This document shows positions 1-64,000 of a DNA stretch of 64,000 nt, in pieces. A program made the translations under genes and the position numbers. Each line of letters begins with the position of its first letter. Positions within the stretch are counted from its first letter, which is position 1. Source of the stretch: Stanieria cyanosphaera PCC 7437 (GTDB lineage Bacteria; Cyanobacteriota; Cyanobacteriia; Cyanobacteriales; Xenococcaceae). The DNA is taken from contig NC_019748.1 in assembly GCF_000317575.1 (NCBI RefSeq), positions 310,001-374,000 of the forward strand, written 5' to 3'. The notes beneath the pieces were generated by a model that searched no databases, was not told where the DNA came from, and saw only the letters and a list, made by a program, of their open reading frames with translations.

Positions 1-151
1 ATGGAACGTCTCTACTGGTAACTGTCATAACCTAGCTTTAACCTACATAAAGCCTTAAACTTAATTTTGCAGAGTACAAAACAAAAGATTGCCAAACTAT
101 GACAATCTCCAAAATATCTGCATTTGATGTTGAACGTAAAATAGATAAGTC

Positions 152-877
152 GTGCGAAAAATCATTCTTGCTGGGAACTGGAAAATGTACAAGACTCAAG
201 CAGAGTCTGTTGAATTTGTGCAAAAATTTAAACCTGAAATAGAAGATACTGCTGAAGGAAGAGAAATTGTTTTATGCACTCCCTTTACCTCTCTAACGGC
301 AATGTCCAAAATTTTACACGGCAGTAAAATTCGTTTAGGTGCGCAAAATATTCATTGGGAAGATCAAGGAGCGTACACTGGAGAAATTGCAGGTAATATG
401 CTCACAGAAATTGGAGTTAATTATGTAATTATTGGTCATAGCGAACGCCGTCAATATTTTGGAGAAACAGATGAGACTGTTAATTTACGTCTCAAAGCTG
501 CACAACGTCATGGAATGATACCAATTCTTTGTGTTGGTGAAACCAAACAACAACGAGATGCAAGACAAACTGAAAATGTTATTATCAATCAACTTCAACA
601 AGATTTAGTTGATATCGATCAAAATAACTTAGTCATAGCTTATGAACCTATTTGGGCGATTGGTACAGGAGATACTTGCGAGTCTGTTGAAGCTAATCGA
701 GTGATTGGGATTATTCGTAAGCAACTAACTAATCAAAATGTTCCGATTCAGTACGGTGGTTCTGTTAAACCAAATAATATTGATGAAATTATGGCACAAC
801 CAGAAATTGATGGTGTACTCGTAGGAGGTGCTAGTTTAGAAGCTGATAGTTTTGCTCGGATTGTTAATTATCAGTAG
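152..877 (+). CDS. tpiA: Triosephosphate isomerase
   Basis: Interconverts dihydroxyacetone phosphate and glyceraldehyde 3-phosphate in glycolysis, gluconeogenesis and the Calvin cycle; cytosolic, normally dimeric. The 241-residue protein has the normal family length. Visible active-site elements are the N-terminal GNWKM (Asn and Lys), the catalytic His in IIGHSERR near residue 95, the catalytic Glu in [11 protein letters not shown] near residue 163, and the phosphate-binding GGSV and GVLVGGASL segments near the C-terminus. The start is a GTG, chosen because the protein then begins [12 protein letters not shown] as in the family. It appears monocistronic, followed by a hairpin terminator 12 bases after the stop. 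The first 150 bases of the window show no gene I can support. Confidence 0.97.
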
Positions 878-888
878 TTAAAGCTTGA

Positions 889-911
889 TGGCAACCTTTT
901 TGGTTGCCTGG
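889..911 (+). terminator. Hairpin terminator after tpiA
   Basis: A GGCAACC stem and its complement GGTTGCC enclose a TTTTT loop just after the tpiA stop. The downstream tract is A-rich rather than a clean T-run, so termination efficiency is uncertain. Confidence 0.6.
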
Positions 912-1697
912 AAAAAGCAATTGTGCCAGGAGTCAAAGCTAATAGTTAAGAAAAAGTTTTGTCTCAATGAAATAATTGTATCTATTTTTTTTATTATCAA
1001 AACTTAATTGTTATTTTTTCTATTGCTGATTATTTTTGCTCAAAGTTCTCTAACTAACTTAATAAGGTTAGTTTTTTTTTGCTAATTAACTAAGTTTTAT
1101 ATTTATCAAAAAAAACAATTATTTTTTAGTTTAAAAATAGTAAATTAAATTCTAAAGTTTCATCAAAATAAAAAAAATATCTTTTTGGTATTTAATTATT
1201 TTTCAAAAAATAAAAAAATAAATTGTTTTAGTTTATTTTTTTGTTTTATATCTATTATTTACAATATTCCTTGTGTTTAGAGTGGTTTTTAAAAGTAGAT
1301 TCTTTAACATAAATTATTATTTTTGTTTTTTAAAAATCTTAGCACTTTTGAGCTTATAGTTGATTTAATTATTAGGACATGAATAAAAAACAATTAACTG
1401 AACAAAACTTGATCTATTCACTTTGAGAAAAAAAAATAAATTAAAACTAATAATCTTTAATTCTTGTTTTTATAAAATCTTTACTCAATATTTACATAAA
1501 TGTTAATTTTTATAATTGACAGAGTTTCTTAAGCAAGTTAACTTCTTATATAAAGCTAATTTTTATGAATCAAAAACTTACTTATTGTCTCACGAAAACA
1601 ATTTGCTTTTTATAGCATTGGTAATCTAAGAGTTTACCTATTTTACACTTATTTTTTCTACCAAAAAGACTGTTCTATTTAAGCTATTAAACATATC
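912..1697. other. Long AT-rich gene-free stretch
   Basis: Nearly 800 bases with very high A+T, many homopolymer runs and no ORF I can support on either strand. The one clear element is a rho-independent terminator-like hairpin at 1052-1080 (AACTAAC, loop, GTTAGTT, then a run of T). The last hundred bases should carry the promoter of the HTH gene at 1698, but I see no convincing operator. Confidence 0.6.
1052..1080 (+). terminator. Rho-independent terminator
   Basis: Stem AACTAAC (1052-1058) pairs with GTTAGTT (1067-1073) and is followed by an unbroken T tract. It lies 175 bases after tpiA, so it may be a second tpiA terminator or the end of an unrecognised short transcript. Confidence 0.65.
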
Positions 1698-1943
1698 ATG
1701 ACAAGACCAAAACAAGGTCAATTAGAATCAACCAAATCTCCTTTTCGACAACTAAGACTAGCAGCAAGACTATCTCAAGAGAAATTAGCTAGCCAAATTG
1801 GTGTAGCTGTTTCTACTATTCGTCGCTGGGAAAAAGGACAAGCAGAACCGACAATGACTGTGGCACAAATGAAAGCATTTTGCCAAGCAGTCAACAAAAA
1901 CTTAGACGAGTTGCCAAATTCTTTTTTACCACCATCAGATTAG
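1698..1943 (+). CDS. Small XRE-family HTH regulator
   Basis: An 81-residue protein consisting almost only of one Cro/C1-type helix-turn-helix domain. Residues about 17-72 show the family pattern: FRQLRLAARLSQEKLA, then the recognition-helix region VAVSTIRRWEKG, then a helix ending NLDELP. There is no sensor or oligomerisation domain, so it probably binds DNA as a dimer with a ligand-independent mode or with a partner. It stands alone between an 800-base AT-rich gap and a convergent gene, so its target cannot be read from context. Similar stand-alone HTH proteins are common in cyanobacteria; whether it is a regulator of its own gene is unknown. Confidence 0.8.
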   Translation: MTRPKQGQLESTKSPFRQLRLAARLSQEKLASQIGVAVSTIRRWEKGQAEPTMTVAQMKAFCQAVNKNLDELPNSFLPPSD

Positions 1944-2003
1944 TTATTTTCTGATATTTGTAAACGGAATTGATTAAAGCAAACTTTTATCTAAGATTTT
2001 GAA

Positions 2004-3374
2004 TTAAATACTATCGGTAACACTACTAAAATGAAAATTTGTTATTTTACAGCCAGGTATGACGTTGCTTCCGCAGCGTTGTACCTTACCGACAGCTTCT
2101 AAATTAGCAAGCATCTCTGGTAGGCTTTGATTAAAACGCAAATTTTTAACGGGATAGACTAGTTGACCATTTTCAATCAAGAAAGTACCGTCTCTAGTCA
2201 TACCCGTAACTTCTAAAGTTTTGGGATTAACAGAACGAACGTACCAGGCACGACTAACTAAGATGCCTTGTTTCGTTTGTGCAATTAAATCTGAGAGGCT
2301 TTGTGACGAACCTTTCATGACAAGAGGATAAAAAGCTCCTGTTGCTGTTTGTTGTTGTTGCTGCGCCCAATAACGACTATAGGAAAGAGTTTGAGGTATG
2401 CCATCTTTAATGATTTCTAGATAATTATTACTTAAGCCATCACCAAAAAAAGTACTTCCTTGTAATAAAGGGTGAGCAGAGTTACGCTGTACTTGAAGTA
2501 GAGGGCTAAAAATTCTTTCTCCTACTCGATTACCAAATTGACCTTTTTGATCGCTCCGCGCCTCCGCTCTGCCGAGATCGCGACAAGACATAAAAGAACG
2601 GCCTTCATCTGCTGCCCTAGCATCTAAATTCCAAATCACCCAAGGTAATAAACTCCCCATAGCTGCGGGTTCAAAAATTACTGTATAGTTTCCTGGTTTG
2701 ATGGGACGAGGTTGCCGAGATGCGATCGCTTTTTGGATGACTTCTTCAGTTATACTTTCAAGTGGTAATTGTTCGATACTCCAGGCGGTACGATTATTCC
2801 AACTAGAACCATCTTCTTGACGAGCGGTAAAACTAAAATCGGCTTCAGTAGTGCGATCGCAAACTCTTAATCCTGCCGAATTACCAATCGCTTGTAAGGA
2901 GACTGCGCTACTAAGAGTACCTGAACCATTTACCCCTGCATTTTTGGCACGCAGACATATTTGTTGTAGCATTTCGCCTTTGGCAAGAGGAGATAAACTA
3001 GCTGTGGCAAGATCAAACGCAGGAGTTCTTGATTCATAATTCTGGGGAGGAAGTAGTGGCATCCATTCGGGATCTGCTGGTGCAAAACGAGCTAATTCTT
3101 CTGAACGACGTACAGTTTGTTTGATTGCCTCTGGATCAAGTTCGGTGGTAGAGGCAGAAGCACTACTTTTGCCAAAATAACTAATAATAGATAGTTTGAA
3201 GCGATTTTTGCGAATATTTTGACTAATTTGATTTTCGCAAAAGCGACTTAAAGCAGATTCGCTATTGCTGAGGCTAACAAACACCCCTTCAGCCTGAGAT
3301 TGTTTGATGGTAGATTCGATTAATGCTAAAGCTTCTTCTTGAGTGATGAGAGTGTTGGTTGTAGCTAAAGTCAT
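2004..3374 (-). CDS. TldE/PmbA-family protein (metalloprotease-partner type)
   Basis: Member of the TldD/TldE (PmbA) family; in characterised pairs TldD carries the zinc protease site and TldE is the non-metal partner, processing peptides such as microcins and unfolded substrates. This 456-residue protein lacks an HExxxH motif, so it is the TldE/PmbA type. The typical C-terminal region is present, with VSRAWYVRSVNPKTLEVTG and TRDGTFLIENGQ. No tldD neighbour lies in the window, so its partner would be encoded elsewhere. Residues of the segment LGRAEARSD appear to be an in-frame 27-bp insertion (see repeat at 2550-2586). The gene is convergent with the HTH gene at 1698. Its substrate is unknown. 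Confidence 0.88.
   Translation of the reverse strand: MTLATTNTLITQEEALALIESTIKQSQAEGVFVSLSNSESALSRFCENQISQNIRKNRFKLSIISYFGKSSASASTTELDPEAIKQTVRRSEELARFAPADPEWMPLLPPQNYESRTPAFDLATASLSPLAKGEMLQQICLRAKNAGVNGSGTLSSAVSLQAIGNSAGLRVCDRTTEADFSFTARQEDGSSWNNRTAWSIEQLPLESITEEVIQKAIASRQPRPIKPGNYTVIFEPAAMGSLLPWVIWNLDARAADEGRSFMSCRDLGRAEARSDQKGQFGNRVGERIFSPLLQVQRNSAHPLLQGSTFFGDGLSNNYLEIIKDGIPQTLSYSRYWAQQQQQTATGAFYPLVMKGSSQSLSDLIAQTKQGILVSRAWYVRSVNPKTLEVTGMTRDGTFLIENGQLVYPVKNLRFNQSLPEMLANLEAVGKVQRCGSNVIPGCKITNFHFSSVTDSI
2550..2586. repeat. 27-bp GC-rich insertion between GATC copies, inside tldE-like gene
   Basis: A GC-rich 23-bp unit is bracketed by GATC on both sides (GATCGC on the left, GATCGCGA on the right). 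Deleting unit plus one GATC copy (27 bp) restores a single HIP1-like site and shortens the protein by nine residues (LGRAEARSD) without changing frame. The unit is far richer in G+C than the gene around it. The surE copy at 25313-25348 has the same architecture and the same length. Confidence 0.6.
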
Positions 3375-3519
3375 AATTAATTATTCAGTAAATAGTAATT
3401 AGCTTAAATGAGATCTAGTCAAGCTAATGGTTAATGGTTGATTGTTTTTCCCTAATAATTAGTAATTTAGTTCTTAGTATCAATCTAAACTAGATAAATA
3501 ACTATCTTGAATTTATCAA

Positions 3520-4134
3520 ATGACTTTTTCTGCTCAACTAATCGCTTTAGGACAATATCTTGCTGGAGAATTTGACAATCATCCTCAAGCTTTAGCTCAA
3601 CCTGCGTGGTATGTTCATTTGCGTTTGTGGATACGACCAGTACCTTTATTTACTGAAGATAGTATTACTTTATTTGCCGAACAAGCTAGCGTAGTCAATC
3701 TTAACCAACCTTATCGCCCTCGTCTTCTACGTCTTAGGGAAAACGAAGCTTCTCCTCAACAACTGCGAGTAGAGTATTATATGTTCAAAGATATCGAATC
3801 GGTTAAGGATGCAGGGACAAATCCTCAGCTTTTGCAGCAAATAACTTTAGAACAAATTGAATTTTTACCAAATTGCACTCTCAACGTAGAATTTCAGCAC
3901 AATTCAGCAAATAAATATCATTTTAAAACTTCTCCCCAGAGTGACTGTCCTTGTAGTTTTAATTATCAAGGTAAAAACTTCCAAGTATTTTTGGGTTTTG
4001 AAGTGACTCCTGAAACTTTATTAACTTACGACAAAGGTATCGATCCTCAAACAGGTAAAGGAATTTGGGGTGCTTTACTTGGTGCTTACCAATTTACTAA
4101 AATCCAAGACTTTGCTGATGAATTATTAATTTAA
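3520..4134 (+). CDS. cpcT: CpcT/CpeT-family phycobilin lyase
   Basis: Chromophore lyase family that attaches phycocyanobilin to a beta-subunit cysteine of phycobiliproteins (CpcT acts at Cys-153 of CpcB and PecB in characterised strains). The 204-residue length and the sequence from residue 15 on (GEFDNHPQAL, then WYVHLRLWIRPVP) match the family, as does the conserved ending WGALLGAYQF. Soluble, cytosolic. It lies beside a convergent hli gene, a pairing that would suit a light-responsive locus, although each has its own transcription direction. The exact subunit and bilin specificity cannot be told from sequence alone; CpeT-type activity is the alternative. Confidence 0.88.
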   Translation: MTFSAQLIALGQYLAGEFDNHPQALAQPAWYVHLRLWIRPVPLFTEDSITLFAEQASVVNLNQPYRPRLLRLRENEASPQQLRVEYYMFKDIESVKDAGTNPQLLQQITLEQIEFLPNCTLNVEFQHNSANKYHFKTSPQSDCPCSFNYQGKNFQVFLGFEVTPETLLTYDKGIDPQTGKGIWGALLGAYQFTKIQDFADELLI

Positions 4135-4142
4135 TAAAAACA

Positions 4143-4174
4143 AAGTAGGGAGAATTTATGAATCCTCCCTACTT
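4143..4174. terminator. Bidirectional hairpin between cpcT and hli
   Basis: A 10-bp perfect stem (AAGTAGGGAG paired with CTCCCTACTT) sits between the convergent cpcT and hli genes. A and T tracts on the two sides allow it to end transcripts from either direction. Confidence 0.65.
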
Positions 4175-4211
4175 ATTCAAAAGATATTATCAATAAAACA
4201 ATATGCTCAAA

Positions 4212-4355
4212 TTACATTAAACCTAATTGAGCCAAAATTCCTTTACCAGTCATTAATTCAGTTGCGATCGTGATTATAAATCCTAACATCGCTAAACGAC
4301 CATTCCAGTTTTCAGCAAAAGAAGTAAAACCAAATTTATTTTCTTGCTTTTCCAT
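4212..4355 (-). CDS. High-light-inducible one-helix protein (Hlip/SCP)
   Basis: A 47-residue protein. It carries the chlorophyll-binding motif of the light-harvesting-like family, AENWNGRLAMLGF (residues 14-26), followed by one transmembrane helix and the conserved tail ELMTGKGILAQLGL. Hlips sit in the thylakoid membrane, bind chlorophyll and carotenoid, and protect photosystem II assembly intermediates under excess light. The ExxxxR and N/G residues needed for the chlorophyll ligand are intact. The gene ends against the cpcT terminator. Which of the several Hli paralogues it is cannot be decided, so no symbol is given. Its upstream region (4356-4450) has a GTTACAAT element that could belong to a stress promoter, but this is weak. 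Confidence 0.93.
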   Translation of the reverse strand: MEKQENKFGFTSFAENWNGRLAMLGFIITIATELMTGKGILAQLGLM

Positions 4356-4589
4356 GATTATGAACCTTATGATTGCAGAAGTGTAAATTAGTCAAGTATT
4401 TGTGATTTATTGTAACTATCACCGTCAAAAATTGCAACATTTCTTTATACTGTGATTGAGGAGCTTTTTTTGTATTATTTAATATAGGACAAAAATAATT
4501 CAGCAAAACTCACGCTTAACTTAGCCTCTTAACTTTGAGCATAATTAAATTAATCATCCATCAGAACGTAGTAGCTAAATTTATCAACC

Positions 4590-6989
4590 TTGATTAAGAC
4601 AGAAACTTTAGAGTTATTAGAATGGCATCGTTTGTGTCAACATCTTTCTACTTTTGCAGCTACCAAATTAGGAACAGTGGCAGCTAGGGGATTACAATTA
4701 CCAACTACCAAAACAGAAAGTCTTCAATTATTAGCCCAGACTAAGGAAGTTTATAGTTTAGAACAGCAGTTAGATTCTAGCTGGTCGTTTAAAGGGATTG
4801 AAGATATTGGAGAATCCTTAGAAAGAGCGAAAATCGGCGGACTTTTATCTGCTCAAGAATTACTAGATTTGGCTACCACTTTGGCAGGAGTCCGAAGATT
4901 ACGCAGAACTATTGATGCTAAGACAGAAGATTTACCAACTTTAACTCAATTAGTCACCGAACTACGGACTTATCCAGAACTAGAACAAGAAATCCATCAT
5001 TGTATCGACGATCGCGGTGAAGTAACTGACCGAGCTAATCCCAAATTAGCAGAGATTCGTAGTCAAATAAAAAGATTACGCGACAAAATCTATAAAATTC
5101 TCCAAAATATAGTTCAAAAACAGGGAGGAGCAGTTCAAGAAGCGGTAATTACCCAACGCGATGGTCGTTTTGTGATTCCTGTTAAAGCACCGCAAAAAGA
5201 TTCTATTCCTGGCATCGTCCACGATATTTCTAGTACTGGTTCTACTTTATATGTTGAACCCAATGCAGTAGTTCAGTTAGGGAATCAACTCAGACAAGCA
5301 GAAAGACAAGAAAAAAGAGAAGAAGAAGCGGTTTTAAGAGCTTTAACCGAAAAAGTCGCAGCAGTACAAGAAGACTTAGAACAATTACTTGCGATCGCAA
5401 CAGTCTTGGATTTGGCGACGGCAAGGGCGCGTTATAGTTGGTGGTTGGGGGCAAATCCTCCTCGGTTTGTTGATGTTAATCAAGGAGAAACTGTAACCTT
5501 ACGTCAGTTGAGACATCCTTTGTTAGTCTGGCAACAACAGCACGAACAAGGTACAGAGGTTGTCCCGATTGATGTGCAAATTCAGCCTCAGATTCGGGTA
5601 GTAGCCATTACAGGACCTAATACAGGAGGTAAAACAGTCACCCTCAAGACGATAGGTTTAGCTGCCCTGATGGCCAAAGCGGGTTTGTTTATTCCTGCCA
5701 AAGAACCTGTAGAAATACCTTGGTTTGAGCAAGTTTTAGCTGATATTGGAGACGAACAATCTTTACAACAAAGTTTATCCACTTTTTCGGGTCATATTCG
5801 TCGAATTAGTCGCATTATTGAAACGTCAAGCCTACAAGATTCCCTGATTTTATTTGATGAAATTGGGGCAGGTACAGATCCCGCCGAAGGTAGTGCTTTA
5901 GCGATCGCAATTCTGAAATATTTAGCAGAAAAAGCTTTGTTAACTATAGCAACTACTCATTATGGAGAATTAAAAGCTCTTAAATATCAAGATGAGCGAT
6001 TTGAAAATGCTTCAGTAGAATTTAACGATCAAACTTTAAAACCTACTTATCGTTTATTGTGGGGAATTCCTGGACGTTCTAATGCCCTAACGATTGCCCA
6101 TCGACTAGGATTAAAATCAGAAATTATTGAGGATGCCCAACAGCGAGTTGGAGTTAGTGCTTCCCAAGAGCTTAATTTGGTAATTTCTGCTTTAGAAGCC
6201 GAAAGAAGAGAACAAGAAAACAAAGCCAAAGAAGCTACTAAATTATTAGAACAAACCGAACGTTTTTATACGGAAGTATCAGCCAAAGCCTCTTCTCTCC
6301 AAGAAAGAGAAAGAGAATTAAAAATATCTCAAGAAAAAGCAGTTCAACAAGCAATTCTCGCAGCTAAAGGTGAAATTGCTCAAGTAATTCGGCGTTTACA
6401 ACAAGGAGAACAAACTGCCCAAAAAGCCCAAAAAGCTACAGAGGAACTCAATCAAATTGCCGAAAGGGAATTAGCCAAAACTAAACAACCCAAACGAACC
6501 AAACCAGGTTACAAACCGAAAGTAGGAGAAAGAATTAAAATTCCTAGCCTCGGACAAACAGGAGAAGTATTAAGTATTGACGAGGAGGAAAAACAATTAA
6601 CTGTTCGTTTTGGGTTGATGAAAATGACAGTAGCCGTTGACGAGATCGAATCCTTAGATGGACAAAAAGTTGAAACAGCAGTTAAAGCTAAAACTGCATC
6701 ATCAACTAAAACCAAACCAGCAGCGGCCAAACCACCCGTAGCAGTGAGAACTTCCAAAAATACCATTGATTTAAGAGGTAGTAGAGTTGCCAACGCGGAA
6801 GCAGATTTAGAAAATGCGATCGCTTCTGCTACAGAATCAGGAGTACTATGGATTATTCATGGTAAAGGTACAGGGCGTTTACGGGAAGGAATTCATGAAT
6901 TTCTCAAACGACATCCTCAAATAGAGAGGTTTGAACTAGCACCACAAAATGAAGGAGGTTCAGGAGTTACAGTTGTCTATTTAAAATAA
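4590..6989 (+). CDS. mutS2: MutS2-family ATPase with Smr nuclease domain
   Basis: MutS-like protein lacking the mismatch-recognition domain; family members suppress homologous recombination or rescue stalled ribosomes, depending on species. At 799 residues it has the usual length. Order of domains: core/clamp helices (about 1-330), ATPase with Walker A GPNTGGKT near residue 342 and the Walker B region LILFDEIGAGTDP near 430, a long Glu/Lys-rich coiled coil (about 520-630), a KOW-like segment (GERIKIPSLGQTGEVL), and a C-terminal Smr domain starting at TIDLRGSRV near 724 with the HGKGTG nuclease motif. The start is TTG. It is apparently monocistronic. The cyanobacterial role is not established. 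Confidence 0.95.
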   Translation: MIKTETLELLEWHRLCQHLSTFAATKLGTVAARGLQLPTTKTESLQLLAQTKEVYSLEQQLDSSWSFKGIEDIGESLERAKIGGLLSAQELLDLATTLAGVRRLRRTIDAKTEDLPTLTQLVTELRTYPELEQEIHHCIDDRGEVTDRANPKLAEIRSQIKRLRDKIYKILQNIVQKQGGAVQEAVITQRDGRFVIPVKAPQKDSIPGIVHDISSTGSTLYVEPNAVVQLGNQLRQAERQEKREEEAVLRALTEKVAAVQEDLEQLLAIATVLDLATARARYSWWLGANPPRFVDVNQGETVTLRQLRHPLLVWQQQHEQGTEVVPIDVQIQPQIRVVAITGPNTGGKTVTLKTIGLAALMAKAGLFIPAKEPVEIPWFEQVLADIGDEQSLQQSLSTFSGHIRRISRIIETSSLQDSLILFDEIGAGTDPAEGSALAIAILKYLAEKALLTIATTHYGELKALKYQDERFENASVEFNDQTLKPTYRLLWGIPGRSNALTIAHRLGLKSEIIEDAQQRVGVSASQELNLVISALEAERREQENKAKEATKLLEQTERFYTEVSAKASSLQERERELKISQEKAVQQAILAAKGEIAQVIRRLQQGEQTAQKAQKATEELNQIAERELAKTKQPKRTKPGYKPKVGERIKIPSLGQTGEVLSIDEEEKQLTVRFGLMKMTVAVDEIESLDGQKVETAVKAKTASSTKTKPAAAKPPVAVRTSKNTIDLRGSRVANAEADLENAIASATESGVLWIIHGKGTGRLREGIHEFLKRHPQIERFELAPQNEGGSGVTVVYLK

Positions 6990-7072
6990 ATTTTTAGCAG
7001 TTTGCCTCAAAGTAAACAAAGTTCAAGTAAATTCCGCCTGTTTAGGGTAGAGTAACTTGAACTATTGGTTGA

Positions 7073-7855
7073 TTAAAGTTGACTAGTAACAGAATTAACA
7101 CAAATTCCATTAACTATTTGAGTAGTTTTTTCAATGTTGAAAATAACCTGCAAACCATTAGTAGTATTAATTATAGCTTCAGCCACATTGTCGCTATTGT
7201 AGCTAAAATCATAACCATTACTTACCGCATATTTGCCAATAACTTCAGGAGAAGTTCCAATAAATTCTTGCCAACCAGAAAAAGAAGGACGAAGATCGTT
7301 TTTGTCGTTAGTACAAATTTGACTAAGTTGTTCGGTATTAGTGTCCTCATTATTTTCATTTAGATTCAAATTATTTGACCACGAATTTTGAGCTATTGTA
7401 GATGAAGACTGAATTTCTGGTTCAAAGATAATTTCATTATTATTCTGCATCACTGACGAATAATAACCATCACTATTAATGCCCACCAAATAAACAGTAT
7501 GACCATCTACCGCTTGATAATAATCACCACCAAACACTAATGTAGCAGGCAACAAAATTTGATAACGAGGATTAAGCTTCGACTGTCTGTAATAAAAAAA
7601 ATTATCTTCTAAACGACAAATATTGATATAAAAATTTTGGGTTTCAAAAGAATAGATTTCTTGATAATCACGTCCTATTTTTTGACAAATAGGTCGATTA
7701 CTAACTAATAATAAAGAATCCTGCTTTTGATTCAAAGAGTCAGAAAAAGTATTTGTTGTTTTTGGCGTAACTTTACTAACTGCTCTTTGCCATTGCATTC
7801 CTGTAATCGTTATAGCAATAGCAATAGCCCAAGTTATATTGTACAACTTGCTCAT
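7073..7855 (-). CDS. Hypothetical secreted or membrane-anchored protein
   Basis: I do not recognise the family. From the ATG at 7855 the protein begins MSKLYNITWAIAIAITI, a basic start followed by a hydrophobic stretch that fits a signal peptide or anchor. An in-frame GTG start at 7897 adds fourteen residues and cannot be excluded. The rest is hydrophilic, rich in Asn, Ser and Tyr, with four cysteines spaced through the presumed extracytoplasmic part (two in the PICQ and NICRLED regions, two near the C-terminus), which could form disulfides. It is convergent with mutS2. Such Asn-rich secreted proteins of unknown function are frequent in cyanobacteria. Confidence 0.65.
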   Translation of the reverse strand: MSKLYNITWAIAIAITITGMQWQRAVSKVTPKTTNTFSDSLNQKQDSLLLVSNRPICQKIGRDYQEIYSFETQNFYINICRLEDNFFYYRQSKLNPRYQILLPATLVFGGDYYQAVDGHTVYLVGINSDGYYSSVMQNNNEIIFEPEIQSSSTIAQNSWSNNLNLNENNEDTNTEQLSQICTNDKNDLRPSFSGWQEFIGTSPEVIGKYAVSNGYDFSYNSDNVAEAIINTTNGLQVIFNIEKTTQIVNGICVNSVTSQL

Positions 7856-7897
7856 TTTTTCAGGTGGGGTTGACTTTTGACCACGATAGAAAATCAC

Positions 7898-8392
7898 TGC
7901 TATGTTTGTTAACTCCTCATCTTATCTAGTAGGGCAGCGGTGTATTTGTGATTGAAATCAGACTAGCGATTTGAGAAAGCTAAAAAAAACTCTAAAAATA
8001 AGCTAGTCTTGGTTTAATTAGCGTCTTAATTTTCTAGTTTAAAATTTAGTAGTAAAAAGTCAGAAAAATTAATACTTAAATTTTGTTTAAAGTTATACGC
8101 TCAAAATTTATCTTAAGTGTGTACATCTCGATAATTAACCGTTAACAACACTTTTTGATTCAACAAATACTAAAGACATCAAGACAAATTCCGCTTAAAT
8201 TAGATAATTTTTCTTAATTCATCCTATAAGTCAGTAGGCAAATTTATCGTTATTAACGGAATATTTTCGGTTAGAGCAATACTAATCAAGATTAGGATCA
8301 AACAAAAACTGTCACGACGATTCATGAACCTCTCCATGTCAGAGAAGTTTGTTAAAGTATAGTACGAGCAATATTACTGAGTTTTCTTCATC
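7898..8392. other. Gene-poor intergenic region with one possible small ORF
   Basis: About 500 bases between two divergent genes, so it should hold both promoters. The only coding candidate is a 33-codon minus-strand ORF (8224-8325) that starts ATGAATCGTCGT after a GGAGAGG sequence and encodes a short hydrophobic peptide with the run LILILISIAL. The Shine-Dalgarno spacing is too short to be persuasive, and I recognise no family. A 37-codon variant starts at 8337. Confidence 0.35.
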
Positions 8393-9346
8393 ATGACTGG
8401 CAAACCAACGAGTCGAGCCTATGACCTAATTCGCTCTGATTCTTTATGGCCATATTTGTTGATTTCTTTGTTAATTCATGGGTTAGCAGTAGTGGGTATT
8501 ACTCATTTAGAGCGATCGCATCTAGTCTCCCTAAAACCACAACCTATTACTAAGCAACAACAGGAAAATACACCGCTTGAATTTATCGTTGTTCCTCCTG
8601 AAAAACCCAAGGATAAACCTCCAGAAACTCAACGTCGGGCAGTAAATAATTCTGTGGCAAAAGGCAAAGTCACCTCACAATTGCCTCCCTCGACTGATCA
8701 GAAAGGAAATACAGCGATCGATTCAAGTTCTCAATCTTCGTCAAAAGTTGCTTCCTCCCCAGCAGAAACAAAACCTCCTGAAACTGTCAAACCCCAACCA
8801 CAACCAGTCAAACCAACCACAACCCCAACTTCAAAAGAACAACCATCACCCCAAAAAACTGAAGCAAATTCTGATGTAGCAACTCGTTTACCTCCTCAAC
8901 CCAAACCTGTACCTCCTACCCCGCAACCAACTGATTCGGGTGCAGCAAGTTTACTTGGGCAAACTTATCAAAAATCTTTTCAAGATGATTTTGGGAGTTC
9001 TTTTTTCAATCTTCAAGCCAATGCTAGCGAAGAAGCACCCTATGCTCAATTAGAGGCTCAACAAGACGATCTTGCTCCATATTTTGATGAAATTAGGCGA
9101 CGAGTAAAACGAAACTGGCAACCTTTCTCTCCAGGACAACAGCAGTATACAGTGCTTAACTTTGCTATTCAACGCAACGGTCAAATTACAGGACTAAAAG
9201 TAGTACAAACCTCTGGCAACGAACAAGTAGATCAAGATGCCCTCAAAGCAGTACAACAATCTGCTCCTTTTGACGCCTTGCCTCAAAGTTTTAAACGCGA
9301 TCGCTTGGAGATTCAATTTAGTTTTAATATTTACATTCATAATTGA
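8393..9346 (+). CDS. TonB-family C-terminal domain protein
   Basis: TonB-like energy transducer or related envelope protein. The sequence shows a short cytoplasmic N-terminus, one transmembrane segment (about residues 18-38, LWPYLLISLLIHGLAVVGI), a long Pro/Lys/Thr/Gln-rich periplasmic linker (about 50-190), and a C-terminal TonB-type domain (about 228-315) with PYFDEIRRRVKRNWQP and the conserved GLKVVQTSGNEQVDQDAL. In TonB systems this domain contacts outer-membrane receptors using proton-motive force supplied by ExbB/ExbD, but no exbBD genes lie nearby. The downstream mscS starts 35 bases later, so they may be cotranscribed. The receptor served is unknown. Confidence 0.85.
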   Translation: MTGKPTSRAYDLIRSDSLWPYLLISLLIHGLAVVGITHLERSHLVSLKPQPITKQQQENTPLEFIVVPPEKPKDKPPETQRRAVNNSVAKGKVTSQLPPSTDQKGNTAIDSSSQSSSKVASSPAETKPPETVKPQPQPVKPTTTPTSKEQPSPQKTEANSDVATRLPPQPKPVPPTPQPTDSGAASLLGQTYQKSFQDDFGSSFFNLQANASEEAPYAQLEAQQDDLAPYFDEIRRRVKRNWQPFSPGQQQYTVLNFAIQRNGQITGLKVVQTSGNEQVDQDALKAVQQSAPFDALPQSFKRDRLEIQFSFNIYIHN

Positions 9347-9381
9347 TTAAAAATTTTCATTAAAAATTGCTATAAAGTCTG

Positions 9382-10407
9382 ATGAGTTACCAAGAATCAA
9401 TTGCAGCAGCATGGGCAAAAATTGAAGGATTAATTGATGGTTTTATTGTTTTACTGCCTAATCTTGTTTTAGCAGTGATTGTTTTCATCGCGTTTTTTTT
9501 TCTTGCCAGATGGCTAAAGATGCTTGTTAAACGCCTCACCCGCAGACATCGACAAGCGAGAAATTTGGGAATGGTTTTGGGAAGGTTAGCCCAAGGAACT
9601 GTTATCCTGATCGGTTTATTTGTCGCTTTATCGATTATTATTCCAACATTTAGAGCAGGAGATTTAATTCAACTGCTTGGTATTAGTGGTGTTGCCATTG
9701 GTTTTGCTTTCCGTGACATTTTGCAGAATTTTCTAGCAGGAATTTTAATTCTTTTAACCGAGCCTTTTAAGATTGACGATCAGATCGTTTTTAAAGAATA
9801 TGAAGGAACGGTAGAAAATATCCAAACTCGTGCAACGATAATTAGAACCTATGATGGTCGTCGAATTGTCATTCCTAATTCAGAACTGTTTACTAATTCA
9901 GTTACCGTGAACACGGCTTTTGAGAGTCGTCGAATGGAATACGATGTCGGGATTGGCTACGGTGATAATATTGATGAGGCAAAACGATTAATTCTAGAAG
10001 CACTTGACAGTATAGATACTGTTCTGAGAGAGCCTGCGCCTGACGTACTAGTTATAGATTTGGCGGAAAGTACAGTTAATATTCGCACCCGATGGTGGAT
10101 TAAACCACCACGACGTGCAGACGATCTTGAAGCACGCGATCAAGTTTTGGCAGCTATTAAAAATAAACTGACGGCTAACGGGATCGATCTACCTTTCCCA
10201 ACCCAACAGATTTTATTCCACGATCAAACCGAAGAGACAGATGGCGATCGCTCTCGGCAAAGAGAAGGTTGGCCTGCTGACAACAAAGGAGTACCAAAGC
10301 CTCGTAGCATCAGCGATTCTCTGCTCAAACTCGCTCAAACACGGTCTTCGAGCAACGGTAATAGTGGCAAGGAAAAGCAAGTAAACTCAAACGATGTGCG
10401 ACCATGA
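9382..10407 (+). CDS. MscS-family small-conductance mechanosensitive channel
   Basis: Inner-membrane channel that opens under membrane tension during osmotic down-shock. The 341-residue protein has three predicted transmembrane segments (about 20-42, 62-87 and the pore helix about 95-125, with GISGVAIGFAFRDILQNF), then the beta-domain (FKIDDQIVFKEYEGTVENI, TYDGRRIVIPNSE) and an alpha/beta cytoplasmic cage. The last 60 residues are a polar, Ser/Arg-rich extension typical of cyanobacterial members. Its stop overlaps the next start by four bases (ATGA), so it is translationally coupled to the DUF2254 gene. This suggests joint function at the membrane. Confidence 0.93.
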   Translation: MSYQESIAAAWAKIEGLIDGFIVLLPNLVLAVIVFIAFFFLARWLKMLVKRLTRRHRQARNLGMVLGRLAQGTVILIGLFVALSIIIPTFRAGDLIQLLGISGVAIGFAFRDILQNFLAGILILLTEPFKIDDQIVFKEYEGTVENIQTRATIIRTYDGRRIVIPNSELFTNSVTVNTAFESRRMEYDVGIGYGDNIDEAKRLILEALDSIDTVLREPAPDVLVIDLAESTVNIRTRWWIKPPRRADDLEARDQVLAAIKNKLTANGIDLPFPTQQILFHDQTEETDGDRSRQREGWPADNKGVPKPRSISDSLLKLAQTRSSSNGNSGKEKQVNSNDVRP

Positions 10408-11738
10408 AAAACGTTAAACTCGGTAAGCTTTGGTATTCGCTCCACTCTAGTTATTGGTTTTTGCCAACCATTTTTGCCATTATCGCGATCGCATTGGCAT
10501 TTACTATGTTGTGGCTTGATCGTGACGGCAATTATGGGCCTTTAGAAAAATGGGGTTGGATTTATACTGGTGGCGCGAATGGAGCGCGTGAGGTACTATC
10601 ATCGGTGTCGAGTTCTACTATTGGCATTGCTGCTACTGCCTTTTCCATTACAATTGTGGCACTTCAGTTGGCAGCGTCTAATTTTGGGCCTAGGTTATTG
10701 CGTAACTTTATGCAGGATACCGGCAATCAAATTGTTTTGGGTACTTTTATCAGTACCTTTATTTATTCGTTATTGGTACTGCGAACTATTCGTGGAGATG
10801 GAGATGATTATGACTCCTTTGTACCGCAACTTTCTGTTACTGTGGGATTGCTTCTTGCTCTGGCTTCAATTGGGGTATTAATCTATTTTATTCATCATGC
10901 TTCTACTATCATTCAAGTGTCGCACGTCATTGTAGAAACGAGTACCGATTTAGACAGCGCAATTGATCGCCTGTTTCCAGAAAAAATTGGACAAAGTGCA
11001 TCCGAGTTGAAACGACCAGTAGAAGAAATTCCCATCGATTTTGACTCCAATGTTTATCGGGTAAGAGCGCAGAGTAGTGGTTATTTGCAAGCGATCGATG
11101 ATGAAGAACTAATCAAGCTTGCTTGTCAGTATAATTTACTATTACGCCTTAACTATCGTCCAGGTCAGTTTATCGTCAAAGGTAGTGAGATAATTTTGGT
11201 CTATCCTAGAGAAAAAGTTAATCGCAAGTTGCTTCAAGAGCTTAACGATGCTTTTATTTTGGGAAAAGAGCGAACCGAGCAACAAGATGTAGAGTTTCCC
11301 ATTGAACAGTTAGTTGAAATTGCTCTACGTGCCATCTCTCCTGGTATTAACGATCCGTTTACTGCCATTCGTTGTATTGACCGTCTCAGTGCTGGATTAT
11401 CGCGCCTTGCTCAAAGAGATTTTCCTTCTCCTTACCGTTATGATGACCATCAAAAACTTCGTGTGATTGCCGAACGAGTAACCTTTGCTGGGTTAGTTGG
11501 TACTGCTTTCAACCAGATTCGACAGTATGGCAAAAGTGATGTCGCCGTAATGATTCGTTTATTAGAAGCGATCGCAACAATTGCTCGTTACACGTCAATT
11601 CCTCAAGAACGCGAAATTCTTTTGCGTCATGCCGAGATGATTAAACGCAATAGTCAACAAGCTATATCTGAAGAATTAGACAAACAAGATCTTGAAGAGC
11701 GTTACCTAACGATTCAAAAAGAGCTTTTAGCAAAATGA
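10404..11738 (+). CDS. DUF2254 membrane protein
   Basis: A 444-residue protein of the DUF2254 family, whose molecular role is not established. The N-terminal third contains four or so hydrophobic segments (about 17-37, 65-88, 105-125, 143-165) with the family sequence SNFGPRLLRNFMQD between them; the remaining two thirds are soluble and include ISPGINDPFTAIRCIDRL, the most conserved family signature. The start codon overlaps the mscS stop by four bases, so the two proteins are produced together. A role in ion homeostasis or osmotic response is inference from that coupling alone. Confidence 0.88.
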   Translation: MKNVKLGKLWYSLHSSYWFLPTIFAIIAIALAFTMLWLDRDGNYGPLEKWGWIYTGGANGAREVLSSVSSSTIGIAATAFSITIVALQLAASNFGPRLLRNFMQDTGNQIVLGTFISTFIYSLLVLRTIRGDGDDYDSFVPQLSVTVGLLLALASIGVLIYFIHHASTIIQVSHVIVETSTDLDSAIDRLFPEKIGQSASELKRPVEEIPIDFDSNVYRVRAQSSGYLQAIDDEELIKLACQYNLLLRLNYRPGQFIVKGSEIILVYPREKVNRKLLQELNDAFILGKERTEQQDVEFPIEQLVEIALRAISPGINDPFTAIRCIDRLSAGLSRLAQRDFPSPYRYDDHQKLRVIAERVTFAGLVGTAFNQIRQYGKSDVAVMIRLLEAIATIARYTSIPQEREILLRHAEMIKRNSQQAISEELDKQDLEERYLTIQKELLAK

Positions 11739-11785
11739 ATTCAACCATCTTGGTTCTTTCTAGACTATTGGCAATTAAGAGCTAA

Positions 11786-13474
11786 TTATTGTAAAAGATA
11801 GCTTTTTAAGCCTAAATTTTGCAGCGACTCAAACGCACCTTCAGCTTTATCTTTATTACTAAATGCTCCTACTTGTAACATTGATTTACCTAAATAAACA
11901 GTAGTAAAAGCATCAGGAAAAAGCGATCGCACTTGAGACTGTTGACTACTATGATTAGCTTCTACTAAAACTCGATATTTAGCGGTTATGGGAGATGGTG
12001 AAGTAACTTGTTCATGTTCTGAACCGAATACGTCTGATAAAGTATTGACCTGATTACGAGGAAGATTAGTAATTGTGGAGGGTTGAGGAGGAAAATTGCT
12101 TTCTGAAATCGAATGATTAGTTGATGCAGTAAAAACCAGTTCCTTGTTAGGATTTGAGTCGGCAACAGAATTAGTATCTGAAGCTGAAGTAGGTAAAGCA
12201 GGAGGAGACGACACTATTGGAGAAGAATTAGAAGTAGGCGGTGGAGAATCAGGTACAGGTACAGGTTTGGGAGATGGTAGAGTTTCGTTACTGGTGAGAC
12301 GAACTAAATTAGTATGAATTGGTGAAGAAGAAGGAAGTATTTGAGCAGTTTGATTTGATGTAGTAGTAGCAACCGATTGCTGAGGAGAAATAGCATTTAA
12401 AACTAAATCAGTTGATGGTTTGGTTGCTGTTGCCGTAACTTCTTGTAATCTATTCTGGGTAATAGTTCCACGAAAATCAATTTCGCCTTCTGTCTTTCCT
12501 TTTATTTCTGTTCCTACGGCTAAAAGAGGATTGTTAGTAGCATTTTGTAAATCTAGCTTGCCATTATTGCGAAACAGATTATTGCCTGGTTGAGCGGTAG
12601 TACCTAAATCTGCTTGAGCATTTGCGATCGCTACCAAGCCATATTCTTGAGAATTTTCGATCTTGTTATCGTGTAAAACCGCTTGAGAATTTCCTTCTAA
12701 AATTACCCCAATTCGATTGCCACTAAAACTATTTCCAATTAAAACAGGTGCAGCATTTTGAACCACACTGACTGCAAAACCCGTTGATTCAAACGTATTA
12801 TTTTTAACTTGAGGTTTAGAAGTACCGTAAACCAATAAACCATTTCCCGCATTATTATGAAAATAGTTATTAGTAATTATTGGCGCACTATTACCATTAA
12901 CAGATAAACCCGTATTTCCGTTACGAATAAAACTACTATTACTAACAGTTGGACTAGCTGATTCAATCCATAAACCATGTCCTCTAGAATGAGGATTTAT
13001 AACTGTTACTCCTGTAATTTCTTTAGAGTTTTTAATTGCCGCGATCGTTACATATTGTCCTGCTGCGGTTGGACTAATAAAATAACCACTACCCTCAATA
13101 ATTACATTGCTTCCTTGTCCTCCAGAAGCACCTCGTAAAGTAACATTAGTTTTAATAATTAAGGGAAATTTTTCCCCTGTTTCTTCATTATATGTTCCTG
13201 GTGCAAGAGCGATCGTAGTGTTAGGTAAAGCTTGTTGTAATGCTTGAGTAATAGTTTTTAATGGTGACGGCTGAGTACCTTCTCCACGATCATTTCCAGT
13301 CTGAGGATCGACATAAATAATATTTGTTTCCGAACTAACTTGTAGTTGAGAATTAACTGATTGAGCAAAAACAAGATTACCTAAAGGGAAAGAAAAGGCA
13401 CAAGCTAACCATAAACTAAAAAAATAGGTTTTCCTGATAATATTAAGATTGCGTGGTTGGTAACTCATAGCCAA
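11786..13474 (-). CDS. Secreted right-handed beta-helix (DUF1565) protein with SPOR-like tail
   Basis: A 562-residue exported protein. An N-terminal signal peptide (hydrophobic TYFFSLWLACAFSFPLG, cleavage likely after the following Ala-Gln) precedes a DUF1565-type segment beginning YVDPQTGNDRGEGTQPSPLK and several parallel beta-helix turns rich in N-N-x-F repeats (about 95-320), as in surface polysaccharide-binding or lyase-like proteins. A Ser/Pro/Thr-rich linker follows (about 360-495). The last 65 residues resemble a SPOR domain (YRVLVEANHSS, then LQVGAFSNKDKAEGAFESL), which in other proteins binds denuded peptidoglycan. A cell-surface role is inferred; no catalytic residues can be assigned. 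Convergent with the DUF2254 gene. Confidence 0.82.
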   Translation of the reverse strand: MAMSYQPRNLNIIRKTYFFSLWLACAFSFPLGNLVFAQSVNSQLQVSSETNIIYVDPQTGNDRGEGTQPSPLKTITQALQQALPNTTIALAPGTYNEETGEKFPLIIKTNVTLRGASGGQGSNVIIEGSGYFISPTAAGQYVTIAAIKNSKEITGVTVINPHSRGHGLWIESASPTVSNSSFIRNGNTGLSVNGNSAPIITNNYFHNNAGNGLLVYGTSKPQVKNNTFESTGFAVSVVQNAAPVLIGNSFSGNRIGVILEGNSQAVLHDNKIENSQEYGLVAIANAQADLGTTAQPGNNLFRNNGKLDLQNATNNPLLAVGTEIKGKTEGEIDFRGTITQNRLQEVTATATKPSTDLVLNAISPQQSVATTTSNQTAQILPSSSPIHTNLVRLTSNETLPSPKPVPVPDSPPPTSNSSPIVSSPPALPTSASDTNSVADSNPNKELVFTASTNHSISESNFPPQPSTITNLPRNQVNTLSDVFGSEHEQVTSPSPITAKYRVLVEANHSSQQSQVRSLFPDAFTTVYLGKSMLQVGAFSNKDKAEGAFESLQNLGLKSYLLQ

Positions 13475-13604
13475 TTTCCTTAAAAATTAGATCGTTTTTT
13501 TGCCTGATCTAAAGACTCAAACTAATTAGTTCAAGTTGCCTTTTAATCCTTGAAAAATAACGTATAATTGCGAAAGTTTAAATTAAATTATTAAGTGTAA
13601 TTAA

Positions 13605-14327
13605 GTGAAACTGTTTGTTTATCATACTCCCGAACTAACTCCTACAGATTGTCTGCCTGATTGTGCAGTTGTGGTTGACGTTCTTCGTGCTACAACTACT
13701 ATTGCTACCGCTTTAAACGCAGGCGCAGAAGCAGTACAAGCTTTTAAAGATCTAGACGAATTGATGAATAAATCGGCAGCATGGTTACCAGAAAAACGTC
13801 TGCGTGCTGGGGAAAGAGGTGGTCAAAAGGTAGAAAATTGCGATTTAGGCAATTCTCCCCTCGATTGCACTCCCAAACTAGTAGGCGGAAAAAGATTATT
13901 TATCAGCACTACTAATGGTACTCGCGCTCTTCAAAGAGTTGAACAAGCTCCTACTGTTATTACTGCTGCCATTGTCAATCGTCAAGCTGCGGTTAATTAT
14001 TTGTTAAAAAATCAGCCAGAAACAGTTTGGATTGTTGGTTCGGGATGGGAAGGTAGTTATTCTTTAGAAGATACTGCTTGTGCAGGTGCGATCGCAATGT
14101 CTTTGCTCAACCAATCTTCAGATCTGGTTGGTAATGATGAAGTAATTGCTGCGATCGCACTTTATACCCAATGGCAAGATAATTTGTTAAAAATGTTTCA
14201 TCAATGTAGTCACGGACAACGTTTATTAAAATTAGATGGTGACGAAGATTTGAAATATTGTGCCACTATTGATCTTTTAGATGTACTTCCAATTCAAAAA
14301 GAACCTGGTGTTTTTATTATCAATTGA
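13605..14327 (+). CDS. comB: ComB-family 2-phosphosulfolactate phosphatase
   Basis: Family of Mg-dependent phosphatases that convert 2-phosphosulfolactate to sulfolactate, a step toward coenzyme M in methanogens. Cyanobacteria do not make coenzyme M, so the in vivo substrate here is unclear. The 240-residue protein has the family length and motifs: [16 protein letters not shown] near residue 25, [18 protein letters not shown] near 68, and STTNGTRAL near 103. The start is GTG, giving [11 protein letters not shown] hairpin with a 7-bp stem follows at 14438-14462. Downstream lies decayed arsenic-resistance DNA. Confidence 0.9.
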
Positions 14328-14437
14328 TGACAAATCGTGTCTATTTATAAAATCTTAGTTTTTGAGATATTTTTTTCAAGACTAGACACAATTGACATTA
14401 AAATTACTAAAAACCAGTCAAAGATCATGACTTTGTA

Positions 14438-14462
14438 CCCACCTCTTGCTCAAAAAGGTGGG
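14438..14462 (+). terminator. Hairpin after comB
   Basis: A 7-bp stem (CCCACCT paired with AGGTGGG) lies 110 bases after the comB stop, without a good T tract. A second inverted pair, GTGTCTA (14337-14343) and TAGACAC (14383-14389), lies between the gene and this hairpin. Either could terminate or protect the comB transcript. Confidence 0.4.
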
Positions 14463-14512
14463 TGTAAACCCAAAATTGGCTATTAACTCAAGTCAGTTGA
14501 ATTAATAGTAAT

Positions 14513-14698
14513 AAACTTCGCTCCTTAGTGATGTTATTTGGTTTGAATTCTGGTGCAGCTTTAGCTACCGTTGTCGGAGTTTTAATCGAAGTACCAGTGA
14601 TGTTGATGTTGGTAGAAGTTTGTAAACGCACTGCGAGTTGGTTTCCTAGAGAACCAGAAAAAGCTACTTTACGCGATCCTCGTTGTTTTAATTGTTAG
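14513..14698 (+). pseudogene. C-terminal remnant of ACR3 arsenite efflux permease
   Basis: An open frame of about 55-60 codons encodes the recognisable end of an ACR3-type arsenite exporter: [20 protein letters not shown], then [20 protein letters not shown] and TLRDPRC, and stops at 14698. Complete ACR3 proteins have roughly 350-390 residues with ten transmembrane helices; here only the final helix and tail remain. No ORF upstream supplies the missing part, because DNA before it belongs to the comB downstream region. The fragment runs straight into a broken arsC, the usual neighbour of acr3, so this is the wreck of an arsenic-resistance operon. Confidence 0.85.
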
Positions 14699-15018
14699 AA
14701 CAAAAAAAGGGAAAAGTTAGCGTGACTTCTTCAGGACTAGAATCAAGTCAAGTTAATCCTACGGCAATAGAAGTAATGTCAGAAATTGGGATTGATATCA
14801 GCGATCAAACTTCTGATCCTCTTAGTGATTTTCAAGCAGAAGATTATGACGCTGTCGTATCTCTTTGTGGTTGTGGTGTTAATTTACCACCAGAATGGGT
14901 AACCAGAGAAATTTTTCAAGATTGGCAATTAGACGATCCTGACGGACAACCAATTGAAACCTTTCGGCCTTCGCGAGGTAACGAGCGTTTAGCGGTGGGA
15001 GGATGTCAAAGGAGTTAG
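14692..15018 (+). pseudogene. arsC: Headless arsenate reductase (arsC) pseudogene
   Basis: Encodes the middle and end of the low-molecular-weight-phosphatase-type arsenate reductase known from Synechocystis: VTSSGLESSQVNPTAIEVM, IDISDQTSDP and SLCGCGVNLPPEWVT. The Cys pair used in the redox cycle (CGC) is present, but the N-terminal 35 or so residues, including the catalytic Cys-x5-Arg loop, are absent. The nominal TTG start overlaps the acr3 remnant. Near the 3' end a GC-rich segment (about 14970-15003) shifts the frame, so the expected tail (compare DVKGV in the next frame at 15003-15017) is lost. The product cannot reduce arsenate. Confidence 0.87.
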
Positions 15019-15034
15019 AATTGATTTTAAAACA

Positions 15035-15268
15035 ATGATTTTGAACGAACGTCAATACGGCATTACTAAAACCAAAATCAAAGAATTTGAACAGGCTCAA
15101 GCTAAACTTATCAATAGTCCTGTTCCAGAAAATCGCAATGAGCAATTGCGTCACAAAGCTTATCTGGATACTATTAATAATCAACTTGAGGTATTGAGGC
15201 GGGAAATACAAGAATACGAAGAACTCAAAAAAGGTGATATCAAGATAAGAAATAGAAACAGGGCGTAA
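15035..15268 (+). CDS. Short antitoxin-like coiled-coil protein, probably truncated
   Basis: A 77-residue Glu/Lys-rich protein beginning MILNERQYGITKTKIKEFEQ. This start, with the following heptad-like helix (QLEVLRREIQEYEELKKG), resembles the N-terminal half of a common cyanobacterial protein that continues into an XRE helix-turn-helix and works as the antitoxin of a HigBA-type pair. Here the reading frame ends (DIKIRNRNRA) before any HTH. No toxin gene lies beside it. It follows the broken arsC directly, and its frame continues upstream through the lost arsC tail. It may be a pseudogene or a short stand-alone version. Confidence 0.55.
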   Translation: MILNERQYGITKTKIKEFEQAQAKLINSPVPENRNEQLRHKAYLDTINNQLEVLRREIQEYEELKKGDIKIRNRNRA

Positions 15269-15325
15269 AATTAATTCACGCCACAGCCTCATAGAAACAA
15301 CGGTTTGCCCTTACAGTACGTTAAC

Positions 15326-15643
15326 CTACAACAAACTTTCTAAATAGGGAACTAATTGATTAGCTTGTACCACTCCTTCAATTTTTTCGACTGGTTGACC
15401 ATTTTTAAACAGTACTAAAGTAGGTAGTGCCTGAATTTGATAATGGGATGCAAGTGCTGGATATTTATCTGTATCGATTTTCACTACTTGCAAGCGATCG
15501 CGTAAATGTCCGCCGACTTGTTCTAAAATCGGACTCATCATTTGACAAGGACCACACCAAGTAGCGTAAAAATCAACTAAAACAGGAACTTGAGAATTTT
15601 CAATTAATTCCTGAAAACTAGAAAATTTCTTTTTGACTGCCAT
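15326..15643 (-). CDS. trxA: Thioredoxin
   Basis: Small dithiol oxidoreductase that reduces target disulfides in the cytosol and links photosynthetic electron flow to enzyme activity. The 105-residue protein has the classical fold signature: FYATWCGPCQMM with the WCGPC active site at about residues 29-33, a cis-Pro in ALPTLVLF near residue 74, and GQPVEKIEGV after it. It resembles m-type thioredoxins, though subtype cannot be fixed here. It is on the same strand as purB but 245 bases away, separated by a GC-rich palindromic element, so cotranscription is uncertain. Confidence 0.95.
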   Translation of the reverse strand: MAVKKKFSSFQELIENSQVPVLVDFYATWCGPCQMMSPILEQVGGHLRDRLQVVKIDTDKYPALASHYQIQALPTLVLFKNGQPVEKIEGVVQANQLVPYLESLL

Positions 15644-15786
15644 GCTTTATAAACTGAATCCTCAGTTGATGACTTACAGCTTTATCATAACTAGAGTCAT
15701 TAATCATTGGTTATTGCTTAATCAATAACTAATAACAAAGCGCGTCAGTAAGATGGTGTGTATTTAAATTTGATCATCCGTATTTT

Positions 15787-15855
15787 CTCCTGCCTTCTGG
15801 AGGGGCTGTGACTCGAATCGAATTCGAGTCCGAGAACAACCCCCGTCCTCCTGCC
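15787..15855. repeat. GC-rich palindromic element flanked by 8-bp direct repeats
   Basis: Perfect inverted repeat GACTCGAAT / ATTCGAGTC with a 3-base loop (about 15809-15830), extended by imperfect pairing of GGAGGGGC with the C-rich right side. The whole lies between two copies of CTCCTGCC (15787-15794 and 15848-15855). Base composition differs sharply from the AT-rich surroundings. It may be a miniature inserted element or a structured RNA in the purB-trxA gap. Confidence 0.5.
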
Positions 15856-15887
15856 GTCTAATTTCTCTGAATCAAAAAATAAAAAGA

Positions 15888-17183
15888 CTAAATTCCAAGT
15901 CGTTGATAAATCTCGTCTAGATTGCGAAGATGATGTTGAGGGTCAAAACAAGCACTAATTTCTTCAGCAGATAAGAATTGATTGACTGTCTCATCTTGAC
16001 TAATTAACTTACGAAAATCTCCATCAATAGTATTCCAAGCTGTATGGGCGCATCCTTGCACAACTCGATAAGCTTCTTCTCGACTCATTCCTTTTTCTAC
16101 TAAAGCGAGTAAGACTCTTTGGGAGAAAATTACCCCTCCATAAACATTCATATTTCGTTTCATATTGTCAGGATAAACCAGTAAATTTTTAACTAAACTA
16201 GTAGTTTCCTTGAGCATGAAATGAATTAAGATACAGCTATCAGGTAAGATTACTCGTTCTACTGCACTATGGGAAATATCTCGTTCGTGCCAAAGAGCAA
16301 CATTTTCTAAAGCTGCCATAGCATTGCCTCGGATAATTCTTGCCATCCCTGTTAAACGTTCTGAACGAATGGGGTTACGTTTATGGGGCATTGCCGAAGA
16401 ACCTTTTTGTTTTTTGGTAAAAAATTCTTCTACTTCTAAAACATCTGTCCGTTGTAAGTTGCGAATTTCGACAGCAAAACGTTCGATTGAAGCTCCTAGT
16501 AAAGCAAGTTGTTGAACGTATTCGGCATGACGATCGCGAGAAATGACTTGAGTTGAAGCAGTATCGGGTTCTAAACCTAATTTTTGACAGGCGATCGCTT
16601 CTACTTGAGGTTCGATATTCGCATAAGTACCAACTGCCCCCGAAATTTTACCCACGGCAATATCTTTTCTCAATCTCACCAAGCGATCGCGATTGCGTAA
16701 TACTTCTGCTAACCATCCTGCTAGTTTAAAACCAAAAGTGATTGGTTCTGCATGAATACCATGAGAACGACCTACCATCACTGTATAACGGTGTTGTTGT
16801 GCTTGATAGCGAATCGCTTGAATCAGTTCTTCTAACTTTTCTAAAATTAAATTGAGACTAGCAACTAATTGTAAAGCTAAACCAGTATCTAAGACATCGG
16901 AACTGGTTAAACCCAAATGAATATATCTACCTGCGTCACCTACATATTCATTAACGTTAGTCAAAAAAGCAATCACATCGTGGCGAACTTCTGCTTCTAT
17001 TTCTAAAACGCGGTTAGGATCAAAATTAGCTTTAGCTTTAATTTCTTCTACTGCTGCTTGAGGAATATAACCTAGTTCAGCTTGCGCGGAGCAGACTGCT
17101 ATTTCTACTTGTAACCAGGTTTTAAATTTATAGTTATCAGTCCAAATTTCGCCCATTTCGGGCAGAGTATACCGTTCAATCAC
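15888..17183 (-). CDS. purB: Adenylosuccinate lyase
   Basis: Catalyses two fumarate-releasing steps of purine synthesis: SAICAR to AICAR, and adenylosuccinate to AMP. It belongs to the fumarase/aspartase superfamily and works as a homotetramer in the cytosol. The superfamily signature SSAMPHKRNPIRSERL is near the middle, with GRSHGIHAEPITFG and LGLTSSDVLDTGLA before it. I chose the GTG at 17183, giving the family start (M)IERYTLPEMGEIW, 431 residues. A TTG at 17210 would add nine residues not typical of the family. No clear ribosome-binding site decides between them. Confidence 0.95.
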   Translation of the reverse strand: MIERYTLPEMGEIWTDNYKFKTWLQVEIAVCSAQAELGYIPQAAVEEIKAKANFDPNRVLEIEAEVRHDVIAFLTNVNEYVGDAGRYIHLGLTSSDVLDTGLALQLVASLNLILEKLEELIQAIRYQAQQHRYTVMVGRSHGIHAEPITFGFKLAGWLAEVLRNRDRLVRLRKDIAVGKISGAVGTYANIEPQVEAIACQKLGLEPDTASTQVISRDRHAEYVQQLALLGASIERFAVEIRNLQRTDVLEVEEFFTKKQKGSSAMPHKRNPIRSERLTGMARIIRGNAMAALENVALWHERDISHSAVERVILPDSCILIHFMLKETTSLVKNLLVYPDNMKRNMNVYGGVIFSQRVLLALVEKGMSREEAYRVVQGCAHTAWNTIDGDFRKLISQDETVNQFLSAEEISACFDPQHHLRNLDEIYQRLGI

Positions 17184-17431
17184 AGTCTGTGCCGAGAATA
17201 CAACTGTCAATTTTACTACTATGTAGGCTTGATCTTAAATATTATTCAAATAATGTCTATTCTGTGTCTTGGTTGCACATTAACAAGGATAGTTTAATTA
17301 GGAATTGTAACTATTAACAGATGTTTAATTAGTACAAGTTATTTAAACTCAAATTATTAAGTTACTCATGAAAAAAAGATTATGTTGCTAAACATTAATC
17401 AACTAACTGAATTTGGGAAGCAAAAAATACT

Positions 17432-18826
17432 ATGGCATTAATTTTAGAACAGATCAACATCGAAGGCATTGCTCAACTATCCTATCTAATAGGAGACGAC
17501 CAAGCAGGGGTCGTTGCCGTAATCGATCCGCGTCGTGATGTAGATGTATATTTACAAAAGGCGCGAGCACTTGGTGTTAGAATTACTCAGATTATCGAAA
17601 GTCATATCCACGCGGACTTTGTTTCTGGTTCTCACGAACTCCAAGCCCGTATTGGCGCACCAATTTATGTAGGTAAAAGCGATGATTATAAGTTTGAAGC
17701 TCAACAGCTAACTGAGGGAGACGAACTACATCTTGGTAACGTTACTCTTCGGGTTCTTCATACTCCTGGACATACCCCCGAACATATTTCTTTGCTTGTT
17801 TTTGACTCTCAACAAGGGACAGAACCTTTTGGTATTTTTACTGGCGATACTTTATTTAATTTAGATGTAGGTAGACCAGACCTAGTTGGAGCAGGAACAG
17901 AAAAAGATTTAGCAGCCAAACTGTATCATTCTTTATTTGATAAAATTTTACCTTTGGGCGATCGCTTGGAAGTTTATCCTTGTCACGGTGCGGGTTCTTC
18001 TTGTGGTAAATCAATAGGTGACCGCAGACAAACTACGATCGGAAATGAGCGAGTTTTTAGCGATGCTTTTAAACAGCGAACTGAAGCAGAATTTGTCGAG
18101 TGGATTTTGAGCGATTTACCCGAACCACCTACTCATTATCGACGTTTGAAGAAGATTAACGCTCAAGGTGCGAAGGTAATGGGTTGTGTACCAACTTTAC
18201 AACCCCTATCGGTAGAAGAATTTCAAGGAAAGATGGCAGAGCAAAACGTTGTTGTCATCGACACTCGTTCGATTCTAGCTTTTGGTGGTGGACATATCCC
18301 TGGTGCAATTAATATTTCTCTGCTTCCTGCTTTTCCTAATTGGGTTGGTTGGATGATTGACCCAGAAAAAGAAATTTTGCTAGTAATAGAAAGTCAACGG
18401 GATCTTTGCCTGATCACTGAACAGTTATTTCGTCTAGGTTACGATAACCTAGCTGGCTATTTGCATAATGGAATGACTAGTTGGCAAAATGCAGGATTGC
18501 CTCTACAGCGTATAGAAGAGTTAACAGTCCAAGAGTTGAGTCAACACACAAATGATTCAGAAATAACTATTTTGGACGTAAGAAGCGACAGTGAATATCA
18601 AAACGGCTTCATCCCTGGAGCAAAACACATTTATTTACCCCATCTAGAAGAACATTTGGAGAAGTTAGAGCCAAATCAAAAAATTGCCGTTTACTGTGGT
18701 ACTGGCTATCGGGCTTCGATTGCAGCTAGTCTTTTACAAAAACATGGATTTGAGCGTGTAATTAATATTCCTGGCTCTTGGAAAGCTTGGAAAAATGCCA
18801 ATCTGCCTGTTCAAAAACCTAGATAA
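17432..18826 (+). CDS. Metallo-beta-lactamase-fold persulfide dioxygenase-like protein with two rhodanese domains
   Basis: Likely acts in sulfide/persulfide metabolism, like ETHE1-type enzymes that oxidise glutathione persulfide, here fused to sulfurtransferase domains. The 464 residues comprise an MBL domain (1-about 240) with the metal motif HIHADF near residue 60, HTPGHTPEHISLLV near 110 and FTGDTLFNLDVGRPDL. Rhodanese domain 1 (about 255-355) has lost the active-site Cys (ILLVIESQRDLC in its place). Rhodanese domain 2 (about 370-460) keeps it in YCGTGYRAS. The inactive first rhodanese repeat is likely structural. No sulfur-related genes adjoin it, so substrate assignment rests on family resemblance. 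Confidence 0.88.
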   Translation: MALILEQINIEGIAQLSYLIGDDQAGVVAVIDPRRDVDVYLQKARALGVRITQIIESHIHADFVSGSHELQARIGAPIYVGKSDDYKFEAQQLTEGDELHLGNVTLRVLHTPGHTPEHISLLVFDSQQGTEPFGIFTGDTLFNLDVGRPDLVGAGTEKDLAAKLYHSLFDKILPLGDRLEVYPCHGAGSSCGKSIGDRRQTTIGNERVFSDAFKQRTEAEFVEWILSDLPEPPTHYRRLKKINAQGAKVMGCVPTLQPLSVEEFQGKMAEQNVVVIDTRSILAFGGGHIPGAINISLLPAFPNWVGWMIDPEKEILLVIESQRDLCLITEQLFRLGYDNLAGYLHNGMTSWQNAGLPLQRIEELTVQELSQHTNDSEITILDVRSDSEYQNGFIPGAKHIYLPHLEEHLEKLEPNQKIAVYCGTGYRASIAASLLQKHGFERVINIPGSWKAWKNANLPVQKPR

Positions 18827-18896
18827 GCTATTCATAATTTATCTCTAAGTTTTGATCTCAATTGTTGGTGCTGGGGTAGGTAATAAGCTTAGTACA

Positions 18897-18924
18897 AAAA
18901 CCCTGTAAGGGCGAACTGGGTTTT
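18897..18924 (+). terminator. Hairpin after the MBL-rhodanese gene
   Basis: AAAACCC (18897-18903) pairs with GGGTTTT (18918-18924), about 70 bases after the stop. The T-rich right arm makes a terminator plausible. Confidence 0.45.
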
Positions 18925-19069
18925 GCTTCTACGATTTACAATTATGTCCTAATCTTGGTTTGTACTGCTATACAATTTCCTTTTGATTGAAGCAATCCGT
19001 ACTTACATTGATGTTAAAAATCCGCCATAAGTTAAAAAAATTTAGTTAACAATGTAAAATAGCAGACTT

Positions 19070-20221
19070 ATGACCGATATCGTAGCTATCAAGATGAGCA
19101 AAGCAACTACCAATCAAGTTAATCGTACCACTACAACTTATTTGCCTCTAGCTGTCGCCCCATCCCAAGTATTACGGGGAGAAAATTGTCTCAAAGAATC
19201 AGGAGAAGCGATCGCTCGTTTAGGAATTCGTCCTCTCATTGTCGGAGGCGATCGGACTTTAAAAATAATTCAACCCTATGTTGACTTTATTACCAAAAAA
19301 CAGCAATTAATTACTTCTTCAGCAAGTTATAGTCCTGATTGTGCTGAGTCTTCTTTACAACAACTGCAAAGTGCTGTTACTTCCCATCAAGCCAATTTAA
19401 TTATTGGCGTTGGTGGTGGTAAAGCCTTAGATACAGCCAAATTATTAGCTTATCAATGTAATCTACCTGTAGTTACTATTCCTACTTCGGCTGCTACTTG
19501 TGCAGCTTGGACAGCCTTATCTAATATTTATACCGAAGAGGGTGCTTTTCAATTTGATGTCGCCCTTGACCGCTGTCCCGATTTATTAATCTTAGATTAT
19601 GGTTTGATTCGTACTGCACCCAAAAGAACTTTAGTAGCTGGAATTGGTGATGCTTTAGCTAAATGGTACGAAGCTTCGGTTAGTAGTGGTAGCTCTTCTG
19701 CAACCTTGACTATTGCTGCAGTACAACAAGCAAGAATTCTCCGTGATTTACTGTTTCAAAAATCACCTGCTGCGGTAGCTAATCCTGATAGTGATGATTG
19801 GCTTGAAGTAGTCGATGCTACTGTACTTTTGGCTGGCGTAATTGGTGGTTTAGGCGGTGCGAATTGTCGTACTGTCGCTGCTCATGCGATTCACAATGGT
19901 TTAACCCAACTTCGGTGCGCTCATCAAGCTTTACACGGTGAAAAAGTAGCTTATGGTATTTTGGTACAGTTGCGTTTAGAAGAAATGGTTCAAGGTAATC
20001 AATTAGCTGTTTCTACTCGACAACAATTAACTGAGTTTTATCGTGAAATTGGTTTGCCAAAGACTTTAGAAGATTTAGGCTTGAGTAATATTAGTTTAGC
20101 TCAACTTCGTCAGGCAGCCGAATATGCTTGTCTTCCTAATTCTGATCTTCACAGATTACCTTTTACTGTTTCTCCAGAAGAGTTAATGGCTGCAATGGTT
20201 TCTTTACCCAAAGATCATTGA
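19070..20221 (+). CDS. Iron-containing alcohol dehydrogenase family protein (glycerol dehydrogenase-like)
   Basis: NAD(P)-dependent polyol or alcohol dehydrogenase fold with a bound divalent metal. The 383-residue protein shows the cofactor-binding GVGGGKALDTAKLLA near residue 113, TIPTSAATCAAWTAL near 140, and the metal ligands region VAGIGDALAKWYEA (Asp) and AAHAIHNGL (His) near 270. The first 20-25 residues look like a non-homologous leader; a later in-frame ATG (residue 9) is an alternative start. It resembles the GldA branch rather than the long-chain alcohol branch. Its substrate is not inferable, and no pathway partners lie beside it. Confidence 0.87.
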   Translation: MTDIVAIKMSKATTNQVNRTTTTYLPLAVAPSQVLRGENCLKESGEAIARLGIRPLIVGGDRTLKIIQPYVDFITKKQQLITSSASYSPDCAESSLQQLQSAVTSHQANLIIGVGGGKALDTAKLLAYQCNLPVVTIPTSAATCAAWTALSNIYTEEGAFQFDVALDRCPDLLILDYGLIRTAPKRTLVAGIGDALAKWYEASVSSGSSSATLTIAAVQQARILRDLLFQKSPAAVANPDSDDWLEVVDATVLLAGVIGGLGGANCRTVAAHAIHNGLTQLRCAHQALHGEKVAYGILVQLRLEEMVQGNQLAVSTRQQLTEFYREIGLPKTLEDLGLSNISLAQLRQAAEYACLPNSDLHRLPFTVSPEELMAAMVSLPKDH

Positions 20222-20413
20222 CAAGATTACAGCAGTTTTTGATCGATTGTATTCTATCAATCTCTGTAAGTAATAGGTTAGGTAAAATACAAAAAATCAT
20301 TCTGAACATGAAATAGTTTGATTTAAGTTAAAGTTTTAGCTAATCAAACATCTAAATATTTGATCTGAGTTTTAAATTTTGCAATCAATTAATTGTAATA
20401 TTAGTAGATGCAA

Positions 20414-20791
20414 CTATGCCACGACGCTAGAATGGGCGACAACTACTTGCCACGAACCACTGGAAGTAGAAGCCCATACTCGTGTAAATCGCAAATCTGC
20501 TTCTGATGGAATACCAGCATAAGTTCCCACAATCTTAACTCGTGCCAAAACAATCACAACATATCCAACGAGCCGAATTGTTTGCTCTAATGGAGTAAGT
20601 GACTCAATTGCCAATTGTCCTGATTGGTGTCCTTCAAGATCATCTTTTTTGGTTACTAACTCACCGAGATGGGTTGTAAAAATTAGCTCTGGGGCGAGAA
20701 GCTCATTGAGTGCTGTTACATCCGACTGAAGCATTGCTTGTCGTAACCTTGCTTCATATTCAACAATTTCAGTTTCTAGAGAATTATTCAT
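20414..20791 (-). CDS. NTF2-like/SnoaL-type small protein
   Basis: A 125-residue protein with the cone-shaped NTF2-like fold pattern: an N-terminal helix (EIVEYEARLRQAMLQSDVTA) followed by LNELLAPELIFTTHLGEL and a string of beta strands ending in a Trp-containing SGSWQVVVAHSS strand. Family members include DUF4440-type proteins, ketosteroid isomerase-like enzymes and non-enzymatic binders. No catalytic residues can be assigned. It lies upstream of the large response regulator on the same strand in the 3' direction, with a 70-base gap, so the two are unlikely to be tightly coupled. Confidence 0.75.
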   Translation of the reverse strand: MNNSLETEIVEYEARLRQAMLQSDVTALNELLAPELIFTTHLGELVTKKDDLEGHQSGQLAIESLTPLEQTIRLVGYVVIVLARVKIVGTYAGIPSEADLRFTRVWASTSSGSWQVVVAHSSVVA

Positions 20792-20861
20792 TTTTTAAAC
20801 AACCATTAACAAATAAAAAAAAATGCGACACATTTAATAAGGGCAATTTGCTTTTTCGCTT

Positions 20862-23132
20862 TTACTGACAACAAAATTGATATAGAGCCTGGAGGGTATC
20901 GCCATGATTGGGATATTGAGCGATCGCAATTTTAAATTCAACTTGAAAACGTTCTCCATCAGGAGCAGTAAAAACTTGTTTACGTAGACTAGTAGCTAAT
21001 TCAGCAGTGCGATCGCGCATTTCATGATAGTTTAGATTAATTGTACCCAGGACAAATTCACCCAAGCCGTAGTACCCTAAGACTTCAATTTGTCGAAAAA
21101 CAGTTTGTAATAAATTACTCCAGCGTTGTAAGACTTGATTTCCCATTGTATGACCATATTTCAAATTAATTTGACGTAATTCATTTTCAGCTATACTTAC
21201 AACTGCCAAACAACCAGATTGGTTATTTTGAAACAATGAAGTTAAGGCACGATTTGATTGGGGTTGATTCATTAAACCAGTGAGAGTATCTTTGGTAGAA
21301 AGATTTTGTAGCCAACGATTTCGTTCTAAACGATTGGTGATTCGAGCTAACAATTCTACGCCTACCAAAGGTTTCGTAATATAATCATCTGCACCCACTG
21401 CAAATACTTGTTGAATTGTCTCCGCATCTCGATGAGCAGTGAGAAAGAAAACAGGTAATTCTTGCCAATTAGGGTCATTACGAATTGCTTGACACAATTC
21501 AATGCCATTGATCTGAGGCATTTCTACATCTAAAATCAATAAATCAGGCTTAGTTTTTTGCATTAGCTCCCAAAAGCGTAAAGGCTGATCTAAAGTAGTA
21601 ACTTGCATTCCCCAAGGTTCGAGTAAAGTCTCAATTGCGTTGAGAAAAATGGGGTCATCATCTACGACTAGAATTTGAGTAGTGGGATTCTCTTGGTAAG
21701 AATAATGAGGTTGGCGACTATGTTGTAGAAGTTGAGTTACTGTATCCCCAATTTCTTTAGCTGTAAAGGATTTGACCAAAAAACCACTAGCTCCTGCACG
21801 AGCAATAGCAATTCTTTGTGCTAGTTGATCCTCAGCCGAAATTACTAAAACTTTGACAGAAGGGGTACGTTTAGTTAATTCGGTAATGAAAGCAAGATTT
21901 TGAGCAGAGTCGCTGCTAGTTTCTAAATCTAAAACAACTAAATGAGGACAATTTTCTTGTAACCAAAGCCTTGCTGTTTCTAAATTATCTACTTGATGCC
22001 AACTTATTTCTCTAAGTGAATTTAGCTGCTGAAGTTCATTTTTTAATTCATTATTAACGATTAAAAGTAATTTTGGTTGATTAATGATAGTAGTAGTTGC
22101 AGTCGATTCTTCTAAAGCTAATAAATTACTTAAATCATCCACCAAAAAGATTAGTTGCTCTCTTTGAATAGCAGATAAAACTTCATTAGTTTGCAAAAGA
22201 GTTTCAATTTCACGGGCTAATTGAGTTCCTGTTTCTCTGGCAAACATTCCTAAAACACCAGCCAATTTATGGGCTGCTTGGGCTGCTGAATGATGTAAAT
22301 CTGGTGATAATCGAGCTTTACTTGCTTCAGTTGCTGCTAAATTTAAAATTTTTAATCTTTTGCTCATCAAGCCTTGGTATTGTTGCCACATCTGCTCCAT
22401 TTTTTGATTAAATTCTTGTTCAACAGAGCTTGAAAGAGTTTGATTAGTTTGAGATTGTTCAAGTTTGGGACTAAAACGATAACCAATTCCGTAAACGTTT
22501 TCAATCCAATCTACTACACCTGCTTGTTTAAGTTTCTTGCGTAATCCCTTAATATGAGCTTTGACACTTTCTTCCAAAGGCGGATCGTCAAAAGTCCAAA
22601 TGCGGTCGAGAATTTGCGATCGACTAAAAACTCTAGCCCGATTACGTAAAAATAATTCTAGTAAGTTATATTCTTTAGGGGTTAATTTAATTGGTTTGTC
22701 TTGATAGCTGACTTGACAACTACTAGGATCTAAGCGCAAACCTTCAACCTCTAAAACCGCAGTAGGAATTACTTCTCCTCTTCTGGATAAGGCTCTAATT
22801 CTGGCGTGGAGTTCATCAACATCCAAAGGTTTGATTAAATAATCATCTGCGCCTGCATCTAAACCCCGAATCCTTTCTTGATTAGCATCTTTTGCAGTCA
22901 TCAATAAAACAGGAGTAGAATAACCTTTGCTACGTAACTTTTGACATAAACTAATGCCATCTAGTTCGGGTAGTCCTACATCCATCACAATTAGTTCGTA
23001 TTCACCACTTTGAATATATTCCCATCCCAGTAAACCATCTTGAGCAACATCAACTACATAGTTATGACTTGTAAGAGATTGCCACAACACATTGCTTAAA
23101 ATCTCATCATCTTCAACTAGTAAAATTCGCAT
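20862..23132 (-). CDS. Multidomain response regulator: REC-wHTH-Hpt-REC-REC-GGDEF-like
   Basis: A 756-residue phosphorelay protein from ATG 23132 (MRILLVEDDEI); an upstream in-frame start would add 13 residues unlike the family. Order of domains: receiver 1 (1-115, Asp in VMDVGLPE, Lys in YLIKPL), OmpR-type winged helix (about 125-222), Hpt domain (about 275-340, phosphorylatable His in AAHKLAGVLGMF), a receiver lacking the N-terminal acidic pair (LLIVNNEL), a complete receiver (LVVDDDP, LILDVEMP, YITKPL), and a GGDEF-like domain whose signature reads GLGEF, so cyclic-di-GMP synthesis is unlikely. DNA binding, phosphotransfer and signal integration are combined in one chain. No kinase gene adjoins it. 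Confidence 0.9.
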   Translation of the reverse strand: MRILLVEDDEILSNVLWQSLTSHNYVVDVAQDGLLGWEYIQSGEYELIVMDVGLPELDGISLCQKLRSKGYSTPVLLMTAKDANQERIRGLDAGADDYLIKPLDVDELHARIRALSRRGEVIPTAVLEVEGLRLDPSSCQVSYQDKPIKLTPKEYNLLELFLRNRARVFSRSQILDRIWTFDDPPLEESVKAHIKGLRKKLKQAGVVDWIENVYGIGYRFSPKLEQSQTNQTLSSSVEQEFNQKMEQMWQQYQGLMSKRLKILNLAATEASKARLSPDLHHSAAQAAHKLAGVLGMFARETGTQLAREIETLLQTNEVLSAIQREQLIFLVDDLSNLLALEESTATTTIINQPKLLLIVNNELKNELQQLNSLREISWHQVDNLETARLWLQENCPHLVVLDLETSSDSAQNLAFITELTKRTPSVKVLVISAEDQLAQRIAIARAGASGFLVKSFTAKEIGDTVTQLLQHSRQPHYSYQENPTTQILVVDDDPIFLNAIETLLEPWGMQVTTLDQPLRFWELMQKTKPDLLILDVEMPQINGIELCQAIRNDPNWQELPVFFLTAHRDAETIQQVFAVGADDYITKPLVGVELLARITNRLERNRWLQNLSTKDTLTGLMNQPQSNRALTSLFQNNQSGCLAVVSIAENELRQINLKYGHTMGNQVLQRWSNLLQTVFRQIEVLGYYGLGEFVLGTINLNYHEMRDRTAELATSLRKQVFTAPDGERFQVEFKIAIAQYPNHGDTLQALYQFCCQ

Positions 23133-23171
23133 AGTTAAATTTTGTTTGGCTTTTCTTTGCCTACAGATCAT

Positions 23172-23732
23172 GAAAAAAACTAGGGAAGAAGTAGAGAATT
23201 TGGAAGTTTATTCTCTAGTCTTTCTCCCTGTTCTTTTAGATTAGAAAATTTTGACAAACTTGAAACAGGTTTTGCTGTAAAAGAGCAATGTATCGATCGC
23301 GTATCTCTATATTTTATTGATGAACAAGCAACCCTAATGACTCAATTTCAGATCAAGTTGTTTATTTGTAGCAGAATCTTAGCATACTTTATTTAAAGCG
23401 ATCGCTCTTAATATTTCAGTACTCTAGATTTAAAGTTAAGAATAATTAAGTTAAGATTTGTTAGAAAATTTTATTGAGAATAACTAATGAGTTTATTTAG
23501 CTTTACAGATATGATATTTTAGTCAACATTGATATTTGACAAGTAGGTGATAGATTGGTCTGTTTGTGCTTAAATAGAAATTTACTTTTCTTAATAATCT
23601 TATAAATCAATCACAGTAAAAGCGATCGCTATTAAGTAGTTTTGAGATTTAATCTAACTTAATATAAATGCTTTTTGAGTTATTGACTAAGTATTTATTC
23701 TGATTGACAATTTTTTTTAATGGATTATTTAA
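23172..23732. other. AT-rich intergenic region
   Basis: About 560 bases between two minus-strand genes. It contains HIP1 octamers near 23398 and 23621 and should carry the promoter of the large response regulator. No ORF, tRNA or convincing operator is visible. Confidence 0.5.
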
Positions 23733-23733
23733 C

Positions 23734-23768
23734 AAAAAAAGCTGGAGTTATTCAGTTCAACTCCAACT
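23734..23768 (-). terminator. Terminator of the DUF937-like gene
   Basis: Read on the minus strand, GTTGGAGTT pairs with AACTCCAGC around a short loop and is followed by seven T residues, a classical rho-independent terminator 26 bases after the stop of the gene at 23795. Confidence 0.85.
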
Positions 23769-23794
23769 ATCAATAGATTTTGAATTTTGATTAC

Positions 23795-24316
23795 TTAGCG
23801 ACCTAAAAAACGAGATGCCATAGAGATCGCATCAGCGATATCGACATCTCCATCTCTATCTCCATCTAAAAAACTATCAAGAACTGAATTATTTGCCTGA
23901 GAACGAGTGGTATTATTGCCAGTTTTCAAGAAATTTAAGACTAAAGGAACAAGAATAGGTAATAAACTTTGTATGGCTTGAGGATTTAAACCTGTTCTAT
24001 TACTAATTTGTTGCGTCATATTTTGCAACTGTGAATTATTAAACAAAGCTTGTAATACTTGGTAGTTAGCTTGTGTACCAGCAAATTGATTGATTAGCTG
24101 TTGTACTTGACCCTCTCCACCGTTGCTACGTTGATTTTGAAGAGCAGAACGAGTAAAGCTACCAACAATAGACATAGCTGATTGGATCGCCGAAGGATTA
24201 GTGTTATAGTTTCCACTAAGTTTTTGTACGGTATCTAAAATGCTGGCTAATTGATTGGGATTTGCTTCTTGCTCAGGATTATTGATTGCACCAAGAATCT
24301 GATTAAATAAGCTCAT
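23795..24316 (-). CDS. DUF937-like protein with C-terminal calcium-loop motif
   Basis: A 173-residue protein rich in Asn and Gln. The body (about 1-135) is helical, with repeats of the type LxxILxxVQxL and the segment GLNPQAIQSLLPILVPLVLNF, resembling the DUF937 family of unknown function. The last 30 residues contain DGDRDGDVDIADAIS, a dockerin- or EF-hand-like calcium-binding loop (Asp at positions 1, 3, 5, 9 or equivalent). No signal peptide is seen, so it is probably cytosolic or non-classically exported. It has its own strong terminator and probably its own promoter. Calcium binding is inferred from the motif only. Confidence 0.75.
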   Translation of the reverse strand: MSLFNQILGAINNPEQEANPNQLASILDTVQKLSGNYNTNPSAIQSAMSIVGSFTRSALQNQRSNGGEGQVQQLINQFAGTQANYQVLQALFNNSQLQNMTQQISNRTGLNPQAIQSLLPILVPLVLNFLKTGNNTTRSQANNSVLDSFLDGDRDGDVDIADAISMASRFLGR

Positions 24317-24409
24317 GTTGATTAATTTCTTAATAACTACAGTGTTATTTATTTAGAACCTATCACAAAATATCCCAATAAATCCTATTTTAATGTTTAA
24401 ATCGGAGAT

Positions 24410-24964
24410 TTAATTAGTTTCTGGTTCAATTTGTAAGCTATCTTGGTTCGATTGTTCCAAATGAATATCCCATTTAGGAGGATTACTATGGGGATTATAT
24501 TCATAAGTGGCTAAACATTGTTTTTGTTGATTAAAGATGCGGAGATTATAACCATATTCTCTAACAACAGTACCAAATTGATTAATTAAACGATATCTTT
24601 CTAAATAATCTAATAAAGTCCATAATTGCCAATTGACTATGAGATTAATTTGTTTGGTTTGAGGAGAAGCTAACCAATGATTAATTAATCTTCCATTAAA
24701 AGGGTCAAATTGCTCTCTTGCCCACCAGAGACTGGGTATAGCAAATCCTGCTACCAAATTTCTAGACTGACTAGAGCTAGTTTCAGGAGAGGATTTATTT
24801 GACATTTTTTTGTCTATGAAGTGATTACTATTTTTAGTTTGATTCCAAGTACAATTATTTAGTGTGACTGAATCCTGATTAAAATTAGGTTGAGCAAAAA
24901 CAGAATTATTAATAAATAAAAATAAAAATGTCAAGCATCCAATATTTTTTTTATTTTTGAGCAT
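24410..24964 (-). CDS. Hypothetical exported protein
   Basis: A 184-residue protein I do not recognise. A lysine-rich start (MLKNKKN), the hydrophobic run IGCLTFLFLFINNSVFA and the following Gln mark a signal peptide with cleavage after Ala-25. A low-complexity Asn/Ser stretch follows (about 26-70), then a compact region with many Trp and Tyr (PSLWWAREQF, NWQLWTLLDYLERYRLI, YGYNLRIFN), which looks like a folded domain. It probably acts in the periplasm or is anchored to the cell surface. It is 93 bases upstream of the DUF937-like gene on the same strand. Confidence 0.65.
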   Translation of the reverse strand: MLKNKKNIGCLTFLFLFINNSVFAQPNFNQDSVTLNNCTWNQTKNSNHFIDKKMSNKSSPETSSSQSRNLVAGFAIPSLWWAREQFDPFNGRLINHWLASPQTKQINLIVNWQLWTLLDYLERYRLINQFGTVVREYGYNLRIFNQQKQCLATYEYNPHSNPPKWDIHLEQSNQDSLQIEPETN

Positions 24965-25242
24965 TTAACTATAAAAATAATTATTAATTAGTTTAATTAT
25001 AGTAAGAAATTTAATTTGTTAAACACGATAATGTTACTTAGAGAATATTGAAGTGATTCCTAAACTATTAAAAGGATTAAGAGTAAACTAGAAAACTAAA
25101 TATTTGATTATTGTTCAACCAAGTTGAGTTGGATTTGTTAGAAAAAAGCTTTGATTTGTATCTAGTAGAAGTATTTTTATTTGAACCAAACCAAATTTGT
25201 CATTAAGATATCAAAGCTGTTTTATTTAATCAATCAGTTACG

Positions 25243-25947
25243 ATGACAATTATCCTCACTAATGATGATGGAATTGATGCACCTGGTATTCGAGCCTTGA
25301 AACAAGCTGTCAGCGATCACTACGTGCCTTGCCAAAGGCAAGATCGCTCTATTATTGTTGCTCCAAAAGATCATTATTCTGGTTGCGGACATCAAGTTAC
25401 TACGCATCGACCAATTCAAATAGAATGTCGTTCAGAACAAGAATATGCTGTCGATGGAACTCCTGCTGATTGTACTAGGATTGCCTTAACTAAAATCGCT
25501 CCCGAAACAAAATGGGTGTTTTCTGGAATTAATGCGGGTGGTAATTTAGGGATAGATGTTTATATTTCAGGCACAGTAGCTGCGGTTAGAGAAGCTGCTA
25601 TACACGGTATTCCTGGGATTGCTATTTCTCATTGGATTAAAAGACCATTAATAATTGATTGGAACAAAGCAAGTTTATGGACTGCTGAGGTTTTACAAGA
25701 ATTATTGAATCGTCCTGTTCCTCCTCATAGTTTTTGGAATGTTAATTTACCTCATCTCGAACCAAATCAACCTAAACCAGAAATAGTTTTTTGTCAACCA
25801 AGTATCGATCCTTTACCACTTAAGTTTAGAACGGAAGGAGATTTACACTATTACGAAGGTGAATATTCCCAACGCGATCGCACTTCGGGAACAGATGTTG
25901 ATGTTTGTTTTTCGGGAAATATTGCTGTCACTTTGATCACACTCTAA
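25243..25947 (+). CDS. surE: 5'/3'-nucleotidase SurE
   Basis: Metal-dependent phosphatase that hydrolyses nucleoside 5'- and 3'-monophosphates and is linked to stationary-phase survival. The metal site DDGIDAPG is at residues 6-13, and PKDHYSGCGHQVTTHRP, DGTPADCTRIAL and SGINAGGNLGIDVYISGTV follow. The nine residues HYVPCQRQD between the second helix and the IIVAPKD strand are not expected in the family; they are encoded by a 27-bp insertion within what would otherwise be a GCGATCGC octamer (25313-25348). The insertion is in frame and lies in a surface loop position, so the enzyme may still work. Confidence 0.95.
   Translation: MTIILTNDDGIDAPGIRALKQAVSDHYVPCQRQDRSIIVAPKDHYSGCGHQVTTHRPIQIECRSEQEYAVDGTPADCTRIALTKIAPETKWVFSGINAGGNLGIDVYISGTVAAVREAAIHGIPGIAISHWIKRPLIIDWNKASLWTAEVLQELLNRPVPPHSFWNVNLPHLEPNQPKPEIVFCQPSIDPLPLKFRTEGDLHYYEGEYSQRDRTSGTDVDVCFSGNIAVTLITL
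25313..25348. repeat. 27-bp HIP1-nested insertion inside surE
   Basis: GCGATC on the left and GATCGC on the right flank a 23-bp unit with an internal inverted repeat (TTGCC AAA GGCAA). Removing the unit plus one GATC leaves one intact GCGATCGC and an in-frame surE. By position, 12 of 23 bases match the unit in the tldE-like gene, and both have the same 27-bp footprint. Confidence 0.6.
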
Positions 25948-26091
25948 TTTTTAGATCACAAAATCCTCACATTTTTTTTTTAAGTTAATAATCAAGATTG
26001 CTTCCTAGAGACAACACTCTGCTTTATATCGTCAGTCAAATTTCAGAACCTTGCTCGGATCGTGATCAAAGACTGGCAGATCAAACAAATT

Positions 26092-26127
26092 CCCCCAGAT
26101 CGGCATAATTTGGGGGTTATTTTTTTG
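26092..26127 (+). terminator. Rho-independent terminator
   Basis: CCCCCA pairs with TGGGGG around a loop, followed by TTATTTTTTT. It lies 145 bases downstream of surE and may end the surE transcript or a separate short RNA from the 25950-26090 gap. Confidence 0.75.
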
Positions 26128-26261
26128 GCAGAAATTCAAACCACTATCACCCTTGCAACATTACTTATCAATTTTTCGCCAGAAGACTTGATTAATATTG
26201 ACACAGAGACAAGGTTTTTACAGCAAAATATATAGAGGGATACAGAAGGAGTAAATGAAAA

Positions 26262-27404
26262 ATGCTGCCATACGTCCTAGCGATCGCAGTTGGCTTAAAT
26301 AGTTTGATCTTATTTCTGACAGCTTTCTTGTTGCCAGATCTTCACCGCCAAGACGATTTTTTTTGGAGTGCAATCGGCTTATTTTACGCCCTAGTGCTAT
26401 GGTTTTGTGCCACTAGCATGACAGGTGGATTATTATTAGGACAAGTCGCAGCCGTTGCCCTACTCACTTCCTATAATTGGCAAATTTTTAAATTAAGAAA
26501 AGCGATCGCTAATCCCGAACAACAAGCAAATCTTGATAGCTTTTCTGTAGTTAATTCAGTTAAAGGTTTATTTAGTGGTAAACGACAAGTTAAACCCCAA
26601 CCACCTATCCCACCAGTAACAATTACAGAAAAAGAACCTACACTACCAAACCAAACATCCCTAACAACACCATCAAGTTCGGCAGAAGAAATAGAAGACA
26701 CAATTCTTGAAGAAACCTCACAATCAACACCCCAAGATAGTGAAGCTATTTTGTCAGAAGAACCTTTTGCCGTAGAAACAACTTCTGAAGCAAATTCTCC
26801 CAAACTAGAATCTACTACACCATCACCCGTAGCAACCAAAAAATCAGGATTGTTCAGCAATTTATTCAACTTTGGCAAAAAGCAACCCGCTTCAAAAAGA
26901 CCAACCACAAAAAATACTAGTTCTGTCGCTACAACTAAACTTGATGATCTTTTAGATCAAGAGGTTGAAGCAGAAACAACTACTACTGAAGTAAAAGTTA
27001 CAATTGCCGAGACAACTTCTACTCCAGAATCAGAAACAACTAAAATAGAAACAATTTCGATTAAATCCTCTGAAGAAGGTTCACCCACAGTAGAAACAGA
27101 AGAAATTATTGTTGAAACTACCCCAATCGATGCATCATCAAAATCAACTTCTTCGACTCAAGCGGAAATAGTTGAGATTATTGATACGGAAATCGAACCA
27201 AATAACTTAGAAACCACCAATTGGGATGAAGAGGATGTCGACTCCAATCCAAATGATTTTGTAGAACCAATCACAGTAACTGAAGTTCAAGAATCACCAC
27301 CGACAATTGATTCTAATCAAACTACCAAGTCTTTAGATAAGCAAAAAGATTTAAATATCGATGAGTTTTTGAAAGAAATGGAGCAAAAAAGAGAAAATTC
27401 CTGA
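26262..27404 (+). CDS. Ycf66-family membrane protein
   Basis: The 380-residue protein starts with three hydrophobic segments (residues about 3-25, 34-52 and 55-72; LLPDLHRQDDFFWSAIGLFYALVLWF overall pattern) that match the Ycf66 family, a conserved thylakoid or inner-membrane protein of cyanobacteria and plastids of unknown function. The remaining 300 residues are hydrophilic and low-complexity, rich in Glu, Thr, Ser and Pro, with a short basic KKSGLFSNLFNFGKKQ segment near 200. A Shine-Dalgarno-like AAGGAG lies 15-20 bases before the ATG. The acidic tail is longer than in the plastid versions and may contact partners. Confidence 0.82.
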   Translation: MLPYVLAIAVGLNSLILFLTAFLLPDLHRQDDFFWSAIGLFYALVLWFCATSMTGGLLLGQVAAVALLTSYNWQIFKLRKAIANPEQQANLDSFSVVNSVKGLFSGKRQVKPQPPIPPVTITEKEPTLPNQTSLTTPSSSAEEIEDTILEETSQSTPQDSEAILSEEPFAVETTSEANSPKLESTTPSPVATKKSGLFSNLFNFGKKQPASKRPTTKNTSSVATTKLDDLLDQEVEAETTTTEVKVTIAETTSTPESETTKIETISIKSSEEGSPTVETEEIIVETTPIDASSKSTSSTQAEIVEIIDTEIEPNNLETTNWDEEDVDSNPNDFVEPITVTEVQESPPTIDSNQTTKSLDKQKDLNIDEFLKEMEQKRENS

Positions 27405-27582
27405 ATAAAACTCTTAAATTTCTTAATTTTCAATCTCAATCTCGCTTTTTTAGTTAAAGTTTTTCTATACTTCAAGACTAGAAAAAAAGTTGAGTGCAAA
27501 CTTTTAATTAAGGTGTACTATTGTAAAGATTGACGAATAAAAAATAAAACTTTTGACTTAATCTTCACATTTGTATACCTAA

Positions 27583-28275
27583 ATGAATTTTTTTCGTTTT
27601 TCCGAACCAATTTTGCGTCGCAAGCAACACGCCTTAGATTTTCAGGATCGTCAAGGATTATGGCATTTTAAACTAAATATTAAAGATAAAACTTTATTCT
27701 CGAATATTTATACCAGAATAGACCAAGTTTTTGTAATGTGGGGTTTAATTTCGGCAATTATCTTTATCACTGCCCAATTTGCGCCCATTGACTGGATCAC
27801 TCAAGCAATTTTTTGGTCAATCTTAACAATTGTTGGTACGGTAGCAATGATTCCCCTAACTCATTTTTGGGTGAAAGTAGAACGTTTGAAATGGGTTTTG
27901 TATAGTTGGGTATTTTTAATGTTAGGCGGTGTCGTAATTACCGATTTAGGAATCTTGTTGGGTTGGGGACAAGTCTTAATGCACTTATGCCATCTTTGGT
28001 TAAGTTTAAGTGCAATTGGTTATTTTTGTACAGGTTGGGGATTGCGATCGCGTGCTTTTATAGTTGCAGGTTTATGGCATATTTTAGGTATAGTCATTTT
28101 ACCTTACTGTCTTGGTTGGCAGTTTTTGGCAACAGGTTTAATTATGACAGCTAATCTTTTAGTATTTGCCGAAACTCAATGGGATATGCGTCTTCCGATT
28201 GATAATTATGCTTTCTTAACTGAAGAACAAAAAGAATTTAATCGTCAACAGTATCGATTACGTCAAGCTTCTTAA
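27583..28275 (+). CDS. Conserved cyanobacterial membrane protein, function unknown
   Basis: A 230-residue integral membrane protein. A soluble N-terminus (about 1-45, with many basic residues) is followed by six or seven hydrophobic segments (starting near VFVMWGLISAIIFI, IFWSILTIVGTVAMI, WVLYSWVFLMLGGVVI, VLMHLCHLWLSLSAIGYF, AFIVAGLWHILGIVIL and FLATGLIMTANLLVF) and a polar C-terminus. I do not recognise a functional family. It stands 180 bases after the Ycf66-like gene on the same strand, so cotranscription is possible. Confidence 0.72.
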   Translation: MNFFRFSEPILRRKQHALDFQDRQGLWHFKLNIKDKTLFSNIYTRIDQVFVMWGLISAIIFITAQFAPIDWITQAIFWSILTIVGTVAMIPLTHFWVKVERLKWVLYSWVFLMLGGVVITDLGILLGWGQVLMHLCHLWLSLSAIGYFCTGWGLRSRAFIVAGLWHILGIVILPYCLGWQFLATGLIMTANLLVFAETQWDMRLPIDNYAFLTEEQKEFNRQQYRLRQAS

Positions 28276-28572
28276 TTTTTCAATATCATAGTTTTGGTTG
28301 ATAGTTAATTGAGATCAAATATAATTCTAAAAACAGGCTTTTTGAGTAAAGATGTTAACCACAAGCAAAATTCCTGTCTCGTGCCTTTACCCAACTGTTA
28401 AAGATGTTATTTCAACAAGATTCAGTATTAGAAGTACGTAATGTAATAAATTTAAGAAGTGTTTAAAAAATAAAGATTAAAACCAAAAATAATTTAATTC
28501 TTGATCACTCATAATTGAGCCTTAAACAAGCAATTTTTTGACAATTCAGATTAAGAATGCTAGATTAAGCGA

Positions 28573-28770
28573 TTAATCTTGATCACCATAAAGAAATAAA
28601 GTCATACCAGAAACTGGTTGATTATCATCAGCTTGAAGATAAGCTTCTATTTGAGCAGCACTATTAACTGTTTTTGTTTCAATATTCTCTTCTGTAGATT
28701 GAGAAAAATATTGTTGAAACCCAAGCCATAGTTGAGGTAATCGGTTGCAGTAGGTCAGAATTTGATTCAT
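28573..28770 (-). CDS. Small hypothetical protein
   Basis: A 65-residue acidic protein (MNQILTYCNRLPQLWLGFQQ at the start, ending LFLYGDQD). It has no signal peptide or transmembrane segment. An AGGA sequence lies about nine bases before the ATG, which supports translation. I recognise no family. Neighbours are on the other strand, so it would form its own transcript. It could be a spurious ORF. Confidence 0.45.
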   Translation of the reverse strand: MNQILTYCNRLPQLWLGFQQYFSQSTEENIETKTVNSAAQIEAYLQADDNQPVSGMTLFLYGDQD

Positions 28771-28974
28771 GATTTCTTAATCCTAACTTTATATCTTCTT
28801 GATATTATGATGACATAAGTAACCATAATTTTCTTCTTTTTTAAGTCAATCTTCTTAAGAAAATGTCTTTAGTTGCCTTGTTTTATTTGAAGCATCGCGT
28901 TTAAATTTCTTTAAGATGTTTAAGTAGAAATTGCATCTTAGTCCTAAACGTTTACAATTTCGATAAAATTTTTG

Positions 28975-29604
28975 ATGGAATATATTTATCTTCATGGTTT
29001 TGCTTCTAGCCCTCAATCCCATAAAGCTCAATATTTACGCGATCGCTTTGCTACAATTGGAATTAATTTAAATCTTTTAGATCTCAATCAGGGAGATTTG
29101 TCTCATCTCACTTTGACGAGACAAATTCAACAAGTGGTTACAGCTTTTCCCACCTCCCATACTCCTATTACTATTATTGGTTCAAGTTTTGGCGGTTTAA
29201 CGGCTGCGTGGTTGGGAGAAACTTATCCACAAGTACAACGTTTGATTCTACTTGCGCCAGCTTTTAATTTTTTGGCTCATTGGTTACCTAAACTCGGCAA
29301 AGCACAACGACAACAATGGCAACAGTCTGGTTATTTATCGACTTATCATTATGGAAAAGGGCGAATGCTGCCTCTTCATTATCAATTTGTGGTAGATCTT
29401 AGTAAGTATGATGATTCTCATCTGAAGCGCGCTTTACCTACTTTAATCATTCATGGTGTCAACGATGATGTAATTCCAATCGCAGCTAGTCGCAACTATG
29501 CTTCCCAACGTCCTTGGGTAAAATTAATTGAATTGGAAAGCGATCACAGTTTAACTAATGTAGAAGAAAAAATTTGGCAATCAATTCAAACTTTCGCGCT
29601 TTAA
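28975..29604 (+). CDS. YqiA/YcfP-type alpha/beta-hydrolase (esterase)
   Basis: Small alpha/beta-hydrolase of the YqiA-like family with esterase activity on short acyl chains in E. coli. The 209-residue protein starts MEYIYLHGFASSPQSHKAQ; the ATG at 28975 directly follows an in-frame TTG and fits the family better. The nucleophile elbow is GSSFGGL (residues about 79-85), the Asp and His of the triad are likely in HGVNDDVIPI and ESDHSL near the C-terminus. Cytosolic, no signal peptide. The natural substrate is unknown, and the neighbours give no clue. Confidence 0.88.
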   Translation: MEYIYLHGFASSPQSHKAQYLRDRFATIGINLNLLDLNQGDLSHLTLTRQIQQVVTAFPTSHTPITIIGSSFGGLTAAWLGETYPQVQRLILLAPAFNFLAHWLPKLGKAQRQQWQQSGYLSTYHYGKGRMLPLHYQFVVDLSKYDDSHLKRALPTLIIHGVNDDVIPIAASRNYASQRPWVKLIELESDHSLTNVEEKIWQSIQTFAL

Positions 29605-30299
29605 AAATTAACCCATAAAAATCAAAAAACGACTATGACATCTTTCTCGTCATATATCGCTCTTAGTGATGCAGAAGAAAAGCAGGTTATAATTGTTAAA
29701 AAATTCCCATATACTAGACTACTTACAATTTAAGGTTCAACCCGCTTTTCTCTACATTATGATTGTTAAACAAAGAATTCCCAATGAGGTATTCGGGATT
29801 GAATTCAAAACTAGACAGAGTAAACAGTTTGATTATATCTCTACTTAAGGTTTACAAAGTTTTCTCAATTACCCTTCTCTATCATCCAAAAACATTACCC
29901 TTTCTGGTTAAGATTTGGCTCATACATTCAAAAACTATTTATTATTTTCCAGGAAAATAGTTGAATGCGATACCACTTATTTCGTAATCTATTTTTTTCT
30001 GTAGGAAGGTATCGAGTAGATTCAGAGCGGGAGGTACAAGCTCTAATCTTTAGTTTGGGTAGAAGTGTGGTGTACTTCTTTGTACCTGTTATTAAATTAG
30101 CACTAGTCTCTGAATAAATAAAACCAGTTTTTACGAATATTTACAGTTATTTATTTGCTGCAACAGTTACTTTAAATAGCTACATCTTATTCACTCGTGA
30201 GTCTGATTTTTTAGAAATAAATCAAGCTTGATTACTGAAAAGTTCGATACCCTATAAATCTGTAAGCTATTTTTTTTAGCTCTATAAATCAACTAATTT
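29605..30299. other. Gene-free region with inverted repeats
   Basis: Nearly 700 bases upstream of polA. A 65-codon plus-strand ORF at 29763 has no family resemblance and is probably not real. Structure is visible: AGAAAAGCAGGTT (29676-29688) pairs with AACCCGCTTTTCT (29739-29751) except one position, and AGGTACAA / TTGTACCT (30032-30039, 30080-30087) encloses AGAAGT / ACTTCT (30061-30066, 30074-30079). The second pair forms a nested double stem that could be a small RNA or leader. Confidence 0.45.
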
Positions 30300-33254
30300 A
30301 TGTCTCAAGCTACTGCTACTTCTGTTGTCAACTCAAATTGTCCAGTATTTATTCTGATTGATGGTCATTCTTTGGCTTTTCGTTCCTATTATGCCTTTGC
30401 TAAATCTAAAAAAGGAGCGTTGCGAACTTCAACAGGAATTCCTACCAGTATTTGTTTTGGCTTTCTTAATTCTTTACTACAAGTGATCGAATCAGAACAA
30501 CCTGAGTATTTAGCGATCGCTTTTGATTTAGGTGAGCCTACTTTTCGTAGTGTAGCAGACCCTACCTACAAAGCCAATCGTCAGGAAACACCAGAAGATT
30601 TTGTTCCCGATCTCAAAAATCTGCAAAAATTATTAGCTGCATTGAATGTAACTATTGCGGTTTCACCTGGTTATGAAGCTGATGATGTGCTAGGGACTTT
30701 GGCACACCAAGCATCACTTGCAGGATATCGTGTTAAAATTGTCACTGGCGATCGCGATTTGTTTCAATTAGTCAACGATCAAGAACAGATTAGTGTTTTA
30801 TATTTAGAGCCTAAGCTAACTTATAGTGGTTCTGGTAGTTATCGAGAATTTGATACAGCAGCAGTAGTAGAAAAGTTAAGTATTACTCCGCAACAAGTAA
30901 TTGACTACAAAGCTTTGTGTGGTGACAAGTCAGACAACATTCCAGGTATTACGGGAATTGGCGATAAAACTGCAATTAAATTATTGAATGAATATTCTAC
31001 TTTAGAAGGTATTTATCAAAGTTTGAACCAACTCAAAGGTGCAGTCAAACAGAAAATTGCTACAGGAAAAGATAATGCTTTTCATTCGCGTTATTTAGCA
31101 ACTATAGATACAAAAACTCCTTTGAAAATTACTTTAGAAGAATGTTTATTAAAAGGTTTTGATTATCAAGAAGTTATTCCTTTATTGAAAGAATTAGAAC
31201 TAAAAAAAATAATTGATCGAATTGAACATTTACAAGAAAAACTGGGAGGAAAATTAAAGCTTCAGTCAGAAACAGTTGCAAGTGAACGGGAACAACTATC
31301 TTTATTTAATAGTGATGAATCTGGTTTCAGTCTTAATCAAGAAATCATTCAACAAAATAATAAATTTAAATCTGTAAATAATCCTGATTCACCATCTTTA
31401 GTTCAACCTCAAATTATTACAACCGCAGAACAATTAGAACAATTAATTAATACTTTAAAAAAATATACTAATCCTTCAGAACCTGTGGCTTGGGATACAG
31501 AAACAACTGCCTTAGAACCTCATCATGCGACTTTAGTTGGAATTGGTTGCTGTTGGGGAAATCAAACTACAGATATTGCTTATATTCCTGTCGGACATAA
31601 AGACGGAAAACAATTAGATTGTCAGCAAGTTTTAACTGCTTTAAAACCTATTTTAGAATCTTTAGATTATCCTAAAGCTTTTCAAAATACTAAATTTGAT
31701 CGTTTAGTTTTACATTACCAGGGAATTAAGTTAGCTGGAGTTGTCTTTGATCCGATGTTAGCTAGTTATGTAATTAATCCTGAAACCAGTCATAACCTTA
31801 CTGATTTATCGGAACGTTATTTAATAGGAATCGTTTCTAAAACCTATAAAAATTTAGGTATTCCTAAAGGACAAACTATTGCCGATTTATCAATTGATAC
31901 TGTAGCTGAATATTGTGGGTTAGATGCTTATGCTACTTATCTGCTAGTAGAAAAACTTCAAGCTGAATTAATTAAATTTACAGAGTTACATAAACTACTG
32001 ATAGAAGTAGAACAACCATTGGAAATAGTTTTAGCAGACATGGAAAAAATTGGCTTTAAAATCAATGTACCTTATCTGCAACAATTTTCCTTACAATTAG
32101 CCCAAAATTTACAAGAACTTGAACAAAAAGCTTATCAAGCAGCAGGAGAAATATTTAATTTAAATTCTCCTAAACAACTAAGTGAAATTTTATTTGAAAA
32201 ACTAGGTTTAAATCGTAAAAAATCTAGTAAAACTAAAACTGGTTATTCAACTAATCAAGCTGTTCTAGAAAAATTACAAGGCGATCATCCGCTGATTGAT
32301 TATATTTTAGAACAACGTACTTTATCAAAATTAAAATCAACTTATGTTGATGCCCTGCCTGCTTTAGTTCGTTCCGATACTCAAAGAGTTCATACAGATT
32401 TTAATCAAACTAATACTGCTACAGGTAGATTATCTTCTTCAAATCCTAATCTACAAAATATTCCTATTCGTACCGAATTTTCTCGGCAAATTCGTCAAGC
32501 TTTTATTCCCGAAAATGATTGGTTATTAGTAGCTGCTGATTATTCCCAAATTGAATTAAGAATTCTCGCTCATTTAAGTCAAGAACCAGTCTTAGTTGAA
32601 GCCTATCGTTCTAATCAAGATGTTCATAGTATCACAGCACAATTATTATTTGATAAATCACAAGTTACTGCCGAAGAACGACGTTTAGGAAAAATTATTA
32701 ATTTTGGTGTTATTTATGGTATGGGCGCGCAAAGATTTGCTAGAGAATCCGGTTTTAGTACTGCCGTTGGTAAAGAATTTATTGACAAATATCGCGCTAA
32801 ATATACAAAAGTTTTTGCTTATTTAGAAGGAGTTAAAAAAGAAGCGATCGCAAATGGTTTTGTCACAACTATTTTAGGTAGAAGACGTTATTTTAATTTT
32901 GGTAGTAAAAGTTTAACTAACCTTCAAGGTAGTCAACCCCAAGATATTAATTTGGCGGAACTAAAATATAATTATAACGATGCTCAATTATTAAGGGCTG
33001 CTGCTAACTCTCCCATTCAAGGTTCAAGTGCAGATATTATTAAAATCGCGATGGTTAAATTACACCAAATTCTTCAGCAATATCAAGCCAGATTATTATT
33101 ACAAATTCACGATGAATTAGTTTTTGAAGTTCCTCCCCATGAATGGCAAGAGTTGCAAACTCAAATCAAAATAACAATGGAAAATGCAGTTAGTTTGAGT
33201 GTTCCTTTGCTAGTAGAAATTAATGCAGGAAAAAATTGGATGGAAGCTAAGTAA
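30300..33254 (+). CDS. polA: DNA polymerase I
   Basis: Fills gaps and removes RNA primers in replication and repair. The 984 residues comprise the 5'-3' exonuclease (1-about 300, with GDRDLFQLV and the helix-hairpin-helix GITGIGDKTAIKLL), a variable linker, the 3'-5' proofreading domain with DTETTALEP near 397, NTKFDRLVL near 465 and CGLDAY near 540, so proofreading residues are intact, and the family-A polymerase with motif A AADYSQIELR near 746, motif B RRLGKIINFGVIYG near 795 and motif C LQIHDELVFEV near 935. It appears monocistronic. Confidence 0.98.
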   Translation: MSQATATSVVNSNCPVFILIDGHSLAFRSYYAFAKSKKGALRTSTGIPTSICFGFLNSLLQVIESEQPEYLAIAFDLGEPTFRSVADPTYKANRQETPEDFVPDLKNLQKLLAALNVTIAVSPGYEADDVLGTLAHQASLAGYRVKIVTGDRDLFQLVNDQEQISVLYLEPKLTYSGSGSYREFDTAAVVEKLSITPQQVIDYKALCGDKSDNIPGITGIGDKTAIKLLNEYSTLEGIYQSLNQLKGAVKQKIATGKDNAFHSRYLATIDTKTPLKITLEECLLKGFDYQEVIPLLKELELKKIIDRIEHLQEKLGGKLKLQSETVASEREQLSLFNSDESGFSLNQEIIQQNNKFKSVNNPDSPSLVQPQIITTAEQLEQLINTLKKYTNPSEPVAWDTETTALEPHHATLVGIGCCWGNQTTDIAYIPVGHKDGKQLDCQQVLTALKPILESLDYPKAFQNTKFDRLVLHYQGIKLAGVVFDPMLASYVINPETSHNLTDLSERYLIGIVSKTYKNLGIPKGQTIADLSIDTVAEYCGLDAYATYLLVEKLQAELIKFTELHKLLIEVEQPLEIVLADMEKIGFKINVPYLQQFSLQLAQNLQELEQKAYQAAGEIFNLNSPKQLSEILFEKLGLNRKKSSKTKTGYSTNQAVLEKLQGDHPLIDYILEQRTLSKLKSTYVDALPALVRSDTQRVHTDFNQTNTATGRLSSSNPNLQNIPIRTEFSRQIRQAFIPENDWLLVAADYSQIELRILAHLSQEPVLVEAYRSNQDVHSITAQLLFDKSQVTAEERRLGKIINFGVIYGMGAQRFARESGFSTAVGKEFIDKYRAKYTKVFAYLEGVKKEAIANGFVTTILGRRRYFNFGSKSLTNLQGSQPQDINLAELKYNYNDAQLLRAAANSPIQGSSADIIKIAMVKLHQILQQYQARLLLQIHDELVFEVPPHEWQELQTQIKITMENAVSLSVPLLVEINAGKNWMEAK

Positions 33255-33309
33255 GTGGCGTTGCATCATTGCGGGATGATTCACGACTTTTTCCCCATTC
33301 AAAGTTTTT

Positions 33310-33480
33310 CATTATTATAGCGATCGCATATTATCAAAATGCCCTAAGAGTGCGTAGACAATATGTTTATCCCCAACTTGTGATATTTGAACCTTTACCG
33401 CGTTTTTTATCCACCTTAACGAAAATATTTTTGGCTTTGGCTAGTTTTTTAACTTTCCGAATAAACTCATTTTCTTTCAT
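33310..33480 (-). pseudogene. Frameshifted hicA toxin remnant
   Basis: The frame starting at 33480 encodes MKENEFIRKVKKLAKAKNIF and VKVDKKRGKGS, the start of a HicA-type mRNA interferase (the family variant with a KKRGKGSH-like motif), and then stops at 33367 after 37 codons. The continuation GDKHIVYALLG is readable in a neighbouring frame, which indicates a small deletion or insertion. The gene overlaps the hicB remnant by one base (TAATG), as in intact hicBA operons. Without the rest of the fold the toxin cannot be active. Confidence 0.65.
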
Positions 33481-33578
33481 TATGTAAGATATTGCTTTGC
33501 TTCTGCGCTCAAAACATCATCCATCCAAGCATTAATGCTTTTATTAGCTTTTTTGGCAGCTAAATAAATCTGACGATG
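33480..33578 (-). pseudogene. C-terminal remnant of hicB antitoxin
   Basis: Thirty-two codons ending at the hicA start encode HRQIYLAAKKANKSINAWMD followed by DVLSAEAKQ, the typical ribbon-helix-helix end of HicB antitoxins (HR.I..AAKK.NKSIN.W...VL). The upstream coding part is not recognisable as HicB: in the same frame a different short segment and a stop are found. The order B then A with a one-base overlap matches the toxin-antitoxin operon layout. Confidence 0.6.
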
Positions 33579-33638
33579 GTTTAATATGATATCAAAAAAT
33601 GATATTTTAATTGAGTCTAGAGCGATCGCGATTAATTC

Positions 33639-33779
33639 TCAACTACCTACCGCACAAAAAGTAGCCCAATAATACAGGGAAGCAAAAGGGTAAGAATTAT
33701 CGGGCATATGAAATAAAGCTACATCGATTTCAAACATCTGTGCGTAAGTTACGTTAATAAGATACGCTGATGATTTCAT
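33639..33779 (-). pseudogene. Possible C-terminal fragment of a CHAT-like protein
   Basis: A 46-codon frame ending SLYYWATFCAVGS followed by a stop. The ending resembles the terminal YYWAPF-x-L/V-x-G strand of CHAT peptidase-like domains. The remaining residues (INVTYAQMFEIDVALFHM) give no clear match. It lies upstream of the hicB remnant in the same frame, suggesting stacked gene debris. The call rests on a very short motif and could be wrong. Confidence 0.3.
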
Positions 33780-33856
33780 TATTCTGCATGAAAATCTTGA
33801 AGTAATAAAACAAAGTCAAATTATAATTCAAGACATGATCTACTCTACTGATAGGT

Positions 33857-34246
33857 ATGCGTGTATACATTTTGCTCTTTAATGCTGGAACAGATAACGA
33901 AGGTGTTCATACGATTCAAGTTGGCGATCTCAATAAGATTTTAATGTTCGCCGAAGAAGATGATGCGGTTCGTTTTGCTTTAATGCTAGAAGCACAGGAT
34001 TTTCCCGAAGCGACAGTCGAAGCAATTGATTCAGAAGAAGTAGAGGTTTTTTGTCGTAAAGCTGGATATGACTATGAAATTATTGAACCTGGTAACTTAG
34101 CTGTTCCTCCAGACAAAAATGTTGAAACAACTGATTGGGATCAGGAAGAGGAACAACAAAGTATTTCTAACGCAGAAGTAGAAGAATCGGAATTAGCTCA
34201 AAATGAATTGGACAGCATTCGCCGTCGTTTAGAAGGATTGTTGTGA
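33857..34246 (+). CDS. DUF3110 protein
   Basis: A 129-residue cyanobacterial and plastid family protein of unknown function. The N-terminal 85 residues form the DUF3110 domain, starting MRVYILLFNAGTDNEGVHTI and continuing with VLIFA-type strand (KILMFAEEDDAVRFALMLE) and the conserved FCRKAGYDYE. The rest is an acidic, Gln/Glu-rich tail ending in a short amphipathic helix. Soluble, probably cytosolic. murQ starts 77 bases downstream on the same strand, but the link may be accidental. Confidence 0.85.
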   Translation: MRVYILLFNAGTDNEGVHTIQVGDLNKILMFAEEDDAVRFALMLEAQDFPEATVEAIDSEEVEVFCRKAGYDYEIIEPGNLAVPPDKNVETTDWDQEEEQQSISNAEVEESELAQNELDSIRRRLEGLL

Positions 34247-34329
34247 AATCTGAATTCTAAATTATAAATTCCTCAATCTAGGTCACAGTTAAGCTAAATT
34301 CAGAGTCTTGCTCTTACTCTATTGTGCAG

Positions 34330-35238
34330 ATGAAAAATTTACAGTCAAGAGGACATTTACTAACTGAACAGATTAATCCTGCCAGTGAAAATCTTGATAG
34401 TTTATCCTCTTTAGAAATTGTCGATTTATTTAATCGTGAAGATGCCAAAACCCTAGAAGCGATCGCTCTTGCCAGAATTCCTTTAGCAAAAGCAATAGAT
34501 TTGATTAATGAGGCAATGACTCAAGGAGGAAGATTATTTTATGTAGGTGCAGGTACGAGCGGTAGATTAGGCGTTTTAGATGCTGCCGAATGTCCTCCTA
34601 CTTTTTGTACTCCTCCAGAATTGGTTCACGGAATTATTGCTGGTGGCGCAGGTGCTTTAGTTAGAAGTTCAGAAGATTTGGAAGATCGACCAGAAGATGG
34701 AGCAAGTGCGATCGCTCATCATCAAATTGGTAATCTGGATGTAGTTGTTGGCATTACAGCGGGCGGGACTACTCCTTTTGTACATGGGGCATTAGCTGCT
34801 GCTCAAGAAAGAGGAGCAAAAACAGTTGCTATTAGTTGTGTTCCTCTTGAACAAGTAGAAATCAATGCTGATGTAGATATTAGACTGTTAGTAGGAGCAG
34901 AAATTTTAGCAGGTTCAACTAGACTCAAAGCTGGTACAGTTACCAAAATGGCATTAAATATCCTTTCGACAGGAGTAATGATTCGCCAGGGAAAAGTTTA
35001 TGGCAATCGGATGGTAGATGTAGCGGTAACTAATCAAAAATTACGCGATCGCGCTTTACGCATTATTACAGATTTAACCGATTTAAATCAACCAGAAGCT
35101 GAAAATTTATTGCAACGCAGTGGTAATAAAGTCAAACTAGCTCTTTTGATGCACTGGACTGATTTAGATAGCGTTACAGGAGAAAATTTATTAGCCAAAC
35201 ATCAAGGCAATTTAAGAGCAGCTTTGCAAGAGCAATAA
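34330..35238 (+). CDS. murQ: N-acetylmuramic acid 6-phosphate etherase
   Basis: Cleaves the lactyl ether of MurNAc 6-phosphate to GlcNAc 6-phosphate and lactate in peptidoglycan recycling. The 302-residue protein contains the SIS fold with VGAGTSGRLGVLDAAECPPT near residue 65, GIIAGGAGALVRSSEDLEDR, the catalytic-region VVGITAGGTTPFVHGAL, and LAGSTRLKAGT near 195. The ATG at 34330 (MKNLQSRGHLLTEQ) matches the family; an upstream in-frame GTG adds two residues. No anhydro-MurNAc kinase gene lies nearby. A small CCCC/GGGG hairpin follows the stop at about 35270-35283. Confidence 0.95.
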   Translation: MKNLQSRGHLLTEQINPASENLDSLSSLEIVDLFNREDAKTLEAIALARIPLAKAIDLINEAMTQGGRLFYVGAGTSGRLGVLDAAECPPTFCTPPELVHGIIAGGAGALVRSSEDLEDRPEDGASAIAHHQIGNLDVVVGITAGGTTPFVHGALAAAQERGAKTVAISCVPLEQVEINADVDIRLLVGAEILAGSTRLKAGTVTKMALNILSTGVMIRQGKVYGNRMVDVAVTNQKLRDRALRIITDLTDLNQPEAENLLQRSGNKVKLALLMHWTDLDSVTGENLLAKHQGNLRAALQEQ

Positions 35239-35434
35239 TTTTCTAGGGTTGATGAAGTAGCTTGATTTTGAACCCCCTGTTGGGGAATAAACATATTCAT
35301 TGACTACTTTGGGGACAAATAATGAGTTTATACAATTTGCCTTGGAGGAATAAGTGAGCGAATTTTGAGCGATAGCAGTAGTGTTGATGAGGTAAGAGTG
35401 AGGTAAACGTAGTCCCCAAAAATGTCTTGGTTGA

Positions 35435-35515
35435 TGCGGACGGAGAGACTCGAACTCTCACGTCAAAGACACTAGAACCTAAATCTAGCGCGTCTACCAA
35501 TTCCGCCACGTCCGC
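35435..35515 (-). tRNA. tRNA-Leu (anticodon UAG)
   Basis: An 81-base type-II tRNA on the minus strand. The acceptor stem GCGGACG pairs with CGTCCGC. The anticodon stem CTAGA/TCTAG encloses the loop TTTAGGT with anticodon TAG, and a short variable arm precedes the GAGAGTTCGAGTCTC T-arm. CCA is not encoded. The 3' flank holds TTTGGGGAC and, about 100 bases away, its complement GTCCCCAAA, possibly a trace of past integration at this tRNA. Confidence 0.95.
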
Positions 35516-35574
35516 ATATTTAGACTGTTTTCTATCATAGCAAAGACAGAAAATAAATCAACAATTTTGATAAA

Positions 35575-37056
35575 TTACTGTAACTTACAAACCTGGCGTT
35601 GACGATCAATTTGTGGTTCTATCCAAGAATAAGCAAAATGACTAACAGAATTAATTTCAGGAAAAGCTGAACGCAAAGCCGACATTTGAACTTCTAAAGA
35701 AGGATGCTGCTTGTAGGTTTGACCCCAAGAACCAGCTAAAGCAGGGATGATTGTAGTCTCAGGAGATGCCATTTGTTTGACCGTTTTAACTTCATTGACA
35801 ATACAACTAGCATCATCACAAATTGAATAAGCCATCGGATGCCATTCTAAAGAAGCAGGAAACTTATCCCAGGCTTGTAAGCGAGAATCAAATCCTCCTC
35901 GACCAACTAAACGATTGCCATCAGGAAAAAACACTGCCCCAGCAGGAAGATTACGCTGTTGAACGGGTGAAGCTGCAAAAGAAAGAAAATCAATAATTCC
36001 TTGAGCAGCATGAGCAACGCTAAAAAACCACAATTCTGACTGTATTTGACCTAAACGATTTCGAGCAGACTCTTTGGTTTCTGAAGCAGAAATTTGACGA
36101 CCTTGCCAATCTGGTATACCTTCCTTGGGATAAAGATAGTCAAGACTTACTAAATCATCTAAGCTAATTTTACCTTTGGTGATGTATCTTTCAATTAAAG
36201 CTTGTCCTTTTTTATTTTTAGCTCGGTTGTAAAGAGCCTGAAGTGAAGCGGGACTATAAATCCATAAATCTTGAACTCGTCCTACTGTAGATCTTGCTCC
36301 TGTACCACGAGGATAGCGAATATAGTCAAATAAAACTCCATCTGGTTTTCTGGCGAGTACTGCTTGAACTAATTGATAGTAATCAATTTGTGCTTGACGA
36401 TTATAAGGGTCAATAAAAGCTTGAGAAGCGTCGTGTACTACAGCTAAACTGCTTTCACCTTGGGCATTACGAGCTAAAGCTTCTTGGCGATCGCTTCTTT
36501 GAGCATAAGTATAACCAAAATTCATGGTAAATAGCCAAGCGTAAACCTTTAGTCCTCGTTCGCGACCTTTTTTAATTGTTTGTTCAAGGAGATCCACGTT
36601 TTCGGCTCCAGGCGATCGCACTACAGGAATCCAGGGAGTAGGATTATCACCAGGAGGTAATAAAACCTGGCTGTCGTAAAATACTTCTAGATGAATGCGA
36701 TTGTAACCAAGATTAACAATGCGATCAAGAATGTAATCAATTGAACCAGGGCTAACATCACAAGGATAGAGACGAAGCCAAATTGCTTGTGTCTGTGGCC
36801 AAGTTTGACGACGACATTGATTTAAAATTTGAGCGTGTTGTGCAATAAGCTCTTGATATTCTTGTTGATCTTGAACGTTTCCTTCTAATAAACCTTGAAG
36901 CAGTTGTTCTTTTTTCAGAACTTCTTCTTGGTCAAATTTACAATAAGTTCCAATTGCTGCTTGTGCTGGTTGATTAAATCCGCATTGACTAACCAAAATA
37001 GTGAAGCTTGCGATTATGATGCGAAAAATGTGCGAATTTCCTTGTTGTTTGAACAC
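35575..37056 (-). CDS. Family-10-like glycosylhydrolase (GHL10), exported
   Basis: A 493-residue exported protein. An N-terminal signal region (IIIASFTILVSQCGF, with AQA before the mature part) is followed by a TIM-barrel domain of the GHL10/DUF187 type starting AIWLRLYPCDVSPGSIDYI, with LGYNRIHLEVFYDSQVLLP and the KVYAWLFTMNFGY strand. This family is related to glycoside hydrolases and in some bacteria acts on peptidoglycan-linked or exported glycans; the catalytic acids cannot be fixed here. Residue 25 is a Cys in SQCGF, which could be a lipobox-like site. It is monocistronic, opposite a tRNA-Leu. Confidence 0.85.
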   Translation of the reverse strand: MFKQQGNSHIFRIIIASFTILVSQCGFNQPAQAAIGTYCKFDQEEVLKKEQLLQGLLEGNVQDQQEYQELIAQHAQILNQCRRQTWPQTQAIWLRLYPCDVSPGSIDYILDRIVNLGYNRIHLEVFYDSQVLLPPGDNPTPWIPVVRSPGAENVDLLEQTIKKGRERGLKVYAWLFTMNFGYTYAQRSDRQEALARNAQGESSLAVVHDASQAFIDPYNRQAQIDYYQLVQAVLARKPDGVLFDYIRYPRGTGARSTVGRVQDLWIYSPASLQALYNRAKNKKGQALIERYITKGKISLDDLVSLDYLYPKEGIPDWQGRQISASETKESARNRLGQIQSELWFFSVAHAAQGIIDFLSFAASPVQQRNLPAGAVFFPDGNRLVGRGGFDSRLQAWDKFPASLEWHPMAYSICDDASCIVNEVKTVKQMASPETTIIPALAGSWGQTYKQHPSLEVQMSALRSAFPEINSVSHFAYSWIEPQIDRQRQVCKLQ

Positions 37057-37344
37057 AATTGTTACTCCCAGCTTTAATTACCTTATTTATTAATAAATAC
37101 GGAGTTATACAAATTACTTAGTTAATTTAATTATCGATATTTATCTATAGATATTAATGTCTTATTAATACTTGACATTACTTTGACTGATGGTTATGGT
37201 TCAATTTATTGATAGTTAAATAATATATTATTCTGTTTTAGCCTAAATTTTAGCCAAATAAAAATCCAAGTCTAGATTAAATTAATTTGAAACTCAATAA
37301 ATCTAGTTATTCCTATTAATTTTTCTAGTAATTAACAATATAAA
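37057..37344. other. AT-rich gap upstream of the glycosylhydrolase gene
   Basis: About 290 bases, very AT-rich, carrying the presumptive promoter of the minus-strand glycosylhydrolase gene. I see no ORF or structured element in it other than the guaB3 terminator at its right edge. Confidence 0.5.
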
Positions 37345-37383
37345 AAAGTGCGTTAGTTAAATTGAACAATTCTACCAACGCAC
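37345..37383 (-). terminator. guaB3 terminator
   Basis: On the minus strand GTGCGTTGGT pairs with ACTAACGCAC (one mismatch) around an AT-rich loop, followed by six T residues, 22 bases after the guaB3 stop. Confidence 0.8.
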
Positions 37384-37404
37384 CAAAATAAGTTTTGATT
37401 TTTT

Positions 37405-38568
37405 TTATTTACCCATACCCAACTGTTGAGCCTTTTGATAAACTTTTCCTTCAGTCAACAATGAAGGAGCAATCACTACTTCAACTTGCTGCATTTCTTT
37501 GAGGTTTTTCGCACCAAGTGTACCCATACTAGTTTTAATTGCACCCAATAAATTGTGAGTACCATCATCAAGTTTAGCTGGTCCAACCAGAATTTCTTTA
37601 ATTGTTCCCGTTGTTCCCACTTTAATCCGAGTTCCGCGAGGTAATACTGGACTAGGAGTAGCCATTCCCCAGTGGTAATCGCTTCCTGGAGACTCAGCAG
37701 CACGGGCAATTGGAGAGCCAATCATAACTGCATCAGCACCACAAGCCAAACATTTACAAATATCTCCTCCAGTAATGATGCCACCATCTGCAATAACTGG
37801 AACATATCTACCTGTTTGTGTGTAATAATCTTCCCTTGCAGCAGCACAATCAGCCGTTGCTGTTGCTTGAGGTACGCCAACTCCCAAAACACCACGAGAA
37901 GTACAGGCTGCACCAGGACCAATTCCAACTAAGACCCCAGCAGCACCAGCCTTCATCAAATTTAAGGCGACCTCGTAAGTAACACAGTTACCCAAAATTA
38001 CGGGCATGGGCATTTCCTGGCAAAAACTAGCCAAATCTAGAGGATTAACAGATTCAGGAGAAAGGTGAGCAGTAGAAACCACAGTTGCTTGCACGAACAA
38101 TAGATCGGCAGCAGCTTCCGCTACAACTTCACCATATTTACTTGCTCCCAAAGGAGTTAGGCTAACGGCTGCAATTCCACCTTGAGCTTTAATATCCTTA
38201 ATTCTCTGTTTGATTAATTCTGGTTTAATTGGTTCAGAATATAATTCTTGCATTAAACCAACAAACTCATCTTTACCGACAGAGGCAATTCGATTCAGTA
38301 CTGGTTCGGGGTCTTCGTAACGAGTTTGAATTCCTTCCAAATTCAGCACTCCCATTGAGCCTAATTCTGACAGTAAGACAGCCATCCGCACATCAACTAC
38401 GCCATCCATAGCACTAGCAATGATGGGGATTTCTCGCTTAATTGAGCCAATTTCCCAGGTGGTATCTGCCAAACTGGGGTCTAAAGTACGCACTCCAGGC
38501 ACAAGTGCAATTTCGTCAATTCCATAGGCTCTACGAGCCGTTTTTGAGCGACCAATTGATATATCCAC
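37405..38568 (-). CDS. guaB3: GuaB3-family IMP dehydrogenase-related protein
   Basis: Member of the GuaB3 branch of the IMP dehydrogenase/GMP reductase superfamily, which lacks the CBS regulatory domains of canonical IMPDH. Here the 387-residue TIM barrel is continuous. The active-site loop with catalytic Cys is GIGPGAACTSRGVLG near residue 220, preceded by ILGNCVTYEVA and followed by VIADGGIITGGDICK and GADAVMIGSP. The start gives MDISIGRSKTARRAYG. It acts in guanine nucleotide metabolism; whether it synthesises XMP or serves as a reductase differs between reports and cannot be settled from sequence. It has its own terminator. Confidence 0.92.
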   Translation of the reverse strand: MDISIGRSKTARRAYGIDEIALVPGVRTLDPSLADTTWEIGSIKREIPIIASAMDGVVDVRMAVLLSELGSMGVLNLEGIQTRYEDPEPVLNRIASVGKDEFVGLMQELYSEPIKPELIKQRIKDIKAQGGIAAVSLTPLGASKYGEVVAEAAADLLFVQATVVSTAHLSPESVNPLDLASFCQEMPMPVILGNCVTYEVALNLMKAGAAGVLVGIGPGAACTSRGVLGVGVPQATATADCAAAREDYYTQTGRYVPVIADGGIITGGDICKCLACGADAVMIGSPIARAAESPGSDYHWGMATPSPVLPRGTRIKVGTTGTIKEILVGPAKLDDGTHNLLGAIKTSMGTLGAKNLKEMQQVEVVIAPSLLTEGKVYQKAQQLGMGK

Positions 38569-38673
38569 GCTTTCCCTTCTGTTCCCAAAGCTATTAGCTT
38601 AGGCTATCAAATTTTTTTACCATTTGAAAATGAAAAAATAAAATCAGATTGTATCATGTGTAACAAACTACTC

Positions 38674-40428
38674 TCAAGCAGGATAAATTCTTAGTCTGCG
38701 ATTAGGTTCTTCACCAAAACTATCGGATTGGAGGCGATAATGCTCGACTAATTCATGTTGCATTTTACGGACTTTGGCAGAGCGTGGTAATAATTCTACT
38801 GGTTGTCCTTTGGGAATGACGATTTGTTCGACAGCTAGTCTCGCTTCTTCTAAAGCTTCAATTTCATCATCGCTTCCTGCTTGGGAAAACAAACGTAAAT
38901 CTGTCGCCTCTGGAAGATTGGGGTCATCAAAATTGAGTAATTGCCTCAAGACCCTAGTTATTTGAGGAATGGTATTAGATTTAACTCCGTAAATAGGTAT
39001 CTGACGATGTTTAACTAATTGTCGTAGTTTAGAATGATGTTTGATTTGCGATCGCAAAGCGACAACTACATCTGCGTTCTCCAGGTCTTTGGTCAAGACA
39101 ATGGGTAGATTTAGTACGTCAATTACCTGTTCTAATTGAGAACGACCAACCCCATAGGGATAGAGATAAACAGGCCAATCTTCTCCATTAGGTCCTGGAG
39201 TCCGAACTTTGTTGCTGATTGGTTCTTGAGTTTGCCATGATTGCTCTAGCATTTGTTCAAAGTCGGAATTGACTTTCTGCTGTTTACTACTTAAAGAACT
39301 CACAGGAGTCATTCGACCAGAAGCACGCCATCCTCCAGAAGGTCGTAAAGGAGTTGCTAAAGAAACTGTTTTGGCTAAGTAATTGTTATTTGATTGAGTA
39401 GGTTCTTCATGAATGATGCTGATTTCACCGCTATCATCAACTGTTCTAATTTGGGTTGTTGGTTCAATTCCTCGAAGTAAGTTATCGACTGTTTGAGCTA
39501 CATCTTCATGAACTACCCATCGCTGTCTTTCTAACATTTCAACAGCAACCGCAAATGTAGGAGGAGCTTTTCTTTCTAAAACAGTTTTTTGTGAACCTCT
39601 GCGTCTAGCTTCGTCATCTCCTAGGGTAACGGCTTGAATACCGCCAATTAAATCAGATAGAGTAGGATTTTTGATTAAATTCTCAATAGTATTACCGTGA
39701 GCCGTACCAACTAATTGTACTCCTCGCTCAGCAATTGTACGGGCAGCCAAAGATTCTAGTTCAGTACCAATTTCATCAATTACAATTACTTCAGGCATAT
39801 GATTTTCTACTGCTTCAATCATAACCTGATGCTGTAATTCTGGTCGAGAAACTTGCATTCTCCGAGCGCGTCCAATAGCAGGATGAGGAATATCACCATC
39901 ACCAGCAATTTCATTGGAAGTATCGATAATGACAACTCTTTTATTGAGGTCATCGGCTAAAACTCTAGCGATTTCTCGTAGAGCAGTAGTTTTACCTACA
40001 CCTGGTCTTCCCAACAGCAGAACTGATTGACCAGTTTCAATCAATTCCCGAATCATAATAATTGTGCCAAACACAGCCCGTCCAATCCGACAGGTTAAGC
40101 CGATAATATCTCCTGCACGATTGCGAATGGCACTGATACGGTGTAAGGTTCTTTCTATTCCTGCTCGATTATCACTGCTGAAAATACCTACTCGTTCAAT
40201 GCAGTGTTGTAAATCTTCTTTGGATACTGGTGTTTGTCCTAAATAGGAAGCTTCTGAAGCAAAACGCCCCTCTGGTAACCGACCTAAGTCCATTACTACT
40301 TCGATCAAATTATCTTTTTGAGGATGTTCAATTAATTTTAAACGAATTGGCTCTGGAAAAATTGATAATAATTCGTCTAAATTATCAGTAATTTGCATTC
40401 GGTGAGAAGGAATTTTTTCTTGTGGCAT
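38674..40428 (-). CDS. Ycf45-type AAA ATPase with R3H domain
   Basis: A 584-residue single-stranded nucleic-acid-binding ATPase of the Ycf45/SpoIIIAA-like family, conserved in cyanobacteria and plastids. The N-terminus (1-120) contains a DNA-binding-type segment, then the ATPase with Walker A LLGRPGVGKTTAL near residue 140, VVIIDTSNEIAGDGDIPHP, VIVIDEIGTELE as Walker B near 210, and the arginine-rich DDEARRRGSQKTVLE. A linker of about 90 residues and a conserved fold (VYLYPYGVGRSQLEQVI) precede the C-terminal R3H motif (RKMQHELVEHY). Function is unknown; a nucleic-acid role follows from R3H. ldpA lies upstream on the same strand, 78 bases away. Confidence 0.92.
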   Translation of the reverse strand: MPQEKIPSHRMQITDNLDELLSIFPEPIRLKLIEHPQKDNLIEVVMDLGRLPEGRFASEASYLGQTPVSKEDLQHCIERVGIFSSDNRAGIERTLHRISAIRNRAGDIIGLTCRIGRAVFGTIIMIRELIETGQSVLLLGRPGVGKTTALREIARVLADDLNKRVVIIDTSNEIAGDGDIPHPAIGRARRMQVSRPELQHQVMIEAVENHMPEVIVIDEIGTELESLAARTIAERGVQLVGTAHGNTIENLIKNPTLSDLIGGIQAVTLGDDEARRRGSQKTVLERKAPPTFAVAVEMLERQRWVVHEDVAQTVDNLLRGIEPTTQIRTVDDSGEISIIHEEPTQSNNNYLAKTVSLATPLRPSGGWRASGRMTPVSSLSSKQQKVNSDFEQMLEQSWQTQEPISNKVRTPGPNGEDWPVYLYPYGVGRSQLEQVIDVLNLPIVLTKDLENADVVVALRSQIKHHSKLRQLVKHRQIPIYGVKSNTIPQITRVLRQLLNFDDPNLPEATDLRLFSQAGSDDEIEALEEARLAVEQIVIPKGQPVELLPRSAKVRKMQHELVEHYRLQSDSFGEEPNRRLRIYPA

Positions 40429-40506
40429 TAAAGATAAATTAATTTAATCTAAAAATATTTTTTGAGCTTTTCTTTGCTTTATTAATAGCTTAAACTAAAT
40501 GATTAT

Positions 40507-41682
40507 TTAATCTATCATTGGCTTTATTTTTTTTGAAGCTTGACAGTCATAAAAATAATCTGATTTGACATTAGTTTTAATTTGGGAAACCAAAGAACAA
40601 GCTTGATTTACTGCTTGCTTAAGGAATTCTGGTTGATTTTCTAATTGCTCAAAGGATACTTTCATGGTATTTAAACTATTTGAATTGCTCTTAAAATTTT
40701 GTTGGTTAATTATTTCTAATTGTTCTAAAATTGGCGATAATAAAGATCGAGCATAACTGCCATAGGCGATACCAGCGATAGCTTGGTTGTTTGCTTGATT
40801 GATTAATCCAGCAGTCCTTAACTTAGTTACAGTGTAACCATTTGTGCCACCTGCGAGTTGAACAAAACCTGGTAAATTTGCTGTTAAAACTTTTTGAGCT
40901 AGTTTGATTGCTGCATGGGTAGTTCCTATCCCAATGTCACCACTCATAGGACGACCATCGGTTTGCCAGATTAAAGGACAAGGTAAAGGACTAATTAAAT
41001 TGTAGAGAGCTTGAAGATAATCAATTAAATCTGGATGATCTGGGCAACTAATTGCTAGTACTTTGAGATTACTAATTTGATTAGCGATCGCTCTCCACAG
41101 TCTTTGGAAATCATTGTAATGTCCCACTTGAGTATGAATTTCAATCGCATCTATTGCTACTTCTGGTAACCAATCCGCGATCGCATTAGGGGTAGACACA
41201 TAAGCACGAGTGGAAATTATTTGAGGTGGACAAATGGGTAAACAACGACCACAACCGTAACAGAGGCGATCAATGACTCCTGAAAAACCTGTGGGAGTTT
41301 CTGCAAATGTAATTGCTTTAGCAGGACATACTACTTCACAGGGTCGCGGACATTCAGCAGGACAATTAGTTGACTCAAATTCTGCTTTCCGAAAATGAGG
41401 ATCTTCTCCATCATTAAGACTAACCATTAACCAAGGTTTTCCTCGCCAAAAGCAGTCTGAAAAATTATTGGTTTGAGCTAAACTAGCTGCAACTTCAATT
41501 CCTTCTCGTGCAGCAGCAATTACGGCAGGATCCGCAGCAACATCGATACAATCAGCACCAGCTAGACTGTAAGCTAAAGCCAAACTTCGGATGGCAGGAA
41601 GGTGTTGAAAACTAGCTCCGCAAATTAGTTTGAACCAGTGACCTTCTTTTAAAGAATGTAAGGGATGGTATAGATTGCTCAC
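40507..41682 (-). CDS. ldpA: LdpA, iron-sulfur light-input protein of the circadian clock
   Basis: LdpA senses redox state and adjusts the period of the KaiABC clock to light intensity in Synechococcus elongatus. The 391-residue protein has two ferredoxin-like cysteine clusters: NCPAECPRPCEVVCP near residues 128-142, and LCYGCGRCLPICPP near 165-178, which bind 4Fe-4S clusters. The N-terminal part (IRSLALAYSLAGADCIDVAA) is the conserved LdpA domain. The polar C-terminus is Asn/Gln-rich. It lies upstream of the Ycf45-type gene and downstream of trmD on the same strand, with gaps of 78 and 211 bases. Confidence 0.93.
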   Translation of the reverse strand: MSNLYHPLHSLKEGHWFKLICGASFQHLPAIRSLALAYSLAGADCIDVAADPAVIAAAREGIEVAASLAQTNNFSDCFWRGKPWLMVSLNDGEDPHFRKAEFESTNCPAECPRPCEVVCPAKAITFAETPTGFSGVIDRLCYGCGRCLPICPPQIISTRAYVSTPNAIADWLPEVAIDAIEIHTQVGHYNDFQRLWRAIANQISNLKVLAISCPDHPDLIDYLQALYNLISPLPCPLIWQTDGRPMSGDIGIGTTHAAIKLAQKVLTANLPGFVQLAGGTNGYTVTKLRTAGLINQANNQAIAGIAYGSYARSLLSPILEQLEIINQQNFKSNSNSLNTMKVSFEQLENQPEFLKQAVNQACSLVSQIKTNVKSDYFYDCQASKKIKPMID

Positions 41683-41893
41683 TTCTACATCCTAATATTT
41701 TGTTGCTCATTAGTGTTAGTAATTTTTGGCTGAAATTGGGATGGGGTAGTTAGAAATAACCGACTTAAATCCTTAATGTATTATATTGTAATACAAAAAG
41801 TCAATTTTAAGTCAAGCCATTCAATTAACTATTAACAATCAACCATTAACAACAATCGAAGCGTTTCTGGCGAGCAAAGTTATACTGGGAGTT

Positions 41894-42589
41894 TTAATCT
41901 TGTTGTTGATGCCACCTACTCCAGAGATCAAAACGGCGATCGCGTGTTCGTTGAATTTGTTGTTCTTTACGCCATTGAGCAATTGCTTGATGATTGCCAG
42001 AACGTAAAACTTCAGGAACTTCCCAACCCCGAAAAACTGCTGGTCTAGTATATTGAGGATAATCGAGTAAATCTGTTTCAAAACTCTCAGCTTTCAGAGA
42101 GGCTTGTTTAGCTACTGTGCCTGGTAACAATCGTACTACACCGTTAATAATCGTTAAAGCAGGAATTTCACCACAAGTAAGGACAAAATCACCTAAAGAT
42201 ATTTCTCTAGTAACTAAATGCTGACAAACTCGTTCATCTACCCCTTCATAATGTCCACAAATTAAGATCAATTGATCGTAGTTGCTAGCCAATTCTTGTA
42301 GTAAGTTTTGATTAAGAGTTTCTCCTTGGGGACTCATATAAATAATTTCTTTTCTCGGTAACATCTCCAAAGATTCAACCGCAGCAAAAATTGGTTCTGG
42401 TTTAAGTAACATTCCTACCCCACCACCATAGGGTTCATCATCAACCTTATGATGTTTATCCGTAGTGAAGTCGCGGGGATTAATTAAATTGATTGTTGCG
42501 ATCTCTTTAGCTAAAGCCTTGCCAATTAAACCAGAATTAAGCGGAGAAACAAAAAAATCGGGGAATAAAGTGATAATATCAAACCGCAC
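41894..42589 (-). CDS. trmD: tRNA (guanine-37-N1) methyltransferase
   Basis: Methylates G37 next to the anticodon, preventing frameshifts; a SPOUT-fold dimer that binds S-adenosylmethionine in a trefoil knot. The 231-residue protein has the expected motifs DKHHKVDDEPYGGGVGMLLK near residue 45, ICGHYEGVDERV near 112, and SLGDFVLTCGEIPAL near 132. The C-terminus SGNHQAIAQWRKEQQ is the usual tRNA-binding end. Transcription is on the minus strand; rimM or rplS, its partners in many bacteria, are not adjacent here. Confidence 0.97.
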   Translation of the reverse strand: MRFDIITLFPDFFVSPLNSGLIGKALAKEIATINLINPRDFTTDKHHKVDDEPYGGGVGMLLKPEPIFAAVESLEMLPRKEIIYMSPQGETLNQNLLQELASNYDQLILICGHYEGVDERVCQHLVTREISLGDFVLTCGEIPALTIINGVVRLLPGTVAKQASLKAESFETDLLDYPQYTRPAVFRGWEVPEVLRSGNHQAIAQWRKEQQIQRTRDRRFDLWSRWHQQQD

Positions 42590-42832
42590 TAATTTTTCTT
42601 CTCAATAATTTTGTTAAGACCACAAAATGTATATTTTGTTATGCAAAAATAACATAATTACCTTATCATATACAAATTGTTGCCAAGCTAATAGCTGAAT
42701 CTGACTAATTTTTAACTGTATTTTAAACAGGTAAATAATATACTATTTCTTGAGCGAAAATTTGATATTAATCAATATTTAAGAATTAATACCGATCGGC
42801 ACCGTCATTATCAATCCAGAGAATCGAGTTTA

Positions 42833-43699
42833 ATGCTTCAAATGCCAACCATGCAGAATCGAGAAACCCAACTTCAATCTAGTTATACTCCTGCTTTAAC
42901 AAAAACCGCTATTTTGGTCATTGGCGGTGCTGAAGACAAAGTACATGGTAGAGAAATTTTACATACCTTTTTTAATCGCTCAGGAGGCTCAGAAGCGGTT
43001 ATTGGTATTATTCCTTCAGCTTCTCGCGAACCTACTATTATAGGCGATCGCTATGTGCAGATTTTTGAAGAAATGGGTACAAAATACACCAAAGTCTTAG
43101 ATGTACGCGACCGCGATCAAGGTAACGATTCTGTTTATCTCGACTATGTGGAAGAATGTACGGGAATTTTTTTAACAGGCGGAGATCAGTTGCGGTTGTG
43201 TGGACTGTTGGCAGAAACTCCGTTGATGGATCGCATTATTACTAGGGCGCAAAATCATGAAATTACCGTTGGCGGAACTAGTGCAGGGGCTGCGGTAATG
43301 GGTTATCACATGATTGCTGGCGGAAGTAGTGGGGAATCTCCTAATCGATCTTTGGTTGATATGGCAATGGGATTGGGTATTATTCCAGAAATTTTAGTCG
43401 ATCAACATTTTCATAATCGCAATCGTTTAGCTCGTCTGCTTAGTGCCATTGCTTCTCACTCCGAACTGTTGGGTATAGGAATTGATGAAGATACCTGTGC
43501 GATGTTTGAGTCGGATCGAACTATTCAAGTGTTAGGCAAAGGTACAGTTACGATTATTGACGCGCGATCAATGTCTTATACTAATCAATCACAAGTAAAA
43601 GGTAGTGAACCTCTTAGTATTCACAATCTTAAATTACACGTCCTTTGTCACGGAGAACGCTACGATCTCAATAGCCATCAAGCATTACCTCTCAAATAA
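42833..43699 (+). CDS. cphB: Cyanophycinase
   Basis: Serine peptidase that hydrolyses cyanophycin, the arginine-aspartate storage polymer, to beta-Asp-Arg dipeptides. The 288-residue protein shows the nucleophile motif GGTSAGAAVMGY near residue 147 and GIFLTGGDQLRLCGL near 105, with GIGIDEDTCAMFE further on, all as in characterised CphB. Cytosolic. In most cyanobacteria cphA (cyanophycin synthetase) follows directly; here a cytochrome-c biogenesis gene is next, so cphA must lie elsewhere or be lost. The start ATG at 42833 has two close alternatives at codons 4 and 7. Confidence 0.96.
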   Translation: MLQMPTMQNRETQLQSSYTPALTKTAILVIGGAEDKVHGREILHTFFNRSGGSEAVIGIIPSASREPTIIGDRYVQIFEEMGTKYTKVLDVRDRDQGNDSVYLDYVEECTGIFLTGGDQLRLCGLLAETPLMDRIITRAQNHEITVGGTSAGAAVMGYHMIAGGSSGESPNRSLVDMAMGLGIIPEILVDQHFHNRNRLARLLSAIASHSELLGIGIDEDTCAMFESDRTIQVLGKGTVTIIDARSMSYTNQSQVKGSEPLSIHNLKLHVLCHGERYDLNSHQALPLK

Positions 43700-43771
43700 A
43701 CAATTGAACCCAGTGCAGGAAGAATTAATCCTCTCTAATTTAAATTAGATATAGTTACTTAAATAAAAAAT

Positions 43772-44773
43772 ATGGATTTAGTTAAATTCCAAAATTTACT
43801 GGATAATGCTTCGTTTGGCATTTTATTTGTAACCATGTTGATTTATTGGGCAGGGGCTGCATTTCCTGAACTTCCTTACTTATCAACTCTGGGAACTACA
43901 GGTATGGCGATCGCAAATTTGACGATGGCTGCTTTGTTAGGTTCGCGATGGTTGGAAGCGGGTTATTTTCCCCTTAGTAATCTCTATGAATCACTCTTTT
44001 TCCTAGCTTGGGGTGTGACGGCGATTCATTTGATTGCCGAAAATATGAGTAAGTCCAGGTTGGTTGGAGTAGCGACTAGCCCTGTGGCAATGGGTATTAC
44101 TGCTTTTGCAGCTTTATCTTTACCACCCGAAATGCAAGCCTCTGCGCCTTTAGTTCCTGCTTTAAAATCTAATTGGTTAATGATGCACGTCAGTGTGATG
44201 ATGCTTAGTTACGCTACGTTGATGGTAGGTGCGGTAATTGCGATCGCGTTTTTGATTGTGACTCGCGGTCAAAATGTTGAATTAAAAGGTAGTTCGGTTG
44301 GCACTGGTAGTTATCGCGACAGAATTAAACAGTTATCTTTAGCCAAAGCTCAAAGCAGTGATGATTCTAGTTCCGTAGCAGCTAATCATGGCAATGTTGC
44401 AGTTTTAAATTTACCTAAAACAACTACTCAACCTCCTCTATCTCCTGAACGTCTTAATCTTGCTGATACTCTAGACAATATTAGTTACCGTATTATTGGT
44501 TTAGGATTTCCTTTACTAACAATTGGAATTATTGCTGGTGCAGTATGGGCAAATGAAGCTTGGGGTTCTTATTGGAGTTGGGATCCTAAAGAAACTTGGG
44601 CGTTTATTACATGGTTGGTATTTGCTGCCTATCTTCACGCTAGAATCACTCGCGGTTGGCAAGGAAAAAAACCTGCTATGTTAGCTGCAACAGGTTTTGT
44701 AGTGGTTTGGATTTGTTATTTAGGAGTTAATTTGTTAGGCAAAGGATTGCATTCCTATGGTTGGTTTTTCTAG
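43772..44773 (+). CDS. ccsA: Cytochrome c biogenesis protein CcsA
   Basis: Haem-handling membrane protein of the System II cytochrome c maturation pathway; with CcsB it carries haem across the thylakoid membrane and ligates it to apocytochromes. The 333 residues form about eight transmembrane segments and contain the tryptophan-rich WWD-type motif [15 protein letters not shown] near residue 268. Conserved His residues lie in [12 protein letters not shown] and YLHARITR, the usual haem ligands. A hydrophilic Ser/Gln-rich loop (about 168-225) is longer than in plastid CcsA. It sits between cphB and the convergent gltS-like gene. Confidence 0.95.
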
Positions 44774-44782
44774 TAATTTGAA

Positions 44783-46258
44783 CTACCTAACTATAGATGT
44801 TTCAGCATAACTAGATTGTGCTTCTCGAGCCATTTGTTTTTTAGTTCTTTGACAATTAATTAAACCAAAAACGAGCCAAAAAATTAGCAATCCCGTAGTT
44901 AATAATAAAATCGAACCCGAACCAAACTGAAGAATTAGTGCGGGGGCAGCAGCAGTAAATAAACCACCACCAACAATCGGTTCAAAGAAAAGCTGTTTGT
45001 AGGCAAAGCTTTCAAACGCCCCTGTACGATTTTCCGCATCAACCATGCGAATTAACAAAATTCCTGTGGCTGTAACTCCCATCGATTGACCCATATCACC
45101 TATACCTCTTTCAAACCAATAAACTGGTAAAATTCGAGGTGCAAGATAAATAAAAGCTAAAACATTCCAAACAATACCTGCGATCGATAGTATTAAGAAA
45201 ACACCAAGATTAGCACCCAAAACAGTTAAATTGATTGAAGCTAAAGCAGTGATCACCACAACATCAAGAGCTACTCCAGCAATTCTTTCTTGAAGTCTGC
45301 GTTCGATTAGGCACTCAAGACCTAAACGTTTCATCACTAACTGAATAATAATACCGCCAATTAAGGTCATGGGAAAAAGCGGTACAGCACCAATTAATTC
45401 AAAACCTCCTCTTCCCCAAGAAATTGATTCAATCCAGGTTAAAACTTGTAAAATTAACCAACCAATTACTATTGCTAATCCTGTAAAACCAAAGTTGAGT
45501 GAAAGCGGATCGATTAATAAATTGCGCATCAATCTTGCTTTTCTTTGTAAAAAGCGGTGATCTTCTATCGGTGCAGTTTCTTGAAATTGAGCATCACCAC
45601 TTCGTACAGGAGTTGGTTCAGTTTGAAGATAACCTTTTTGACGACCCCAATGAGCTAAAGCCGTACCAAACAGAATTCCTGAGACAATGCCGACAGTTGC
45701 TAAACCGAGGGCTAAGTCTCCTCCTTCAGCAAAATTTAATTGAGTAAGAGTTTCCGACATCCCTGCTGCTGTACCATGACCCCCTTCAAAAGCAATTTCA
45801 ATTAAAGCACCACTAATCGGACTAACGTTGAAAAGAGGAACAAGTACCAAGATTGCTAAGGCAATCCCAATCACGTATTGTCCCCAAGCAAGAGTTTGCC
45901 CAAAGGCTACTTGAGGTGCAGTTTTACGCCAAATATCTTTGGGATTAGGAATCGTTTCGCCTAAAAATAGAGCAGCAAAAACAATATTGATAAAGACTCC
46001 AGGTGATTGTGACCAAACTTCTCTCATGGTTTCAGGAAATAAACCACCAGCTAGATAAGCATTTTCTGCTGTTCCTGTAGCCATGGCGATCGCACCAAAC
46101 ACCCCAGGCCCTAGTAATAAAGCGATCGCACCTGCAATAATTGATTCGGGAAGATAAAGTGTTTGAAAAAGTTTAACTTTATGTTTGATAAATCTTGCTA
46201 TGAGGATTAAAATCCCCAACATGACGAACGCGAAAAAGACATCAAGCAGTTTAAACAT
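44783..46258 (-). CDS. gltS: GltS-like sodium/glutamate symporter
   Basis: Sodium-coupled glutamate uptake system of the inner membrane. The 491-residue protein has about twelve hydrophobic segments and the GltS-type start FVMLGILILIARFIKHKV with LPESIIAGAIALLLGPGVFG. Two inverted-repeat halves typical of the family are visible (AFEGGHGTAAGMSETL near residue 165, and GDMGQSMGVTATGILL near 395). It is longer than E. coli GltS, with a polar insertion of about 50 residues between the halves (about 220-265). Convergent with ccsA, ten bases apart. Confidence 0.87.
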   Translation of the reverse strand: MFKLLDVFFAFVMLGILILIARFIKHKVKLFQTLYLPESIIAGAIALLLGPGVFGAIAMATGTAENAYLAGGLFPETMREVWSQSPGVFINIVFAALFLGETIPNPKDIWRKTAPQVAFGQTLAWGQYVIGIALAILVLVPLFNVSPISGALIEIAFEGGHGTAAGMSETLTQLNFAEGGDLALGLATVGIVSGILFGTALAHWGRQKGYLQTEPTPVRSGDAQFQETAPIEDHRFLQRKARLMRNLLIDPLSLNFGFTGLAIVIGWLILQVLTWIESISWGRGGFELIGAVPLFPMTLIGGIIIQLVMKRLGLECLIERRLQERIAGVALDVVVITALASINLTVLGANLGVFLILSIAGIVWNVLAFIYLAPRILPVYWFERGIGDMGQSMGVTATGILLIRMVDAENRTGAFESFAYKQLFFEPIVGGGLFTAAAPALILQFGSGSILLLTTGLLIFWLVFGLINCQRTKKQMAREAQSSYAETSIVR

Positions 46259-46394
46259 TTTTAATTCATTTTTGATAATAATTTAGTTTGAGTATGTCGG
46301 CATTATATTAGTCTGTTTGTAACCAAGATTACTTGAATTAATAATGTTGAAGCAATTTCTATCTTTTGATAGATAACAATGTTAAGAAAAATAT

Positions 46395-47378
46395 ATGAAG
46401 AATCACTCTAGTTGGACTTTGGTTCATGCTAGGCTGCATCAAACTTTAAAAGGGCGCAAATTATTACCAAAAAAAGCCAAAATTTTGCTTGCTTTATCGG
46501 GTGGACAAGATTCTCTTTGTTTAAGTAAGCTTCTACTAGATTTACAACCAAAATGGCAGTGGCAAATTGCGATCGCTCATTGCGATCATCGTTGGTCATC
46601 TGATACTGGTATAGCCCAACACGTTCAACAGATCGTTCAAACTTGGAATGTGCCTTTTTATCTGCAAATCGCTCAATCTCTGCCAGAAACAGAAGCAGCA
46701 GCTAGAACTTGGCGTTATCAAGCATTGACAGAAATTGCTGAAACTGAAGGATTACAATATGTAGTCACAGGTCATACCAAAAGCGATCGCGCTGAGACTT
46801 TCCTTTACAATTTGGTTAGAGGTGCAGGTGCAGATGGTTTAAGTGCTTTGACTTGGCAACGTCCTTTAACTTCGACAATTACTTTAGTACGTCCGATTTT
46901 AAATTTTACTCGTCGAGAAACTTTTGATTTTTGCCAACAATTTCAGTTACCAATTTGGTTTGATGCAGCTAATCATAATACCAAATATGCTCGTAATCGC
47001 ATTCGTGCCGATTTAATTCCTTACTTACAAACAAATTTTAATTCACAAGTAGAAAATTGTTTGGCACAAACAGCAGAATTATTACGTGCCGATGTAGAGT
47101 ATTTGGAAGATACGGCAAGAGAATGGTTTAATCAGGCGATTTCCCCCACAGATAACCAACTTAATCGTATAATCCTTCAAAATCTACCCCTAGCTTTGCA
47201 ACGCCGAGTTATTCGACAATTTCTTACCTCATTATTGGGTAAAGCTGCTAATTTTGAACAAATTGAAGCTGTTTGCGATTTAATCTCTGCACCAAATCGC
47301 AGTCGAACTTCCACTTTACCAGGAAATATAGTTGTAGAAGTAATAGAAGATTGGCTAGTCTTACAAAAAATTAATTAA
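46395..47378 (+). CDS. tilS: tRNA(Ile)-lysidine synthase
   Basis: Ligates lysine to C34 of tRNA-Ile(CAU), so that it reads AUA instead of AUG. The 327-residue protein has the ATP-pyrophosphatase motif LALSGGQDSLCLSK near residue 33, HCDHRWSSD near 66, and TGHTKSDRAETFL near 124. The C-terminal part is shorter than in E. coli TilS but standard for cyanobacteria. The tRNA-Met gene 2.3 kb downstream also has a CAU anticodon but looks like the elongator methionine tRNA, not the substrate. Confidence 0.95.
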   Translation: MKNHSSWTLVHARLHQTLKGRKLLPKKAKILLALSGGQDSLCLSKLLLDLQPKWQWQIAIAHCDHRWSSDTGIAQHVQQIVQTWNVPFYLQIAQSLPETEAAARTWRYQALTEIAETEGLQYVVTGHTKSDRAETFLYNLVRGAGADGLSALTWQRPLTSTITLVRPILNFTRRETFDFCQQFQLPIWFDAANHNTKYARNRIRADLIPYLQTNFNSQVENCLAQTAELLRADVEYLEDTAREWFNQAISPTDNQLNRIILQNLPLALQRRVIRQFLTSLLGKAANFEQIEAVCDLISAPNRSRTSTLPGNIVVEVIEDWLVLQKIN

Positions 47379-47596
47379 TCAGAATTGCCACTCTGAACCA
47401 AAGTGAAGAATCTTCAACCTCATATTCTCCTTTGATCCTGAAGCTTCTAAAGCTTTTGATTACTAAAGTACACAATTAATTTTGCCTAGATACTTATAAC
47501 AATTTGATTAAAAGAGTGAGACAAGATTTTTTCGGAACTTTAGCACTAAAATCAAAAAGAAACTCAATTTCTGTCAAACTTATTACAAACTTCTTC

Positions 47597-49423
47597 ATGG
47601 CCGTTTCCTCTCCTCCTTTAGTCAAACCTCGCGAAAACGACTGGCGACTGTTCCTCAAACTGATTCCTTACACCCGTAATAATCGTGGTATTTTAGTAAT
47701 TTCGATGATTTTGCTCGTTCCTCTAGCGATCGCGGGAGCAGTTCAACCTCTGATTATCGGACAAGCAATTTCTTTACTAAGAGAGGAAGAAACTTGGTCT
47801 TTTCTGAATAATGTGTCTTTAGACCAAGGAATTAATATTTTAGCTGGTTTATTGTTATTAACGGTCATTATACGTCTGATTTTCTCTTCAATTCAGGGTT
47901 ATTTAGTCCAAAAAATCGGACAAGAAATCACCGCAGCAGTAAGAGAAGACTTATTTACTCATGTTACCGCTCTAGCTGCCAGCTTTTTCGACCGTACTCC
48001 CGTTGGAAAATTGGTAACTCGGATCGCTAGTGATGTAGAAGCTTTAGGAGATGTCTTTGCTAGTGGTGCGATCGGTGTAATTAGTGATTTTATCTCAATT
48101 GTTGCCATTGTCGTGACTGTTTATATAGTTGACTGGCGATTAGCATCGATGTTGGTATTGATGTTGATTCCAGTGACTGCTTTAATTATTTATTTTCAAA
48201 GACAATATCGCAAAGCTAACTATCGCGCCAGAGAAGAATTATCTCAACTCAATTCAATGTTACAAGAAAACATTGTCGGGATAAACATCGTGCAATTGTT
48301 TAGAAGAGAAAGATACAATGCAGAGATGTTTAGGGCAATTAATGATCGCTATCGTAAAGAAGTAGACCGAACTATTTTCAATGATTCTGCTATTTCTGCA
48401 ACTCTAGAATGGATTTCCTTAGTCGCGATCGCGGGTGTGCTTTGGTTGGGTGGTATTTTTGTTCTGAGAGAAAATATTACCTTTGGAACTTTATCTGCTT
48501 TTATTCTTTACGCTCAAAGATTATTTAATCCGATTCGTCAATTTGCTGATAAATTTACCATGTTTCAAGCAGGTTTTACGGCAATTGAAAGAATTAGTGA
48601 ATTAATGAATGAACCTATTGCCATCAGAGATTCTCAAACAGCTTTATCAATTAATAATCAGTTAGATGTTAAAGGAATAAACAAAAAAAATAATCGAGGC
48701 GAAATTCGTTTTGAAAATGTTTGGTTTGGTTATAAACCAGATGAATATGTCCTTAAAAATTTAGACTTTACAATTAAACCAGGAGAAAAAGTTGCTCTAG
48801 TTGGCCCTACAGGAGCAGGAAAAAGTTCTATTATTAGACTATTATGTCGTCTTTATGAACCTAGTCAAGGCAGAATTTTAATAGATGGAATTGATATCAA
48901 AGATATTACTCAAGCAGAATTACGTCGTTATGTAGGAGTGATTTTACAAGAAAGTTTTCTCTTTGCTGGAGATATTAAACGCAACATTACATTAGGTGAA
49001 AATTATTCTTTAGCTGAAGTACAACAAGCAGCTAAACTAACTAATATTGATAGCTTTATTGAACAATTACCACAAGGATACAATACCCAATTAAGAGAAA
49101 GAGGAACAAATCTTTCTGGAGGACAAAAACAATTACTGGCTTTTGCTCGTGTTGCGATCCGCAATCCTCACGTTTTAGTATTAGATGAAGCTACTGCTAG
49201 TTTAGATGTCAAAACTGAAGCTTTAATTCAAGAAGCGTTAGAAGAATTACTAAAAGATAGAACGGCAATTATTATTGCTCACCGACTTTCTACTATTCGT
49301 AATGTCGATAAAATCTTAGTTCTCAAACGAGGAGAATTGATTGAATCTGGAAATCATGAAGAGTTATTAGAACAAGAAGGTTTATATGCCAGTTTATACA
49401 AACTACAGATGCTAGAAAGTTGA
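47597..49423 (+). CDS. ABC exporter, fused permease and ATPase
   Basis: A half-transporter of the type-I exporter family; works as a homo- or heterodimer to move lipids, peptides or drugs across the inner membrane. From ATG 47597 (MAVSSPPLVKPREN) it has 608 residues; an in-frame TTG at 47504 would add 31 residues of doubtful homology. Six transmembrane segments fill about 30-320 (ALAGAVQPLIIG, LLLLTVIIRLIF and others), then the ATPase: Walker A GPTGAGKSS near 403, the signature LSGGQKQL near 506, Walker B VLVLDEATASLD. The substrate is not inferable. A multidrug or lipid exporter is likely. Confidence 0.93.
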   Translation: MAVSSPPLVKPRENDWRLFLKLIPYTRNNRGILVISMILLVPLAIAGAVQPLIIGQAISLLREEETWSFLNNVSLDQGINILAGLLLLTVIIRLIFSSIQGYLVQKIGQEITAAVREDLFTHVTALAASFFDRTPVGKLVTRIASDVEALGDVFASGAIGVISDFISIVAIVVTVYIVDWRLASMLVLMLIPVTALIIYFQRQYRKANYRAREELSQLNSMLQENIVGINIVQLFRRERYNAEMFRAINDRYRKEVDRTIFNDSAISATLEWISLVAIAGVLWLGGIFVLRENITFGTLSAFILYAQRLFNPIRQFADKFTMFQAGFTAIERISELMNEPIAIRDSQTALSINNQLDVKGINKKNNRGEIRFENVWFGYKPDEYVLKNLDFTIKPGEKVALVGPTGAGKSSIIRLLCRLYEPSQGRILIDGIDIKDITQAELRRYVGVILQESFLFAGDIKRNITLGENYSLAEVQQAAKLTNIDSFIEQLPQGYNTQLRERGTNLSGGQKQLLAFARVAIRNPHVLVLDEATASLDVKTEALIQEALEELLKDRTAIIIAHRLSTIRNVDKILVLKRGELIESGNHEELLEQEGLYASLYKLQMLES

Positions 49424-49502
49424 TAGTTACTGAAAAAAGTTTAAGTATTGTAATTTAATTAGCTAATAACTATTTATAAAAATAATATTTAATTCGATTT
49501 AA

Positions 49503-49555
49503 AAGTACGCTGTTGCATACGCGAGAGGTTCGCCATCTTCGTTCGCGATCGCTTA
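49503..49555. repeat. GC-rich repeat-like segment ending in a HIP1 octamer
   Basis: A short GC-rich segment in an AT-rich gap, containing CGCGAGAGGTTCGCC and ending GTTCGCGATCGC. Composition and placement resemble the small dispersed repeats of cyanobacterial genomes. I found no second copy by eye in this window. Confidence 0.35.
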
Positions 49556-49707
49556 AACTACCATTAAATAAACACGCTTTAAAGCTTGCTAAGACAAAGA
49601 TTTTAGCAATAAATAGTATATTAATACTTAAATGACTCAATCCAAATTTTTAGATTTATCTTAGAAAAAACGAACTTTTGTTATATAATAATAAGGTTGA
49701 AAAAAAC

Positions 49708-49781
49708 GGCTCGGTAGCTCAGTTGGTTAGAGCAGGGGACTCATAAGCCCAAGGTCGGCAGTTCAAATCTGCCCCGAGCCA
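49708..49781 (+). tRNA. tRNA-Met (anticodon CAU), elongator type
   Basis: A 74-base cloverleaf. Acceptor GGCTCGG pairs with CCGAGCC, discriminator A follows, D-arm TAGCTCAGTTGG is present, anticodon loop CTCATAA carries CAT, and T-arm GCAGTTCAAATCTGC is intact. The fourth acceptor pair is U-A and the GGGGACTCATAAGCCC stem-loop resembles elongator tRNA-Met more than tRNA-Ile(CAU). CCA is not encoded. Confidence 0.93.
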
Positions 49782-49831
49782 TTAAACAGACTGTCTTCTG
49801 TGCTTATTATTCATCCCCTCTATCCTCTTCG

Positions 49832-50026
49832 CTAACCTTTAAAGAGTGAAGCCTGAGAAGTGTACAACACCCATTTTGCACCCAAATACTGAGCTAAAAC
49901 AACCATCTTCATCAACTCTTTAAATTCATGTCTGATCTGTAAAGCTGTGGAATTATACGGCCATTGGGCAATCTTGTCAAATCCGATGGAGGTATCATCA
50001 GGGCGAACGCACACACTTATTAACAT
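49832..50026 (-). pseudogene. Gene fragment between tRNA-Met and an IS remnant
   Basis: A 64-codon frame ending QASLFKG. It has the look of real protein (GFDKIAQWPYNSTALQIRHE, YLGAKWVLYTSQ) but no recognised domain and is too short to be a complete family member. The segment QIRHEFKELMK is repeated, inverted and nearly identical in DNA, 600 bases downstream (see 50543-50577), where it ends the transposase fragment. This suggests rearranged debris of one host gene cut by IS insertion. Confidence 0.4.
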
Positions 50027-50104
50027 TTAAGGAAAATTAGAAATAAGTCAAAGAGATTGATCTAGGATGCTGAAAAACCATGATTTTGAGCGTTCTAATT
50101 AAGC

Positions 50105-50551
50105 ATGAACTCATCACCACTAACATCTATTGAAACTCACTTTCGTTCTCTACCTGACCCACGTGCCAAACATCGTATTGAGCATCGTCTGATTGATATT
50201 GTGATGATTACAATTTGTGCGGTGATTTGTGGTGCAGATAACTGGGTAGATATCGAAAACTACGGTCATGCTAAACAAGATTGGCTCAAGGAATTTTTAG
50301 AATTACCGTACGGTATTCCATCTCACGATACATTAATGCGAGTCTTTGCCCGCCTCAAACCAGAACATTTGCAACAATGTTTTCTTAACTGGATACAAGC
50401 CGTCAGTCAGATAACTAAAGGTCAAGTAATTGCGATTGATGGTAAAAGCTTACTGAGTGCCTTAGAACGGGGTCAAAACCGAGGAGCAATTCATATGGTA
50501 AGTGCATGGGCAACAGAAAATCGATTAGTCTTGGGACAGCAAACAGATTAG
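50105..50551 (+). mobile_element. Truncated ISAs1-type transposase
   Basis: The 148 codons encode the N-terminal third of an ISAs1-family DDE transposase: HFRSLPDPRAKHRIEHRLID, ICAVICGADNWVDIE, ELPYGIPSHDTLMRVFARL and the first catalytic region VIAIDGKSLLSALERG. The family protein has roughly 370 residues; here the frame ends at GQQTD and the rest of the catalytic core is missing. The frame breaks exactly where a 35-bp sequence starts that has an inverted near-copy at 49906-49940. The element cannot transpose on its own. Flanking tRNA genes mark the locus as an accumulation site. Confidence 0.82.
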
Positions 50552-50577
50552 ACATAAATTTAAAGAGTTGATGAAGA
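50543..50577. repeat. 35-bp inverted near-copy of 49906-49940
   Basis: Starting ACAGATTAGACAT and ending GTTGATGAAGA, this segment matches the reverse complement of 49906-49940 at all but two positions. The two copies bracket the ISAs1 remnant. Both can be translated to QIRHxFKELMK, so they are duplicated coding DNA rather than terminal repeats of the IS. Confidence 0.7.
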
Positions 50578-50699
50578 CTCTTTTTTTTGTTTTTGGGTAG
50601 AAGTAGAGTGAGGGTAATTGAGGGAATTTTGAGGGTGTAACTCTACAGTGGTTCTATCACTTGTGGGTGAAAGTAACGTCAAATAAGCACTAAAACCAG

Positions 50700-50773
50700 G
50701 GCGAACGACGGGACTCGAACCCGCGAATGGTGGAACCACAATCCACTGCCTTAACCACTTGGCTACGCTCGCC
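50700..50773 (-). tRNA. tRNA-His (anticodon GUG)
   Basis: Minus-strand cloverleaf with the extra 5' G typical of tRNA-His paired with C73. Acceptor GCGAGCG pairs with CGTTCGC (one G-U). The anticodon loop carries GTG after CAGTGGATT, and the T-arm GCGGGTTCGAGTCCCGT is intact. CCA is not encoded. Confidence 0.94.
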
Positions 50774-50811
50774 ATATTGCATAGGAAATTATAACATCTT
50801 TTGAACAATTA

Positions 50812-50950
50812 AGATAGATTTAATTTTATTTGACTGAAACATTGATGAATTAAATCCCAGCGCAAACTATTTTGAATCTCAACCCAATCATTTTTACATA
50901 AATCATAAATCAAAGTGCAGTAACCAGCACCAAATTTATAACAACCATGT
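50812..50950 (-). pseudogene. Possible gene fragment upstream of DUF4359 gene
   Basis: A frame without a start codon encodes HGCYKFGAGYCTLIYDLCKN, then DWVEIQNSLRWDLIHQCFSQ, and ends at a stop near 50812. Amino-acid composition looks protein-like, but I recognise no family. It may be more debris of the tRNA-Met to tRNA-His island. Confidence 0.25.
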
Positions 50951-51048
50951 AACTAGTCACTCATCACGATATTGTTTAAAACAACAAGAATGCTATTTTA
51001 TGAATTAATTAAGCAGTTTTCTTCAACAGAGAATAACCATGGAGTCCG

Positions 51049-51420
51049 ATGAATATCCTCAAGCTTATTTTTGGTACTACTTTAATTGGAATAAGCGTGA
51101 TCATGGTAGCTACTAATCCCGATCATGATAGCTATCAAGAATTCGCTGCCGATACTCTTAATATTTATCTTAAAGAGCAAATTTGCACTCAAGTTTCTCA
51201 ACAATTAGGCAATTTTTTACAAAGCCATTGTCTTTTGTTGGTTGATACAACTCGTCCTCATTTATCCAAAATTGTCGCTCAAAATACTCAAAGATACAAT
51301 TTTATTTTGTTTAGTATTTATCAAACTGACTTATCAGTTTCTTCAACCTTGCCAGAGTATCACGTTAGTACTATTGGCATTTTAGAAAATTTTTATATTT
51401 ATCAAGCAGAACAGATTTAA
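51049..51420 (+). CDS. DUF4359 small membrane or exported protein
   Basis: A 123-residue cyanobacterial protein of the DUF4359 family, function unknown. An N-terminal hydrophobic segment (ILKLIFGTTLIGISVIMVAT) is followed by TNPDHDSYQEFAADTLNIYL, the family signature, then a Cys-containing helical part (KEQICTQVSQQLGNFLQSHC) and a beta-rich end. The hydrophobic segment may be an anchor or uncleaved signal. Its neighbours are unrelated: tRNA-His upstream and a cupin gene 74 bases downstream. Confidence 0.82.
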   Translation: MNILKLIFGTTLIGISVIMVATNPDHDSYQEFAADTLNIYLKEQICTQVSQQLGNFLQSHCLLLVDTTRPHLSKIVAQNTQRYNFILFSIYQTDLSVSSTLPEYHVSTIGILENFYIYQAEQI

Positions 51421-51494
51421 AAAATTACGATAATTTCGTTTGATTAAATTGGAATATTATAGGAATAAAATATTTTTTTTATAGGAGTCAATTA

Positions 51495-51884
51495 ATGAGT
51501 GAAGTAGCTAACAATGATCAAACTTTATCTTCTGCATCTCAATTAGAAAATGAATCTGAATTAACTCGTACACCACCTTGGGGCAAAGTCATAGTTTTAG
51601 AAGAAGGAGAGCGTTATCGCATCAATCGGATTGAAGTAAAACCAGGACATCATATTAGTACTCAAATGCACTATCATCGTAGCGAACATTGGATTGTTGT
51701 GTCTGGGACAGCTAAGGTTATTTTTAATGGAGAAGAACAACTGTTGATGCAAAAACAATCTACTTATGTTCCGATGAATACTCCTCATCGGGTAGAAAAC
51801 CCAGGAGTAATTCCTTTAGTGATGATTGAAGTTCAAAATGGAGAATATCTTGGCGATGATGACATTATTCGCTTTGCTGAATAA
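51495..51884 (+). CDS. Single-domain cupin, mannose-6-phosphate isomerase type II-like
   Basis: The 129-residue protein is a single cupin barrel resembling the C-terminal isomerase domain of ManC/AlgA-type bifunctional enzymes. Visible are RTPPWGKVIVLEEGERYRI, the metal-site strand PGHHISTQMHYHRSEHWIVV (His, His, Glu) and IPLVMIEVQNGEYLGDDDII, typical for the family. The guanylyltransferase half is absent. An AGGAG sequence lies eight bases before the ATG. A role in mannose/fructose-6-phosphate isomerisation is likely but other cupin functions are possible. Confidence 0.85.
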   Translation: MSEVANNDQTLSSASQLENESELTRTPPWGKVIVLEEGERYRINRIEVKPGHHISTQMHYHRSEHWIVVSGTAKVIFNGEEQLLMQKQSTYVPMNTPHRVENPGVIPLVMIEVQNGEYLGDDDIIRFAE

Positions 51885-51911
51885 AAAATAGATAATAATC
51901 AAAAAAACATT

Positions 51912-52238
51912 TCAACTAAGATTACTATCAATCCAATTTAAATAAGATTGTAAACCATTAATAATAGGTAAAGCGATTATTTCAGGGACTTCGTAAGAAT
52001 GAATTGCTTTAATTTTTTGTGCTAAAAGGTCAAATTGATTGACGTTAGTTTTAATCAATAATTGCCACTCGTAGTCTTGATTAAGCTTGCTTTGCCAAAC
52101 GTACATAGAATTAACAGGAAAAATATTAACACAAGCTGCTAACTTTTTAGACAACAAAACTTGGGCAATTTCTTGAGCTTGTGCTTCAGTAGCAACAGTA
52201 ACTAAAACTACACAGTATTCAATTGAATTAGTTGTCAT
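51912..52238 (-). CDS. cutA: CutA-type divalent-cation tolerance protein
   Basis: Small trimeric protein of the PII-like fold, linked to copper tolerance in E. coli, though the bacterial role is unclear. From ATG 52238 (MTTNSIEYCVVLVTV) it has 108 residues. Conserved features are ATEAQAQEIAQVLLSKKLAACVN overall, the strand MYVWQSKLNQDYEWQLLIKT, and HSYEVPEIIALPI at the C-terminus. An upstream in-frame start would overlap the pentapeptide gene. The two genes are six bases apart on the same strand and form an operon. Confidence 0.93.
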   Translation of the reverse strand: MTTNSIEYCVVLVTVATEAQAQEIAQVLLSKKLAACVNIFPVNSMYVWQSKLNQDYEWQLLIKTNVNQFDLLAQKIKAIHSYEVPEIIALPIINGLQSYLNWIDSNLS

Positions 52239-52243
52239 AGAAA

Positions 52244-53110
52244 TTAACTCGCTGTTTCCCAATAACACGAAGCAGAACAATTCACAGAAGTTGAAAAAAT
52301 TGCCTCGGAAATTGATGCCTCTTGAAGCTTAGTATTCGTCAAGATTGCTTTTTGAAGATTAGCAAAACTTAAATCTGCTTTTGTCAAATTAGCTTCGGCT
52401 AAGTTGGCTTCAGCTAAATTAGCTTTAGATAGCTTTGCTCCAGTCAAATTTGCTCCTTGTAAATTAACTCTCAATAAACGAGCCTCTTCTAAATTAGCTT
52501 TAGTTAAATTAGCTCCTGCTAAATTTGAACCGTTTAATTTAGCTCTACTTAAATTAATTCCTTCCAAATTAATTCCACTCAAATCTACTTCTTTTAAAAA
52601 AGTTTGGCTTAAATTAACTTCATTAAATAAAGTTTGATCGAACTTAGCTCCAGTTAATCTACCTTCATACAAATTTGCCCAGTTAAAATTGACTCCATTT
52701 AAATTTGCTTCCCTCAAGTTAATTTTTTGCAGTTTCGCTCCACAGAGATTGGCATTACTTAGATTAGCTGCCCTCAAATTCGTATAAGAAAGATTAGCAC
52801 CGCTTAATTGAGCTTGAATTAATTGAGATTTAACCATAAATGCTCCACTTAAATCAGCTTTAGTTAAATCTGTTTGATTAAATTGTGCCTCGCTAATTTT
52901 AGCGCAACTTAAATTTGCCCAATTTAAACTAGCTTGACTAAGATTAGACTTAGTTAAAAAAGTTTTACTAAGATTAACTCCCTTCAAATTTGCCCCTGTT
53001 AAATCAACAGATATCAGCATCACTCCACTTAAATCTTGTCCACTAAGATCAATTCCAGGAAAATCCCGATATCCTTGCTCGTAGAGTCTGAGAAAATGAC
53101 TGGCTTTCAT
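52244..53110 (-). CDS. Pentapeptide-repeat protein
   Basis: A 288-residue protein made of about 45 tandem A(N/D)Lxx pentapeptides (from IDLSGQDLSG near residue 20 to about 275), which fold as a right-handed quadrilateral beta-helix. No signal peptide or transmembrane segment is evident; the first 18 residues (MKASHFLRLYEQGYRDFPGI) are a short capping region often seen in cyanobacterial members. DNA of the repeats shows internal similarity, but this reflects the protein repeat. Function is unknown; some relatives protect DNA gyrase. cutA follows six bases downstream on the same strand. Confidence 0.93.
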   Translation of the reverse strand: MKASHFLRLYEQGYRDFPGIDLSGQDLSGVMLISVDLTGANLKGVNLSKTFLTKSNLSQASLNWANLSCAKISEAQFNQTDLTKADLSGAFMVKSQLIQAQLSGANLSYTNLRAANLSNANLCGAKLQKINLREANLNGVNFNWANLYEGRLTGAKFDQTLFNEVNLSQTFLKEVDLSGINLEGINLSRAKLNGSNLAGANLTKANLEEARLLRVNLQGANLTGAKLSKANLAEANLAEANLTKADLSFANLQKAILTNTKLQEASISEAIFSTSVNCSASCYWETAS

Positions 53111-53252
53111 AAAAAAAACTAGAACGTGGAAAGATTTTTAATTTATTTAATTTTCAGCTTTAGTTCTAGCTTAAAGGGAAAAAAATGTTATTGCCTAGGA
53201 GTTTTCTTATTCTGTAACAATGTAATTTGTTATTTGTAATATTTGCTTTGAT

Positions 53253-54185
53253 TTATGTAGTTGATAAAGAATAAATTTGCCCATCTATTAGCAGTCTAGT
53301 AATTCCTTTGGCTTGTAAATAATGAGAGGTTTTTTGTAACATTCGACCATCAGGAACTTTAATTACACGTTCTCTGCGATGAGAAAATCGTCTTGCCACA
53401 CGGTGGTTATCAAATATAGGTAAAGTTTGTTGTTGAAATTCTTCTTTGGGAATTTTACCCAAATCTGCAAAATTTTCTAGAGGTCTAGCAATTAATTCTG
53501 CCGAGCGATCAACTACAATGTAGCAAATTTTAGGAAAAGAAGCTGCTGACAAAGGTAAGATTTTGATTTTAGCATTTCCAGAGTTGGCATAAGGATAGCT
53601 AATTTGTCTTTCTGTTTCTGTTTCGCTTTCCCAATCCTCTTCGTCATCTTCTAAGTCATCGTCTTCATCTTCCAAGTCGTCAAGGTCGGCAATATCATCT
53701 CCGAACATTTCACCTAAAGCTATCATGTTTGCATCATCAATTTCTTGTTCGAGTTCTGATACCTGATTGGTCGGTGTGGACAATTTTTCTACATCAAGAT
53801 TATCAAACTTATCTTGCCGAGCAATTGAAAAATCTGTTTCCTCAGCAGTAGCTGAAATTTTAATGGGTGGCTTTTCTAGCTCAATTGTTTCAGAATGATT
53901 AATAATAGGTAAATTTTTTTGAGTCTGATCTGGTTTAGTTTGTTGATCTAGCTCGATTGGAATTTGCTCTTGAAGAAAATCAGTTTTGCCGGGAGTGCGA
54001 GCCAAACGTTTTTGTTGAATTAAATCTTCATACTCGGTAGCAGAAAGATTATTTTTGAGAAAACGGCTAATAGTTGAACTACTGACACCGTAACGAGTAG
54101 CTAAAGTTGAGGTTGTCGCTTCCGAATGGCGGTACAAATTTAAAATTTCTTGTTTATCTTCTTTGGTCAATTTTTTCGGACTCAT
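53253..54185 (-). CDS. HTH protein with acidic linker, cyanobacterial-conserved C-terminus
   Basis: A 310-residue protein. The N-terminus (about 1-65) is a transposase-type helix-turn-helix (KEDKQEILNLYRHSEATTST, RYGVSSSTISRFL). Residues 66-155 form a polar low-complexity linker, then a very acidic patch (DLEDEDDDLEDDEEDWESE) near 170-190. The last 110 residues form a separate folded domain (ILPLSAASFPKICYIVVDRS, IARPLENFADLGKIP, LLIDGQIYSLST) that looks conserved and probably functional. The HTH is likely derived from a transposase and recruited for regulation, which is inference. carA lies divergently, 209 bases away. Confidence 0.78.
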   Translation of the reverse strand: MSPKKLTKEDKQEILNLYRHSEATTSTLATRYGVSSSTISRFLKNNLSATEYEDLIQQKRLARTPGKTDFLQEQIPIELDQQTKPDQTQKNLPIINHSETIELEKPPIKISATAEETDFSIARQDKFDNLDVEKLSTPTNQVSELEQEIDDANMIALGEMFGDDIADLDDLEDEDDDLEDDEEDWESETETERQISYPYANSGNAKIKILPLSAASFPKICYIVVDRSAELIARPLENFADLGKIPKEEFQQQTLPIFDNHRVARRFSHRRERVIKVPDGRMLQKTSHYLQAKGITRLLIDGQIYSLSTT

Positions 54186-54394
54186 ACTACCTCAACCGAT
54201 CCGTTTAACTCTTTGGGATTAAGCTCATCTTATAGTGTATCTTGCTAAATCTCCAATCGTAACAGGAACTACAATAAATATTTAATTGCTTTTGGCAATC
54301 AAAAAAAAGCTTATTTTTTCTGGAATAGTTTTTAGCCTTGAGTAAATAACTGATAAAGTATTTTTTGAAAAAGCAAAATACTAATAGTACCGCT

Positions 54395-55528
54395 ATGCCA
54401 AGAGTTGATGCTCCCCCTGCCCTACTTGTACTAGCTGACGGTAGTTATTATCATGGTTTGTCGTTTGGTGCCAAAGGAACTACAGTAGGTGAAGTTGTCT
54501 TTAACACCGGAATGACTGGATATCAAGAAGTCTTGACAGATCCAAGTTACTGTGGTCAAATTGTTACCTTTACTTATCCTGAATTAGGAAATACTGGAGT
54601 TAATCCAGAAGATGAAGAATCGGATTATCCTCAAGTTAAAGGCGCGATCGCTCGTAATATAACTTATCGTCCTAGTAATTGGCGTTCTACCAAGTCTTTA
54701 CCAGATTATCTTACAGAGCATAACATACCTGGTATTTATAGTATTGATACTCGTGCTTTAACTCGTAAACTTCGTTCTGTTGGTGCTATGAACGGTGGTA
54801 TTTCAACAGAAATTCTCGACCCCGAAAAGTTATTACGTCTAGTCGAACAAGCACCCAGTATGGCGGGTTTAAATTTAGTCAAAGACGTTACAACTAAACA
54901 AGTATACGAATGGTCAGAGTCAACTACTCCCCACTGGGAATTTAGTCCAGCGAAAACTAAGCCAGATCAAGAACTTCTAACTGTAGTCGCCATAGATTTT
55001 GGGATTAAAAGAAATATTTTGCGTCGTTTAGCTAGCTATGGTTGTAGAGTTATTGTAGTCCCTGCTAATACTTCCCCAGAAGAGATTCTTGCTTACAATC
55101 CTGATGGTGTGTTTCTCTCTAATGGGCCTGGCGATCCTGCTGCTAATTTGGAAGGAATTGAGACTACTAAACAGTTATTAAAGGCAGGATTACCTACCTT
55201 TGGTATTTGTATGGGACATCAAATTCTCGGTTTGTCTCTAGGTGCAGAAACATTTAAACTTAAATTTGGTCATCGAGGATTAAATCAACCAGCAGGACTT
55301 AAACAGCAAGTAGAAATTACTAGTCAAAATCATGGTTTTGCTCTTGCTGTCGAATCACTTAATCCAGAAGTGGAAATTACTCACCTAAATCTTAATGACC
55401 AAACTATAGCAGGATTAAAACATAAATCTTTACCTTTCTTCTCAGTACAATATCATCCCGAAGCAAGTCCTGGTCCTCATGATGCAGATTATTTGTTTGA
55501 GGAGTTTGTTAAGTTGATGAGAAATTAA
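54395..55528 (+). CDS. carA: Carbamoyl-phosphate synthase small subunit
   Basis: Glutaminase subunit that releases ammonia from glutamine for carbamoyl phosphate, feeding pyrimidine and arginine synthesis. The class-I amidotransferase core contains the nucleophile [14 protein letters not shown] near residue 265 and the His/Glu pair [12 protein letters not shown] near 360, with LSNGPGDPA before. The N-terminal CarA domain shows [21 protein letters not shown] chose ATG 54395 ([16 protein letters not shown]), which matches the family; an in-frame TTG ten codons upstream is possible. carB is not adjacent. A hairpin follows the stop at 55553-55575. Confidence 0.96.
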
Positions 55529-55552
55529 GTATTACTTAAGTATTAGATTAAG

Positions 55553-55575
55553 GGTGCATTCTGAGAGAATGCACC
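55553..55575 (+). terminator. Hairpin after carA
   Basis: A perfect 10-bp stem (GGTGCATTCT paired with AGAATGCACC) with a GAG loop, 25 bases after the carA stop, followed by a weakly T-rich tract. Strong stem, moderate terminator. Confidence 0.65.
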
Positions 55576-55899
55576 TGATTGAATTTTAATTCTTCTGCTG
55601 CTTATTGTTTCAGATTCAAGTAGTTGTAATTATTATTTTTTAAATTAATAAAAGTTTTTTTTAAGTGAATTTACTGAATAAAAATTTAACTTAAATATTT
55701 AAAATTTAAACTTTTCCAACAGTTAAAATCTTACTAATAACTACATAGAAACACTTTTAACTAAAGAATCAGTGATTTACGTTGTTGGCATTCTCAACTT
55801 CTAGGTTGATAATTATCTAAAAGGCTAATTTTTAAATTTATCATAAAGTCGATTTGTCATGGCTTCACTAAATCTTTAGTTTTTTATTGTCTTAAAATT
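55576..55899. other. AT-rich promoter region of the response regulator
   Basis: About 320 bases, very AT-rich, between carA and the response regulator. I see no ORF. The last hundred bases must hold the promoter, but no box stands out. Confidence 0.45.
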
Positions 55900-56598
55900 A
55901 TGAATATGGGCTCTGCCAAAATTCTTGTTGTAGACGACGATCCTGCAATCCGTAACTTAATCATACGTTTTCTTACTCAGAAAAACTATCAGGTTGAATC
56001 TGCCGACGATGGACAATCAGCATTGAAAATGTTTGAGCAGTTTAATCCAGATTTAGTTATTTTGGATGTTAACTTACCTGATGCTTTGGGCTACAATCTT
56101 TGTGAAGATATGCAGGGAAGAACAGATGTTTTTATTCTGATGCTCACTAGTCGTGCTGATGCTTCGGATAAAAAAGAAGGTTTTCTTAAAGGTGCAGATG
56201 ATTATTTAACTAAACCTTTTGACCTACAAGAGTTGGAATATCGAGTTAAAGCAATTCTTAAACGTCAGCGTACTGTTACAACCTCAGAGAAACAACCAAT
56301 AGTTTATAATAATCTTTTGATCGATCCTGTGCGTCGAGAAGTAAAAATCAATGACAGTTTAATTCTTTTAACGGCATTAGAATTTGATTTACTTCATTTT
56401 TTAGCTAGTCGTCCTGGTCGTGTATGGCGAAGAGAAGAACTAATTCAAAATGTTTGGGATTATGAATATGTTGGAGATCAACGAGTCGTTGATGTTCATA
56501 TTGGTCAAATTCGCAAAAAAATCGAATTAGATCTTTCAGAACCTTGTTTTATTCAAACAGTAAGAGGAGTTGGCTATAAATTTGAAGTAGGGGCATAA
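55900..56598 (+). CDS. OmpR-family response regulator
   Basis: A 232-residue transcription factor with a receiver domain (5-118: ILVVDDDPAIRNLI, phosphorylated Asp in LVILDVNLPDA, MLTSRADASDK, Lys in YLTKPFDL) and a winged-helix DNA-binding domain (about 135-230: LTALEFDLLHFLASRPGRVW, RVVDVHIGQIRKKI, FIQTVRGVGYKFE). All receiver residues needed for phosphorylation are present. The sequence is not clearly RpaA, RpaB or another named cyanobacterial regulator. There is no kinase gene beside it, so its partner is unknown. The start has a second ATG at codon 3. Confidence 0.93.
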   Translation: MNMGSAKILVVDDDPAIRNLIIRFLTQKNYQVESADDGQSALKMFEQFNPDLVILDVNLPDALGYNLCEDMQGRTDVFILMLTSRADASDKKEGFLKGADDYLTKPFDLQELEYRVKAILKRQRTVTTSEKQPIVYNNLLIDPVRREVKINDSLILLTALEFDLLHFLASRPGRVWRREELIQNVWDYEYVGDQRVVDVHIGQIRKKIELDLSEPCFIQTVRGVGYKFEVGA

Positions 56599-56721
56599 TT
56601 TGCCTAGTTAAAAGTTTAATTATTTCGCTAAACTTAGTTGGCTTTAGGATGCTTGTTTTGAAGTTTTACGTAGAAAAATTTAGCTTCTAAAACCTAAGAG
56701 TTTGAATACAGTTATTAATTA

Positions 56722-56770
56722 AAAAAAGTTAAAAACTCGGCGATCGCTTGATAATTTTGCCAAGCCGAGG
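56722..56770 (-). terminator. tatA terminator
   Basis: On the minus strand CTCGGCTTG pairs with CAAG...GCCGAG and is followed by TTTTTAACTTTTTTT, about 90 bases downstream of tatA. The stem contains a HIP1 octamer. Confidence 0.7.
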
Positions 56771-56856
56771 TGTATTGTTATTTCTACTTGAATCAATTTA
56801 ATTTAAAGGTAAGATTACCTTACTAATTTCAACCAATACTTTTTTAGAAATTTATT

Positions 56857-57132
56857 TTATTCGGATTCACTAGAAGATTTTTCAACTTCTCGTTCTACTG
56901 CCATTTCCGTTTTGCTACTACCCTCTAATTTTGCACTCATTTTAACGGAATCTTCTATTTGTTGAGCTTCTCGCTTAAATTCATTTTCAAATTCTTTTGA
57001 TGCATCCTGAAAACCACGAATTGCTTTACCAAGACTACGACCAATCTCTGGTAATTTTTTGGGACCAAAAACTAATAAAGCTACTACTAAAATTAAAGCC
57101 ATTTCTGGTAAACCAATGCCAAAAATATTCAT
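56857..57132 (-). CDS. tatA: Sec-independent translocase subunit TatA
   Basis: Pore-forming subunit of the twin-arginine translocase, exporting folded proteins across the thylakoid and plasma membranes. The 91-residue protein has the single N-terminal membrane helix (GLPEMALILVVALLVFGPKK, residues 7-26), the FGPKKLPEIGRSLGKAIRGF hinge and amphipathic helix, and a charged Glu/Lys/Ser tail. This layout is TatA/Hcf106-type. No tatB or tatC lies beside it, which is common in cyanobacteria. It precedes psbH by strand order but both have separate terminators. Confidence 0.93.
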   Translation of the reverse strand: MNIFGIGLPEMALILVVALLVFGPKKLPEIGRSLGKAIRGFQDASKEFENEFKREAQQIEDSVKMSAKLEGSSKTEMAVEREVEKSSSESE

Positions 57133-57171
57133 AATAATCGTCTCTGTTACGCTTCAATTTTTATTATTACC

Positions 57172-57196
57172 GAAAAAAAACCCCGAATTACGGGGA
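57172..57196 (-). terminator. psbH terminator
   Basis: On the minus strand CCCCGTA and its partner (CCCCG with CGGGG, five to seven pairs) are followed by a run of eight T residues, 35 bases after psbH. It separates psbH from tatA. Confidence 0.85.
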
Positions 57197-57230
57197 TTAC
57201 TTGTTTGTTCATGAATTAGTTGAATGGAAA

Positions 57231-57434
57231 CTATCTACCTAAACTAGTCCAATCTACATCTATTCCTTCTAATAATAATGAAGAGTTATAAAGTTGCAAA
57301 ATAATTAAAAGAAAAACGAAAAATAAGAGCATAAAAACTCCCATTAAAGGAGTTGTACCCCAACCGGGAGCAACTTTACCATATTCTGAGTTTAAAGGTT
57401 TGAGAATATCTCCCAAACGAGTACGTTGTGCCAT
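57231..57434 (-). CDS. psbH: Photosystem II protein H
   Basis: Small core subunit of photosystem II near CP47, needed for assembly and repair. The 67-residue protein has a conserved soluble N-terminus ([20 protein letters not shown]), one transmembrane helix ([19 protein letters not shown], about 29-48) and a short lumenal end. Length and sequence are as in other cyanobacteria. It is transcribed divergently from psbN, 83 bases away, as in many cyanobacterial and plastid genomes, and has its own terminator. Confidence 0.97.
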
Positions 57435-57517
57435 AGTTCACCAGTAGTATGTCTTAGATAATTTTTGTAATCTTCTGTAATATTATAAAGGAAGAGTTAT
57501 CATAATTTATCTAGCTT

Positions 57518-57649
57518 ATGGAACCCGCAATAGTTCTTAGCATCAGTATTGGTGCAATCTTAATTATCATTACTGGTTTTTCTATTTATACTGCTTTTGG
57601 GCCACCTTCAGCAGAGTTAAACGATCCTTTTGAGGATCATGAAGATTAA
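57518..57649 (+). CDS. psbN: PsbN photosystem II assembly protein
   Basis: A 43-residue single-span thylakoid protein needed for assembly or repair of photosystem II but not part of the mature complex. The sequence MEPAIVLSISIGAILIIITG, then YTAFGPPSAELNDPFEDHED, matches the family fully, with the conserved GPPS-x-x-L-x-DPF end. It is divergent from psbH, the standard arrangement. Confidence 0.96.
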   Translation: MEPAIVLSISIGAILIIITGFSIYTAFGPPSAELNDPFEDHED

Positions 57650-58065
57650 AATTAGCTATAAGTAAAACTAATAATCAAACTGGAGCTTTAGGAGATTAAT
57701 CTTTTTGTCCTAATTGGTTATTAGTTAGATCAAGCTTGCTTGGAAAGCAAAAGTTTTACAGATGGTTGATTAGCAAATATATTAATTAGAGTTTACGAGC
57801 GATCGCGATCATTGTTATGGTGTCTACCAATCCTTACAATTATATTTTTTGATTTGTAAGTATTAGTTTGGAATAATCTAATCAAATCAGCCAGACACAA
57901 TATTGAGGTAGACAATAGAATGATCTTGTATTTTATACAAATTGCTCGCGTTAAAATTCTAAACTAACAATCTCTTTTGCTAGTTGATGACAAACAGGTA
58001 TGTTACTTAAAGGCAATTTGTCACCGCCACACCATTAGTAACGGTTAATTTGAAGCAAGCAAAAT
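57650..58065. other. Intergenic region between psbN and the rbc operon end
   Basis: About 400 bases, no ORF supported on either strand. Convergent transcripts from psbN and rbcS end here. A HIP1-like GCGATCGCGATC occurs near 57799. The only terminator seen is that of rbcS. Confidence 0.5.
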
Positions 58066-58102
58066 ATAAAACGGCGTGTAAATCTAATCAGATTATCACG
58101 CC
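58066..58102 (-). terminator. rbcLXS operon terminator
   Basis: On the minus strand GGCGTG pairs with CACGCC, with a second inner stem AATCTGATT-like, followed by GTTTTATATTTT, 30 bases after rbcS. It ends the Rubisco operon. Confidence 0.75.
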
Positions 58103-58131
58103 ATTTCAGAAATATTTAGACTATTTCCAAT

Positions 58132-58467
58132 TTAGTAACGACTAGAATTTGGTTTGTAAACAATAAAGCTAACAGTCTGACATTGCTTAATGTTGTCAAA
58201 ACCAACTACGCGGATGTAGCAATCAGAATATTCAGAGCGACATTCTCTAACTTCATTAAGTACATCTTGAGCGTTTCTAGCATCAAACAAAGGTAATTTC
58301 CACAAAGTCCAGTGGTGAAGTTCAGGAGTAGGCTCTTTTTCAAACTCAACTCCAGGAATAAAACCTTGCTCGAGCATATAATCGATTTGTTTGGCGATTT
58401 GCTGATCGGTTAAAGGAGGTAAATAAGAAAGGGTTTCGTAACGACGCTCTTTTGGTAATGTTTTCAT
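58132..58467 (-). CDS. rbcS: Rubisco small subunit
   Basis: Small subunit of form-IB Rubisco; eight copies cap the large-subunit octamer. The 111-residue protein has the standard length for cyanobacteria and the conserved regions [19 protein letters not shown] near the start, [40 protein letters not shown] and [18 protein letters not shown]. It is the third gene of rbcL-rbcX-rbcS, 19 bases after rbcX. Confidence 0.99.
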
Positions 58468-58486
58468 CTGCTTATTTTCCTATATG

Positions 58487-58963
58487 TCAAATATTTGTTT
58501 GATTAGAAGAATCATCCACATTAAACTCTGACGAGATTTCACTATCTGAGTTTGGCTCAGGATAAGCTTCCTGAGAGGTTGGTTCTGAATCAGTGCTTTC
58601 TGGATGAGTTGTAGAACTTGAGGTTTGGGACTTAGTAAGGCGTTCCAACAATTTACGACGGTGTTCTACATTAGCTTGCACAATTCCTGTACGCACCATT
58701 TCAGGAAGAAAATCTAACACTTGTTGCGCTATTTCTTCTCTCACTATGAGAATTCGCAGTAATAACTCCTTATTCTCTGACATTAACCCATCGAGATAAG
58801 CTTCCCCATCTTGAAGTTTGGTGCGATCGCTATAGTGACTTAACCAAATTGCTTGATTAGGATTTGTTTCTGAGAGTTGGCTGATAATTGTACGTACTGC
58901 TTGATAAGTGAGGTAACTTTGAAGAACTTTAGCCGTATCTTTCGCAATTTGTTTGGGATACAT
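58487..58963 (-). CDS. rbcX: Rubisco assembly chaperone RbcX
   Basis: Homodimeric chaperone that binds the C-terminal tail of RbcL and stabilises folded dimers until the octamer forms. The helical core (about 1-110) has the family sequence AKVLQSYLTYQAVRTIISQL and PEMVRTGIVQANVEHRRKLL. The tail after about residue 115 (Ser/Thr/Glu-rich, 40 residues) is low-complexity and makes the protein longer than the usual 130-140. It lies between rbcL and rbcS in one operon; a large intercistronic hairpin lies between rbcL and rbcX. Confidence 0.96.
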   Translation of the reverse strand: MYPKQIAKDTAKVLQSYLTYQAVRTIISQLSETNPNQAIWLSHYSDRTKLQDGEAYLDGLMSENKELLLRILIVREEIAQQVLDFLPEMVRTGIVQANVEHRRKLLERLTKSQTSSSTTHPESTDSEPTSQEAYPEPNSDSEISSEFNVDDSSNQTNI

Positions 58964-58981
58964 TAATACTTACCTGTCCCG

Positions 58982-59045
58982 ATTCAGTTATTGAGAGAAC
59001 AGCTACCAAGTTTTTTTATTTGTAACTGTTCGCTATTAACTGAAT
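58982..59045 (-). promoter_or_regulatory. Intercistronic inverted repeat between rbcL and rbcX
   Basis: On the minus strand ATTCAGTTA begins at the last base of the rbcL stop and pairs with TAACTGAAT 46 bases later. An inner GAACAG/CTGTTC pair continues the stem. The structure spans nearly the whole gap and ends near the rbcX start. It could protect the rbcL 3' end or cause partial termination, giving excess rbcL over rbcX. No good T tract follows. Confidence 0.55.
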
Positions 59046-60463
59046 TAAAGAGTATCCATAGCCTCAAATTCAAATTTGATTTCTTTCCACAATTCGCAAG
59101 CAGCAGCTAATTCAGGACTCCAACGGCAAGCTTCACGAATAACATCGTTACCTTCACGAGCTAAAGAACGACCTTCATTACGAGCTTGAACACAAGCTTC
59201 TAAAGCTACACGGTTAGCTGTTGCACCAGGAGCATTACCCCAGGGGTGTCCGAGAGTACCACCACCGAACTGTAAGCAGGAATCATCACCAAAGATTTCT
59301 ACTAAAGCAGGCATATGCCATACGTGAATACCACCAGAAGCTACAGGCATAGTTCCAGGCATAGAAGCATAATCTTGAGTGAAGAAAATACCGCGAGAAC
59401 GATCTTCTTCTACATAGTCTTCGCGCATTAAGTCAACGAAGCCCATCGTGATACCACGTTCACCTTCTAATTTACCAACTACAGTACCAGAGTGTAAGTG
59501 GTCACCACCAGATAAACGTAAGCACTTAGCCAAAACGCGGAAGTGAATACCATGATTCTTTTGACGGTCGATTACTGCGTGCATTGCACGGTGAATGTGA
59601 AGTAATAAACCGTTGTCACGACAGTATTTAGCCAGAGTAGTGTTAGCAGTAAAACCACCAGTTAAAAAGTCATGCATGATGATAGGTGTGCCGATTTCTT
59701 TAGCGAATTCAGCGCGTTTCATCATTTCTTCACAAGTACCAGCAGTAACGTTGAGGTAATGACCTTTAATTTCGTTAGTTTCTGCTTGAGATTTTTCAAT
59801 CGCTTCTTGAACGAAGAGGAAGCGATCGCGCCAACGCATAAAAGGCTGAGAGTTAATGTTTTCGTCGTCTTTAGTGAAGTCTAAACCGCCACGAAGACAT
59901 TCGTAAACTGCACGACCGTAGTTTTTAGCAGACAAACCTAATTTAGGTTTAATGGTACAACCCAACAGAGGACGACCGTATTTGTTTAATTTATCTCTCT
60001 CAACAGTAATACCGTGAGGAGGTCCTTGGAAAGTTTTAATTAAAGCAACAGGAAAACGAATATCCTCTAAACGTAAAGCACGTAGAGCTTTAAATCCAAA
60101 AACGTTACCTACTAAAGAGGTCAAAACGTTAGTAACAGAACCTTCTTCAAACAAATCAAGAGGATAAGCGATGAAAGCAAAATATTGATTATCTTCGCCT
60201 GGAACTGGCTCTAGATCGTAGCAGCGACCTTTATAGCGGTCTAGATCAGTTAATCCGTCAGTCCAAACGGTTGTCCAAGTACCAGTAGAAGATTCAGCAG
60301 CTACCGCAGCACCAGCTTCTTCTGGAGGAACACCAGGCTGAGGGGTCATACGGAAACAAGCTAGCAGATCGGTATCCTTGGGTGTGTAGTCTGGGGTGTA
60401 GTAGGTTAGGCGATAATCTTGTACACCAGCTTTAAACCCACTAGATGATTTGGTTTGTACCAT
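59045..60463 (-). CDS. rbcL: Rubisco large subunit
   Basis: Form-IB catalytic subunit of ribulose-1,5-bisphosphate carboxylase, housed in beta-carboxysomes. The 472-residue protein has normal length. The carbamylated Lys and metal ligands are in [17 protein letters not shown] near residue 200, the catalytic [20 protein letters not shown] just before, and the loop-6 region [12 protein letters not shown] near 330. The start follows GGAGG by ten bases. First gene of rbcL-rbcX-rbcS, with a 560-base leader upstream to ccmN. The close ccmN/ccmM cluster suggests coordinated carboxysome production. Confidence 0.99.
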
Positions 60464-60880
60464 TGGGTCATTCCTCCATAAAAAAAATGCTTATTTTGCC
60501 CTCTGTTAGAGTCAATTTACTTGAACTCTTAAAAATAATTAGGGGAGAAAAATCTTTAAAAAGATATCTCGCTTGAAGAAAAATGTTGTTTGATAGTCAG
60601 TTTGACTATTTATCTTTTTCAAGTTTTAATCTTAACACAAATTTTAGCTTTGAAAATCAAATTTAACTCTATTTCTTAGCGATTTTGATTGTTATTTTTT
60701 TTAAGACATATTAGTTTGGCTGATGATTACTAATTGCCTTTTCTTTTTAATTAAGAAATATTAATTGACACACTTACCTTCTTCTGTCTCAGCAAGAGTG
60801 ATTCTGTCGTTATTTTAAGTATAAATACTTAATTTAGATCAAGTTTAAAATAATTATTTTTATTGGGTAAAAAACAAAAA
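60464..60880. other. rbcL upstream region
   Basis: About 420 bases between the ccmN terminator and rbcL. It contains a strong ribosome-binding site GGAGGAATGACC and AT-rich DNA where the promoter should lie (for example GATAAAT near 60610 on the minus strand). An LysR-type (RbcR/CcmR) site is expected here from other cyanobacteria, but I cannot fix one with confidence. No ORF is supported. Confidence 0.5.
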
Positions 60881-60882
60881 AA

Positions 60883-60927
60883 GAGCTTTTTTCGTCTAAA
60901 AAGAATAGACAAAGTCATAAAAAGCTC
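60883..60927 (-). terminator. ccm operon terminator after ccmN
   Basis: On the minus strand GAGCTTTTT pairs with AAAAAGCTC across a 20-base loop, followed by seven T residues, about 95 bases after ccmN. It insulates ccmN from rbcL. Confidence 0.8.
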
Positions 60928-61021
60928 AATATCTAATTTTAATTCTTAATACAAATTACCCAAATTACTTTGATTATTTAGCTAAATATTTGGACAACTC
61001 TCATAATAATTTTTTCAGAAA

Positions 61022-61753
61022 TTATTCAAGTTTTTTTGGTAAATTTTTTTTCCAAGCTTGTCCTTGAGGGAAAAGAGTTAATAACAATTGATTGATATAA
61101 ACTTGCCCCACCACTGAACTTTGATTAGGCTGAGTTTCTATCTGATGATTCTCTAAATCAATTTTTTCAAAACCATTTAATTCTGAAATTGAAACAGATG
61201 AGGATTCCTCAACTTGTTTTTCCTCTAATCCATTATTATTAACTATTGAGATTGAGGGCTGAGATTCTAAAGAAGTTTCTGCCCAAAAATCATCGGTTTC
61301 TAAAACAGTTGTATTTTCTTCAGTCGATAAATTCTGAGAATTTTCAGTTTCATCGAGTTGAGATAAATTTGTTGGCTCGGTTGCTTGATTTTCTTTGATT
61401 TGGCGGGATGTATCTCCAACTATAGAACCTGGAGTGATAACTGTCAGAGGTGCTACAGAAGTATTAAAAATAGTTGTTGCCGAACCGATACAAGCGTTAT
61501 TACCAATTATTCCAGTACCAATTATTAAAACTCCAGAGCCTAAAATTGCACCGCTTTTTATTTTCATTGAGCCTTGATAAGCATTGATAATTGCCCCCAT
61601 GCCAATACAAACTTCAGCTTCTATGACAATACTGCTATTTGGACCAGCTTGTAAAATGACTCCCGGAGCTATACTTGCAGTGGGATGAATTGTGACATCG
61701 CCACAAACACGAATATCTGAGTTACTGACAGGTTGCAGAGGTGGTAGGTACAT
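61022..61753 (-). CDS. ccmN: Carboxysome assembly protein CcmN
   Basis: Bridge between the CcmM-Rubisco core and the shell of beta-carboxysomes. Residues about 1-120 form a left-handed beta-helix of hexapeptides (MGAIINAYQGSMKIKSGAIL, IGTGIIGNNACIGSATT) that binds CcmM. A polar linker follows (about 125-210; Glu/Ser/Thr/Asn-rich), and the C-terminal 18-20 residues (VYINQLLLTLFPQGQAW) form the amphipathic encapsulation peptide that binds CcmK. The 243-residue length is larger than in Synechococcus because of the linker. It follows ccmM on the same strand by 143 bases; ccmO is not next to it. Confidence 0.96.
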   Translation of the reverse strand: MYLPPLQPVSNSDIRVCGDVTIHPTASIAPGVILQAGPNSSIVIEAEVCIGMGAIINAYQGSMKIKSGAILGSGVLIIGTGIIGNNACIGSATTIFNTSVAPLTVITPGSIVGDTSRQIKENQATEPTNLSQLDETENSQNLSTEENTTVLETDDFWAETSLESQPSISIVNNNGLEEKQVEESSSVSISELNGFEKIDLENHQIETQPNQSSVVGQVYINQLLLTLFPQGQAWKKNLPKKLE

Positions 61754-61781
61754 CTTTTTTCAATTACAAGAACTGGAAAAT

Positions 61782-61845
61782 AGGAACAGCCCTGATAGTT
61801 ATTGAGTTGTTAATTTTTAGTAAGTTACTATTAGTAGCTGTTCCT
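61782..61845 (-). promoter_or_regulatory. Inverted repeat between ccmM and ccmN
   Basis: AGGAACAGC (61782-61790) and GCTGTTCCT (61837-61845) form a 9-bp perfect stem over a 46-base AT-rich loop in the 143-base ccmM-ccmN gap. It may be an RNA processing or attenuating element that sets the CcmM:CcmN ratio. No T tract follows, so full termination is unlikely. Confidence 0.4.
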
Positions 61846-61896
61846 TGTTCTACAGGTACAATCGCAACCTGAATCCTAACTTTAATCTACAATCTA

Positions 61897-63939
61897 CTAA
61901 GGACGCTGAATAATAGTTTCGGAAACTCGTCGTTTTGCATTAGGGTCAATTCCAATCAAACGAACATATTCGCCTGAGTGTTCTGCTAAACAAACTTCTA
62001 AGGCAGCAACTACGTCTAACTCGTGACGACTTTCGATAGGAGAACAACTTTGCCATGACTTAGTTTTAAAACGACGTTGGTCAGCGTGTTCTGTCCCGAT
62101 TTTGTAGCCTCCAGCTAAAAGAGAACGAATTTGTTCTAAAGCTTCTGGAGTGAGGTGACGATTGCTGAATTCATTGCTATAACGAAAACCGTTGCCATTG
62201 CCGTTGCTCTGACTAGAGGTAGAGGATGTGGTATTTGCTTTTACTGTTTTGGGAGTATCGCCAGGACGCTGAATGATCGTTTCGGAAACTCGGCGTTTAG
62301 CATTGGAGTCAATGCCAATCATACGAACGTATTCGCCTGCGTGTTCAGCTAGACAAGCTTCTAAGGCTGCTACTACTTCAGCTTCTCGTTTACTATCAAT
62401 TGGAGAACAGCTTTGCCACGACTTAGTTTTAAAACGACGTTGGTCGGCGTGTTCTGTACCGATTTTATAGCCACTAGCTAATAAAGAACGTACTTCTTGC
62501 AATATTTCTGAACTTAGGCTGTTACTGCCAACCTTGTTACTGCTATAGCTTTTACTACGACCATTGCTATAACTAGAAGCACCATTTGATTTAGAAGAGT
62601 GATTGGAACTATCTCCAGGTCTTTGGATAATAATTTCTGCTAATCTGCTTTTAGCATTAGAGTCTACGCCAATTAAGCGGACATATTCTCCAGCATACTC
62701 ATTTAAAGCAGATTCAACTTGACTGATAACCTGATTCGTATTGCCACTAAATTGTCCTGCTGTTAACCAAGATTTAGTTTTGAAGCGACGTTGATTAGCG
62801 TGTTCAATCCCAATATCACATCCTTGATTGAGCAAAGAACGGACTTGTTGTGCTATTGCATCACTTAAATGTCCATTACCATTACCGTTACTATGACCGT
62901 TACTACTGCCGTTACCATTAGAGTGACGGTTGCTAGTGTATGATTTAGCTTTGCTAGTAGTTGTTTTGGTTGTAGTTAAACTATCTCCAGGTCGTTGGAT
63001 AATAATTTCTGCTACTCTTCGTTTCGCTTGTGGATCTACTCCAATTAACTGGACATATTCTCCTTGATGTTGACTGAGAATATTTTCTAGTTCACTGAGG
63101 ACTTGGCTTTCTTTTGTGCTATTGATTTGTCCTCCAGTTAGCCAAGATTTAGTTTTGAAACGACGTTGATTGGCATACTCAATACTAAGAGAACAACCTT
63201 GGTTCAATAGCGATCGCACTTGGGCTTTAATATCTGAATTTAAACTCATATTTCCTACTGAATTTATATAGTTATTACCATTAGTTTCTTCAGTTCTGCT
63301 TGGTTGAGAAAAACCACGTTCTTCGCGGAGGGGAGTAATACAAGCAGCATTTTCCGCACAATGATATCCCGCTAAAAGTGCTTCGTTGATTTCAACGACA
63401 TGATGCGCAAAAGCGCGATCGCTATCTTGAATATCCGATAAGCGATCGGCTTGTTGTTGATTAGTAATCACTGCCCCTGAAGGAACATATTTTCCCGGAG
63501 GTATTTCTACATCTTGAATCAAGGCGTGCATCATCACGATACAACCTTTACCGACTTTGGCATTAAATACTGTAGATCTAAAACCAATAAAGCACTCATC
63601 TCCTACATATGCAGGTCCATGAATTAGTGCCATATGGGTGATACAAGAATTTTTGCCAATCCAGACAGAATAATCTTTGCCGTCGTCGCCCCTCACCCGA
63701 CCTTGTTCTAAGCCGTGAATCACGACTCCATCTTGGATATTAGTATTGTCCCCAATATAAAACGGAGTACCTTCATCAGCCCTAATAGAAGTGCCAGGAG
63801 CAACTAAAACGTTTGCACCAATTTGGACATCACCAATCAAATTGGAAAACGAATGGACATAAGCACTTTCATCTATTTGGGGTTCAGCTAAATCTTTCGA
63901 CCAAGGAGTCGGGGGAGCCGCTTTGGTGCGGACTACCAT
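61897..63939 (-). CDS. ccmM: Carboxysome scaffold CcmM with gamma-carbonic anhydrase domain and four Rubisco-like repeats
   Basis: CcmM condenses Rubisco into beta-carboxysomes. The 680-residue protein starts with a gamma-carbonic anhydrase-like beta-helix (about 1-205) that keeps the zinc His residues (for example [23 protein letters not shown]). Four SSU-like repeats follow, separated by Ser/Asn/Gly-rich linkers, each with QRRFKTKSW (about residues 232-318, 350-435, 470-555 and 595-680). Repeats 3 and 4 have WQSCSPI and a second Cys before LAEH, as in the redox-switch repeat of Synechococcus; repeats 1 and 2 lack both but have a Cys earlier. A GGAGG sequence precedes the ATG. Confidence 0.97.
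63247..63256 (-). promoter_or_regulatory. Possible internal ribosome-binding site and start in ccmM
   Basis: Just before the first Rubisco-like repeat an in-frame ATG (63249, [10 protein letters not shown]) is preceded by AGGA four bases upstream. This would give a short form of about 450 residues with only the Rubisco-like repeats, equivalent to CcmM35/M52 made by internal initiation in other beta-cyanobacteria. The Shine-Dalgarno spacing is short, so strength is uncertain. Confidence 0.5.
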
Positions 63940-64000
63940 TGTCTCAAATCCTCCTAATAATAATTAAGCCATTTGTTACCCGCTTAACTTAAACTTCCAA

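Follow-up and report, generated by a model that had tools for sequence, protein, structure and literature searches.

Small dispersed repeats of cyanobacteria are the closest described counterparts of the insert analysed here. In Nostoc punctiforme, Elhai et al. (2008) reportedly distinguished eight families of such repeats, 21–27 nt long and present in diverse contexts; SDR5 is said to occur only in HIP1, an octamer abundant in cyanobacteria, and SDR4–6 are said to share a structure with compensatory changes. Two other classes of short repeats are relevant, REP/REPIN sequences with RAYT transposases and MITEs, the latter being characterised by terminal inverted repeats and a target-site duplication. 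In the SDR literature, SDR5 is placed between nucleotides 3 and 4 of HIP1, and cutting directed at HIP1 is suggested as a partial explanation of its insertion (PMC4390886); the approach of another study may, according to its authors, help to explain the origin of SDRs (PMC3116915). REP/REPIN sequences are described elsewhere as having a GTAG or CGTC tag at one end, and the cyanobacterial repeats of Elhai et al. are set apart as being without conserved terminal motifs (PMC3733652).

The insert in question lies in a pmbA/tldE-like gene within the window, i.e. the whole 64,000-nt stretch of DNA that was analysed (Table 1). Its kind appears to be SDR5, which has already been described, and the sequence version found here is distinct. 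The analysis shows 27 nt set at GCG^ATCGC, with dispersed identical copies, empty sites and two hairpins with compensatory changes. We regard the insert, with a probability of about 85%, as a single copy of a mobile element that is very small and non-autonomous and belongs to the SDR5 kind.

The insertion in the pmbA/tldE-like gene

The two Pfam matches of the gene product correspond to the third and second domains of PmbA/TldD, and the NCBIfam PmbA model also matches, but under its cut-off. On the minus strand, the copy reads GCG-ATCTCGGCAGAGCGGAGGCGCGGAGCG-ATC. The GATC tetramers at 2549–2552 and 2576–2579 enclose 23 bases with a G+C content of 78%, compared with 36% for the window. The preliminary description had correctly noted this GC-rich stretch of 23 bp between GATC copies, as well as its match to a unit in surE at 12 of 23 positions (counted by eye). 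The insertion that it located at 2550–2586 is real, but the coordinates are shifted by a few bases: the 27 nt inserted are best placed at 2552–2578. The surE unit with its GATC flanks spans 25315–25345, and on the minus strand the copy there reads GCG-ATCTTGCCTTTGGCAAGGCACGTAGTG-ATCGC.

Table 1. Positions in the window of the two host genes, the two copies of the element and the parts of the first copy
Feature	Position	Strand	Protein family
pmbA/tldE-like gene, 456 aa, with nine-residue insertion	2004..3374	-	Pfam PF19289 + PF19290
27-nt element between bases 3 and 4 of an imperfect HIP1, inside the pmbA/tldE-like gene	2552..2578	-	
Hairpin 1, 6-bp stem, triloop AGA; one stem mismatch in the window copy, intact in the sister species	2562..2576	-	
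Hairpin 2, 3-bp stem CGC/GCG, triloop GGA	2552..2560	-	
Target right half: ATC, then AA where HIP1 has GC	2549..2551	-	
Target left half: GCG	2579..2581	-	
surE gene, 234 aa, holding the second copy	25243..25947	+	Pfam PF01975 SurE, E 2e-48
Second 27-nt member, within surE; site empty in the sister species	25318..25344	-	

In comparison with relatives, the extra block aligns as CRDLGRAEA or an equivalent shift of those residues. A search of 27 genomes of the family to which the window genome belongs found the protein in 25. The nine extra residues are present in the window genome and in that of a sister species in the same genus (hereinafter G001), and exactly these nine are absent from all 22 other family genomes that span the site; in one further genome, a contig edge precedes the insertion site, and this genome is not counted as spanning. 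The insert is likewise absent from all 20 spanning loci, out of 21, in other cyanobacterial records (Microcoleus, Tychonema, Lyngbya, Oscillatoriales and others). The earlier statement that removal of 27 bp takes away nine residues and keeps the frame is correct. Because both sister species carry the insert and the other relatives do not, this copy most likely entered before the two species split. The hairpin stem is intact in the G001 copy whereas one stem base is changed in that of the window, so the latter seems to be decaying. The pmbA/tldE-like gene of another genome (L168 in G023) gives a match of 456 codons, the same as in the window, yet is missing the nine residues at the site and, therefore, has extra residues elsewhere.

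Copies, target and empty sites

The element has the consensus RTC-TCGGC-nnn-GCCGA-G-GCRC-nnn-GYG and is inserted at GCG^ATCGC. In the genome searched (5.54 Mb, six contigs), the family pattern GATC-N13-GGCRY-NNN-RYGATC occurs 25 times, compared with 0 for the reversed control. A covariance model built from the 25 pattern-matched copies, with the HIP1 flanks included (R1), yields 95 matches at E<=1 and 77 at E<=0.01 in the same genome, and 102 matches at E<=0.01 in G001 (100 in a survey of 60 genomes). The 73 strongest of the 77 matches were examined, and the remaining 4, together with 18 weaker ones, are excluded from the counts of copies; these numbers uphold the dispersed miniature family that had been proposed from two copies. 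Three distinct 27-mers recur identically in the genome, at 3, 2 and 2 places. Local duplication or slippage within the host gene, instead of a mobile element, would account for the GATC on both sides of the insert but is very improbable, being refuted by the identical and near-identical 27-mers that occur at unrelated places, inside and outside open frames.

The spacing GATC-23-GATC, for which a genome-wide search had been suggested, turned out to be unspecific as a family test, and it was the family pattern that separated the copies from their control. Among the 144 places with this spacing in the genome, 25 fit the family pattern and 119 fall outside it; for the window, the proportion is 2 of 5. 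The reversed-pattern spacing control gives 80 places versus 144 but is of little use, since HIP1 favours GATC. At one position (G000:C1:7401-7458; L001, L002), GATC-23-GATC is repeated in tandem in what resembles, by eye, RTX-type coding repeats that are unrelated to the element. The 119 places outside the pattern are in line with a chance origin, whereby the frequent HIP1 yields GATC pairs at 27 bp and the two units in the window are unrelated, but this explanation is practically untenable: it is contradicted by the 25 pattern copies versus 0 in the control and by the covariation of the hairpin stems, and is refuted by the empty sites.

R1 has at least one match at E<=0.01 in 35 of 60 genomes, the window genome included. 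Within the family, 21 of 27 genomes have one or more matches, with up to 100 per genome; outside it, 28 of 33 genomes have zero or one match, and 18, 7 and 4 matches were obtained in G049, G048 and G039, respectively. Over 290 genomes of the class, with 24 candidates scored per genome, at least 3, the window genome included, have matches at E<=1e-5. The matches outside the family in G334 and G320 (both f14) and G049 (f24), 1 to 18 per genome, perhaps reflect transfer or an older origin. A BLAST search of plasmids with the element returned six matches (Sagittula, Rhizobium, Sphaerotilus, Novosphingobium) with E from 0.08 to 0.3, which were taken as chance, and the same search with L059 returned none. 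No description of this 27-nt family was found in the mostly open-access literature searched.

Of the 73 copies, 66 have GCG on the left, 57 have ATCGC on the right and 51 have both. An end that the match does not reach was scored as a miss, and the counts are partly circular given that R1 contains the HIP1 flanks. In the 43 copies of 27 nt, the left three bases read ATC (32), GTC (10) or ATT (1), and since they vary by copy, they do not exactly duplicate the target. In all 22 distinct sequences, the final base of hairpin 2 is paired with its partner, and it hence belongs to the element. Taken together, the paired end base and the variable left three bases place the cut at GCG^ATCGC, which is also the position reported for SDR5. 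We read the insert as 27 nt between HIP1 bases 3 and 4 and not as the originally suggested 23-bp unit with a GATC duplication; a repeat of 3–4 bp (ATC/GATC) remains on paper and is not taken as a target duplication.

Coding copies were used to look for empty sites. Of the 33 copies in long frames, 26 were compared with their flanks against G001 and two other genomes, and 7 were left out (the pmbA/tldE copy, two in L089, L107, L123, L126 and L018). Twenty G001 counterparts were retrieved; the six copies without one are L101, L004, L114, L045, L052 and L062, with partial matches for L004 and L052. In 11 of the 20 (L087, L088, L099, L113, L043, L047, L050 in surE, L054, L056, L061 and L067), the G001 site is empty by exactly the length of the element, 27 nt in ten cases and 51 nt in one, the composite L087; in L054, L061 and L067, the gap is split by the aligner. 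Six of these 11 empty sites read intact HIP1, GCGATCGC, one reads GCGATCGT, and four are no longer close to HIP1, having either drifted or never been HIP1. Thus, both the proposed HIP1 target and the expected empty sites in relatives were found. Eight of the 20 sites are occupied in G001, some with altered length (L090, L100, L102, L105, L117, L041, L064 and L065). At L063, the G001 counterpart (L182) is shorter by 21 nt, not 27, which could be a partial loss of the element.

The insert length, calculated as match length minus 8, is 27 nt in 43 of the 73 copies, and the others include copies of 23–25, 28 and 29 nt and composites of 42–53 nt; the matches of L107, L112, L115 and L122 stop short, and L094 has lost its left part. 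Open frames of at least 200 codons, which are not proof of a gene, contain 33 of the 73 copies, with inserts of 27 nt (28 copies), 24 nt (2), 45 nt (1) and 51 nt (2), L107 being put at 51 nt by eye. All 33 are multiples of three, compared with 18 of the other 40 by match length, a contrast that was to be expected and is partly circular, since any other length would disrupt the open frame. Within that limit, the notion that coding copies are a multiple of three long holds, but that of a common length of 27 bp does not, either across the 73 copies or among the 33 in long frames. There is no clear preference for coding strand or frame in these 33 copies (the element and coding strand agree in 18, and five of the six frames are used). 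The element is a source of nine-residue protein insertions. Several of the shorter relatives (L092, L096, L104, L109, L111, L123 and L126; 23–25 nt) have a different first stem, and these relatives are possibly separate subfamilies.

Seven of the 73 copies matched at 42–53 nt with extra sequence, mostly hairpins (L087, L110, L116, L119, L120, L121 and L064), and by eye another four appear to be composites (L107, L112, L115 and L122). The composites contain extra hairpin modules, such as TTCG-looped ones, within the same HIP1 frame. At L064/L177, G001 has the 27-nt unit alone and the window genome has 18 nt more, exactly at GCG^ATCGC; at L090/L179, G001 has two tandem units, and the pair differs by exactly one 27-nt unit. 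In both cases, loss from a longer copy is as possible as gain. The L090/L179 pair looks like a collapse of two tandem copies into one, or like the opposite change, and this would suit copies that spread from one HIP1 site to another by gene conversion or recombination in place of transposition, for which HIP1 would offer 8 shared bp at very many sites (59 in the window). Eight bases are, however, little for homologous recombination, and we consider this route unlikely.

Hairpins and a candidate mechanism

The element forms two triloop hairpins with compensatory stem changes. In the 22 distinct sequences, 94.9% of the pair cells are standard, compared with 85.2% in shuffles and 22–40% in slid controls. 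Changes on both sides affect 5 of the 9 pairs (22 cells versus a shuffle mean of 8.0). Less favourably, the number of further pair types (5) is below the shuffle mean of 6.4, with 500 of 500 shuffles at least as high, and one-sided stem changes are absent. The most common changes are from G-C to C-G at one stem position and from G-C to A-U in hairpin 2. The copies are related, so that the shuffle figure is not a probability, and relatedness inflates the other measures of covariation. In 38 of 43 copies, loop 2 reads GNA or TNC, its reverse complement (shuffle mean 19.8); the same holds for loop 1 in 21 of 43 (shuffle mean 10.6). Upon folding, two of three element strands beat the shuffles; the minimum-energy fold of the pmbA/tldE copy, with its one changed stem base, is no better than its shuffles (z 0.20). 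Hairpins with GNA loops of the d(GCGAAGC) type are very stable in DNA, and for this reason, the loops would point to single-stranded DNA over RNA.

Under the proposed mechanism, the element would move as a single strand, folded so that its two stable triloop hairpins are exposed; a putative enzyme supplied in trans would join it at HIP1 with no target duplication. A copy ending in GCG would rebuild HIP1 at its right end, where a further hairpin module could insert, giving rise to composites; inside genes, only frame-keeping copies would be tolerated.

In a more specific form of this mechanism, the hairpinned single strand would be mobilised by HUH-type (Y1) transposases of the IS200/IS605 or RAYT kind, which may be the case but is rather doubtful. 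The lack of a separable target duplication, the fixed short target and the hairpins near both ends are consistent with such enzymes, as is the correlation between the counts of elements and of PF01797 matches over the 27 family genomes (rho 0.51, p 0.007, with kinship ignored). Conversely, G001, which has the most elements (100), has only 3 PF01797 matches, and G015 has 27 PF01797 matches and 6 elements; nor is there a REP-like GTAG tag or a strand bias by chromosome arm. The strand test covered 66 copies in the window genome and 97 of the 102 G001 matches (5 were left out), and the best split along the chromosome was reached by 435 and 587 of 1000 permutations in the two genomes; this lack of bias also weighs against the general reading as a mobile element.

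Comparison with known systems

As a proxy for SDR5, we take the 21-nt Nostoc HIP1 insert TAGGCGYAGCCCGYCGYAGRC. The proxy repeat was found in 32 plasmid records (Nostoc, 27; Trichormus, 2; Tolypothrix, Aulosira and Calothrix, 1 each). Each of the ten loci inspected has 21 nt within HIP1 (with one changed HIP1 base in L197), a context that is partly circular as the query contained HIP1 bases. The form occurs eight times in 400 kb of one Nostoc plasmid, and a motif-free scan for inserts of 14–33 nt between GCG and ATCGC gave it as the top repeated insert. By eye, it also folds into two triloop hairpins, whose loops are GTA or GCA. With 2 mismatches allowed, 7 of 8 genomes of family f33 contain the proxy pattern (G233 has 96 copies), and 0 of the 9 genomes tested from the family of the window do. 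R1 has no match under E 0.001 in the 8 f33 genomes and in 7 plasmid records of Nostoc or Trichormus. In the genomes tested, the 27-nt element and the SDR5 proxy thus do not occur together; they have in common the target, the insertion point and the architecture but not the sequence.

A speculative and rather improbable generalisation is that HIP1 might be a docking site common to sequence-unrelated hairpin elements of different cyanobacterial families, in which the insertion point and the two triloop hairpins (GNA, on either strand) would be all that is conserved, with one-sided rebuilding of HIP1 stacking modules into chains. If so, a putative single-strand enzyme that reads structure would work across the phylum.

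The 77 and 102 matches in two sister species, the precise empty sites and the fixed HIP1 target make it possible to test among close strains what moves SDRs. The proposed element is among the smallest mobile elements that have been proposed, and HIP1 gains a role as an insertion site.

With MITEs, the element shares its small size and non-autonomy, but it has neither terminal inverted repeats nor a separable target duplication and is several times smaller; its two ends are different hairpins, and the left copy of the ATC/GATC repeat reads GTC in 10 of 43 copies. Like REP/REPIN sequences with RAYT, it is short, dispersed, hairpin-forming and probably mobilised in trans, and it differs from them in the fixed octamer target, in the location of 33 of 73 copies in long open frames and in the lack of an end tag, neither GTAG nor CGTC being present as such in the alignment and consensus of the 25 copies, where GTAG appears only inside some hairpins. 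From the SDR5 proxy, whose identity with SDR5 is assumed, it differs in length (27 versus 21 nt) and in primary sequence. The likeness to SDR5 extends to the insertion point between HIP1 nucleotides 3 and 4, with the exact octamer at 6 of 11 empty sites, to the length, 27 nt in 43 of 73 copies against a reported range of 21–27 nt, and to the structure, in that the covariation seen here matches the compensatory changes that SDR5 is said to have.
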